In this document: positions 1-34,866 of the stretch, in pieces
Layout of the letters: each line of letters begins with the position of its first letter
Position numbering within the stretch: the first letter of the stretch is position 1
From: a virus
IMG/VR virus record: IMGVR_UViG_3300018083_000081
Coordinates: 1-34,866 of that record
Strand: one strand, 5' to 3'
Length of the DNA stretch: 34,866 nt
Translations under genes and position numbers: made by a program
Notes under the pieces: model-generated
Told to the model about the DNA's origin: nothing
The model's input: the letters and a program-made list of their open reading frames with translations, nothing else
Database searches by the model: none

Positions 1-1
1 C

Positions 2-577
2 GCCCAGGTCAACGGCGCTAACGCGATCGGCTCGCTCACCACCGCCACCTACACGATCCAGGTGACGGGGTGGGACAACCAGAATTTCTACGAGAGCCGC
101 ATCTACCAGGTCTCGGCCGATGTCTCGGTGACCACCGGCGGCATCTCGCTGACGACGCCCTCGACCCCCGGCTTCACCTACGCCGTCTATATCGGCTCGG
201 GCACCGGCGCCGCCCCGACCAACCTCGGCTTGGTGGCCAGCGGCGGCCCGACCTCCGGTCCCTATACCGGGCAGGCGATTCAGATCCCGCCCTCGACCGC
301 CGTCACGATCACCGGCATCGGGCTCTACCAGATCCCGCCCGCCGCACCCGCGACCGGCGTCACGGTGTACCGGACCTATGTGTTCGGCAAGGAAGCATTC
401 GCCACGCTGAAGCTGATGGGCGTCGAGTGGAACCGCTTGTACAATGCGGACAAGTCGGACCCTCATAATCAACTCCGCGTGATTGGGTATAAGTATATGG
501 AAGGGTGGTGCATTTTAAACCAAACCTTCCTTGCCGCGATGGAGAGTACTGCGTCGTCAACTGGTGCGTTCACCTGA
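2..577 (+). CDS. Major capsid protein, N4-gp56 type (C-terminal 191 residues; 5' end outside window)
   Basis: The frame is open from the left edge, so the start lies outside the window; the GTG at 62 is internal. The product forms the icosahedral head shell. The last 70 residues follow the N4-gp56 family layout: a FGKEAFATLKL stretch, a DPHNQLRVIGYKYM stretch where the family has its DP-N-x-x-G-x-x-GWK segment, then an ILN-x-x-F-x-x-x-E strand. The middle (residues about 35-120) is Gly/Thr/Pro-rich and looks like an inserted beta domain. The 3' end, from about base 460, is clearly poorer in G+C than the rest and uses other codons. The stop directly abuts the stop of the inverted HNH gene. Family call fairly sure; the N-terminal half cannot be judged. 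Confidence 0.75.
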   Translation, partial: AQVNGANAIGSLTTATYTIQVTGWDNQNFYESRIYQVSADVSVTTGGISLTTPSTPGFTYAVYIGSGTGAAPTNLGLVASGGPTSGPYTGQAIQIPPSTAVTITGIGLYQIPPAAPATGVTVYRTYVFGKEAFATLKLMGVEWNRLYNADKSDPHNQLRVIGYKYMEGWCILNQTFLAAMESTASSTGAFT

Positions 578-1195
578 TTACTTAGAGTATCTAGCCAAAT
601 ACTCTATGGCTCGCTGAATAACCACGGCATCCTCTCTGAACAGGCCGATGCCGTGGTTGCAATGGTGGCAAAGGAGGCCGCGGACTTGGCCGGTGGCGTG
701 ATTGTGGTCAACGTGGAAGCGCTTGGTGCGGGGGCCTGGGTCGGTTCCGGCGCATATCGCGCATACCCCGTTCTGGGCCGCGAGCATGGCATCGTACTCC
801 CCGCGGGTCAGGCCAAAGCGGCGCTTCAAGTCGTAATCGGCGTAGCGCTCGGGGTCTTTGTAATACCGCTCCATCTGCTTGCCGTTCAGCCTCTTGCGGT
901 TTTTCTTGTGGTACTCGGATGCGCGAGCGTTGCCGCAGTCGCGGCAGGTGCGGTTGAGGCCGTCGTGAAAATCCTTGTTTGCCGAGAAATTGGCTTCGGC
1001 CCGCACCTCCTTGCAGGACCAGCACCGTTTCGTTCCCGGTGGCGTCTGTTCGCGGGGCGGCTTCTTCCGGTAGAGGGCCTGCCGCTCCATGTAGCAGGGC
1101 TTGCAGGTCGGGCTGTGGCCGCCCGCATTGCGCGGGCTTTTGAAATACTCCGTGAGAGGCTTGGTCTCGCCACAGTCTCGGCACACCTTGTCCAT
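578..1195 (-). CDS. Free-standing HNH endonuclease, recombination endonuclease VII family
   Basis: A 205-residue DNA endonuclease, probably a homing enzyme. The N-terminal half has zinc-ribbon pairs (CRDCGE and CKPC near the start, CWSCKE and CRDCGN near residues 57-90). The C-terminal part is a standard endonuclease VII core: LTRGEYDAMLAAQNGVCAIC, then VDHNHATGQVRGLLCHHCN and GLFREDAVVIQRAIEYLA, with the DHNH catalytic region and a Cys4 zinc site. I chose the ATG at 1195 because GGGGAGAAG lies just upstream; a GTG sits one codon earlier at 1198. It is the only minus-strand gene in the head region, convergent with the capsid gene with no base between the two stops. That placement suggests invasion by a mobile endonuclease gene. 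Confidence 0.9.
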   Translation of the reverse strand: MDKVCRDCGETKPLTEYFKSPRNAGGHSPTCKPCYMERQALYRKKPPREQTPPGTKRCWSCKEVRAEANFSANKDFHDGLNRTCRDCGNARASEYHKKNRKRLNGKQMERYYKDPERYADYDLKRRFGLTRGEYDAMLAAQNGVCAICAGTDPGPRTKRFHVDHNHATGQVRGLLCHHCNHGIGLFREDAVVIQRAIEYLARYSK

Positions 1196-1261
1196 CACTT
1201 CTCCCCTGTCTGCGGTGTAAGAACTGTAGCACAGGCAGCCTAGCGGGGAAAGGATTTACTT

Positions 1262-1588
1262 ATGCCGTCACCAGTCGCCCTTCGGGTCAGCGTCCGGGTT
1301 CGTTTCGAGATCGTGGGGGCCGGCACCGGACCCTCCGGCCTCGGCGGCCTCAACGCAGACGACCCGGCCTACGGGCAGAGCCTGTCGCCCGGCGCCGCGC
1401 CGGTGGCGCAGACGCTCTACTTCCAGGACGCCGAGCCGGTGCCCGGCACCCCCGGTTCCTGGACCCTGGCGAACCTGAAGACGGCGCTCGACGCCGCCTC
1501 GACCTCGCTGGCCGGATCGACGGGAACGCCGATCATCGACGCGAGCGAACTCGCGATTATCAACGGTTTTGCGACCGGATCGCCCTAA
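1262..1588 (+). CDS. Small head-region protein, unknown (108 aa)
   Basis: I do not recognise this protein. It follows the HNH gene and has a clear ribosome site (GGGGAAAGGA, seven bases before the ATG). The N-terminus is short and strand-like (VALRVSVRVRFEIVGAG), the middle is Gly/Pro/Ala-rich, and the end is helical (LANLKTALDAASTSLAG). No signal peptide or membrane segment is seen. One base separates it from the next gene, so the two are co-translated. Its place just after the capsid gene suggests a head decoration or completion protein; this is inference from position only. Confidence 0.65.
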   Translation: MPSPVALRVSVRVRFEIVGAGTGPSGLGGLNADDPAYGQSLSPGAAPVAQTLYFQDAEPVPGTPGSWTLANLKTALDAASTSLAGSTGTPIIDASELAIINGFATGSP

Positions 1589-1589
1589 G

Positions 1590-1904
1590 ATGTCGACCCG
1601 CACCCTTGGCACGGCCGGCACGACCACGCTGATCGCCGTCGCCTGGTCGCAGAACCCGGCTACCCTGCTGCCGGCCGATCTCGCGACGATCAACGGGAAC
1701 ATCCGCGACGACCAGACGGTCGGGCGCCCGGTGGCGGCCGTGTCCGGCATCGGCGGGCTGGTGCGCGAGGGCAAGCTGTTCGTGCCGAACCGCGGCTCGC
1801 TGGTGCTCTACCCCGGCGATTACGTGGCCTACGACACGACCACCGGCTGGCCGATCCTGGTGTCCGCCATCGCGGCGGCCGGGGCGGCCTGGGTCCACTC
1901 CTAA
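1590..1904 (+). CDS. Small structural protein, unknown (104 aa)
   Basis: Not recognised by name. The ATG at 1590 follows the previous stop by one base; an in-frame start at 1569 would overlap the upstream gene and lacks a better ribosome site. The C-terminal half (NRGSLVLYPGDYVAYDTTTGWPILVS) reads as a compact beta domain of the kind seen in small virion proteins placed after capsid genes. A segment near the middle (LPADLATINGN) echoes the end of the preceding protein (ASELAIINGFATG), so the two may be diverged relatives; the match is short. Probable head-associated protein. Confidence 0.65.
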   Translation: MSTRTLGTAGTTTLIAVAWSQNPATLLPADLATINGNIRDDQTVGRPVAAVSGIGGLVREGKLFVPNRGSLVLYPGDYVAYDTTTGWPILVSAIAAAGAAWVHS

Positions 1905-1913
1905 GGAGTTTGT

Positions 1914-2588
1914 ATGCTTTCCGAGGAACAGAAACGCAAGATGACCGAGGGGCGCGAGCGCGCGAAGCGTGAGCGTGCGGCGATGGCGCAGACGCAGGAA
2001 GGCGTCGAGACGGTCGTCGAGGAAGTCCCGGTGATGCCGGCGCTGGAGGGTGACGAGCTGCCGCCGGTCGTCGAATACGAGCCGGAACCCAGGGGGCTGC
2101 CGACCCCCTACGAGCTGTTCCTGGCCGCGCTGTCGGACGAGGCGCGCGAGATCCTGTCCGGCGAGGAGCTTCGGGAGGCCTTTGACACCGCGACCCGCGA
2201 GGCGGCGGCGGAGCGCCGGAAGAAGCTCAAGGCGACGGCGGTCGAGAAGGCACGCTCGCAGGCGAGGGCATCCTCCGGCCTGCTGCCGGCCGAGGAGGTG
2301 GCGCAGCGAGAGTGGCAGGAGAGGATGGCCCGCCGGGTCCGCTGGACGCCGATCCTGCCCTTCGTGGCGGATACCGGCGGCCTCGTTGACGACGGGCTCC
2401 TGATCGACGGGCGGCGGCTGTTTCACGGCCAGGAGGTTGAGACGACCTACGGCGAATGGCTCTCGGCCCGCTCCATCCTGTGGAACCTGCGGCAGCACGA
2501 ACTCGACTTCAAGGGCGAGGGGCGCCTCTCCTCGCTGCGGCGCGACATGACCGCTCGCGGCATCACCTTCGCCGGAGCGCGGGGATGA
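1914..2588 (+). CDS. Charged helical head-region protein, unknown (224 aa)
   Basis: Not recognised. A strong ribosome site (AAGGAG, six bases before the ATG) supports the start. Residues 1-30 are a highly charged helix (KRKMTEGRERAKRERAAMAQ), followed by an acidic, Pro-rich linker, a helical part with ELFLAALSDEAREIL and a second basic helix (AAAERRKKLKATAVEKARSQ). The last 80 residues hold WTPILPFVADTGG and IDGRRLFHGQEVETTYGEWLS, which look like a folded domain. It ends in an ATGA overlap with the next gene. The helix-linker-domain layout could fit a scaffold-like or head assembly role, but scaffolds usually precede the capsid gene. Confidence 0.7.
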   Translation: MLSEEQKRKMTEGRERAKRERAAMAQTQEGVETVVEEVPVMPALEGDELPPVVEYEPEPRGLPTPYELFLAALSDEAREILSGEELREAFDTATREAAAERRKKLKATAVEKARSQARASSGLLPAEEVAQREWQERMARRVRWTPILPFVADTGGLVDDGLLIDGRRLFHGQEVETTYGEWLSARSILWNLRQHELDFKGEGRLSSLRRDMTARGITFAGARG

Positions 2589-2806
2589 GCGAGGATGCCG
2601 GCCGCAGCGTGCTCGTCTGCCGGATCGAGACGCCGGCCCAGATATGGGTGCAGCGGCAGGCGATAGACCTGACTGGCGAGTGGTTGAACGTCGGAGGGCC
2701 TGTGATGCTGCCTCCCGGCGGGCAAACCAGCATCCACCTGGGACGCTCTCAATATCCTGCAGAACGGCCAAACGTGCGGCTGATAATCGCCGAGGTCAAT
2801 GAATGA
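2585..2806 (+). CDS. Small unknown protein (73 aa)
   Basis: Not recognised. It starts at the ATG of an ATGA overlap with the preceding stop and ends in another ATGA overlap with the next gene, so translation is coupled on both sides. The sequence is strand-rich (SVLVCRIETPAQIWVQRQAIDL, then GGPVMLPPGGQTSIHLGRS, then RLIIAEV) and probably folds as a small beta domain. No membrane segment, signal peptide or metal site is seen. Confidence 0.6.
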   Translation: MSEDAGRSVLVCRIETPAQIWVQRQAIDLTGEWLNVGGPVMLPPGGQTSIHLGRSQYPAERPNVRLIIAEVNE

Positions 2807-3012
2807 GCGACGGCGAAATGCTCGAATACATGGGCATGGATGCTGCCAAGTGGGCGGCTGAGTTCTGTAAAATAGCGCGCAACCACGGCCACAACCTTGA
2901 CGAGGAGTGGATGATCGGGTGGTTCGCCAGTGCCATCATGGCGGGATACGATCGAGGGAGAGGGGTGTCGTTCACCAAGCTTCCTGACGGCTCCGCCTTT
3001 ATTGTGGATTAG
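2803..3012 (+). CDS. Small unknown protein (69 aa)
   Basis: Not recognised. Translation is coupled to the upstream gene by an ATGA overlap. It is mostly helical (EYMGMDAAKWAAEFCKIARNHG and EEWMIGWFASAIMAGYDRGRG) with a short strand-like tail (FTKLPDGSAFIVD). Small proteins of this kind with a WFA-x-AI-x-x-G pattern are frequent in the head regions of proteobacterial podophages, but I cannot name a family. Confidence 0.6.
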   Translation: MSDGEMLEYMGMDAAKWAAEFCKIARNHGHNLDEEWMIGWFASAIMAGYDRGRGVSFTKLPDGSAFIVD

Positions 3013-3015
3013 CGC

Positions 3016-3486
3016 ATGAGCGAGTTGCGGATCACCTACCAGCTGCAATTGAGCGAGGGGCAGACCATCGCCTACGAGATCGGCGAGGATACCGAGATCG
3101 ATCGCGTGCAGCTCGACATGCTGCTCGACAAGGTGGGCGGCGCGGCCGACCGGCGGAAGGCGATTTTCGACCTGCCGTTCCACAAGGCGCGGCTGTTCGC
3201 CAACCGAGAATTGCTGCGCTCGCAACAGCGCGAGCGTGCCAAGGCCGATGCGACGATGCAGGCCAGGGTGGTGCAGATGACGGCCAACCGGCGCAGCCAG
3301 GTGCCGCCGGCGCAGCAGGACATCAACACGGTGGCGCAGTTCGACAACCGCATCCTCGAATTGCAGAAGACGATCCAGGCGGACGAATTGCGCATCCCGT
3401 ATCTCGAGGCGATCATCGAGGGCCGCAAACCGCCGGAATTGTTCCCCGAGATCGACGATCCGCCGCAAGCGCTCGCGGCCGAATGA
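3016..3486 (+). CDS. Unknown coiled-coil head-region protein (156 aa)
   Basis: Not recognised by name. The first 30 residues form a beta hairpin (ELRITYQLQLSEGQTIAYEIGED). The rest is helical and strongly charged, with likely coiled coils over residues 40-100 (basic, Arg/Gln-rich) and 108-140 (NRILELQKTIQADELRIPYLEAIIEG). It ends six bases before the adaptor gene. A coiled coil just upstream of the head-tail adaptor could act in connector assembly; that is inference from position. Confidence 0.65.
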   Translation: MSELRITYQLQLSEGQTIAYEIGEDTEIDRVQLDMLLDKVGGAADRRKAIFDLPFHKARLFANRELLRSQQRERAKADATMQARVVQMTANRRSQVPPAQQDINTVAQFDNRILELQKTIQADELRIPYLEAIIEGRKPPELFPEIDDPPQALAAE

Positions 3487-3492
3487 TCCGGC

Positions 3493-4461
3493 GTGCTGAC
3501 CGCCGCGCAGATCATTGAGGAGGCGGCCTACCGCGCCAAGGTGCCGGGGTATCAGGGGACTTTTGCCCTGCGCAACCTGAATGCGATCCTCTCCGACCTC
3601 TGCCAGCACCACGATTTCGCGCTAGCCCGGGGTGTCTACAACTTCAACTTCAACCCGGCGCTGGCGACGATGTACGGCAGCGGCCCCTATCCTCTGCCGC
3701 TCGACTATCTGCGCACCTCGGGGTCGTCGGGTGCCACCGGCGCCGGCCGCTCGGCCTGGTATCTCTATCCGACGCCGGCATTCCCCTCGGGGCAGCCCAT
3801 TTACATGGTGCCGATCGACCTCGCCGAGTTCGACCAGTTCCCGCAGTTTCCCTCGCAATCGACCCCGAACCTGTGGGCGACGGACATGGGCGGGCCGCTG
3901 ACGCAGCGCATCGTCCTGACGACGACGGGCGACCTCAGCGGTACGGACGGCACGGTCAACAACCTCCCCTCGATCGTCGGTCTGCGCCTCGGCCTCGGCT
4001 GTGCCGGGGAGGGGATCGCCCCGGGCTCGGTCGTCATCGCGATCAACACCACGATCGGCCAGGTGACGCTCTCGGCCAACACCACCCTGGCGATCGACGG
4101 GGCCAGCGTCTACTTCGGCATAGCGCCGGTGGCCTATGTCTATCCCCCGCCGCTCGGCAGCTACCCGGTGACGGTGCGCTACCAGCGCCAGATGCCGGAT
4201 GTCGTCGATGTCTACAACCGGACGCCCTGGTTCCCCGATACCGGCTACCTCGTCACCGAACTGGCCTCCCGCCTCTGCGAGATCAGCGACGACCAGCGGG
4301 CCCTGAATCTGCACGGCCTCGCCGACATGCGTATCGGCAAGTACCTCGCCAAGGCCGACGACAAGACCAACCGGGCGCAGTCGATCCAGCTCGACGGCCG
4401 CAACTTCGGCGGCGGGACGAGCTACGACAGGGCCAGACTTACAAAACATCAGGGCTGGTGA
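3493..4461 (+). CDS. Head-to-tail adaptor (P22 gp4 / T7 gp11-like), with an inserted beta module
   Basis: This 322-residue protein likely sits under the portal and joins the head to the short tail. The N-terminus (LTAAQIIEEAAYRAKVPG, then LRNLNAILSDLCQHHDFALARG) and the strand with PLPLDYLRT match the layout of podovirus adaptor proteins. The C-terminal third (VRYQRQMPDVVD, TPWFPDTGYLVTELASRLCEIS, GLADMRIGKYLAKADDKTNR) is the usual helical end. Residues about 138-210 carry a Gly/Thr-rich module (GEGIAPGSVVIAINTTIGQVTLS) absent from the basic fold and also present twice in the next large gene. The start is GTG at 3493. It ends in a TGATG overlap. Position before the nozzle gene supports the call. 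Confidence 0.7.
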   Translation: MLTAAQIIEEAAYRAKVPGYQGTFALRNLNAILSDLCQHHDFALARGVYNFNFNPALATMYGSGPYPLPLDYLRTSGSSGATGAGRSAWYLYPTPAFPSGQPIYMVPIDLAEFDQFPQFPSQSTPNLWATDMGGPLTQRIVLTTTGDLSGTDGTVNNLPSIVGLRLGLGCAGEGIAPGSVVIAINTTIGQVTLSANTTLAIDGASVYFGIAPVAYVYPPPLGSYPVTVRYQRQMPDVVDVYNRTPWFPDTGYLVTELASRLCEISDDQRALNLHGLADMRIGKYLAKADDKTNRAQSIQLDGRNFGGGTSYDRARLTKHQGW

Positions 4462-4769
4462 TGGCGGTCGCCGTCACGGTCGTAACCCGCGTCGGCCCCG
4501 CGGCTTTTATCGGCACCGGGACCATCGGCCCGATCGCCGCCGCTGATCTGTCCAACGGCGCCAGCGGCGAGGGGGCGATCCTCCTGGCCGAGTTCCCGAA
4601 TCTGCCGCCTAAGACCTTTGCGCAGCTTCCCGTCGCGCCCGTGGCGGGCATGTTGGCCCACATCGCCGACAGCAACACCGTCGTCTGGGGCGCGGCCATC
4701 GCGGGCGGCGGGTCCGATCCGGTGCTGGCCTGGTTCAGCGGGACCGCCTGGACGGTCCTCGGCATCTGA
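4461..4769 (+). CDS. Small virion-type protein with a DSNT..WGA domain (102 aa)
   Basis: Function unknown. The start overlaps the adaptor stop (TGATG) and the end overlaps the nozzle start in the same way, so it is translated between two tail-joint proteins. The C-terminal half (LPVAPVAGMLAHIADSNT, then VVWGAAIAGGG, then VLAWFSGTAWTVLG) is a small beta domain common in phage virion proteins. The same domain closes the 155-residue product at 12259-12726 of this window. A structural role at the connector or tail is likely from context. Confidence 0.7.
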   Translation: MAVAVTVVTRVGPAAFIGTGTIGPIAAADLSNGASGEGAILLAEFPNLPPKTFAQLPVAPVAGMLAHIADSNTVVWGAAIAGGGSDPVLAWFSGTAWTVLGI

Positions 4770-7153
4770 TGGCGACCTCTCTCCGCAACGCCGCCCCGCT
4801 GAATTTCGTCGCCAAGGGCGTCAGCGACACGGCGGACGCGACCAATTCCGGCCGCGGCGCGATGCGGGCGATGACCAACATGGTGCCGGACTCGACCAGC
4901 CGCGGCATCTTCGTGTGCCGGCCCGGGGCCATCGACCAGGTCGATTTTTCCAGTCTCATCGCCGCGACCTTCGTCTCCCAATACATCCCCTTCGGCAACA
5001 TCGTTTACGGCATGGTGTCGAGCGGGCTCAATCCCGGCAAGGATCAGCCCTTCGCCTACGACCTGGAGGCGGCGAGCTACCTGCCGGTGTCCGGTATCGA
5101 GGACCGCAACACGCCAACCTCGCCCCCGGCGACCGGCGATTGGGTGCCTCCGATCATGGCGCGGGTGGGCAGCCGCATCCTGGTGACGCATCCGGGCTTC
5201 CCCGGCGACGACATCAAGTTCGGCTGGTTCGACATTTCCGAGTTCTTTTCCATCGTCACGGTGGAGTTCACCAGCGGTCTGCCGTTCCTGTTCGGCGCTC
5301 CCTCGCTGATCGGGGTGCAGCCGGGGCATCAGATCGGTGGCTCGGCGGTGTTCCCGGCTCAGACCCGGGTAAAAAATGTTTTTTATAATACCCAGTCGGT
5401 CTTCGACTTCGCCGGCAACAGCCACGGCACCGATATCATCGACGGCATCTCGATTCCCGCGGCGATCGAGATGTACCCCGGAAAGACGGTGACCGGCCCC
5501 GGCGTTCAGCCCGGCACCACGATCCTCGGCACGCCGGCCGGCGCCTCGATCCAGTTGTCGCAGCCGACCACATCAAGCGTCGTGGCCGGGACCTTCCGCG
5601 TCATCGGCAACATCCCGGCGGTCTTTCCCTACGCCTATCGGGGGGACTTCACGGCCAGCGACAAGTTCATCGCCAATGTCGGTATCACCACCGATCTCTA
5701 TATCGGGCAATTGATTGTCGCCGACCCGGCGCTGGTGCTGCCGGGCACCTACGTCGTGAACGTCTCCGGCACGACCGTCAACCTGACGCAGCCCCTCATC
5801 GGCACCGCCGCGAACCAGAATTTTTCCGCCATAGGGACGGTGATCGAGCTGACGGACGCCCCGTCCGCCAGCGGCGTCGGGCCGCTCTCGCTCAGCGGCG
5901 GATCGCCCTCCGCGCCGCTGTGGGGTGCCGGCGATACCGCGATCAACCCGCTCCCCTCGGTGCCGGTCGGCGTGGAACAGATGAATGGGCGGGCATGGTT
6001 TGCCGCCGGAGATTACGGCATCCCGTGGTCCGACAGCCTGCTGCCCTGCATCCGCACCGGCGGCAATCAGGCCCTGACGACCAACAATTCCCGTCCGGTG
6101 ACGGCGATCGGCCCCCTGATGCTCTCGGCGCCGATCACCGGCGGTATCGTGCAGTCGCTGATCGCCTTCCAGGGCTCCGCCTCGATGCAGCAGATCATGG
6201 GCGATCCCTCGACCCAGAACCTGTCGATGAACATCCTGCCGGTGCCGACCGGGACGTTGGCGCCGAACACGATCACCACCTCGACCCTGGGCCTTATCTT
6301 CGTGTCGCCCGAGGGGGTCCGCTATATCGACTTCCGGGGGCGAGTGTCGGACCCGATCGGCCAGGACGGCGATGGCGTGGTGGCGCCCTTCCTCGCGGTC
6401 ACCGAGCCGCCGATCGCCGGCCCCCGCGCCTCCCGCATGACGGCGGCGGCCAACGGCCGGACATTGCGGATCGACGTGCCGAACAGCGACGAGGAGATGG
6501 TCTCCTACTGGTTCGACCTCACCCGCCGCATCTGGACCGGCCCGCACACCGGCGCGGCGCGGCTGGTCAAGGTCTGGAACGACACGTTCCTCATCTTCTC
6601 GGCGACCCGCCTCGTGCTGCAACTCGCCGACGACACGCAGCACCCGGATTCGGTCTATGTCGAGAACGGCCGGGCGATGACCTACGAGTGGGAAACCTCG
6701 CTCCTGCCGGACACCGGGCAGATGTCGATGAACACCATCATCGAGTCCTCGGTGATGGTGGCGCTGCCGCCCGGCGAGCAGGTGCAGATCAACTTCCTGA
6801 CCGAGACGCGCGATGTCCCGGACGGCGTGGCGGTGGCGGGGCTCGTCGTGCCCGTGGCGATCTGGGGGCAGGCGATCTGGGGGGTGACGTGGACGGGGCC
6901 GGACAGCGGCGTCATCCGGCAGCGCCAGATACCATGGACCGTGCCGCTGGTGTTCAAGCAGGGCCGGGTCAACATGCGGGGCCTGTCGAGCGCCGGCCTC
7001 GCCATCGGCAATCTTTACCTGCGCTTTCAGGTGCAGGGTAATATGCAGGAAGTGCCGCAGATACCGCCGGACCCGATGGCCGATTTCCTGCTGGCGAACG
7101 ACGGGGTCACGATCCTGCGCGACAATCGCATCGTCAACCTAACCCCGGGATAA
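4769..7153 (+). CDS. Tail nozzle / hub protein (P22 gp10 / T7 gp12-like)
   Basis: A 794-residue protein likely to form the tail tube end below the adaptor. The start MATSLRNAAPLNFVAKGVSD with NMVPDSTSRGIFVCRPG is typical of this family, as is the block at residues 440-560: IVQSLIAFQGSASMQQIMGD, then LAPNTITTSTLGLIFVSPEG and IGQDGDG. The C-terminal half has the expected alternating strands ending in LYLRFQVQGNM. Residues about 205-355 are an insertion with two Gly/Thr-rich modules (GPGVQPGTTILGTPAGASIQLSQ; LVLPGTYVVNVSGTTVNLTQ). An A6/T6 tract at 5371-5384 marks the upstream border of that insertion and stands out from the GC-rich surroundings. Followed three bases later by the tail spike. Confidence 0.75.
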   Translation: MATSLRNAAPLNFVAKGVSDTADATNSGRGAMRAMTNMVPDSTSRGIFVCRPGAIDQVDFSSLIAATFVSQYIPFGNIVYGMVSSGLNPGKDQPFAYDLEAASYLPVSGIEDRNTPTSPPATGDWVPPIMARVGSRILVTHPGFPGDDIKFGWFDISEFFSIVTVEFTSGLPFLFGAPSLIGVQPGHQIGGSAVFPAQTRVKNVFYNTQSVFDFAGNSHGTDIIDGISIPAAIEMYPGKTVTGPGVQPGTTILGTPAGASIQLSQPTTSSVVAGTFRVIGNIPAVFPYAYRGDFTASDKFIANVGITTDLYIGQLIVADPALVLPGTYVVNVSGTTVNLTQPLIGTAANQNFSAIGTVIELTDAPSASGVGPLSLSGGSPSAPLWGAGDTAINPLPSVPVGVEQMNGRAWFAAGDYGIPWSDSLLPCIRTGGNQALTTNNSRPVTAIGPLMLSAPITGGIVQSLIAFQGSASMQQIMGDPSTQNLSMNILPVPTGTLAPNTITTSTLGLIFVSPEGVRYIDFRGRVSDPIGQDGDGVVAPFLAVTEPPIAGPRASRMTAAANGRTLRIDVPNSDEEMVSYWFDLTRRIWTGPHTGAARLVKVWNDTFLIFSATRLVLQLADDTQHPDSVYVENGRAMTYEWETSLLPDTGQMSMNTIIESSVMVALPPGEQVQINFLTETRDVPDGVAVAGLVVPVAIWGQAIWGVTWTGPDSGVIRQRQIPWTVPLVFKQGRVNMRGLSSAGLAIGNLYLRFQVQGNMQEVPQIPPDPMADFLLANDGVTILRDNRIVNLTPG

Positions 7154-7156
7154 GCA

Positions 7157-9286
7157 ATGGCCGGCGAGACCTTTGCCTTCTTCCTGGTGGAAGACCCGAA
7201 CACGACGGCGTTGCCGCTGCCGTTCCAGGCGGGCGACCGCATCGCCGTGGTGCGCGGTACGGCGCCGAACGAGCGGACCTACTATGCCGCCGCGCCGCCG
7301 TTCACGCCCTACATCCTGGGGCCTGGCGACGGCCAGAAGGGCATCGACGGCGCTATCCTCGCGTTCTCCCCGACGATCCTCGACGCCGCCACGATGATGG
7401 CGGTCAACGGCGGCGTCACCGCCGCCTATGTCGGCGAACCTGTCACCATCGAGCAGGCCGGCGCCAATTTCTTCGCGATCCAGGCAGTCTTCGTGGCCGG
7501 CGGCACCGGCTACCGGGTCGATGACACGATCGTCTTCCCCGGCGATGTCGTCATCCGGGTGCAGGCGGTAAACGCCGCCACCGGCGCGGTGCTCTCGGCC
7601 GATGCGAATGCCGTCCAGGGGTGGATCATCGTCGATGGCGGCGAGAGCACGACCAATCCCGCCGGGGCGCAGAACCAGACCGGCACCTTCGACGCGGCCG
7701 GGACGCCCGGCCCCGGCACGGGGGTACAGTTCTCCTTCACCTGGCAGCGCGTCAACCTCATCACCACGATCGCGGCGATCAACAGCGACACCCAGATCGT
7801 GCTTGCCGAGGGATCTCACGCCGGGGTGGATATTGCGGACATCGAGTGGGGATTTGCCACCGATGTCTCGGCGGCGATCAACGCCCACCTGGCCACCACC
7901 CTGGCCCAGGGTGGCGACCGGCGCCTCACCTTCCCCGGCGGCATCCTCGGCATCGCCAGCACGATCAACTACGTCAACGGCAACGCGCTGCTCGGCGGCG
8001 GCACCAGCGGCACGCGCGACGCCACGACGGGGCTGATGTGGATCGGCCCGCATCGCGGCACGATGGTCTCGAATGGTGACCCGGCGGCGCCGGTCGGCGT
8101 CACGCTGGAGGGCATCAGCTTCTTCGGCATGGGGGCGGCGGCGAAGGGTCTCCAGTCGCATGGCGACAGCGGCGGCACTTATTCGCAATTGTCGTTTACC
8201 GGGTTCCAGCAGATCGCCTGGGACATCGACGCCTCGGCACTCTCGGCGGTCGGCTTGCGCATTCCCTTCGTCGGCGGCGACATCCGGAATATCTCGATCA
8301 CGGCCAACCGCACGGCCTCGAACTACTGCCGCGGCATCGTCATCGGCAGGGGCACCGGCATCGCCGCGTCGGATACCAACCGCACCGATTTTACCGGCAT
8401 CCGGATTGCCCACCGCTACGGCACCGGGTTCGAGATCAACTCGAACGACAGCACGACGATCCGGGATTATTTCGGCAACAGTGCGCTGGGTCTTTCGTTC
8501 GAGGGCCGCTGCTCTCCGGTAGGCGCCCCCTGGGACTATCGGATGTTCGATACCCAGATGATCCAGCTTCAGCCGATCGGCGGCATGGTCGTCCGGGGCA
8601 CCAACCCGACGCGACCGCCGACCAGCAATATGGTCTTCGGCTACAGCGGGGCGAACGGCTCCACCGCCCCGATCATCGAGCCGTCCGCCGAGTGCCTGAT
8701 CGTTACCGCGAGGGGCCGGAACTTCGGGACAGCCCCGAGCGGGCTATGGGTCGCCACTGCCGACGCGCTGGTCAATGACATCACCCTGACGCCGATGATT
8801 TCCGGCGGCTCGGGGGCGGGGTCGCACACGATCCGGGGCGGCACGCTTCAGGTCGGCACCCGCATCCGGATGGAGGCCAGGGGCGTCTACACCACCCCGG
8901 CGGCAAATGCCGCGACGCTGACGGTCAACGCCGCCGTCAACTCGGCGAGCGTCGGCACGATCATCCTCCTCACCACCTCGACGCCGCCGATCATGCCGGC
9001 ATCGGCGGTGGCGAAACCGCTGTGGGTTACCGTCATGGCCACGGTCAGGGCGGTCGGGGCCGCGGGCCAGATCGTGACGGATGGCGTCGTCTTCTATAAC
9101 GGCGCGGCCGACAACGGTACGGTCAACCAGATCACCATGGTCCCGGCCGTGGTGAACCTCGACACGACAGTCGATCTGACACTGACCCTGGAGGGGCGTT
9201 GGTCAACCGTCGCCGGAGGCCAGCTCGTGACCCTGCAAAACGGGTCCTACCAGTGGGACATGGGCGGTCAAGGGGGGCTGTGGTGA
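7157..9286 (+). CDS. Tail spike / fibre with pectate-lyase-type beta-helix
   Basis: A 709-residue tail protein, probably trimeric, which binds and may degrade a host surface polysaccharide. The first 200 residues are an anchoring part (EDPNTTALPLPFQAGDRIAV, then beta-rich Gly/Thr repeats). At residues about 230-300 lies the start of a right-handed beta-helix: DVSAAINAHLATTLAQGGDR, then LTFPGGILGIASTI, the usual D-x-AAI-x-A ... GG ... FPGG pattern of pectate-lyase-like phage spikes. Short strand-turn repeats continue to about residue 480. The C-terminal 200 residues look like a separate beta domain (VTVMATVRAVGAAGQ; WSTVAGGQLVTLQNG), perhaps a receptor-binding or trimer tip. No catalytic residues can be assigned by eye. 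The stop overlaps the next start (TGATG). Confidence 0.75.
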   Translation: MAGETFAFFLVEDPNTTALPLPFQAGDRIAVVRGTAPNERTYYAAAPPFTPYILGPGDGQKGIDGAILAFSPTILDAATMMAVNGGVTAAYVGEPVTIEQAGANFFAIQAVFVAGGTGYRVDDTIVFPGDVVIRVQAVNAATGAVLSADANAVQGWIIVDGGESTTNPAGAQNQTGTFDAAGTPGPGTGVQFSFTWQRVNLITTIAAINSDTQIVLAEGSHAGVDIADIEWGFATDVSAAINAHLATTLAQGGDRRLTFPGGILGIASTINYVNGNALLGGGTSGTRDATTGLMWIGPHRGTMVSNGDPAAPVGVTLEGISFFGMGAAAKGLQSHGDSGGTYSQLSFTGFQQIAWDIDASALSAVGLRIPFVGGDIRNISITANRTASNYCRGIVIGRGTGIAASDTNRTDFTGIRIAHRYGTGFEINSNDSTTIRDYFGNSALGLSFEGRCSPVGAPWDYRMFDTQMIQLQPIGGMVVRGTNPTRPPTSNMVFGYSGANGSTAPIIEPSAECLIVTARGRNFGTAPSGLWVATADALVNDITLTPMISGGSGAGSHTIRGGTLQVGTRIRMEARGVYTTPAANAATLTVNAAVNSASVGTIILLTTSTPPIMPASAVAKPLWVTVMATVRAVGAAGQIVTDGVVFYNGAADNGTVNQITMVPAVVNLDTTVDLTLTLEGRWSTVAGGQLVTLQNGSYQWDMGGQGGLW

Positions 9287-10617
9287 TGCTGCGCACTCGC
9301 GCTCGCGCTTCGATACGCCAGCTGATCTTCGCGGCCCTGCTGCTCCTCGCCACCGGCGGCGCGGCGCACGCCGTCTGCGGGCCGGTGCCGTTCATCTTCA
9401 CCGATGGCACGCCGATCCGCGCCACCCAGGTCAACACCAATTTCACCCATGTCATCAACTGCTACAGCGGCTCGATCACCTCTCCTGGAACTACCGTCCT
9501 GAACTCGCTGGCCCTGTGGGGAAACACTTTCGGCACCGAATTGAAGGAAGGCAACAACGCGCCAGCCTTGCATCGCTGGGATTTCCCGGCCTCGATGGGG
9601 GGCGTTACAAATGCTTTTGCGGTTAACGTCGGAACCTATACCCAAGTACAAATACCCGTGCCGGTGCTTCAAGGCATATCCTCGATGGTGCGTGTACCGG
9701 ATACCTGGAATACGCCATTCTGGGGGAATACCGCAATCAGCGGATATATCGAAGGCGGCGGCATCGGCGGGCCTAACCAGTCCGCCGTAGCGATGTTCAG
9801 CGTGGGTACGATGCGGGGCGATAACGGCACTCCTGGAGGGGCCGGGGCGGTATGGGGAGCCAACTTCGTCGCGACCAACTGCCCCAAGATCGATTGTACT
9901 CCAGGCTCCGGTTTCGATTCCGGCATCACCGGCTTGGAGGTTAATACCAACGTCGTCGACAAAGGTGCCAACCCCGCTGAGACGGCAGTCAGGGGAATAA
10001 TGATAGCTGGCGGCGGGCCTGGTCAGGCGCCGGTCCACGGTTCGTATGCAATCGAGGTGGCGACGCTAAGTACCAACGCTCCGTGGCTATACGGCACCTT
10101 CTTCCGCGACGGCGCCGTGATAAATGCTCACAACATAAACAAGGTTGTTGCAACTGGCGATGGCGACTCGCAGGCAGTTAACTGGAAAATGACGACGGGT
10201 GGCGCGGATAGGAGTATGGGCCTGCAATACAAGCAGGATGGGTACTTGGACTTTCTCGGGAACCCCGATCTGGGCGGCGTTCGCGCACTCAACCTGGATG
10301 CGCGGAACGCGATCAGGCTGAGCGGAGTGGACGCCATTACCTTGGGCGGCGGGTGCGTTAATTTTCTGAACGGGGTCAATGGACTGATGGCCGTGTGCAA
10401 TACCACCCCGCAGAATGTGTTCAGAAACACAACCCATATCTTTCAGACGCTTGCCGGGGCCGTCGATGTAGCCAAGCTCCAGGCGGCCGGCGGGGCCGAT
10501 ACGACCGGCATGCTCCTGACCGTGAACAACGCCGCCGGCGTCAATCTTGCGACGGTAACGCTCGGGGCCAACGACAGCGGGGGCGTCGGCTTCAAAGCGC
10601 TGAGGGTGCCAAACTGA
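9286..10617 (+). CDS. Tail-fibre-like protein with a Sec signal peptide (443 aa)
   Basis: The ATG at 9286 overlaps the spike stop; a longer frame from 9199 lies inside the spike gene and has no ribosome site. Residues 1-29 form a clear signal peptide: basic start (RTRARASIRQ), hydrophobic core (LIFAALLLLATGG), AHA cleavage box before VCG. Next comes FTDGTPIRATQVNTNFTHV, a motif seen near the start of many phage tail fibre proteins. The centre (residues about 65-380) is Gly-rich and beta-like without a family I can name; its DNA (about 9480-10440) is poorer in G+C than its flanks. The end (VDVAKLQAAGGADTTGMLLTVNN) is typical of fibre C-termini. Export of a fibre protein is odd: it could coat the host surface rather than the virion. 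Confidence 0.7.
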   Translation: MLRTRARASIRQLIFAALLLLATGGAAHAVCGPVPFIFTDGTPIRATQVNTNFTHVINCYSGSITSPGTTVLNSLALWGNTFGTELKEGNNAPALHRWDFPASMGGVTNAFAVNVGTYTQVQIPVPVLQGISSMVRVPDTWNTPFWGNTAISGYIEGGGIGGPNQSAVAMFSVGTMRGDNGTPGGAGAVWGANFVATNCPKIDCTPGSGFDSGITGLEVNTNVVDKGANPAETAVRGIMIAGGGPGQAPVHGSYAIEVATLSTNAPWLYGTFFRDGAVINAHNINKVVATGDGDSQAVNWKMTTGGADRSMGLQYKQDGYLDFLGNPDLGGVRALNLDARNAIRLSGVDAITLGGGCVNFLNGVNGLMAVCNTTPQNVFRNTTHIFQTLAGAVDVAKLQAAGGADTTGMLLTVNNAAGVNLATVTLGANDSGGVGFKALRVPN

Positions 10618-10841
10618 GGAGCGCGATTTTTGCGGCCGCGATGCTTCTGTCGGCGCAAGCTGCTGCGCAGGACGCGCCAGATCCGCGCCTCTCGGGGCCG
10701 ATGATCCAGGCGCTTCAGGCGCAGGTCGCTCTCCAGGCCGCGATCATCAAGGCGATGGGGGAGGACGCCGAGGCGCAGAAGGCCGAATTGTGGCTTTGGT
10801 TTTTGGAGAGCAAAAAAGAAGCGGCCCCGAAGGACCGCTGA
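10614..10841 (+). CDS. Small exported protein, probable CTG start (75 aa)
   Basis: Function unknown. In frame there is no ATG, GTG or TTG that gives a full signal peptide. The CTG at 10614 does: LRSAIFAAAMLLSAQAAAQ then DAPDPRL. It overlaps the upstream stop as CTGA, and GAGGG lies seven bases before it. The ATG at 10641 would cut the signal peptide in half and has no ribosome site. The mature part is a short helix with repeated Gln/Ala (MIQALQAQVALQAAIIKAMG) and a charged end. It might be a periplasmic or envelope-bound protein. The reading frame is convincing; the start codon is inferred. Confidence 0.55.
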   Translation: MRSAIFAAAMLLSAQAAAQDAPDPRLSGPMIQALQAQVALQAAIIKAMGEDAEAQKAELWLWFLESKKEAAPKDR

Positions 10842-10961
10842 AAGGTTCAACACGTAAGCCCCTTAGCCTCGAAAGACGCTGACGAGGTTTCAGGAGCCGC
10901 CATCATAGCGGCGTCGGGGCTTCCGTGCTAATAGCAAATCGCCTTTTGGCGGGAGGGGAAT
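10842..10961 (+). promoter_or_regulatory. Structured leader: three-way-junction fold and hairpin at the ribosome site
   Basis: This gene-free leader can fold as a closed structure. An outer 7-bp stem pairs AAGCCCC (10856-10862) with GGGGCTT (10916-10922). Inside it are two hairpins: CCTCG (10867-10871) with CGAGG (10883-10887), and GCCGC (10896-10900) with GCGGC (10908-10912). A further hairpin, CGCC-TTTT-GGCG (10940-10951), sits directly before the GGAGGGG ribosome site of the gene starting at 10962. No poly-T tail follows, so it is not a standard terminator. It may control translation of the downstream gene or be a stable RNA. Confidence 0.4.
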
Positions 10962-11345
10962 ATGCGGAACTTGCGCACGACGGTTGCGGCACTCTCGCTG
11001 GGCCTGATTCTGGGTGCGGCGACAGTGCAGCTCCAGGCGGCGATCCCGTCCGGCGGTGGCGGGTCCGGCCCGATCGAGCCGACCCCCGGCGGCATCATCG
11101 GCCAGGTCAACACCTATCTCGGCAGCTACCTGTCGGTGTCGGGGGCCTCGCCGACGGCCGCCAGTGAATTGCAGTTCTTCCAGGCCGGATCCTGGGCGAC
11201 GAACAGCAACGTCGCCACCACGATGACCTCATTGGGGCCGCAGGGGGCCTCGACGACGGTCTCAAAGTGGCTGACGGTGAAGGACAACACCGGCAACCCC
11301 GGCTTCATCCCGTTCTACGCCTGCGGCTCCAGCGCCTGCCGCTAG
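10962..11345 (+). CDS. Small exported virion-like protein (127 aa)
   Basis: A strong GGAGGGG ribosome site supports the start. The signal peptide is clear: MRNLRTT, a hydrophobic core (VAALSLGLILGAATV), QLQA cleavage box, then AIPSGGGG. The mature part is Gly/Pro-rich at first, then SELQFFQAGSWATNS and a C-terminal WLTVKDNTGNPGFIPFYACG. That WL-x-V-x-D-x-x-G-x-x-x-x-IPF ending is frequent in small phage virion proteins. Two cysteines at the end could form a disulfide, which fits export. Its last 84 bases overlap the 3' end of the convergent O-antigen ligase-like gene. Confidence 0.65.
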   Translation: MRNLRTTVAALSLGLILGAATVQLQAAIPSGGGGSGPIEPTPGGIIGQVNTYLGSYLSVSGASPTAASELQFFQAGSWATNSNVATTMTSLGPQGASTTVSKWLTVKDNTGNPGFIPFYACGSSACR

Positions 11346-12182
11346 GGCCAGCACGACAAAGAACGGCACCATCGTCGCGGGGTGGGCGGAAATGAACAGC
11401 CCCTGCACGAGCCACGCGGCGAGGAAGGGATGAAACTCTGGTCCGCGACGGGACGCCTCGACAAGCAGCCACGCTCCGGCCGCCGCGCCAAGAAGCCCGG
11501 TCGCGGCGAACCAGTCGATGGGGACCGAGTAGAAGCGGCGGTAGAACATGCCGTTGGCGAAGACGAGCGGGGCATCGAAGCCGTTGCCGGTGACGAGGTG
11601 CCACTTGACGCCGTAGAGGGCCGCTTCCCACACCTCCAGCCGCTCGGTAACGGACTGGTCGCCACCGGCACGAATCATCAATACAGCGACGATTGCAATG
11701 ATTGGCGCGGCGAGCGCTGCGATGCGGCTGTGTCGCCAGAGCATGACGCAGCAGCCGGCCCCGACCGCCAGGAGCGCCCCACGGGACTGGGCGAGACAGA
11801 GGGATGTAGCGTTGGCCCCAATGGCGAGCGGTTTGACCCAGGCTGTGGCTGTCCATTCTGTCGGGGGGCGCAGGCGGCGGCCATCCGGAAGATCCGGAAG
11901 GAACAGCATGATCGCAGCGAAGGCGCCGAGGTAGTTCGGGCTGACGAAGAGGGATGGCGGGCGTGGGATGAATGGCATCTGGGCCACGGCGCTCCCCGCC
12001 ACTACGACGGACACCCAAAGCAGCGCGGACACCGCTTTTTCGCGGCCTGGGTCCGGTAGGACGACGAGGGCGAGATAGAGGGCCGCCAGGACCGCGACTC
12101 CGCCGCCGCCCGATCCGGGGCCGACGAGGGCCGAGACGCAGGCCGCAGCGAGAATGGCGAGGACGGCCAGGGTGATCCGCAT
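11262..12182 (-). CDS. O-antigen ligase/polymerase-like integral membrane protein (Wzy/WaaL type)
   Basis: A 306-residue, very hydrophobic protein with about eight predicted membrane spans, starting at MRITLAVLAILAAACVSALV. Three landmarks of the O-antigen ligase (Wzy_C) family are visible in order: SPNYLGAFAAIMLFLP at 81-96, CLAQSRGALLAVGAG at 129-143 (the family SRGA stretch), and ERLEVWEAALYGVKWHLVTGNGF at 180-202 (the family R-x-x-x-W ... G-x-GF loop). Such enzymes join or polymerise lipopolysaccharide O-units in the inner membrane. At 306 residues it is shorter than typical bacterial members (around 400). It lies alone on the minus strand inside the tail block, which suggests a lysogenic-conversion or exclusion gene. 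The complementary plus-strand frame shows no membrane pattern and is a shadow. Confidence 0.75.
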   Translation of the reverse strand: MRITLAVLAILAAACVSALVGPGSGGGGVAVLAALYLALVVLPDPGREKAVSALLWVSVVVAGSAVAQMPFIPRPPSLFVSPNYLGAFAAIMLFLPDLPDGRRLRPPTEWTATAWVKPLAIGANATSLCLAQSRGALLAVGAGCCVMLWRHSRIAALAAPIIAIVAVLMIRAGGDQSVTERLEVWEAALYGVKWHLVTGNGFDAPLVFANGMFYRRFYSVPIDWFAATGLLGAAAGAWLLVEASRRGPEFHPFLAAWLVQGLFISAHPATMVPFFVVLALAAGAGAAGVERDEAGVAGVVLHRQPL

Positions 12183-12258
12183 CGCGGGCAGGCTGGCTCT
12201 CTGGTTGGGGTTTCTTGGGTTTTTAGCTTATACGCTGGATTTGATTTAAGGTGCAGTG
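12183..12258. promoter_or_regulatory. AT-rich divergent promoter region
   Basis: This short stretch separates the minus-strand O-antigen gene from the plus-strand tail gene and is markedly richer in A+T than its surroundings. On the plus strand, TTGGGG (12205-12210) and TTATAC (12228-12233) are 17 bases apart and could act as a promoter. On the minus strand TATAAG (12232-12227) is a possible -10 with a poor -35. Weak consensus on both sides, so only the region, not the exact promoter, is supported. Confidence 0.35.
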
Positions 12259-12726
12259 ATGTCGATCGCATTGGATCGGGGACCGCAGGATGCCGGCTCG
12301 CTGCTGGATCAACTGAACGTGCTCCGCCGCCAGATAGACGCGATGTCTGGATTGCTTGAGGTGTACCACGCCGATGCCAGCGGCACGCAGTTCAACGACT
12401 TCAGCGGCAATGCCATCGGCTACCTGACGACGACCGGGGACTATACCGAGTTTGCGCTTGCCGCCAGTGGCGGGGTGGAGATTGCCGCACTGACGGCAGC
12501 GGTTGACGGCGTCGGATACTCGACCGTGAAGTCCCTGACTTCTCGTCTGATTGCGGATTTTGGGGTGGGGTTCAACCAAGCCGAACTGCCCGCTCCGACG
12601 CTCGGCATGGTCGCCCTGATCCTCGACAGCAACACCGCAACCTGGGGCGCCAACATCACCGGGACCGGCGCGTTTAAGGTGCTGGCCTTCTACAACGGCA
12701 CCAACTGGACTGTGGTTGCCAAGTGA
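12259..12726 (+). CDS. Virion-type protein with helical N-terminus and DSNT..WGA domain (155 aa)
   Basis: Function unknown. The ATG at 12259 has AAGG nine bases upstream; a GTG one codon earlier is also possible. Residues 10-40 form a helix (DAGSLLDQLNVLRRQIDAMSG), and the middle has short beta segments (VEIAALTAAVDGVGYSTVK). The C-terminal domain (ELPAPTLGMVALILDSNT, TWGANITGTG, VLAFYNGTNWTVVA) matches the end of the 102-residue product at 4461-4769 along its length. Two virion-type proteins of one phage therefore share a module. The context points to a tail or surface role. Confidence 0.7.
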   Translation: MSIALDRGPQDAGSLLDQLNVLRRQIDAMSGLLEVYHADASGTQFNDFSGNAIGYLTTTGDYTEFALAASGGVEIAALTAAVDGVGYSTVKSLTSRLIADFGVGFNQAELPAPTLGMVALILDSNTATWGANITGTGAFKVLAFYNGTNWTVVAK

Positions 12727-12845
12727 ACACATCATCGAGCTTCGCCGGCGCCATGAAGGGCAAGAGCAAAAAGACCGTGCGGGATGGTTTCCGCGCCGAT
12801 GTCAGGAGGCCGCCGCCGAAGAAGCCGAAGGGGAAGAAGCGATGA
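12723..12845 (+). CDS. Small basic peptide, GTG start (40 aa)
   Basis: A short frame that starts with GTG overlapping the previous stop (GTGA) and ends in an ATGA overlap with the next gene. The product is MNTSSSFAGAMKGK then lysine-rich sequence ending RRPPPKKPKGKKR. It has no hydrophobic segment. Double coupling to its neighbours is the main support for real translation; the composition would fit a nucleic-acid-binding or structural tail peptide, but nothing specific can be said. Confidence 0.5.
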   Translation: MNTSSSFAGAMKGKSKKTVRDGFRADVRRPPPKKPKGKKR

Positions 12846-13300
12846 TACAACGACATCGAGCAGGACAACCCGGTCCCAGCGCGAGGGGGCTCTGCGCCGC
12901 CCTCATCGTCGTGGTCTGCACGGTCCTCCTCGGCCTCGTGCTGTTTCTGTCACTCCCCTCGCGTGCCCACGCGCAGGCCCAGCAGCCCAGCAACTGCTCC
13001 GGGACCGCGAGCAGCACGGCGGGGCCGATCATCTTCCCGACCTCGGGCGAGACGGGGCCGACAGCGCCGACGACCTATGTGACGATCGCCAACCCCAGTG
13101 GCACCGCGACGCTCTGGCTGAACGTCGCCAAGAGCGGGACCGCCATAGCCAACACCGCCGGGTCGTTTGCGCTGTCGCCGGTCGGCGGCGTCGGGCTCAA
13201 TGGCATTTCGTGGTCACGCCAGCTCGGCTATTCGCCGCCGCTCACGATCTCGATCCTGTCGTCGGCCGCAACCTCGCCCTTCACATGCTGGTACAACTGA
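12842..13300 (+). CDS. Exported beta-rich protein of the tail block (152 aa)
   Basis: Starts at the ATG of an ATGA overlap. The N-terminus has a long basic lead (IQRHRAGQPGPSARGL), a hydrophobic core (CAALIVVVCTVLLGLVLFLSL) and a cleavage box (RAHAQAQQ), so it is exported or membrane-anchored. The mature part is Ser/Thr/Gly-rich with regular strands (TTYVTIANPSGTATLWLNVA; GSFALSPVGGVGLNGISWS) and two cysteines near the ends (NCSG and TCWYN). That pattern fits a single beta-sandwich with one disulfide. The next gene starts within its last codons. Role unknown; cell-surface or tail decoration are both open. Confidence 0.65.
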   Translation: MIQRHRAGQPGPSARGLCAALIVVVCTVLLGLVLFLSLPSRAHAQAQQPSNCSGTASSTAGPIIFPTSGETGPTAPTTYVTIANPSGTATLWLNVAKSGTAIANTAGSFALSPVGGVGLNGISWSRQLGYSPPLTISILSSAATSPFTCWYN

Positions 13301-14157
13301 GGGCCGCGCTTGCTGCGCTGCTTCTGGCCGCGGCGCCCGCGTCGGCCCAGTGCATCGGGATCCAGTGCGCCACCGGGCAGCTCTCCGGGCAATTTGTCTC
13401 CGGTTACGGCCTCGACGGTCAGCCGGCCCCGAGCGGGGCCTACGCGCTGAAGCGGCTGCTCGCTTCCTACACGACCAACAGGCTCGTCCGCCTCCGGCGC
13501 TCCAGCGACAACGCCGAACTCGATATCGGGTTTCTGGCTTCGGGCGCGATCAACACGGCGGCCGCGAGCGCGCACTGCGCCGCCACGCTCTGCTTCCTCG
13601 TCACGTTCTACGACCAGAGCGGCCACGCCCTCGATCTGACGCAGGCGACGCCATCCGCGCAACTGGCCTTCATCTTTAACTGCCAGAACGGCTACCCGTG
13701 CATGGAGGGCGTGAACGGCGGTCTCGCCGTCACTGGCCCCAGCGTCACGCCCGCGACCGGGATCGTATCGATCAGCGTGGTCGGGCAGCGAGTATCCGGC
13801 ACCAGCGGCTGCACGTTCTTTCGTGAGAATGGCGCTTCAGGCAACCGCATCACCGCGGGAGCCGCGGCAAACATATGGGGGACGTTCCCGGCGCCCGGCA
13901 CTACCATCCCCGCCGCCGATGGCGTGTTTCATTCGGCGACGGGAACGCTTGCCCTCGGCGCCACGGTCATAAATCTCGACGGCGTGGAAACCACCGGCAC
14001 CACCACCGTAAACACGACGGCGGCGGGGTCTTCGATCGTCAGCATTGCCGCCACGACCTGCCGCTATATCTCGGCGGTATTCTGGGACAACGTGACCCTC
14101 ACAGCCGGATCCCGCGCGACGATCACCAGCAGTAACCGCGCATGGTGGGGGTTCTAA
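13285..14157 (+). CDS. Exported lectin-like protein, arabinofuranosidase-B-type fold (290 aa)
   Basis: The ATG at 13285 lies inside the end of the previous gene. A signal peptide is clear: MLVQLRAALAALLLAAAPASAQ then CIGIQC. Residues about 45-130 follow the module often called the ArabFuran-catal or concanavalin-A-like domain of phage tail fibres: AYALKRLLASYTTNRLVRLR, then RSSDNAELDIGFLASGAI and VTFYDQSGHALDLTQATP. The later half (GVFHSATGTLALGATVINLDG; YISAVFWDNVTLT) completes a jelly-roll. In tail fibres this domain binds sugars; here it carries a signal peptide, so the product may act on the outside of the host. Six or more cysteines agree with export. Confidence 0.75.
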   Translation: MLVQLRAALAALLLAAAPASAQCIGIQCATGQLSGQFVSGYGLDGQPAPSGAYALKRLLASYTTNRLVRLRRSSDNAELDIGFLASGAINTAAASAHCAATLCFLVTFYDQSGHALDLTQATPSAQLAFIFNCQNGYPCMEGVNGGLAVTGPSVTPATGIVSISVVGQRVSGTSGCTFFRENGASGNRITAGAAANIWGTFPAPGTTIPAADGVFHSATGTLALGATVINLDGVETTGTTTVNTTAAGSSIVSIAATTCRYISAVFWDNVTLTAGSRATITSSNRAWWGF

Positions 14158-14170
14158 AGAGGACACCAGT

Positions 14171-14326
14171 TTGGAACTTCTGCTGATCGTTGTCCTCCTC
14201 GTGCTGCTGCTCGGCGGCGGCGGCTGGGGCTTCAGCCGGTACGGCGCGGGTGCGGGCATCGGCATCGGCGGGCTGATACTGGTGGTGCTCGTCCTGTATC
14301 TCGTGCTCGGGCGAGGGAGGTTCTGA
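14171..14326 (+). CDS. Small membrane protein, DUF3309-like, TTG start (51 aa)
   Basis: The start is a TTG preceded by AAAGAGGA at a good distance. The peptide begins MELLLIVVLLVLLLGGGGWG, has a polar turn FSRYGAGAG, and ends with a second hydrophobic segment (LILVVLVLYLVLGRGRF). Two membrane helices around a Gly-rich hinge with a basic tail is the layout of DUF3309 proteins, which are common in alphaproteobacteria. It lies just before a holin candidate, so it may take part in lysis (for example as a second holin or pinholin), but this is inference. Confidence 0.6.
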   Translation: MELLLIVVLLVLLLGGGGWGFSRYGAGAGIGIGGLILVVLVLYLVLGRGRF

Positions 14327-14333
14327 GGCAGGC

Positions 14334-14723
14334 ATGGCAGACACCACCGGCGCGCCCTCCCAGGAGGAGTCGACACAAAAACTGCTCGACCAGATACCGC
14401 AGCTCATTCCCGGCGTGCCCAACAGCGCGTGGCTGCCGGTCCTGCTCGGGCAGTTGCGGACGCTGGCGGCGCTGCTTTCGGGCGCCGGGTTCTCCTGGGG
14501 CAGGTACGTCTCGGGGGACGAGTTCACGCAGATATTCTGGGTGATCACCGGCGTGGCGGCGCTGCTGTGGTCGGGCTGGCAGAAGGTCTCCTCCGAGATT
14601 GCCAAGTACCGCATGGCTGCGGCGTCGGCGGACGCAAGCGCGAACGCCACGGCAAATTCCACCCCGGCAATAGTCACCCCCGTCTCGGTCGCGGTCACCC
14701 CGGCGGGAACGAGGACGATCTAG
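14334..14723 (+). CDS. Putative holin (129 aa)
   Basis: The core resembles a family of phage holins of the Pam3-gp28 kind: LRTLAALLSGAGFSWGRYVS, then DEFTQIFWVITGVAALLWSGW and QKVSSEIAKYRM. One strong membrane segment (residues about 65-83) and one weaker one before it are visible. The N-terminal 35 residues are acidic and soluble; the tail is Ala/Thr/Val-rich. Holins set the time of lysis by piercing the inner membrane. No endolysin gene follows directly, which is unusual; the only muralytic domain in the window is in an ejection protein. Confidence 0.6.
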   Translation: MADTTGAPSQEESTQKLLDQIPQLIPGVPNSAWLPVLLGQLRTLAALLSGAGFSWGRYVSGDEFTQIFWVITGVAALLWSGWQKVSSEIAKYRMAAASADASANATANSTPAIVTPVSVAVTPAGTRTI

Positions 14724-14732
14724 GGGCGGCGG

Positions 14733-15188
14733 GTGATCCGCTGCGGCTGGGAGAAGTTGGCCAAGGTTCTGGCCGAGCCGAACGCCGCCGACATGATCCG
14801 GGCCTATGCGGAGGAATTATCGCCGCTGCGCGACCTCGCCCCGGTAGACCCGGACTGGGACCGGCTGGCGCGCCTGGAGGCCGGGGGGTGCTACCGGCTG
14901 TGGGCTGCCAGAGTGGACGGCACCCTGGCCGGGTTCATCAGCTTCTTCCTGATGCCGCACCACAACTATCGCAGCCTGCTGATGGCGCAGGACGGCGGCA
15001 GCTACATCGCGCCGCAGTTTCGTGGTAAGGGGATGGTCGGCTTCCGCATGTGGCGCTCCGCCGAGCCGGCGCTGCGAAAGCTGGGGGTCCGGTACATCAT
15101 GGCCCACGATGGACAGCGCCCGCTCCTGCCCTTCATGCTAGCCCTCGGCTACGAGCCGCGCGGCACCCTTTTCTGGAAGATCCTGTAA
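14733..15188 (+). CDS. GNAT-fold protein, T7 gp13-like (151 aa)
   Basis: A GTG-start gene with an N-acetyltransferase (GNAT) fold: MIRAYAEELSPLRD at the front, a beta hairpin RLWAARVDGTLAGFISFFLM, then GGSYIAPQFRGKGMVGFRM, which includes the R-G-x-G acetyl-CoA loop, and a last part KLGVRYIMAHDGQRPLLPFMLALGYEP. In T7-like phages a GNAT-like protein (gp13) precedes the internal virion proteins gp14-gp16, and the same order holds here. It may therefore be a virion assembly factor rather than an active enzyme. The stop overlaps the next start (TAATG). Confidence 0.75.
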   Translation: MIRCGWEKLAKVLAEPNAADMIRAYAEELSPLRDLAPVDPDWDRLARLEAGGCYRLWAARVDGTLAGFISFFLMPHHNYRSLLMAQDGGSYIAPQFRGKGMVGFRMWRSAEPALRKLGVRYIMAHDGQRPLLPFMLALGYEPRGTLFWKIL

Positions 15189-15529
15189 TGTCCGATTTGA
15201 TCGACACGCCGCTCTCGGCTGACGAGGTATGGCGGCTGCCGGATAAACTGCGGCGCCGGTATTGGGCGGCCGAGATCAGCCATGGCGTCGAGGGCCTGTG
15301 CGCCCTGAACCGTCAGGCCGTGCGAAAGGAGTGCCGTGACCGGCTGGCATGGCTTGCCGGCCTGACCCCGGGTATCGAGGCGCGCTACGTCGGCCCCGCA
15401 ACGGAGCTGGCCGGGAAACGCTGCCAGATTATCGAGGGACCGTCTGCCATGTCGGGCCTCGTACCAATTGCGGTCAAGGGCATCCCAGGCGGCTTTGGGG
15501 TTGCCCCTTGCGAGCTGGAGCCTGCCTGA
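15188..15529 (+). CDS. Unknown protein between GNAT and ejection genes (113 aa)
   Basis: Not recognised. The ATG overlaps the preceding stop (TAATG) and the end overlaps the next start (TGATG). The N-terminal 60 residues are helical (SADEVWRLPDKLRRRYWAAE, then CRDRLAWLAGLTPGIEARY). The rest is strand-like with Gly-Pro turns (CQIIEGPSAMSGLVPIAVKG). Its place in the T7-like order GNAT, small protein, ejection proteins suggests a chaperone or minor core protein. Confidence 0.6.
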   Translation: MSDLIDTPLSADEVWRLPDKLRRRYWAAEISHGVEGLCALNRQAVRKECRDRLAWLAGLTPGIEARYVGPATELAGKRCQIIEGPSAMSGLVPIAVKGIPGGFGVAPCELEPA

Positions 15530-16806
15530 TGGGGCCAATGGGTGGCGGCGGCTCGGGCGGCGGCGGCAACGCGAACGTCTATCTCCCGCCCGGCCAGGGT
15601 GAGGCTGCCGGCATGCTCGGCAACATCGCAAACCCCCTGTTTAATGCCTCGATGAATGCCGGGGCCGGCACGCCTGGAGCCTGGGCCTATCCGCAGGCGC
15701 AGGGCTATGCGCCGATGGGTTTTAATCAAGTTCAGCAGTACCTGACCGGCTCCCAGACCGGCGCGCCGACGCTCTACGACCAGGGCGCGGGCCAGGCTTA
15801 CGGCTCGGCGCAGAACGCCGCCGACCTCTACTCCCAGATGTTCGGCAACGTCTACGGGCAGATACCCGGCCTCGCCGGCGCCGCGACCTCGGGGCTGCAA
15901 TACCTGCCGCAGCTGATGTCCAGCGCCTTCTCGCCGCTCTATGGCGGCATGGTCAATGCGGCGGCCGACAACCCCTATTACCCGCAGGCGATGGCTGGGG
16001 CGCAGCAGGGCGCCACCCTCGGGGGCGCCGGGGCGAACTCGCTCTACGGTGCCGGGCAGGGTATTTTACAGCAAGGTTTCGACCCTCAGTCGGCGCTGTT
16101 CGACCGCTCGCAGCAGCAGCTCCTCGACCAGTCGAACGCGGTCAACGCGATGTCCGGGATCGCCGGGTCGCCCTACGCCGCCGGGACCACCGCCAAGGCG
16201 CTGGGCGACTTCGACATCAACTGGCAGAACCAGCAGTTGCAGCGGCAGGCGACGGCGGCAGGGGCAGCCTCGCCGCTGTTCCAGGCCGCGCCGCAACTGG
16301 CCTACGGCTCGGGGCAGATGCCGAGCCAGACCTACATGAGCCAGATCGGCAACGTGCTGAATGCGCTGAATGCGCAGGGCGCGGCCGGCTCGCTCGGGGC
16401 CTCGGCCTTCCCCTCCCTGCTCAGCGGCGCGGCAGGCGGCCTGGGGCAGGCGCAGAGCCTCCTCGGCAGCAGCATTGGCGGCCTCGCATCTTCGGGACTC
16501 CTGCCGTACCAGACCGGCGCCGGCATCGCCAACAATGCTCTAAGCGGCCTCAACAGCCAGCAGAACCTGCTGACCGGCGCGACGGGGCTAGGCAACAACC
16601 AGTACATGCTGCCGCAGCAGATGATCGGCGACCTGATGAAGTACATGGGCCTCGGGCAGGACGCCTCGCGCATCGGCGCCAATATTGGCCAGATGGGCTT
16701 CAACCAGACGGCGCAGGGCTTCGGCGGGCTGTTGTCGGGCGCCAACTCGCTGTTCAATCCCAAGAGCGGCCTATTCCCGGGCGCGCTTGGCTTCCTTGGG
16801 TTGTAG
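15529..16806 (+). CDS. Internal virion / ejection protein, Ala-Gly-Gln-rich (425 aa)
   Basis: A low-complexity, Gly/Ala/Gln/Leu-rich protein: MGPMGGGGSGGGGN, many GQGI, QQGF and AGS runs, and long amphipathic stretches such as LFDRSQQQLLDQSNAVNAMS and IGDLMKYMGLGQDASRIGAN. No signal peptide. It is the first of three adjacent large proteins that resemble the T7 gp14-gp15-gp16 ejection set by order and style. Such proteins leave the virion with the DNA and build a conduit across the host envelope. The call rests on composition and gene order rather than a recognised domain. Confidence 0.65.
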   Translation: MGPMGGGGSGGGGNANVYLPPGQGEAAGMLGNIANPLFNASMNAGAGTPGAWAYPQAQGYAPMGFNQVQQYLTGSQTGAPTLYDQGAGQAYGSAQNAADLYSQMFGNVYGQIPGLAGAATSGLQYLPQLMSSAFSPLYGGMVNAAADNPYYPQAMAGAQQGATLGGAGANSLYGAGQGILQQGFDPQSALFDRSQQQLLDQSNAVNAMSGIAGSPYAAGTTAKALGDFDINWQNQQLQRQATAAGAASPLFQAAPQLAYGSGQMPSQTYMSQIGNVLNALNAQGAAGSLGASAFPSLLSGAAGGLGQAQSLLGSSIGGLASSGLLPYQTGAGIANNALSGLNSQQNLLTGATGLGNNQYMLPQQMIGDLMKYMGLGQDASRIGANIGQMGFNQTAQGFGGLLSGANSLFNPKSGLFPGALGFLGL

Positions 16807-16809
16807 GCG

Positions 16810-18720
16810 ATGTTCCCCTTGATGGCGCTGGGCGCCGGCCTTGGCCAGTTCGCGCAGGACTTCCGGCAGCAGCAGGCGCAGCAGGAGCGCTCCCTGATGT
16901 TGCAGATGCAGCTTGCCGAGTACCAGCGCGCCCTCGACAAGGACAAGCGGGAGTCGGAGGCGTCCGGTCTCGCCCTCAATTTCGGCCTGCCGGGGGCCGG
17001 CGGCGCCCCTGGCGGCTCTTCGTTTGGGTTGCCGCCGTCGCCGTCCAGCTTCGGCGGCTCTCCCGCTACTGCCGGGGGTGGCGGCGGCATGACCCTTGCC
17101 GAGGTCAAGGCAGCGGCGCGTCGCGCCGGCTTTGACGAGGATGGCGCCAACACCATGGCTGCCATCTCCGTGCCGGAGAGCAGCCTCAACCCCAATGCCT
17201 ACAACCCGAATGACCCGTCCGGCGGCTCGTTTGGCCTGACGCAGATCAACGGCGTGCATCCCGGCGCGCGTGAGGCGTTGGGCAATCCCGACAGGGCGAT
17301 GGAGTTGGCCTTTCGGGTGAGTAAGGGCGGCACGAATTTCAGCCCGTGGACGGCCTACAGAAGCGGCGCCTATAAGCCGTATCTGGCCGAAGCGTCGCGG
17401 ATTCTGCCGGCCGGACCCTCCGCCGCGCCCGCCTCGTTCGATCGCGGCCGGGCCGTCATGGACCCAAGCATGCCGAATACGGCCGAGGGCCGGGCCGCCG
17501 CGGCGCCGATGTCGGAAGCGTCAGCGGGCTATGCCGAGGCGATCGGGCGGGGCTTTAGGGGCACGATCCAGGACTTTGCCGGACGGGGCGGCGGCCCGCA
17601 AACCGCGGGGCCGGCGGTCGGGCAGCAAATGGCGCAGGCGCAAGTGCAGGGCGCGCCGGTGCCGCCGCCCTCGCTGCGGGACATCGCCCTGCTGCTGCGC
17701 AGTAAAAACCCCACCACGGACAGCCGCGTGATCTGGGATGCGGCAGATAGATTCCATAAGCGCGAGCAGGAAAACTACAAGCTCAATTTCGAGCGCTGGA
17801 AGGCGTCAACCGGCTTTGCCGGAGACGCCGCAACCCGCGCCGAGACGAGCCGCCACCATCAGGTATCGGAGGGTTTCGAAGGGCAGAAGATCAGCCTGGA
17901 GGAGCAGGGCCTCAAAGAGAAGATCGCGGCCGGCACGGCGACCCGCGCCGACCAACTCCGCAACCGCGAGTTGGAGGAGCGCCGGATCGTCGAGACCGAG
18001 CGGGCGAACCGGGAGAAAGAGAGGGGAGACGCCGCGACCCGCACCGAGGCGGGCCGCCACCATCAGGTCACAGAGGGCTTCGAGGGGCAGAAGATCGGCT
18101 TGGAGGAGCAGGGCCTCAAGGAGAAGATCGCGGCCGGGACCGCGACCCGCGCCGACGCGCTGCGCAATCGCGAACTGGAGGAGCGCCGGATCGCCGAGAC
18201 CGAGCGGGCGAACCGGGCGAGAGAGAAGGGCGTCGCGGCCAACACCCAGGCCCGCATCGGCAAGGAAACGTCGAAGGTCGATTTGGCGACGACCGAACTC
18301 GAAACGCTGGCGAACGAAGCCGATCAGTTGTCGCAGATGGTCGAGGCGAACCCCAAGCTGGTCGGCGCCAAGGGCATCGTCGGACGCGCGGTCGGCAGCG
18401 TCGGCGAGCAGCTGGGTATTCTGGATGAAGACCCGGCGCTGGCACAATTCAAGAGCAAGGTGCAACTGCTGCAATCCCGGCTTGCCAAGCCCCTGCTCGG
18501 CGCGCGCTACTTCAGCAAGCCGTCGCAGGACCGCCTGAACCAGCTTCTCCCCGGCCTCCAGCGCCTCGACAACCCGACAGCCGTGGTGCAGTCGCTGAAG
18601 AATGTTTCCGAGGTATTGAAGACCAATGCAGCCGCCATGAAGGCGGCCTCCGGCGCGGTTTCCGAGGACATCTCGAAACTGACTGACGACGAGATCAAAA
18701 AGCAACTCGGGCTGGAATAG
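16810..18720 (+). CDS. Internal virion protein with lytic transglycosylase domain (636 aa)
   Basis: An ejection protein that likely opens the peptidoglycan during DNA entry. Residues about 94-195 form a soluble lytic transglycosylase (lysozyme-like) domain: MTLAEVKAAARRAGFDEDG, catalytic Glu123 in SVPESSLNPNA, SFGLTQIN at 140-147, and FSPWTAYRSGAYK at 177-189. A Gly/Pro linker separates this from an N-terminal Gln-rich helix. Residues 340-475 are two near-identical 68-residue charged repeats, probably coiled coil. The C-terminus (SRLAKPLLGARYFSKPSQDR and LKTNAAAMKAASGAVS) is helical and typical of phage internal proteins. The next gene starts directly after the stop. Confidence 0.8.
   Translation: MFPLMALGAGLGQFAQDFRQQQAQQERSLMLQMQLAEYQRALDKDKRESEASGLALNFGLPGAGGAPGGSSFGLPPSPSSFGGSPATAGGGGGMTLAEVKAAARRAGFDEDGANTMAAISVPESSLNPNAYNPNDPSGGSFGLTQINGVHPGAREALGNPDRAMELAFRVSKGGTNFSPWTAYRSGAYKPYLAEASRILPAGPSAAPASFDRGRAVMDPSMPNTAEGRAAAAPMSEASAGYAEAIGRGFRGTIQDFAGRGGGPQTAGPAVGQQMAQAQVQGAPVPPPSLRDIALLLRSKNPTTDSRVIWDAADRFHKREQENYKLNFERWKASTGFAGDAATRAETSRHHQVSEGFEGQKISLEEQGLKEKIAAGTATRADQLRNRELEERRIVETERANREKERGDAATRTEAGRHHQVTEGFEGQKIGLEEQGLKEKIAAGTATRADALRNRELEERRIAETERANRAREKGVAANTQARIGKETSKVDLATTELETLANEADQLSQMVEANPKLVGAKGIVGRAVGSVGEQLGILDEDPALAQFKSKVQLLQSRLAKPLLGARYFSKPSQDRLNQLLPGLQRLDNPTAVVQSLKNVSEVLKTNAAAMKAASGAVSEDISKLTDDEIKKQLGLE
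17827..18234 (+). repeat. Two tandem 204-bp repeats in the ejection protein gene
   Basis: Two copies of a 204-bp unit (17827-18030 and 18031-18234) encode 68-residue repeats that each start AATR and contain HHQV, EGFEGQKI, LEEQGLKEKIAAGTATRAD and ELEERRI. The copies differ at only a few residues (for example ETSR against EAGR). A third start (AANTQARIG) follows, so an older partial copy may exist. The high similarity suggests recent duplication or gene conversion. Confidence 0.85.
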
Positions 18721-21636
18721 ATGTCCGACCTCCCCGCAAGCCCCGACACTCAGGGGCGGCTAGAGCTGCTTGGCGAGGCCTATAAGCGCGGGCTGCTGCC
18801 GCCGGATCGGGCGCGGCTATACGAGGAGGGACAAAAACGAGGCCTGTTCAAAGCCCCCGCGGCCGCGGTGCCCCCGAGCGGCGAGTTGGTTCCCGGCGGC
18901 GCGCTGGCCAATCCCAACGCGCCAGCGCCGGACACCGAGATCGGCATCGGCCTGGCGACCCCGGGCCGAGCGCCCAGCGTGCCCCGGCAGCAGCGTGGCA
19001 TAATCGACCTGGCGGGCGAGCGGGCGAGCGGTATCAGGGGCGAGATGCGGCTCCTCCAGGGCTATGACCCGGAGGTAGATTACGACACCGGCACCGGCTG
19101 GAACGATGCGGTGGCGATGCACCGCTCCGACAACCCGGCCGAGAAGCGGTCCTATCTTGCCCGCAAGTATGGCCCTGAGAATGTCTTTACCGATCGCGGC
19201 GGCCGGTTCGTGGTGCGCGGGCAGGACGGCAAGATGCTGTCGCCGGAAGGCACCGGGTTCATGAACAACCTGATGCAGGGGAGCGCCGGGATCTATGCCG
19301 ATGCGCCGATGATCGCGGGGGCAACCGGCGGCGCCATGGTCGGCGCCCCCGCTGGGCCGCTGGGTGCTATTGCCGGGGCGACGGCCGGCTCCGCTCTCGG
19401 CAAGACCGCGATCGAGGGCAGCAAGGCGCTGAGCGGCGATTTTCAGAAGACGATCCCGGAGACGGCGCTGTCGATCGGCATGGGTGGGCTGATGGGCGGC
19501 GCCGGGGAGGGGGCGGGCCGGCTCATCACCGGCATCCCCGGCGCGCTTGGCGGAGCCTTTCGCAAGTATGTGACCGGGACGACGCCGGAAGCGATGGACC
19601 TGGCCGCCTCGGTTCAGCGGGCCGGTGGCGTTGCTCCATTGCGCTCGGTGGCGCCGGGCCTCTCCTCGCCCATCCAGAAACAGGACGTGGCAGCCCGCCT
19701 CGGCGCCGACTTCCTGGAAAACCCAAACCGGGCGGCTGTCCAAGGTCGGCTGGGCGAGATTGTTGGGGCGGAATTTCCGGCGGCCGAGCGGCCGGGGGCC
19801 ATGCGCGAGATCATGGACCCAACGGCGCGGGTGTCCTCGCGCGAGGCGGGGACCGCGGTGCAGCGCGAGGTGCAGCTGCATGGCGCGCAGCTGGACGCCG
19901 AGGTCGATAACCTGGCGCGCGACGCCGACCGGATGCTGACGCAGCAGCTGCGGGGCCTGGGCGCCATCCCGCGCCGGGCCCCGGCGGGCGACCTCGGCAG
20001 CGATGTGGCGGCCGGGATCGCGGAGGCGCGCAACGACTTTAGCCGCTCGATGCAGAGCATCTACTCGCGCGTCGATCAGGCGACGGGCGGTGCGGAGATC
20101 GTCCCCACGGGGGCGATCAAGCGGGAGGCGCGGCGCATCCTCGATGCCCTGCCGAAAGATGCACAGGGCAACCCGATATTCGGCGATCAGCGAGTTCTGA
20201 GGTCCCTCGGGCAGCTACGCGACATCGGGCCGAAGATGACCCTCAGCGACGCGCAGAGCATTCGCGCCACCCTTGGGGAGATGGGCCAGTTCACCGACCT
20301 GACCCCAGGCGTCGCCAAAAAGCAGTTCGGCGATCTGCGGCAGAGCGTCAACACGGCGATCGGGATGGCGGCCCGCGACCCGGCGGCGGCCCCGGCAGTA
20401 AACATGCTGCGCCGCGCCGACCAACTCTACGGCGAGGGCATCCGTAAATTCGAGGATACGACGGTCAACCAGATCGTCAATCAGGCCCGCACCGGCATGA
20501 TGCCGGACCCAGGGGCCATCGCCGACAAGGTGCTGCAACCGAAATTTACGGCCCGCGCCCGCGAGATCAGGGGCATGGTCGGGCCGGACGTGTGGCGTCG
20601 GGTGGCCTCCGCCGACTGGGAGAATGTCGTAGCCGCCGCCCGAGACCCGCAGACCGGCGAGATGTCGGCCCGCAAGCTGGCGACGCTGGTGCAGCAGAAG
20701 GACCGCGACGGCCTCCTGGAGCTGACCTATGGGCCGCGGTTGGCCGGGGAGATGCGGCTCTACAGCCGTCGCCTCGACGCGCGCGGCGGGAAAGTCCCGG
20801 CGGGGCAACTGACCCCGGACAATTTCGCCCAAACCATGCAGCGGCTGGAGACGGCAAACCTGACCCGCGACAGCTTCCTGTCGAAGAATTACCTCTCGGA
20901 ACTGTCGAAGCCCGGAGCGTCGGCCGACGATGCGATCGGCTATGTCCTGCGGCCCGGCCAGGAGACGCGCCTGATCGAGGCGCAGCGCTTCTTTGGCGAC
21001 CAGTCGCCGCAGATGGCTGCGATCCGGCAGCAGGCCCTGAAAGAGCTGCTGAACTCGTCGATCGCCCGCACCGAGACGGGCGCGGGAACGATGGTGGTTG
21101 GCGACGGCATAGATCAGGCTTTGCGGCGGTGGACCCCGCGGCAGCAGGAAATCATGTTCCCCGGCGGCCTGGCTGATGACATGCGGCGGCTGGCACAGGA
21201 AATTCGCTTCATGTTCCCACGTCGCGGCGACCAGCTGGGGGGCGCCCTGATTGCCGGCGCGGTCAAGAACCTCCCGTTGCCGGCCCGCATCCCGGCCCTG
21301 GCCTACTATCAGGGCATGGGCTGGATTTTTTCCCAGCCCCGCGTCGTGAAGGCGATCGTCGCCGGGCTGGAGCCGGGGCCGGCAAAGGCGGCGACCCGCG
21401 AGACGATCCGCATGATCTTCCGCGAGGCGGCGATCGGAGAGCTTCCGCACCCGGACGAGACGCCGGAGCCAGGGGTCATGTCTCCGAGTCAGGCGGCCGT
21501 CACGATGATGGGCCGCAACTATGGTGTCGGCGCCGGGCCGAGGGCGCCCATCCCGCGCGGACTACGGGGCGCTCCGCAGGCGCCTCCCGCTAATGCCGAG
21601 CCTCGCGACCTCAGGCCGAGCATCGGCGGCCCGTAG
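18721..21636 (+). CDS. Large internal virion / ejection protein (971 aa)
   Basis: The third and largest of the ejection set, in the place of T7 gp16. The N-terminus holds a short helical motif LLGEAYKRGLLPPDRARLYEEG, followed by a Pro/Ala linker. Around residues 133-175 lies YLARKYGPENVFTDRGGRFVV, a segment seen in many phage internal core proteins. Residues about 195-260 are Gly/Ala-rich (MIAGATGGAMVGAPAGPLG, IAGATAGSALGKTAIEG) and could insert into a membrane. The rest is long and helical. No catalytic domain is seen. The stop overlaps the start of the ATP-grasp gene (TAGTG), so that enzyme is made with the late proteins. Confidence 0.7.
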   Translation: MSDLPASPDTQGRLELLGEAYKRGLLPPDRARLYEEGQKRGLFKAPAAAVPPSGELVPGGALANPNAPAPDTEIGIGLATPGRAPSVPRQQRGIIDLAGERASGIRGEMRLLQGYDPEVDYDTGTGWNDAVAMHRSDNPAEKRSYLARKYGPENVFTDRGGRFVVRGQDGKMLSPEGTGFMNNLMQGSAGIYADAPMIAGATGGAMVGAPAGPLGAIAGATAGSALGKTAIEGSKALSGDFQKTIPETALSIGMGGLMGGAGEGAGRLITGIPGALGGAFRKYVTGTTPEAMDLAASVQRAGGVAPLRSVAPGLSSPIQKQDVAARLGADFLENPNRAAVQGRLGEIVGAEFPAAERPGAMREIMDPTARVSSREAGTAVQREVQLHGAQLDAEVDNLARDADRMLTQQLRGLGAIPRRAPAGDLGSDVAAGIAEARNDFSRSMQSIYSRVDQATGGAEIVPTGAIKREARRILDALPKDAQGNPIFGDQRVLRSLGQLRDIGPKMTLSDAQSIRATLGEMGQFTDLTPGVAKKQFGDLRQSVNTAIGMAARDPAAAPAVNMLRRADQLYGEGIRKFEDTTVNQIVNQARTGMMPDPGAIADKVLQPKFTARAREIRGMVGPDVWRRVASADWENVVAAARDPQTGEMSARKLATLVQQKDRDGLLELTYGPRLAGEMRLYSRRLDARGGKVPAGQLTPDNFAQTMQRLETANLTRDSFLSKNYLSELSKPGASADDAIGYVLRPGQETRLIEAQRFFGDQSPQMAAIRQQALKELLNSSIARTETGAGTMVVGDGIDQALRRWTPRQQEIMFPGGLADDMRRLAQEIRFMFPRRGDQLGGALIAGAVKNLPLPARIPALAYYQGMGWIFSQPRVVKAIVAGLEPGPAKAATRETIRMIFREAAIGELPHPDETPEPGVMSPSQAAVTMMGRNYGVGAGPRAPIPRGLRGAPQAPPANAEPRDLRPSIGGP

Positions 21637-23909
21637 TGGCTCGCGTTCTGATTGTCGAGCCCACCGCGGACGGTCTGCTCGATCTCGCGATCCGCGCCCA
21701 GCAGCACGGTCATTCCGTCCACTACTGGCTCAAATCATACGACCAGCACAAGCAGCCGGTCGGCCGGGGCCTCGTCGAGCGGGTCGCAGACTGGCGCTCA
21801 CTCGCCCGCCGAGTCGATCTGGTGATCCTCGGGAGCCTGGGTTACTGCGGCCGGGAGTTCGACCAATTGCGGGCCGAGGGGGTGCCGGTCATCGGGGCGC
21901 CGGGCCTCGTCGGCGAATGGGAGCTGGACCGCCTCGTCGGCATGCAGCAGTTCAAGCGTGCCGGTATCCCGGTCCCACCGTACCGCCAATGCACCAATTA
22001 CGACGAAGCGATCAGCCTCGTCTCGCAGCGCGACGACGGGGTAGCGATCAAGCCATGCGGGGACGTGACCGACAAGAGCCTCAGCTTCGTCGCCAAGACC
22101 CCGCGCGAGGCGGTCTGGCGGTTGCAGCGGTGGAAGCGGGAGGGCAGGCGGTTTCCCCATGGGTTCATCCTCCAGGAGCTGGTCGAGGGCGTAGAGTTCG
22201 CGGTCGGCGGCTGGATCGGCCCCGGCGGGTTCGCCGAGGGGTGGGAAGAAAATTTCGAGGAGAAACGCCTCTTTGCCGGTGGCGTCGGTCCCAATTGCTA
22301 CTCGGCCGATACGGAGGTCCTTACAGCCGTGGGCTGGAAAGCGTGGCCGGATGTCAAAAAAGCCGACTGTCTCGCTACGCTCAATGACGGGCTCGTCTGT
22401 TACGTGATGCCAGACCGGCTGGTCGAGAGCGACTTCGATGGCGAGATGATCGGCTGGCGGTCTAACCGCGTCGATCTGCTCGTCACCCCGGATCACGCGA
22501 TGTACGTCGCCGACCGCGATACGGTCCGTCGCGGTGAGCCCGAGTTCTACCGGGCCGCAGCCGATGGCCTCGCCGAGAACCGGATAGAGAAGAAATTCGC
22601 CGTGCTGCGGGTCGGGCGTTGGGCCGCCCCCGGTAATCCCTCGATCACCCCGGCCCGCGCCCGCCTTCTGGGTATGTTTCTGGCGGACGGTCATTGCGGG
22701 CAGCGGTCAATCGTGTTCGGCAATTGCCCGGCCCACAAAGAGGCTCTGATTCGCGATGCGGCACTGGCGTGCGGCTACGTTGCGCACCGCTATGGCGCGG
22801 ATGTCTACATCAACAGCCGCGACCTGGCTAATGCCTGGCGGCACTTCCCCAAAGCCGTCGAGAAGCGGGCGCCGCAAGAAATCATGGGCGCGGCGCCCGA
22901 CGTAATTGCTGCGTTCCTCGATGGGCTTGCCCTCGACGCGGCGACAATGGGCAATCGGGTCTACACCACGGCCAGCCGGGGCATGGCCGATGATATCCAG
23001 ATCATGCTGATGCGCATCGGCCTCGCCGGGCATGTCCACGAGCGCGACCGCCGCGGCGAGCCCGAGCGGGAGCTGGGCGGCTACATCATCCGGGGCGGCC
23101 TGTCTTGGGATGTCGGGGTATCCTCTCAGGCTCTCGCGTGGCTCCGGCCGAGGTATTGCTATCGCGCGCCCTACCGCGGGAAGGTCTATTGCGCGACCGT
23201 CAACTCGGAGTCGCATGCCCTGTTTGTTCGCAGGAACGGGAAGGCGTGCTGGTCCGGCAATTGCGGCGAGGCCGGCACCGTGATGCGGCTGGTAGCGCGC
23301 AGCAAGCTGGCTGACCGCGTCCTGAAGCCCCTCGAAGATCGCCTTGTGAGCCTCGGCTACGTTGGCAACATCGACGTGAATTGTATTGTTGACGAGGACG
23401 GCAGCCCGTGGCCCCTGGAGTTCACAGCTCGCTTTGGGTATCCCGCAATCAACATAGAGCTTGCACTTCATGGCGACCCTATCGAGTTTCTGGCCGGGCT
23501 TGCGGCCGGGAAGCCGCCCAAGACGCGGCGGCTGGACGAGGTGGCGGTCGGCGTCGTCTGCGCCCTGCCGCCATACCCGTACCGGGAGAAGCCGGACGAG
23601 ACGGTCGGGGTGCCGATCTGGGGTGTGACGCCCGGCATCGAGGACAACATCCACCTCTGCATGGCCCAGGTCGGCGAGTTCGAGAAGCGCCCCACGCTGA
23701 TGACCGCCGGCAGCTACGTCCTAGTATCGACCGGGACCGGCGAGAGTGTCGTTGCGGCCCGCAACGAGGCGTACCGCGTGCTCGATCGCCTGACCATCCC
23801 GGCCTCGCCCTTCTGGCGGAATGACATAGGGAGCCGTCTTTCGAGAGACGTCCCGCGACTGCAGGAGCATGGCTATGCCGCGGGGTTAAGGTACAGCGCA
23901 GCCGCATGA
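21636..23909 (+). CDS. PurD-like ATP-grasp ligase interrupted by an intein
   Basis: The precursor has 757 residues; removal of the intein leaves 435, close to the 420-430 of glycinamide ribonucleotide synthetase (PurD). Support for the family: MARVLIVEPTADGLLDLAIR at the N-terminal pre-ATP-grasp fold, the KRAGIPVPPY stretch, VAIKP, ILQELVEGVEFAVGGW, the GPN motif (PurD has GPNTGG; here GPN-C-GE across the splice site), and LEFTARFGYPAINIELAL, the place of the RFGDPE segment. The PurD phosphate loop GGGGREHA is absent, so the substrate may differ from phosphoribosylamine and glycine. ATP-grasp enzymes join a carboxylate to an amine using ATP. The GTG start overlaps the previous stop. Fold and family sure; substrate unknown. 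Confidence 0.8.
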   Translation: MARVLIVEPTADGLLDLAIRAQQHGHSVHYWLKSYDQHKQPVGRGLVERVADWRSLARRVDLVILGSLGYCGREFDQLRAEGVPVIGAPGLVGEWELDRLVGMQQFKRAGIPVPPYRQCTNYDEAISLVSQRDDGVAIKPCGDVTDKSLSFVAKTPREAVWRLQRWKREGRRFPHGFILQELVEGVEFAVGGWIGPGGFAEGWEENFEEKRLFAGGVGPNCYSADTEVLTAVGWKAWPDVKKADCLATLNDGLVCYVMPDRLVESDFDGEMIGWRSNRVDLLVTPDHAMYVADRDTVRRGEPEFYRAAADGLAENRIEKKFAVLRVGRWAAPGNPSITPARARLLGMFLADGHCGQRSIVFGNCPAHKEALIRDAALACGYVAHRYGADVYINSRDLANAWRHFPKAVEKRAPQEIMGAAPDVIAAFLDGLALDAATMGNRVYTTASRGMADDIQIMLMRIGLAGHVHERDRRGEPERELGGYIIRGGLSWDVGVSSQALAWLRPRYCYRAPYRGKVYCATVNSESHALFVRRNGKACWSGNCGEAGTVMRLVARSKLADRVLKPLEDRLVSLGYVGNIDVNCIVDEDGSPWPLEFTARFGYPAINIELALHGDPIEFLAGLAAGKPPKTRRLDEVAVGVVCALPPYPYREKPDETVGVPIWGVTPGIEDNIHLCMAQVGEFEKRPTLMTAGSYVLVSTGTGESVVAARNEAYRVLDRLTIPASPFWRNDIGSRLSRDVPRLQEHGYAAGLRYSAAA
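22296..23261 (+). mobile_element. Intein with LAGLIDADG-type homing endonuclease (322 residues)
   Basis: An in-frame protein intron. Block A is CYSADTEVLTAVGW with Cys1; block B is DLLVTPDHAMYVAD with the TPDH motif; the endonuclease blocks C and E are LLGMFLADG and FLDGLALDA, two LAGLIDADG helices; block F is VYCATVNSESHALFVRRNG; block G is CWSGN, followed by Cys+1 of the C-extein. The terminal Asn is present but the usual penultimate His is Gly, a variant known in several phage inteins. The LADG acid is kept, and the second motif ends in LALDA, so endonuclease activity is possible. Splicing joins GPN to CGEAG. Confidence 0.92.
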
Positions 23910-23927
23910 AGGCGGGTTGGGCTGTCT

Positions 23928-24572
23928 TCAAAATACCCGATGCCGCTCGCCTTGGGCGCGGGCGGCGGCGAATGCGGCGTGCGCCACCTCCGCTTGCCTA
24001 CGGCAAATTGTGTGGGGAACGTTGAGTGGATTCTCGTTTTGATTTCGGCAGGCGCAGCTGCCATGTACACGAACGCATTCGTCAGTAGTAATGCGTTCGG
24101 CAAAGTCGCGTGCAGCTTCCTGATCCTCCCCCGCGCCCGTGGTCCAGCGGAGACGGGTGACATCTTCTCTTGCCCATTCATAGGCGTATTCGTTAGCAAG
24201 TTCTCTCAGCCGCGCAACCTCCGCCTTGGACGCGTCGAGTTCGTTGCAGAGAACACGAAGCCGCCCTTCTATATGACGAACCTCCGCCTGGGATGCGGCG
24301 AGGGCGGATTGTGTTTCGCGTAAGCAATCTTCGATGTGACAGCGATGGTTGCCATATTCGTCGTTCCAGGGTGCGTGGCATTGATTTGCCGCCAGTGCGA
24401 AATTCCGTTTCTCGCTCGCGGCGAGGGCGGATTGTAGAAAGTCACCCCGCGCCTCGCCCGGCTGCGGCGCGTCGGGGACGCAGCGCGGGCATGGGGCGTC
24501 CATGCTCGGCAGCACCATCGCGCAGCTCTGGCAGATCGGCTCCGACTCCTCGATCTCGGCATCGTCAGGCAT
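23928..24572 (-). CDS. Cys-rich coiled-coil protein, last gene of recombination operon (214 aa)
   Basis: Not recognised. The ATG at 24572 follows GAGGGGAGAAAG, a very strong ribosome site. An upstream open extension to 24749 only translates the pentamer array and is rejected. The N-terminus has a zinc-ribbon-like pair (CQSCAMVLPSMDAPCPRC). Two segments QSALAASEKR and QSALAASQAEV come from an 18-bp direct repeat (24295-24312 and 24418-24435). Residues 85-150 are a coiled coil (EGRLRVLCNELDASKAEVAR). The tail has further cysteines (CVRVHGSCACRNQ). It converges on the ATP-grasp gene with an 18-bp gap. It could be a regulator or nucleic-acid-binding protein; nothing more specific is supported. 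Confidence 0.65.
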   Translation of the reverse strand: MPDDAEIEESEPICQSCAMVLPSMDAPCPRCVPDAPQPGEARGDFLQSALAASEKRNFALAANQCHAPWNDEYGNHRCHIEDCLRETQSALAASQAEVRHIEGRLRVLCNELDASKAEVARLRELANEYAYEWAREDVTRLRWTTGAGEDQEAARDFAERITTDECVRVHGSCACRNQNENPLNVPHTICRRQAEVAHAAFAAARAQGERHRVF

Positions 24573-24595
24573 CTTTCTCCCCTCTGTTGATCGAG

Positions 24596-24789
24596 CCACA
24601 CCGCGCCATAGCCCGCCCCGCCATTCCGAACCACGCCATACCCCGCCAAGCCGCGCCATACCGACGCCCGCCTGCCCGCACCTAGCCATTCCACGCCTCG
24701 CCGTGGCCAACCAGACCGCGCCGCACCCAACCGCGCCGGGCCTGTCCACTAGCCACAGCTTCCCAATTCCCCGCCGAGCCGCACCCGAC
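24596..24789 (-). repeat. Phased pentanucleotide array (NNNGG on the minus strand)
   Basis: Read in steps of five on the plus strand from 24596 to 24750, 28 of 31 pentamers begin with CC; in the other three (24611, 24666, 24706) the CC is shifted by one base. On the transcribed minus strand this is a run of NNNGG units. TATGG occurs three times, AATGG twice and CGCGG four times. A second, phase-shifted run (CC at 24769, 24774, 24779, 24784, 24789) reaches the stop region of the upstream RAMP-like gene. The array fills the intergenic gap before the gene starting at 24572. GG tracts spaced by three bases could also stack as two-layer G-quadruplexes in the mRNA. Confidence 0.8.
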
Positions 24790-25461
24790 CTACGCCTGGC
24801 ACACCCGATAAGAAACGACCGAAAATCGTCCGTATGTCGGCCGAAAATCGCCCAAACCGCCGATCCGGCCAGCCGTCGAGATGACCTCGTTCAGAACCTG
24901 CGGGCTGATGTACTCGGGCAGCGTGACGAGGATCAGGAATGTCGCGCGCCAGCCGACCTTCATGCCCGGCCGCGTTCTGTTGATGCCGCTGCGCTGAACC
25001 ACGACCCTGCGCTTGTCCTCGAAGTCCCATACGGTAGCGGCCGCGCCATACCCTGCCTCGCCCCTGCTTACCGCGGAATATAATGGGGCGAGAGGCGTCA
25101 AAGACCCCACCCCGGCCTTGAACAGGTCCATCGCCGACTTTCGTGGCGAGCGCGGGTCTTGTCGGAACTTGGCTGCGCCGACGATCGCGCCGCGCAGATA
25201 TTCACCAGGAATACAAATCTCCCCATCCTCATTGCGATAAACATAACTTTCGAGGTTGTCGCTCTTTTTTGCGGCGCTTCCTTTGGCCGCCTTGGCCTTC
25301 TCGTCTACCGCCTCCGGGTTCCAGCGATGGAACAGGATGTCGGCGGAGCCCTCGATCACGACCTCGACGGTGAAGGGCTCGCTCATCGCGATGATGTCGT
25401 TCCCGCCATCATTCGGATCGGCCAGATGTATTACTTCTGCCATTACTTTTGCTTTAGCCAT
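24790..25461 (-). CDS. Phage protein with RAMP/Cas7-like motifs (223 aa)
   Basis: Function unknown. Two sequence features recall RAMP (Cas7/Csm3-type) RNA-binding proteins: IPGEYLRGAIVGAAK at residues 84-98, like the RAMP IPGSSLKGA-R loop, and GGLGDFRPTYGRF at 201-213, like the C-terminal Gly-rich loop. Between them lies VGWRATFLILVTLPEYISPQ, a beta-alpha unit as expected in a ferredoxin-like fold. The start overlaps the preceding stop (TAATG). It is followed by the NNNGG pentamer array. It belongs to the recombination operon with ERF and YqaJ, so DNA or RNA binding during recombination is the safest guess. The RAMP link is by motif only. Confidence 0.7.
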   Translation of the reverse strand: MAKAKVMAEVIHLADPNDGGNDIIAMSEPFTVEVVIEGSADILFHRWNPEAVDEKAKAAKGSAAKKSDNLESYVYRNEDGEICIPGEYLRGAIVGAAKFRQDPRSPRKSAMDLFKAGVGSLTPLAPLYSAVSRGEAGYGAAATVWDFEDKRRVVVQRSGINRTRPGMKVGWRATFLILVTLPEYISPQVLNEVISTAGRIGGLGDFRPTYGRFSVVSYRVCQA

Positions 25462-25973
25462 TAATCCTTCTCCTCGGTCTTTTTGGCGAAGTCAACGACC
25501 AGCTGGATGCTACTGCTGTCGCCCATGTTGGCCCGGGAGTTCCAGGCTCTCTGATTTATCAGGGTAAGCCATCCAATTTGGGGGCTGACGGCCTCTATGC
25601 CGGAATGGATCACCACCCCGGGATTGGTCCGCAACGAGACGATCATTCGCTGAAACCGCACGCTGTATGGCGTGGCATTGCGCTCCCATGGGAGGCAGGT
25701 ATCCGGCGGGATGATCTCCAGGCCGATCTTGCCGAAATCGATCCCACCGGTCGCGTCCCCAAGCCGCTTGATGCGCCCAAGGTAGGACCTGAGCTCGACC
25801 CACTTGCTGGTGTCGAAAAGCTGCCGGTACGCCGTATCGTCGTCCGGGTCATCGGCCCCGGCGCGCGGTCCCCGGATCGGCAGCAGGCCCTCCTTGAACA
25901 AGCCCATGCGTTTCGGCAGCGAGGCCGCCAGCTCGTGCGGGTCCAGGAATGCCAGGGCGAGGATGTTCGGCAC
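25461..25973 (-). CDS. Unknown protein of recombination operon (170 aa)
   Basis: Not recognised. A GTG start follows the upstream stop by one base (TAG-C-GTG) and the end overlaps the RAMP-like gene start (TAATG), so the two products are made together. The N-terminus is LALAFLDPHELAASLPKRMG, then LLPIRGPRAGADDPDDDTAYR, an acidic stretch. The second half has strands YSVRFQRMIVSLRTNPGVVIH and IQLVVDFAKKTEEKD. No metal motif or Walker motif is visible. Tight coupling suggests it works with, or forms a complex with, the RAMP-like protein. Confidence 0.65.
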   Translation of the reverse strand: MPNILALAFLDPHELAASLPKRMGLFKEGLLPIRGPRAGADDPDDDTAYRQLFDTSKWVELRSYLGRIKRLGDATGGIDFGKIGLEIIPPDTCLPWERNATPYSVRFQRMIVSLRTNPGVVIHSGIEAVSPQIGWLTLINQRAWNSRANMGDSSSIQLVVDFAKKTEEKD

Positions 25974-25974
25974 G

Positions 25975-26391
25975 CTACGCCGCTCCCCCGGTCGTCGGCT
26001 GGCACAGCGGGCAGCGGCCGTTCAGTTGCGGCGCGTCGGGGTGTGTCGGGCATCGCAGCTGCTGCGCATCGGCCTGCGCATCGGCCCGCAGCTTGGCAGC
26101 CCAGGACGGAGCCGCTTGCTTGGTGGACGGATTGGAACTGACCAGCGAGACGACATCGCCCGTGGGCTTGCCGCTCTCGATCGAGCGCAGCGCCATGCGC
26201 AGCCACTCCGGCGTCACCTCCAGCGTGGCGATGCCGGTTGCGCTGCCCTCGTGCTGCCGCCCGGCGTCGATCCCGATCAAGGCGGCGGCCGACTCGATGT
26301 TCGGCGCGATGGCTACGGATACCGCGATAGGGCCGGTATCGAAGGTCAGCGCCACGCAGTACGCCTTCAACTTTGTCTGATCGTCGCTCAT
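25975..26391 (-). CDS. Unknown protein with C-terminal zinc-ribbon-like end (138 aa)
   Basis: The ATG at 26391 overlaps the preceding small gene (ATGA) and has GGGAGG just upstream; the longer open frame to 26532 is not needed. The first half is a small alpha-beta domain (KLKAYCVALTFDTGPIAVSV, ESAAALIGIDAG, EVTPEWLRMALRSIESG). The end has LRCPTHPDAPQLNGRCPLCQ, whose C-x-x-H ... C-x-x-C spacing suggests zinc binding. Role in the recombination operon unknown. Confidence 0.65.
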   Translation of the reverse strand: MSDDQTKLKAYCVALTFDTGPIAVSVAIAPNIESAAALIGIDAGRQHEGSATGIATLEVTPEWLRMALRSIESGKPTGDVVSLVSSNPSTKQAAPSWAAKLRADAQADAQQLRCPTHPDAPQLNGRCPLCQPTTGGAA

Positions 26392-26558
26392 GGCTCCCTC
26401 CCTAAGAACCAGCCCTCGACGGCATCTTGAATTGCCTCTGAAAGAGAGCGCAGGTCGGCGGCCGCCTCCGCTTCGGATGGCGCCCACGCCTTGTAAGACT
26501 CGCCCAAAAAATGCGCGGCAAGATCCCCACATGCCGGATCGACTCCTTTAGCGGCCAT
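26388..26558 (-). CDS. Small acidic helical protein (56 aa)
   Basis: A short frame starting at the ATG at 26558, inside the last 11 bases of the ERF gene, and ending in an ATGA overlap with the next gene. The product reads MAAKGVDPACGDLAAHFLGE, then YKAWAPSEAEAAADLRSLSE and AIQDAVEGWFLGREP: two short helices, acidic and compact. It fills the only gap between ERF and its downstream neighbour, and its coupling on both sides supports translation. Function unknown. Confidence 0.6.
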   Translation of the reverse strand: MAAKGVDPACGDLAAHFLGESYKAWAPSEAEAAADLRSLSEAIQDAVEGWFLGREP

Positions 26559-27366
26559 CGAATGCCTCCAGACCGTCGCTGCCCGCCAGCTTGCGTCGGC
26601 GGCCGGCGGCGCGCACCCGCAGCATGTCCATGCTTTCCCGGTGCGCCACCGGGTCGTCGATCGAGGCTTCCGCCCCGATCCGGTCGAGGGAGAGGAAGGC
26701 GGGCCACTCCTCCAGCCGGGTCAGCATCTCGGTGTCCCCCTCGGCGTCGATCGCGGCGGCGATCTCCCGCCACCGCTTGGTGGCCTCAGCGGCGGCGCCG
26801 GATGGCGCTGGGGCGGCCTGTTGGCGGGCGGGGGCACTGCGGGCGCCATTCGCGCTCTGCGGCGCCGGGCGACCGCGTGAGGGGGCGTCCTCGCCCTGCG
26901 CCACTTCGTCGGCGTCCTTCTCTCCGGTCGGGATCTTGAAGATCTGCCGTAAAAATTGTTTCTCGACGTAACTCTGCGCCGCCCCGTAGCTCTGCGGGCC
27001 GGTGATCGGCATCGCCAGGCTGCGCCGCATCGACTGCGAGACGCTGCCGTCCTCGTGCATGAAAGCCAGGGTGTAGTTGGCGAACAGCCACGGGGTCCGG
27101 CGGAGGTTGCCTTGCCGGTCGGTCGTTTCCGAGACGCGCACGTCGGTCTCGGTCTCGTCGATCAGCAGCGCCAGCCCGGCGGCAGCCATCAGCGGGCCGA
27201 TGCGTTCGTAGAACTTGTCGACGCTGACATAGCGGTAGCCGCCGTGCTCGTTCTTCTCGTCGGAGCCCAGCTGCCGGACCTGCATCTTGACGGCGATGAT
27301 CGCCTTGGCGATGGGTGCCGGCATGGGCGCGCGAACTTCGCCGGTCGTCGGATCGTGGTCGCTCAT
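26548..27366 (-). CDS. erf: ERF-family single-strand annealing protein (272 aa)
   Basis: A phage recombinase that anneals complementary single strands after end resection. The ERF core is clear: PIAKAIIAVKMQVRQLGSDE, then GYRYVSVDKFYERIGPLMAA and AGLALLIDE, followed by LFANYTLAFMHEDGS and the hallmark ITGPQSYGAAQSYVEKQFLR, QIFKIPTGEKDADE at residues 121-154. Residues 160-215 form a low-complexity Pro/Ala linker, and the last 55 residues are helical, as in other ERF proteins, whose C-termini bind partners. AGGAAAA lies before the ATG, which overlaps the KTSC stop (ATGA). The paired exonuclease lies upstream in the same operon. Confidence 0.88.
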   Translation of the reverse strand: MSDHDPTTGEVRAPMPAPIAKAIIAVKMQVRQLGSDEKNEHGGYRYVSVDKFYERIGPLMAAAGLALLIDETETDVRVSETTDRQGNLRRTPWLFANYTLAFMHEDGSVSQSMRRSLAMPITGPQSYGAAQSYVEKQFLRQIFKIPTGEKDADEVAQGEDAPSRGRPAPQSANGARSAPARQQAAPAPSGAAAEATKRWREIAAAIDAEGDTEMLTRLEEWPAFLSLDRIGAEASIDDPVAHRESMDMLRVRAAGRRRKLAGSDGLEAFDGR

Positions 27367-27578
27367 TTGATTTTCCTATGAGGCTGGCTCTTCAACCACC
27401 TGTTGACGTACTGGCCCGGCGAGGTGGCTTCCAAAAGGTCCTGGTATGCGGCGTTGCCGGCGCTGGGGTAGGCGTAGGTCGAGCCGTCCTTGAACTCGAC
27501 CAGCAACTCCTGGGCGTCGTCGTCCCAGCCGACTGCGGCCACATTGGAGCTACGAACTGGTGTCATTTCAGCCATCAT
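27363..27578 (-). CDS. KTSC-domain protein (71 aa)
   Basis: A KTSC domain, named for the C-terminal part of lysyl-tRNA synthetases but found alone in many phages: SSNVAAVGWDDDAQELLVEF, KDGSTYAYPSAGN, then YQDLLEATSPGQYVNRWLKS. It covers nearly the whole protein. The ATG at 27578 overlaps the upstream stop (ATGA) and has GGAGAGG before it; a longer open frame to 27662 runs through the neighbouring gene and is rejected. The domain probably binds RNA or protein; its role in phage recombination operons is not known. Confidence 0.8.
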   Translation of the reverse strand: MMAEMTPVRSSNVAAVGWDDDAQELLVEFKDGSTYAYPSAGNAAYQDLLEATSPGQYVNRWLKSQPHRKIK

Positions 27579-27769
27579 TTCCTCTCCTCTGTCATGTCTT
27601 GTTGATACTGGAGCAGGCGCGCCCGGAGGGCCGCGAAAAGCTTGACGCAAAATTGGCAGCACCGCTCGGAGGGATCCATTGCCCGCCCCATACTCTCGCC
27701 GGCCTCCTGCGTCGCGATCTCCAACGCGAGGATCAGGGTCGAGACTTCTTCATCGTCGAGGTTCAGCAT
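27575..27769 (-). CDS. Small unknown protein (64 aa)
   Basis: Not recognised. The start overlaps the end of the exonuclease gene by seven bases and the end overlaps the KTSC gene. The peptide is helical and acidic at the front (MLNLDDEEVSTLILALEIAT), with a Cys-x-x-Cys pair in the middle (ERCCQFCVKLFAALRARLLQ). A small zinc-binding or regulatory peptide is possible. Support is the reading frame and coupling. Confidence 0.6.
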   Translation of the reverse strand: MLNLDDEEVSTLILALEIATQEAGESMGRAMDPSERCCQFCVKLFAALRARLLQYQQDMTEERK

Positions 27770-28647
27770 TCCGGCTTCTCCAAAGCTATCGTTACGCCCC
27801 TTCCATCCCGCTTGTACTTGACGAGGCCAAGCCGGCAGAGACCGACATCCTCGGGCACCAGTTCGGTCAGCTCCTTGCGGGTGATCGCGTGCAGCCTGGC
27901 GGCGCCTTCCGTCTCGGCGAAGACGCGGGCGAGGCGGGTGAACTCCCCCGCCCAGTTCGGCCGCTCGCCGGCCGGGGTCAGGTCAAGGTTGATCTCGCGG
28001 CGCTTCGGCTGGGGCTTCGGCGGCGCGAGGGGGGCGATCTCGTCCTGCGGCTCGGTGTCATTCTGGACGTGCTGCCAGAACGCGCGTTCGCGAGACAGCA
28101 GCCGGGCACGGAACATCGGGTCTATTTCCTGCTCGACCCATTCCCACTTGCCGTTGCCGATGAAGACGGAGAGGCCCCACCAGTCGAACCCGAGGATCGT
28201 CGCGTTGTGGACGCCCTGCGGGGTGTGGCGCAGCAGGAATGCCTCGTCGGCGCGCCCGGTCCACTTTGCGTCCCAGTAGCAGGGGTCGCCGCGCGAGGTC
28301 GTCGAGATGCCGTCGAGGTGCGCTCCCATAAAAGGGTAGGCATCGCTGACCGCCCACTCGCCGCGCCGCTCGACGGCCCGGCCGGTCTGCCGCTCGTACC
28401 AGAACGCGTTCAGATCCTCCGTGGCGTGTCCCAGGAGCCGCGTCAGTTCCAGCCGCTCGCGGCTGAAGTGCCTCAGGACGTGATAGTCCAGGGTCGGCGA
28501 CAGCTTGTCGTAGAGGTCCGGTTCCGGCATGCGGCCGGTCTTGACCTTCCACAGGTCGAGCCACTTGCCGGCCAGTACGTCGGCCGCGTCCGAACCGCAG
28601 ATGTATTTTTTGCGGTACGCCAGCTGGTCGTCGGTGAGTCCGCTCAT
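27763..28647 (-). CDS. YqaJ-family phage exonuclease (294 aa)
   Basis: The resection nuclease that pairs with ERF. It has the PD-(D/E)XK layout of YqaJ/lambda-exonuclease-like enzymes: CGSDAADVLAGK at residues 17-28, GHATEDLNAFWYERQTGR at 73-90 with a candidate metal Glu77, PFMGAHLDGIS at 105-115 with Asp112, and YWDAKWTG at 124-131, where Asp126 and Lys128 stand for the E-x-K pair. The later LRHTPQGVHNATILGFDWWG matches the usual Q-x-x-x-Y helix region. The C-terminus is a longer extension with a Pro-rich linker. The ATG at 28647 overlaps the upstream stop (ATGA); the extension to 28971 is rejected as it reads through the promoter. Confidence 0.85.
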   Translation of the reverse strand: MSGLTDDQLAYRKKYICGSDAADVLAGKWLDLWKVKTGRMPEPDLYDKLSPTLDYHVLRHFSRERLELTRLLGHATEDLNAFWYERQTGRAVERRGEWAVSDAYPFMGAHLDGISTTSRGDPCYWDAKWTGRADEAFLLRHTPQGVHNATILGFDWWGLSVFIGNGKWEWVEQEIDPMFRARLLSRERAFWQHVQNDTEPQDEIAPLAPPKPQPKRREINLDLTPAGERPNWAGEFTRLARVFAETEGAARLHAITRKELTELVPEDVGLCRLGLVKYKRDGRGVTIALEKPEC

Positions 28648-28823
28648 GGCAGCTCCTCGCCTTTGCTGTATGCCTCGATGTCGGCCTGTGCCGATGCCAG
28701 CAATTCGCGCATCCGCGCCACGAAGGCCGGGAGGTCGTCGCCGGGGAATTTGCAGTAGATCAACCCCGTGATGATCGTGGCATCCGCGACCCCGAGGGCA
28801 CGCGCGTGGCGTAGGTCCGTCAT
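28644..28823 (-). CDS. First gene of recombination operon, small helical protein (59 aa)
   Basis: Not recognised. The ATG at 28823 gives MTDLRHARALGVADATIITG, LIYCKFPGDDLPAFVARMRE and LLASAQADIEAYSKGEELP: three short helices. It is the first gene of the minus-strand operon, directly after the divergent promoter region, and is coupled to the exonuclease gene by ATGA. Early small proteins of this type are often host-takeover or anti-nuclease factors, but that is inference from place only. Confidence 0.6.
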   Translation of the reverse strand: MTDLRHARALGVADATIITGLIYCKFPGDDLPAFVARMRELLASAQADIEAYSKGEELP

Positions 28824-28941
28824 GCTCCGCACTCCGCTTCGATCTGATCGAGAACAAAAATAAACAGGGAGCGGTGGGTGGCGGCCCGGTTGTCCTTTGT
28901 CGGTTGTCGTGGCCGCCATTCCTTTCCCGAAGAGTGCCGCC

Positions 28942-28971
28942 CTTGTATTCCTCGCCCGGCGAGGTTGTCAA
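28942..28971 (-). promoter_or_regulatory. Promoter with operator in spacer, for the recombination operon
   Basis: On the minus strand a perfect -35 box TTGACA (28971-28966) is followed by ATACAA after 17 bases or TACAAG after 18 (28948-28942). The spacer holds a perfect inverted repeat CCTCGCC-N-GGCGAGG (28950-28964). This is where a repressor would block the polymerase, and the divergent HTH gene starts 51 bases away. The -35 and the inverted repeat are direct observations; regulation by the HTH protein is inference. Confidence 0.6.
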
Positions 28972-29014
28972 TACCCTATTGCGGAGAGGAAATTAAAATT
29001 GTTATGGTGCCGGC

Positions 29015-29302
29015 ATGGAAACCACTTTCGCCCGCTGGCTGCGCGAGAACGGCACGAGGCCCTACCTCTTTGCCAAGCAGCACACGGTCCACTACCGCGG
29101 CGTCTACCGCCTGGCGGGGATCAGGCTGCGCGAGGACCGGCAGCCGGGGCTCAACTTCACGCACGCCTTGCTGTTGGAGATCGAGCGGCTTACCGGCATC
29201 CCGGTCGCGACGCTGGTGGCGGATGCCTGGGCGGCCAGGGCGGACCCGAGAGAGCCGCGCAAGTACCAGCGCAAGGGAGGGGCAAATGCCGCTGCCGAGT
29301 AA
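29015..29302 (+). CDS. HTH regulator, Cro/CI-like (95 aa)
   Basis: A likely DNA-binding repressor. The first 70 residues have a five-helix Cro/CI pattern: ARWLRENGTRPYLFAKQHTV, HYRGVYRLAGIRLREDRQ, ALLLEIERLTGIPVATLVAD. The tail is basic. There is no good ribosome site: the nearest purine run (GGAGAGGA) is 25 bases upstream, so a leaderless transcript is possible, as for lambda cI from PRM. It is divergent from the recombination operon, whose promoter carries a palindromic operator. The next gene overlaps its end by 17 bases. Confidence 0.7.
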   Translation: METTFARWLRENGTRPYLFAKQHTVHYRGVYRLAGIRLREDRQPGLNFTHALLLEIERLTGIPVATLVADAWAARADPREPRKYQRKGGANAAAE

Positions 29303-29774
29303 GCGGACGGTGGAGATACTGCGCCGGGCGGCAGATGGCGGCATCCGCATCGCGGACCGGCGTCGCCCGGTCTACGGCGACGGGGCGGCGGTTCGCGACC
29401 AGTATGGCAACCCGCTGCCGGTGTCCTCGTTCTGCCTCTTCGTGCGGCGGGGCTGGCTGCTGCCGGGCGAGGATGTCGGCATGTGGCGGGCGCGCGACCT
29501 CGCCGAGGGGAAGGCTCCGGCGATGGCAAAAGGGGAGGATGAGTTGGCCGGACAATCGCCGACACCGCAGCAGGTCGCGATCCTGCGCCGCATCGCCCAA
29601 ACGAGACTGGTCGTCAGCTTTGTCGGTGGGCGCAAGACCTACGCCTATGCTGACGGGCCGGAGGTGCGGCGGCAGGATGCCGAGCGGCTGATCCGGCAGC
29701 GCTGGGTGGTGCCGGAGTCGCCGGGGCTGTTTCATGGCGAGGAGCCGCAGACCTACATCGCCCTGAAGCCGTGA
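29286..29774 (+). CDS. Duplicated winged-helix-like protein (162 aa)
   Basis: Function unknown. The protein has two similar halves. The first has KRTVEILRRAADGGIRIADR, RPVYGDGAAV and FCLFVRRGWLLPGEDVG; the second has QQVAILRRIAQTRLVVSFVG, KTYAYADGPEV and AERLIRQRWVVPESPGLF. The ILRR ... Y-DG-x-V ... R-W-L/V-x-P pattern occurs in both, and a helix followed by a wing-like hairpin suggests winged-helix DNA binding. It overlaps the HTH gene and is coupled to rusA by GTGA. A role in early transcription or replication is likely from context. Confidence 0.65.
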   Translation: MPLPSKRTVEILRRAADGGIRIADRRRPVYGDGAAVRDQYGNPLPVSSFCLFVRRGWLLPGEDVGMWRARDLAEGKAPAMAKGEDELAGQSPTPQQVAILRRIAQTRLVVSFVGGRKTYAYADGPEVRRQDAERLIRQRWVVPESPGLFHGEEPQTYIALKP

Positions 29775-30121
29775 GCGGGCCGCTGATCCGCCTCGTGCTG
29801 CCGGTGCCGCCCTCGGCAAACGCGCTGTTCACGACCCGCGCCGGCAGCCGGCAGCGGATCAAGAGCGACACCTATCGGGCGTGGATCACCGAGGCCGGGT
29901 GGGAACTCGTCAGGCAGGGCGCCTCGCCCGTCATCGGGCCGATCCGGCTCGACATCGACCTGCCCTTCAACCGCAAGCGCGACATCGACAACGCGGTAAA
30001 GCCGATCGCCGATCTGCTGGGGCGGCACGCGGTGATAAAGGACGACCGCTACGTTGACGAGTACCGGGTGCGGCGGGTGCCGGTGGATGAGCCTCTGACC
30101 GTGAGCATCTGGCAGCTATGA
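29771..30121 (+). CDS. rusA: RusA-family Holliday junction resolvase (116 aa)
   Basis: A dimeric, metal-dependent nuclease that cuts four-way DNA junctions. The family signature is plain: RLVLPVPPSANALFTT at the start, YRAWITEAGWELVRQG, then the acidic motif KRDIDNAVKPIADLL with Asp71 and Asp73, and VIKDDRYVDEYRVRRV with Asp91/92. Length is normal for RusA. The GTG start overlaps the preceding stop (GTGA) and the end overlaps the next gene (ATGA). With ERF and the YqaJ exonuclease it completes the recombination set. Confidence 0.9.
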   Translation: MSGPLIRLVLPVPPSANALFTTRAGSRQRIKSDTYRAWITEAGWELVRQGASPVIGPIRLDIDLPFNRKRDIDNAVKPIADLLGRHAVIKDDRYVDEYRVRRVPVDEPLTVSIWQL

Positions 30122-30468
30122 CCCCGTTCCAGCCCGGCAGCTTCGCTCATCTGGACGACGACGCATTGCGGCGGACGTTCCACGGACCCGACCCCGGGCT
30201 ACCGCAGGACCACGCATTCCTGCCGGTCGCCACGGCACCCTCCGTCGAGGAAGAGCAATTGCGTGCCGTTCTGGGGGCGGCTCTGGCGGCGGCCGCGGAT
30301 TATGCCGGGCACCCGCATCTGGCCGGGGCGGCCGAATTGCGGGACTACCTCGCGCGGGCGCTGGCGTGGCTCGGCGCCGAGCGGGCGGCAAGGGTCCGGC
30401 GGCCGACCGGGGAGGAGGAGGCCGAGACGGAGGCGGGTTCGTTGCGCGCCTGGTTGCAGGGGGAGTAG
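30118..30468 (+). CDS. Unknown early protein (116 aa)
   Basis: Not recognised. Coupled to rusA by ATGA. The N-terminal 45 residues are acidic and loop-rich (FAHLDDDALRRTFHGPDPGL). The centre is Ala-rich helical (LRAVLGAALAAAADYAGHPH, LRDYLARALAWLGAERAARV), and the tail is acidic (EEEAETEAGSLRAWLQGE). It may be a small partner of the replication ATPase that follows; there is no direct evidence for that. Confidence 0.6.
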   Translation: MTPFQPGSFAHLDDDALRRTFHGPDPGLPQDHAFLPVATAPSVEEEQLRAVLGAALAAAADYAGHPHLAGAAELRDYLARALAWLGAERAARVRRPTGEEEAETEAGSLRAWLQGE

Positions 30469-30507
30469 CGTTCCGGCCCGATAAGCATCGCATGGGGGGG
30501 CAGCGTC

Positions 30508-31365
30508 ATGTTGGGGGATAACGTCACGCGGTTGCGTCCAGGCGGCCGCGACGACCCGGCCCTATTCGAGACGGTCAACCCGGCGTCATGGGACGGCAGG
30601 GAGGTGCCGCGCCGCGAATGGATGGTGGAGGGGGTCGTCGCCCGAGGCAATGTGTGTCTGCTGGCGGGCGATGGGGGGCAGGGCAAGTCGCTCGTGGCGC
30701 AGCAGTTGTGTACCTCCGCGGTGATGGGGCGGCCATGGCTGGGGCTGTCGTGCCGCCCTGGCCGGGCGCTGTTCTTTTCCTGCGAGGACGACCGCGACGA
30801 AATGTGGCGGCGGCAGGCAGACATTTGCCGGGCGATGGGGTGCTCGCTGGGGGATGTGGGCGAGGCGGGACTGGAGTTGGCGCCGCGCGTCGGGTTCGAC
30901 AACACGCTGTCCCGCCTGGACCGCAAGGAATGGCGCATGGTCGTCACCGGTCTCTTCGTGCGTCTCGCCGCCGCCTGCCGGGATCTCGGGGTCAACTACG
31001 TGGTGATCGACACCGCGACGCAGGCTTTCGGCGGCAACCAGAACGACGAGCAGCAGGTTGTACAGTTCTGCAATCAACTGCGCCGGCTGGCCATGGCGAT
31101 TCAGGGCTGCGTCGTCATCACCAAGCACCCGAGTGTTGCCGGCCGGGCGCTCGGCACCGGCGAGTCGGGGTCGGTAAGCTGGAACAACAGCGTGCGCTCG
31201 CGGATGTACCTGCACCGCGACAAGGACGACAGAACCGTACTGAAATGCATGAAGAACAACTACGGCAGGATCGGCGAGACGATCCCGCTACGTTGGGAGC
31301 GAGGGGTTTTCCTGACCGATCGCGACGAGGGCGGACCCACCGGCTCATGGGGCTATCGGGACTGA
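30508..31365 (+). CDS. RepA-like RecA-fold ATPase / replicative helicase (285 aa)
   Basis: An AAA_25/RepA-type ATPase, probably the phage replication helicase or helicase loader. Walker A is GDGGQGKS at residues 54-61, preceded by EWMVEGVVARGNVCLLA. ALFFSCEDDRDEMWRRQADI at 87-106 is the typical CED motif of this family. Walker B is YVVIDTAT at 164-171, followed by QAFGGNQNDEQQV. A sensor strand VVITKHPS (202-209) and GSVSWNNSVRSRMYL (221-235) complete the hexameric helicase pattern. The length is short for a full RepA helicase (about 280 to 350). No primase domain is attached. Confidence 0.85.
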   Translation: MLGDNVTRLRPGGRDDPALFETVNPASWDGREVPRREWMVEGVVARGNVCLLAGDGGQGKSLVAQQLCTSAVMGRPWLGLSCRPGRALFFSCEDDRDEMWRRQADICRAMGCSLGDVGEAGLELAPRVGFDNTLSRLDRKEWRMVVTGLFVRLAAACRDLGVNYVVIDTATQAFGGNQNDEQQVVQFCNQLRRLAMAIQGCVVITKHPSVAGRALGTGESGSVSWNNSVRSRMYLHRDKDDRTVLKCMKNNYGRIGETIPLRWERGVFLTDRDEGGPTGSWGYRD

Positions 31366-31377
31366 CGACGCCAGTCC
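31359..31377. terminator. Hairpin at convergent gene ends (possible terminator)
   Basis: GGACTG (31359-31364) pairs with CAGTCC (31372-31377) around a 7-base loop, covering the stop of the ATPase gene and lying before the convergent stop at 31385. The plus-strand sequence after it is TCGGGGTTT, so the T run is short. It may act as a weak bidirectional terminator. Confidence 0.3.
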
Positions 31378-31384
31378 TCGGGGT

Positions 31385-31795
31385 TTATGGAGACCACTTC
31401 TCTGCCCAAAGCCGCATGAGCCGGTAGCGTTCCTCCGGTGTCTTCCTGCCGTACAGCTCGTCGTTCAACCACATAATTTCCGCCGCCATGGCCGGTGCAA
31501 TGCCTAGCATTGCACCAAGTTCGTGCGACTGGTAGTCGTCCTCCGGGTCGACATGGGCGAGATTGAGGCCTCTGGATTTGCCCACCGCACCCAGTGCGCA
31601 AACCTCACCGTCGGCCTCCAGCGCATCCGCGATAAGGCGCTTCGTCTCCAGCTTGTCCAGAGCCTCGCGCAGCTCGCGTATGAATGCCTGGCCGCGCTTG
31701 CCGCAGACCGCGCGATGAACGGCGCCACGCCAGCGGATCATCGCCCACATCGGGTTATCGCTCCCGTCATAGTCGCTGTAATTTGACCTACTCAT
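31385..31795 (-). CDS. Conserved phage protein of unknown function (136 aa)
   Basis: Proteins that start MSRSNYSDYDGSDNP, then WAMIRWRGAVHRAVCGKRGQ and AFIRELREALDKLETKRLIA, are common in phages and prophages of proteobacteria, but I know of no assigned function. The C-terminal half (GLNLAHVDPEDDYQSHELGA, MLGIAPAMAAEIMWLNDE, EERYRLMRLWAEKW) is helical and resembles a small sensor-like or adaptor fold. The ATG at 31795 overlaps the nuclease stop (ATGA). It is the last gene of the accessory operon. Confidence 0.75.
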   Translation of the reverse strand: MSRSNYSDYDGSDNPMWAMIRWRGAVHRAVCGKRGQAFIRELREALDKLETKRLIADALEADGEVCALGAVGKSRGLNLAHVDPEDDYQSHELGAMLGIAPAMAAEIMWLNDELYGRKTPEERYRLMRLWAEKWSP

Positions 31796-32301
31796 TGCCC
31801 GCGCCTCCAGTCCTCGGGGTTGCCGAAATTGCCGGTGCGCCATAACCCGACACGCTCCGCCTTCGCCGCCTCCTCCGCCTCAATGTACTGGTGCGAATAG
31901 CGTCGGTAGGCCAAAGCATACCCGGTGCCGACCATATGCGCCCCCAGATCGCGTACGGTTGATGTGGCGCACTGCGCCAGCGTGCGGCCGTGCCTGTCCA
32001 GCCCGGAGGGCTTACAGGTCACGAGCTGGCCTCCTATGGCACGCTGGAGTGCGTCCTTTGCCGCGAGGCCGCAATGGATGACGCCGCACATTTGCCCCAA
32101 CTCGGGCGCGTCTATGCCGCTCAACCTGATTCTCTGCTTCTGCCCGCCGTAGACGCTGGGCAGTATCTCCAGGATAATCCCGTCGATTACGCGCGCCTCG
32201 CCGGCGATCAGCGGCTGCGACAGCACTTCCGGGATGGCGAGGGCGGCAACCGTACCGCCCATAACCAGCCCCGCGAGGACCGCGGCGGCGCGGCCGCTCA
32301 T
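31792..32301 (-). CDS. Exported staphylococcal-nuclease-like (thermonuclease) protein (169 aa)
   Basis: The N-terminus (MSGRAAAVLAGLVMGGTVAA, LAIPEVLSQP) is a signal anchor. The SNase fold follows: ARVIDGIILEI at 36-46, QRIRLSGIDAPEL at 56-68 with Arg57/59 and Glu67, and LDRHGRTLAQC at 101-111 with Arg106 (the second catalytic Arg). In the usual V-x-DGDT motif the second Asp is replaced (DGII), so a calcium ligand is lost; activity may be reduced. The end has the short tail NPEDWRRGQ. The ATG at 32301 overlaps the upstream stop (ATGA). Possible role: breakdown of external or host DNA, or an envelope function. Confidence 0.8.
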   Translation of the reverse strand: MSGRAAAVLAGLVMGGTVAALAIPEVLSQPLIAGEARVIDGIILEILPSVYGGQKQRIRLSGIDAPELGQMCGVIHCGLAAKDALQRAIGGQLVTCKPSGLDRHGRTLAQCATSTVRDLGAHMVGTGYALAYRRYSHQYIEAEEAAKAERVGLWRTGNFGNPEDWRRGQ

Positions 32302-32507
32302 CGGGGCTTCCCGAGACCGTCGAACCGGACAGCGTCTTTCGGTTCTCGCACGCATAGGCGACGGCCGGCGACAATGGCGTATTTCGTGCGTGCGGCTTTG
32401 CTTGTGTCGCCATCACGCACCCGCCGCCACCAGTAGAACCGCACGCCGCGCGACTGCCGCCAGCCAGCGACGAACGCGAGCTGGGCCTCAATTGCCTGTG
32501 CTGCCAT
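32298..32507 (-). CDS. Small basic protein (69 aa)
   Basis: Not recognised. A basic, aromatic peptide: AAQAIEAQLAFVAGWRQSRG, VRFYWWRRVRDGDTSKAART, then KYAIVAGRRLCVREPKDAVR. Strands with alternating basic residues suggest a small nucleic-acid-binding beta fold. It is coupled to the nuclease gene by ATGA. A 48-bp gap upstream (32508-32555) holds no recognisable site apart from a purine-rich stretch (GGGGAG) before the ATG. Confidence 0.6.
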   Translation of the reverse strand: MAAQAIEAQLAFVAGWRQSRGVRFYWWRRVRDGDTSKAARTKYAIVAGRRLCVREPKDAVRFDGLGKPR

Positions 32508-32555
32508 CGTATCAACTCCCCATGCTTTCGGTTTCGAGACGCGCGCCCTCGACGG

Positions 32556-32777
32556 TTATCCGAATGGATCGGTGGCGCGGATTGCTTCGCAGCGCAATTC
32601 GAATCCGCTGCGGTTCTCCGGCTTCGGCAACAGGAATCCTGACCGGAACCCCGGCTTGCCGTATTCGCTGAATTTCTCCAAGCCGATTTCGAACCGGCCG
32701 TCAAGCCGGCGCGCCACCACGATCGCGTGGCGCACCGCGGCCTTGTATTCTGTCTCGGGAAACCATTTTGCCGTCAT
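32556..32777 (-). CDS. Small unknown protein (73 aa)
   Basis: Not recognised. The start is three bases after the end of the seven-Cys gene and uses GGAGGG inside that gene's last codons as ribosome site. The product begins MTAKWFPETEYKAAVRHAIV and continues VARRLDGRFEIGLEKFSEYG, with a basic middle and a likely alpha-beta fold. Function unknown. Confidence 0.6.
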   Translation of the reverse strand: MTAKWFPETEYKAAVRHAIVVARRLDGRFEIGLEKFSEYGKPGFRSGFLLPKPENRSGFELRCEAIRATDPFG

Positions 32778-32780
32778 GGC

Positions 32781-33458
32781 TCAGCCCTCCGCCACATTGC
32801 TAGCCTTGCGCTTGGCTCCGCCATGCGCGGGAAAGCCTACGATCACCTTGCGGTCGCGTACCTGACACAGGCCGCATGATTTGCAGGTGACATCGTCGCG
32901 GTAGGTCGCGGGGCAGACGACGACCCGCCGGCCTTCCGGCGTCTCAAGCTTGACGTTGCCGCTCACGCTGGCCGGCAGCACCACCGCCACCGGCAATCCG
33001 GTTGCCGCCAGTTCGTCGGCATGCCGCAGGTTGTTCGCCGACAGGTTGACGGTAAAGCCGCCGGCATTTGCCGCCGCGATAGCCGCGAGGTTACCGGTGT
33101 ATGTCACCGGCTTGTGGGTATAGGTAAAGCCGAGCTTGCCGTGGTTTGCCTCAACCAGCTGTGCCAGTGCGACCGCATCGATGGCATCACCCTCGCCCGG
33201 CAGGTCGCCGGCCTGGTTGTGGCGCCACAGCGTGCCCGTCGCGATCATGCTTACCTGCCCGACAAAGGACGACCACGAGCCGCCGCGGCGTCCGTCCGTC
33301 ACCTCATCCCAGCGACCCTTGAGCGGGTAGCCGTCGGCAAAGCAGCCGTTGCCCTTGAGCGGGCAGGCATCGGAACAAGTCTCGGCGCCAGAGGTCGACA
33401 CCGGCATGCGCCCGGTTTTGCCGTTTCGGCTATCCGGCTGAAGATGGAACGCCATCAT
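32781..33458 (-). CDS. Seven-cysteine phage protein, possible metal or Fe-S site (225 aa)
   Basis: The ATG at 33458 overlaps the upstream stop (ATGA). The first part, FHLQPDSRNGKTGRMPVSTS, then ETCSDACPLKGNGCFADG (Cys28, 32, 39), is a pattern found in many phage proteins of unknown function. The second cluster is CPATYRDDVTCKSCGLC (Cys182, 192, 195, 198). Between them are strand-helix units (LGFTYTHKPVTYTG, AAANAGGFTVNLSANNLRHA, LPVAVVLPASV) that read like part of a barrel. Seven cysteines in two groups suggest zinc or an iron-sulfur cluster; a distant radical-enzyme-like fold is possible but unproven. Confidence 0.7.
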   Translation of the reverse strand: MMAFHLQPDSRNGKTGRMPVSTSGAETCSDACPLKGNGCFADGYPLKGRWDEVTDGRRGGSWSSFVGQVSMIATGTLWRHNQAGDLPGEGDAIDAVALAQLVEANHGKLGFTYTHKPVTYTGNLAAIAAANAGGFTVNLSANNLRHADELAATGLPVAVVLPASVSGNVKLETPEGRRVVVCPATYRDDVTCKSCGLCQVRDRKVIVGFPAHGGAKRKASNVAEG

Positions 33459-33691
33459 GCGTCCCCCTGCAGCACGGCCAGAACGGCGCGAAGATTGGCG
33501 CCCGGCGGGATGGTGTTGTTGTCCTTTGCCAGCATGGCATCCGCCCGGCTGATACGCTCCGCCATCACAGCGGCCTTCGCGCGTTTGATGCGCAGCCGGC
33601 TGTCGCCGCTGCCGATAACAAGGCTGTTCGCCATAGCCTCGCGGGCCAGTCGGGGCAGCTTGTCGTAATCGTCGATTGTCAGTGTGAGCAT
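33455..33691 (-). CDS. Small helical protein (78 aa)
   Basis: Not recognised. MLTLTIDDYDKLPRLAREAM, then ANSLVIGSGDSRLRIKRAKA and AVMAERISRADAMLAKDNNT: mostly helical, with a strand near the start. It is coupled to the seven-Cys gene by ATGA. Its leader contains two stacked hairpins and a 10-bp palindrome, so its expression may be regulated. Function unknown. Confidence 0.6.
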   Translation of the reverse strand: MLTLTIDDYDKLPRLAREAMANSLVIGSGDSRLRIKRAKAAVMAERISRADAMLAKDNNTIPPGANLRAVLAVLQGDA

Positions 33692-33727
33692 GTTTGCATC
33701 CCCATGAATGCTGTTTGGTCTCGTCAG

Positions 33728-33777
33728 GCACCGCCTTACGGTGCGAGGGGAGGAGCTCCCCTTTCGACCTTTAAAGG
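33728..33777 (-). promoter_or_regulatory. Two stacked hairpins and a palindrome in an intercistronic leader
   Basis: Three perfect symmetries lie in 50 bases: GCACCG-CCTTA-CGGTGC (33728-33744), AGGGGAG-GAG-CTCCCCT (33746-33762), and CCTTTAAAGG (33768-33777, covering the stop of the upstream gene). Transcribed on the minus strand, they would separate the gene ending at 33771 from the one starting at 33691. There is no long T run, so an RNA-processing, attenuator or protein-binding role is as likely as termination. Confidence 0.45.
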
Positions 33778-33974
33778 ATGTTGCCGATCAGGGCCGGGTC
33801 GATCTTGACCTGCCGGCCGAGCGCGTCGACGAAAACGACCAATCGGCCGTTGCGCATGACGCGGTCAACGGTGCCGTACCGTGCTCCCCTCATCCACAAG
33901 TCAGTCGCGGGATGCAGTTGGACCCGATCGCCAGGCCGGAAGTCGTTTGCTTCGTATGTCATCATTGCCGTCAT
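33771..33974 (-). CDS. Small beta-barrel-like protein (67 aa)
   Basis: Not recognised by name. FRPGDRVQLHPATDLWMRGA, then RYGTVDRVMRNGRLVVFVDA and LGRQVKIDPALIGNIL form the strand pattern of a small SH3/KOW-like barrel (PGD-x-V ... G-x-V-x-x-V ... V-V-F-V). Such proteins bind nucleic acid or other proteins. The start at 33974 is the longest; ATG codons at 33965 and 33962 are also possible and have a better-placed GGGGA. Confidence 0.6.
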   Translation of the reverse strand: MTAMMTYEANDFRPGDRVQLHPATDLWMRGARYGTVDRVMRNGRLVVFVDALGRQVKIDPALIGNIL

Positions 33975-34052
33975 TCCCCATGTCGTGCCCCATCGGCAGA
34001 CACAAGGTAGCCGATGACATATTTCTCGCGCAAGCGGAGAATGCAGCAGCCG

Positions 34053-34649
34053 CTACTTTTTTTTCGGCACCGGTTTTTCGCCCGGTTTTTCACCCATGTC
34101 GTCCGCCACGCGCAGCTGTTCCAAGAGCTTGCCGACAGTGTCGTCCCGCCGTCGCCGGAACGCTTCTTCCATCACCTTCGCGCCAAGCCGACACATCCAT
34201 CCCGCAGTATCGGATGCCAGCCTTTCCATCTTGGGATCCATCATCACGTCTGGACCCATCATCTGTGCGTGTCGGAGATAGCGGGCACAGATATGCCGCC
34301 CGACAGCCAAGCCGTCGAGCATGCCGTCCAGCAGCACCTGCCCCGCGGCGTCCTCGCGCGGCACCGCCTCGAGGACGGTGATGGCACCGGTTGCGATCTC
34401 GAGCGCCTTTTCTGTCATGCTCAACACCTTGCCGTGGCCCGGAGTGCGGCCACCATACCACGGCAACCGCATAGCCTTCCGCAGCTGCTGTAGCAGCAGC
34501 ACCTTGATCCGCATCGGGCCAATGCGCCTGACGTGATTGCCAGGCCATAGGCGTCCGCCGTGATAGTGGCACCGGCGCCGGCCCGGTATTCGTGGCTGAG
34601 GGCAGGGCAGGCCAGCGCGGTTGCGAGCGCCGCATCTGAGTAATGCCAT
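34053..34649 (-). CDS. HGG-motif phage protein (198 aa)
   Basis: The N-terminus MALLRCGARNRAGLPCPQP, then GRRRCHYHGGRLWPGN has the C-G-A-x-x-R-x-G-x-PC ... RC-x-x-HGG pattern of small phage proteins often found near terminase genes; the Cys and His residues may bind zinc. The rest is helical (MRIKVLLLQQLRKAMRLPWY, LEIATGAITVLEAVPREDAA, LASDTAGWMCRLGAKVMEEA) with a Lys-rich tail. It is the first gene of the accessory operon and lies next to the gene-free right edge. Function unknown; if terminase lies beyond the window, a packaging link is possible. Confidence 0.65.
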   Translation of the reverse strand: MALLRCGARNRAGLPCPQPRIPGRRRCHYHGGRLWPGNHVRRIGPMRIKVLLLQQLRKAMRLPWYGGRTPGHGKVLSMTEKALEIATGAITVLEAVPREDAAGQVLLDGMLDGLAVGRHICARYLRHAQMMGPDVMMDPKMERLASDTAGWMCRLGAKVMEEAFRRRRDDTVGKLLEQLRVADDMGEKPGEKPVPKKK

Positions 34650-34866
34650 GGGCAGATTTGCGGTATTCTGCTACCTCACGAGGTTGCTAACCATCTGATA
34701 TCGCTGGCGTTTTCCGAGGCCTCGACGATGCCGGCCAGAGGCTCCCTGCTGCCCGGTTTGGGGAAAATTCGGGCCGGCGGAGAGGGAGCTGGGAAAATTA
34801 GAGCACCCTCGCAAACTGCGGCTGATTTTTCGGAACCCGGATTTTCCAACTCCCGGCTGCAGTTCC
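34650..34866. repeat. Gene-free right edge with three copies of an AAAATT-containing element
   Basis: No gene is seen here. A palindrome CGAGGCCTCG lies at 34715-34724. Three related elements follow: CCCGGTTTGGGGAAAATTCG at 34752-34771 (+), GGGAGCTGGGAAAATTAGAG at 34784-34803 (+), and CCGGGAGTTGGAAAATCCGG read on the minus strand at 34856-34837. Copies two and three are inverted. They could be binding sites for terminase, a repressor or a replication protein, or arms of a large hairpin. Confidence 0.5.

Follow-up and report, generated by a model that had tools for sequence, protein, structure and literature searches.

A VIPR-type locus in a viral recombination operon: vipr and an adjoining array of GG-Y-NN pentamers

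Analysis of a 34,866-nucleotide viral record (IMG/VR IMGVR_UViG_3300018083_000081; the whole stretch analysed is called the window below) revealed a locus that is very probably a VIPR system, made up of a Vipr gene and, after its stop codon, a guide-RNA array of pentamers (Table 1). VIPR (Viral Interference Programmable Repeat), described in 2026, is a phage-borne relative of CRISPR that consists of a single RAMP protein, Vipr, and a vrRNA (PMC13142463). The vrRNAs carry 9–16 YNNGG repeats in which GGY is constant, and their NN pairs read double-stranded DNA, passing over one base between one pair and the next, which silences competing phages; targets are known mainly for two clades (PMC13142463). 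Vipr itself is a small RAMP of about 20 kD with an RRM-like core and a glycine loop, and further traits of the system are hypervariable NN, an array that flanks vipr, a conserved structured 3′ tail, a vap accessory gene, and discrete vrRNAs that co-purify with Vipr, with binding and repression of DNA; the systems are divided into types I–VII (PMC13142463).

The protein, the grammar of the repeats, their placement and the phage setting of the window all agree with VIPR, and the locus is a new member of this already described system (PMC13142463). By homology and from the preprint, the array would be transcribed into one or more vrRNA guides that Vipr would coat, one subunit per repeat, holding GGY and exposing NN. 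The exposed pairs would then recognise double-stranded DNA as NNxNNxNN and bring about silencing of the target, in most cases a rival phage or a mobile element.

Table 1. Features of the locus and its surroundings (window coordinates unless a related contig is named)
Feature	Position	Strand	Basis or remark
Main vrRNA-type array, 31 in-phase GG-Y-NN pentamers (28 with GG)	24593..24747	-	Phase counts; GGY/NN pattern as in VIPR vrRNAs (PMC13142463)
Short run, five units out of phase with the main array (GGTCG GGTGC GGCTC GGCGG GGAAT), from the vipr stop codon	24766..24790	-	GG at 24790, 24785, 24780, 24775, 24770
vipr, 223 aa, single RAMP, PHROG 4652	24790..25461	-	Family profile, PDB profile match, AlphaFold2, Foldseek
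Candidate site for the first vrRNA of L129 (1-nt skip), within the codons of the vipr glycine loop	24827..24856	+	Eight units match 16/16 (24827-24850), ten match 18/20
Five array-like units (GGCGA GGCAG GGTAT GGCGC GGCCG) in a lineage-specific in-frame vipr insertion	25038..25062	-	Comparison of vipr genes
Putative vrRNA-type guide, ten units, reading the Vipr glycine-loop motif	L129:2985-3100, L134:405-520		
Gene that follows the array, 214 aa, without a family	23928..24572	-	ATG at 24572 preceded by AGGGGAGAAAG
Gene upstream of vipr that runs up to the vipr start; without a family, candidate accessory gene	25461..25973	-	
Second gene upstream of vipr, no family	25975..26532	-	
ERF single-strand annealing protein (context)	26548..27366	-	
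KTSC-domain gene, flanked by ERF and YqaJ within the recombination operon	27363..27662	-	
YqaJ/RecE-like exonuclease (context)	27763..28971	-	

The pentamer array in the window and in other viruses

On the minus strand from 24747 to 24597, 28 of the 31 pentamers taken in strict 5-nt phase open with GG, and in each of the three exceptions (GCCAC at 24707, GCGTC at 24667 and GCTAT at 24612) a GG lies one base earlier; a recount reproduced these figures of the first-pass annotation exactly. A second run that had been noted in another phase was also recovered, as five GG units at 24790–24770 that bridge the main array and the stop codon of vipr upstream. The three free positions per unit described at that stage have to be reduced to two, since the first of them is a pyrimidine in 24/28 units (14 C, 10 T, 3 A, 1 G); free variation is confined to the last two bases, and the unit grammar is GG-Y-NN. 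The 5-bp phase signal far exceeds that of shuffled sequence: dinucleotide shuffles of the array region (n = 2000) averaged a phase count of 11.4 and peaked at 18, and those of the entire minus strand (n = 100) peaked at 12, against the 28 observed. Outside the array, the highest 5-nt phase counts in the window are 11 (plus strand) and about 14 (minus strand). Because 31 units exceed the need of one vrRNA, the array probably encodes several.

The RNA of the array folds no better than shuffles (z = -0.41), an Rfam search gave no match, and neither a conserved RNA structure nor an Rfam family was found in the array or in 14 related loci. A structured 3′ tail after the repeat tract was likewise not recognised by folding, Rfam or comparison with relatives, whereas one relative (L007) has clear repeated tails. 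A tandem-repeat search of the window returned no CRISPR-type repeat array at the pentamer locus and no cas genes matched among the neighbours scanned, which bears out the earlier statement that the array is not a CRISPR.

An exact scan of IMG/VR with a pattern of twelve GGNNN units matched at least 120 stretches, and real heterogeneous GGNNN arrays are present in at least 98 viral contigs. These arrays are mostly intergenic and typically extend from just past a stop codon to before the next start; in 81 of about 109 arrays among the matches listed, both flanking genes are co-directional and GG lies on the sense strand. Across 3990 units from other viruses, the third position is C in 67.5% and T in 24.9%, and the entropy of NN is 3.91 of 4 bits. 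The form of the arrays varies, from repeated blocks with tails (L007) to staggered blocks of 9–16 units (L044), and occasional broken GG units occur in other arrays of the set as well. In bacterial genomes, the matches listed were mostly poly-G contig ends and simple repeats, with two real arrays (L222 and L234) passing the filter, one of them adjoining a vipr gene. BLAST of one array against isolate phages gave no match, probably owing to the low-complexity filter, and a literature search for phage repeats described as pentamer, GGCNN or GGNNN found nothing; the link to VIPR came through the PDB name Vipr. As a separate observation, GGCNN arrays rarely hold stop codons (for example L026, L046 and L071) and give rise to spurious ORFs, as well as to false extensions of N-termini with much ARRG/ARHG, which mislead gene calling and clustering.

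Vipr and its linkage to the array

Clustering of the proteins encoded next to the arrays yielded one dominant family, with 71 members in 59 of the 98 contigs listed, all 71 on the array strand and at a median distance of 17 nt from the array. A second cluster was rejected as mostly translated array sequence. An HMM search for the dominant family found 73 members in 63 contigs, including the gene directly upstream of the array in the window (E=1.7e-53). The family is diverse, with about 20% mean column identity, and has an invariant core, R-x-RP...W...AG...GxGDxRP...GRF, whose glycine loop reads GLGDFRPTYGRF in the window. Pfam has no model for it; 51/51 aligned members match phrog_4652, a PHROG of function not known. 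Against the PDB, the family profile matches 36pp, 'SUSP1 Vipr protein', with E=3.7e-38, and the window protein as a single sequence matches the same entry with E 0.0014. All 50 Foldseek matches listed for the AlphaFold2 model of the window protein (pLDDT 91.6) are RAMP subunits of CRISPR systems; Csm3/Csm5, type VII and Cmr chains make up most of them. Profile and model together identify the gene as Vipr, a homologue of SUSP1 Vipr with a predicted RAMP fold. A further vipr homologue, with arrays just upstream, was seen in phage DSL-LC04 (L441:5001-5618; OR003939.1), where its GenBank label is helix-turn-helix transcriptional regulator.

The array, its GGY-NN grammar and its linkage to vipr are found across many viruses. 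Relatives with the same gene were checked for the array, and it lies downstream of the vipr-family gene in L126–L129, L133 and L135. Comparison of the window with five relatives gave unit identities of 99% and 79% at GG and 55–56% at NN; the third position is identical in 30%, though mostly a pyrimidine. The arrays of the relatives are mosaic, some segments being shared and others replaced. The vipr genes of the window and L126 are 78% identical in DNA; NN thus diverges faster than vipr while GG keeps its phase over 155 bp, which indicates that GG is still under constraint.

The vipr genes of the window lineage also contain array-like DNA. An in-frame insertion, shared with L126–L129, L131 and L135, consists at the DNA level of 11 pentamers, 9 with GG, in these relatives and of 5 in the window, and encodes a Gly/Ala-rich loop between two conserved blocks. 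No internal array was found in the other vipr genes of the set, so that the feature is confined to the window lineage; in-gene arrays as a general property of vipr were rejected, the other cases being N-terminal mis-extensions into upstream arrays. The insertion could be functional: the vipr mRNA would carry a guide or a Vipr-binding segment and would thereby serve as a vrRNA too or regulate itself, with a flexible protein loop encoded in those very bases. We consider this quite improbable.

The locus shares with the known VIPR systems (SUSP1 and Pseudomonas fulva types; PDB 36pp) the single phage RAMP, the intergenic sense-strand GGY-NN arrays adjoining vipr and the freely variable NN, as well as a relative's guide that appears to match VIPR genes by the 1-nt-skip rule with the skips at wobble positions. 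It differs in that its 31 in-phase units lack clear unit boundaries or a recognisable tail, and in that vipr lies in an ERF/YqaJ operon, has no identified vap gene and carries the array-like in-frame insertion. With the RAMPs of Class 1 CRISPR systems (Csm3, Cas7, Cmr4 and type VII Cas7) it has the predicted fold and the glycine-rich loop in common and, by analogy, the RNA-guided principle and one subunit per repeat step. The register is 5 nt rather than 6 nt, however, only one protein is involved, and there are neither identical repeats with spacers nor other detected cas genes. CRISPR arrays likewise adjoin the RAMP gene that they serve with guides, but the long identical repeats are missing here and the information is spread over the NN pairs between fixed GGY.

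Two further observations concern the rest of the window. A large protein at 21636-23909(+) has a thymidylate-synthase PHROG match with weak LAGLIDADG and GARS_C matches, and possibly contains an embedded homing endonuclease or intein. A 204-bp tandem duplication (87% matches) lies at 17821-18230(+), within a gene for 636 aa (16810-18720).

Matches between guides and vipr genes

The target rule was tested by letting NN pairs read DNA as NNxNNxNN, with one base skipped. In the local set, 53 matches were obtained at a skip of one, against 7–8 with shuffled guides and 1–6 at other skips. A general excess at this skip was rejected, as 8 against 7–9 pairs remain without the guide of L129/L134, and a larger skip-match run was set aside for bias, some of its target loci having been picked with window patterns.

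The guide in question comprises the first ten units after vipr in L129, which follow the gene directly and have the NN pairs CG CC TA GT GG CG AA TC GC AG. Read with one base skipped, this putative first vrRNA is antisense to the codons for LADFRPTYGR in the glycine loop of Vipr, and every skipped base falls on a wobble position. When IMG/VR was scanned with eight of the units, 111 distinct sites emerged in the loci examined, of which 103 fall within vipr genes and share this frame; as the motif is conserved, these 103 sites represent one homologous family read by one guide and not 103 independent confirmations. Among the sites in vipr genes, 24 match 20/20 when all ten units are counted, and arrays are present as well in 82 of the 103 contigs. 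The vipr gene of the window has such a candidate site (Table 1). The evidence is that a string of ten units spells the Vipr loop motif at all.

The vipr gene of L129 itself matches its first vrRNA at 16/20, a score that no other gene in the comparison undercuts and that stems from the AGR codons of the two loop arginines. This could reflect self-avoidance. As a general escape, AGR arginine codons are not enriched at the glycine loop (23/94 against 175/881 elsewhere), and self-avoidance in L129 therefore remains a suggestion only.

A second match links a 14-unit guide (L121:7798-7883) to L025:3910-3951 at 25/28; the frame at this site reads DLLTLCSECHDGIT, is HNH-like and lies just upstream of vipr in L025. 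Apparent support for the pairing rule in these data comes essentially from this match and the L129/L134 guide. The window's own guides had no target above chance in five viral scans, and mutual targeting between the window and the co-occurring phage L044 was not above chance either. L044 (5221-5728) is a second VIPR phage, with a staggered array, from metagenome 3300021082, which it shares with L125, whose sequence equals the vipr region of the window.

Alternative readings and significance

The first-pass annotation had offered the array as a target of the RAMP-like protein encoded next to it. The association with that protein, Vipr, holds; by homology, the array would provide its guide RNA rather than its target. 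The locus could be a VIPR locus in decay, in which some units are without GG, boundaries and tail are gone and working guides are no longer made. The three broken GG units, the 14% of non-pyrimidine third bases (4/28 units, against 7.6% over the 3990 units of other viruses), the missing tail and the lack of targets for the window guides are consistent with decay, but broken GG units occur in other arrays too, vipr is intact and well folded in the AlphaFold2 model, and GG holds strict phase over 155 bp while NN diverges faster than vipr. Decay of the array is therefore unlikely in our view.

In a further reading, the ERF annealase or some other recombination protein of the operon would bind the array as DNA or RNA and load there, with contacts to GG once per half helical turn; a loading site for the annealing protein had been suggested in the first-pass annotation. 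The array does share an operon with ERF and YqaJ, and exonucleases (L007, L115) or RecT (L032) adjoin vipr in some relatives. Others have a terminase (L126) or different genes (L133) as vipr neighbours; since the neighbours differ, a tie between array and annealase is not supported, the arrays going with vipr instead. A loading site would also leave the 20/20 match of a relative's NN to vipr genes unexplained, and we regard it as very improbable. Even less credit is due to the suggestion of an RNA G-quadruplex element or decoy in an mRNA leader, for which about 30 GG tracts with 3-base loops are available and the composition is permissive: such an element needs neither a pyrimidine at the third position nor a strict 5-nt register over 31 units, it would account for neither the free NN, the vipr linkage nor an NN string that spells a vipr motif, and the array RNA shows no folding beyond that of shuffles. 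A chance or compositional artefact of GC-rich intergenic DNA can be dismissed for practical purposes, as the window is indeed 66% G+C but the phase count lies beyond every shuffle and the array is conserved in relatives.

As a VIPR system, the locus adds a lineage sited in an ERF/YqaJ operon, and the array-like insertion in its vipr gene raises the question of whether one RNA can be both coding and guide sequence. The match of the first vrRNA of a sibling phage, L129, to vipr genes points to a possible arms race within this lineage. By reading codon positions 1–2 of a conserved RNA-binding loop, this guide would match vipr in more than 100 viruses despite synonymous third bases. Such a guide may in effect read a protein motif from the DNA that encodes it, and is open to direct bench test.

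Follow-up and report, generated by a model that had tools for sequence, protein, structure and literature searches.

A Cas7-type RAMP protein with an adjoining YNNGG repeat array in a phage genome: a probable VIPR locus

What is a Cas7-like protein doing in a phage, beside an array of five-nucleotide repeats and away from any CRISPR array? The question is raised by a 34,866-nt virus sequence (IMG/VR record IMGVR_UViG_3300018083_000081; hereafter the window), in which a 223-residue protein, P0001, is encoded next to such an array. A first-pass annotation made from the sequence had called P0001 RAMP/Cas7-like and suggested that a RAMP protein equipped with a repeat array of its own would be a new kind of system. 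The protein and the array both held up, but the novelty did not. VIPR (Viral Interference Programmable Repeat), described in a bioRxiv preprint whose first version is dated 27 April 2026, combines a phage-encoded RAMP protein (Vipr) with guide RNAs (vrRNAs) of YNNGG repeats, whose NN pairs recognise double-stranded DNA with one base skipped (PMC13142463). According to the accessible text of that preprint, vrRNA co-purification, reprogrammable repression and phage defence were demonstrated for SUSP1, and some VIPR guides target other VIPR systems. The vrRNAs described there have 9–16 repeats and an invariant 3' tail, structured in those of SUSP1; seven VIPR types are distinguished, with array architectures that vary between types (PMC13142463). 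Since VIPR was already public as a preprint in April 2026, the system at the window is not new. We put the probability that the locus is a VIPR system, mechanism included, at about 0.9. For this reading, the fold, family, array, linkage, skip rule in sibling phages and self-mismatch were computed here, while ribonucleoprotein formation, binding of double-stranded DNA and repression are taken from the accessible text of PMC13142463.

The features of the locus are as follows.
24790..25461 (-): vipr gene, encoding the 223-aa RAMP (Cas7-type) protein P0001 (AlphaFold2 model, Foldseek, profile match to 36pp)
25461..25973 (-): P0002, 170-aa ORF with a GTG start, translationally coupled, found in this virus alone
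24596..24750 (-): main YNNGG array, 31 units, candidate vrRNA precursor (shuffle score; same-strand linkage in relatives)
24769..24793 (-): five extra YNNGG units, the first at the stop codon of vipr, in a register different from that of the main array (sequence reading)
24824..24853 (+): site within vipr that the first vrRNA of the sibling phage L005 is predicted to target (19/20 pairing positions, 1-nt skip)
26548..27366 (-): ERF gene, upstream of vipr and P0002 (Pfam ERF, 4e-16)

This layout agrees with the first-pass annotation in both ORFs and their coordinates, in their coupling (the P0002 stop codon and the vipr ATG overlap by one base), in the ERF gene upstream and in the period-5 array adjoining the 223-aa gene. 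A gene with a probable start at 24572 follows the main array in transcription order. The window also encodes a YqaJ exonuclease, RusA and an AAA ATPase, and the Pfam matches of ten further genes are to phage functions. As had been claimed, the locus looks free of CRISPR components: no array of longer repeats was found in the window, and neither P0001 nor P0002 has a cas or PADLOC match. Two unrelated features were seen elsewhere. A GARS/ATP-grasp-like protein at 21636–23909 (+) (GARS_C, E 3e-8) appears to be split by an intein that carries a LAGLIDADG-like domain (E 4e-5), for which CYSADTEVL and CWSGNCG look like splice junctions, and a 204-nt tandem repeat occurs twice (87% matches) at 17821–18230 (+) inside a lysozyme-like (SLT_3) structural protein at 16810–18720.

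Fold and family of the RAMP protein

The AlphaFold2 model of P0001, built from 24 sequences (pLDDT 78, pTM 0.75), has a RAMP fold over residues ~27–223. The RAMP-like motifs noticed at first pass are present; the conserved ones are IPGEYLRGA and a glycine-rich loop, GGLGDFRPTYGRF, which is near-invariant among relatives. The top 50 Foldseek matches of the model are Cas7-type RAMPs only, among them Csm3 (6xn3_F, E 1.4e-6) and a type VII Cas7 (8z4j_J, E 1.5e-6), and VIA-align gave Z up to 11.8 over 163 residues with an rmsd of 4.1. Because the TM-scores against Cas7-type RAMPs are ~0.5, we consider P0001 to share their fold as a distant relative. As judged from the model, the profile matches below and synteny, the protein is a real, Cas7-like RAMP, and the original call was right. 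Identity to Cas7 is 10–15%, and in contrast to class 1 CRISPR-Cas systems with Csm3 or type VII Cas7, no CRISPR array or other cas genes are present at this locus, while a VIPR guide is a 5-nt tandem repeat that pairs non-contiguously. By analogy with Cas7, Vipr would be expected to polymerise on its guide RNA.

P0001 has the features that define a Vipr protein: it is a small RAMP in which one RRM-type core is accompanied by a G-loop and by no second RRM domain. A profile of window-like sequences alone matched PDB entry 36pp, "SUSP1 Vipr protein", at E 5.5e-8, and a profile including LESphi2-like relatives matched it at E 2.5e-57; hhalign gave 96.7% for the sequence relationship to SUSP1 Vipr. 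This match is one of sequence, and 36pp is absent from the structural library results (ending April 2026). The annotated SUSP1 vipr gene (KT454805, L063, 28474–29061) shares 38% identity with its LESphi2 homologue. Residues 1–26 of P0001 form an N-terminal extension that the SUSP1 and LESphi2 Vipr proteins lack. Searches of Pfam, NCBIfam and PADLOC returned no match for P0001, and the one significant PHROG was phrog_4652 (E 7e-15), a family of unknown function to which the VIPR work (PMC13142463) and the present analysis supply one.

The coupled neighbor did not behave as a partner. P0002 has no homologue in phages or IMG/VR other than in the same virus, no Pfam, PHROG, NCBIfam or PADLOC match and no similarity to SUSP1 vap1, and its single-sequence model (pLDDT 31) is uninformative. 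Thus, although the ORF and its coupling are as first described, P0002 is specific to this virus and was rejected as part of a conserved system. Compared with SUSP1, no vap1 homologue or otherwise recognisable vap gene lies beside the window's vipr. In the window, the P0002 gene takes the place of the siblings' upstream vrRNA.

The YNNGG array and its linkage to vipr

The main array keeps an unbroken 5-nt register over 31 units, 28 of which end in GG and three of which are YNNGC. It scores 22; none of 1000 dinucleotide shuffles of the 801-nt region scored above 5, and shuffles of the array itself reach 5.5 at most. An 8-unit stretch is almost unchanged in the siblings L003 and L011, whose arrays otherwise differ from that of the window. 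No significant fold was predicted at the end of the window's array (z +0.36), and a structured 3' tail is absent. Across the family, YNNGC is the commonest irregular unit, making up 81 of the 179 units that lack GG, which suggests that C in particular is tolerated in place of the second G. We also considered YNNGC units as guide boundaries and dropped the idea, since they show no positional preference in short LES-like arrays.

Relatives of P0001 fall into two groups, window-like (56–100% identity over the best segment) and LESphi2-like (about 30% identity in the alignment). At all 61 loci found by protein similarity (L001–L015 and L017–L062), at least one YNNGG array is close to vipr on the same strand, and no array scoring at least 6 was found on the opposite strand or elsewhere in these loci; six of them also have a weak run (6.5) inside the vipr gene. 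Window-like loci carry long arrays downstream of vipr and sometimes one short upstream array, while LESphi2-like loci carry several upstream arrays of 6–20 units, most of 9–12. Folded tails were predicted for the upstream vrRNAs of L005 (z -2.6) and L011 (z -3.2) and for LESphi2 (z -4.9). A conserved hairpin tail follows the short upstream vrRNA in L005 (2160–2290) and L011 (5873–6000), and the window is without it. In another sibling, L115, the array directly downstream of vipr reaches ~705 nt (about 141 units), a length well beyond the 9–16 repeats of the vrRNAs described. No neighbor gene is common to most of the 110 vipr loci with neighbors. Conservation of gene order, proposed as a check at first pass, therefore holds for the array beside vipr (61/61 relatives) and fails for P0002 (this virus only).

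One-base-skip decoding and predicted targets in sibling phages

How might such an array be read? Substitutions between homologous array units, summed over ten non-independent array pairs, number 77 at Y, 20 at N1, 17 at N2, 3 at G1 and 1 at G2, as would be expected of an informative NN, a structural GG and an unconstrained Y. From 367 arrays at 183 loci we then took all 3425 distinct windows of nine units and decoded them against the same loci, the search covering genes near vipr. With a one-base skip, 160 perfect (18/18) clusters were obtained, from seven guide arrays; the controls gave none for skip 0, two for skip 2 and none for reversed or shuffled unit order. One guide of L005 accounts for 114 of the 160 clusters, many of them at loci that had been fetched with that guide; the remaining 46 come from six guides free of this bias. 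Variable NN, constant GG and a 1-nt skip on the wobble position were thus found for the siblings and relatives.

The first guide of L005 lies antisense to the glycine-loop codons of vipr (GDFRPTYGRF), and the base it skips falls on the wobble position of every codon. In IMG/VR, the 18-base gapped pattern of this guide is matched exactly at 109 sites on 108 stretches; every site falls within a vipr gene, and 102 of the 109 have a YNNGG array no more than 2.5 kb away. In the vipr gene of the window itself, 19 of the 20 pairing positions agree with this guide. Other guides match an SF2 helicase (NVLTTGFDAP; NPCVVIPTAGGKT), a DUF669-like protein (PAGKYLAVI; ELSAICRAVGV; CKKRDDTGE), an AAA ATPase and a ParB-like protein, all named by motif recognition, not by family search. 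With the skipped base on the codon wobble, synonymous changes would be of no help to a rival.

The carriers' own genes are different. For all ten guides with a testable own copy, the target homologue in the same phage matches at 11–15 of 18 positions and never at 17 or more, while 7–83% of the other homologues reach at least 17/18. If own copies were random, the chance of ten out of ten would be roughly 0.001, or about 0.004 without L005, taken as a rough product of these fractions with independence assumed. The L005 vipr gene escapes by having AGR in place of CGN as Arg codons, and Tyr in place of Phe. Separately, the upstream guides of L005 (2104–2163) and L011 (5816–5875) each match the gene that immediately precedes vipr in the other phage; both matches fall on the peptide EDRFGNR, agree at 16/18 positions and are in frame with the wobble skip; reciprocal targeting between these two phages is possible, and the match is suggestive only. 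As far as the readable text of PMC13142463 goes, sibling targeting with self-escape and an anti-vipr guide are additional to what is reported there.

The window's array and its probable place among VIPR systems

In the mechanism we favor, the array immediately downstream of vipr would be transcribed into a guide RNA of YNNGG repeats, and Vipr would coat this RNA. Within every repeat, GGY would hold Vipr and NN would pair with DNA, one target base being skipped between pairs, as in SUSP1 (PMC13142463), and the bound complex would silence the target gene. Guides in this clade would aim at invariant core-gene motifs of sibling phages, the rival's vipr included; the skip on the wobble position would defeat synonymous escape by the rival, and the carrier's own changed copy would escape. 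By analogy with SUSP1, we infer that the array of the window, too, is transcribed and serves in the same way.

Searches with the window's own guides returned no convincing target. Three 8-unit (16-base) seeds, sixteen-fold less specific than the 18-base L005 pattern, had 7, 17 and 8 matches in IMG/VR; none extended into neighboring units, and we therefore regard them as chance. One 9-unit (18-base) seed had four matches in genome contigs, three of them to one Gallionella sequence and again with no extension, and all 9-unit windows of the array found no target in ~2.5 Mb of related phage DNA. A site in the window's own tail protein at 4999 was rejected (15/18, with none of 42 homologues better). 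These results, the missing structured tail, the three YNNGC units and broken units near the 5' part would suit a genuine VIPR member whose array has decayed and holds no working guides. We consider this unlikely, though the most credible of the alternatives: the register is unbroken over 31 units with 28 ending in GG, YNNGC is the commonest variant family-wide, the 8-unit stretch shared with L003 and L011 is almost unchanged, and the vipr gene is intact.

Much less probable is that the RAMP protein serves recombination as an ERF accessory that binds GG-periodic RNA or single-stranded DNA, with the array as a binding or annealing site instead of guides. The recombination and replication module of the window (ERF, YqaJ exonuclease, RusA, AAA ATPase) would fit this; however, among the other window-like relatives ERF was found in only one, L006, and a binding site predicts neither the codon-aligned perfect 1-nt-skip matches to sibling genes (160 vs. 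0–2) nor the self-mismatch nor the stronger conservation of NN relative to Y. The base composition of the window and a spurious ORF through the array (24749–23928) might point to an artefact, produced by low complexity or coding sequence in GC-rich DNA, but this reading is already refuted by the dinucleotide-preserving shuffles and by the absence of arrays elsewhere in the 61 loci.

Within the VIPR reading, the closest comparison is with SUSP1 and the P. fulva type II system. The single small RAMP with significant profile similarity to SUSP1 Vipr, the phage-encoded, same-strand YNNGG (GGY/NN) array, the siblings' 1-nt skip with the skipped base at the wobble and the presence of some guides aimed at other vipr genes are all shared. 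In contrast to the separate ~100-nt units with structured tails in SUSP1 and P. fulva, the array here is downstream, long and continuous, and whereas their targets are satellites and lysogeny regulators, those found in this clade are the siblings' core replication genes. It is about an even bet that the locus represents a variant form of VIPR in which the arrays are long, continuous and apparently without tails, no accessory gene is dedicated to the system, and the role is sibling-phage exclusion, with guides that read codon positions 1 and 2 of invariant motifs and a carrier that alters its own motif.

The analysis offers an independent, genome-only confirmation, in a distant clade, of the VIPR protein family and of the rule by which pairs are read with one base skipped. 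It provides more than 100 natural guide-target pairs with which VIPR action and phage escape may be tested. It also points to what the guides would be used for in this clade, in which sibling phages attack each other's replication genes and VIPR systems while the carriers' own copies are mutated.
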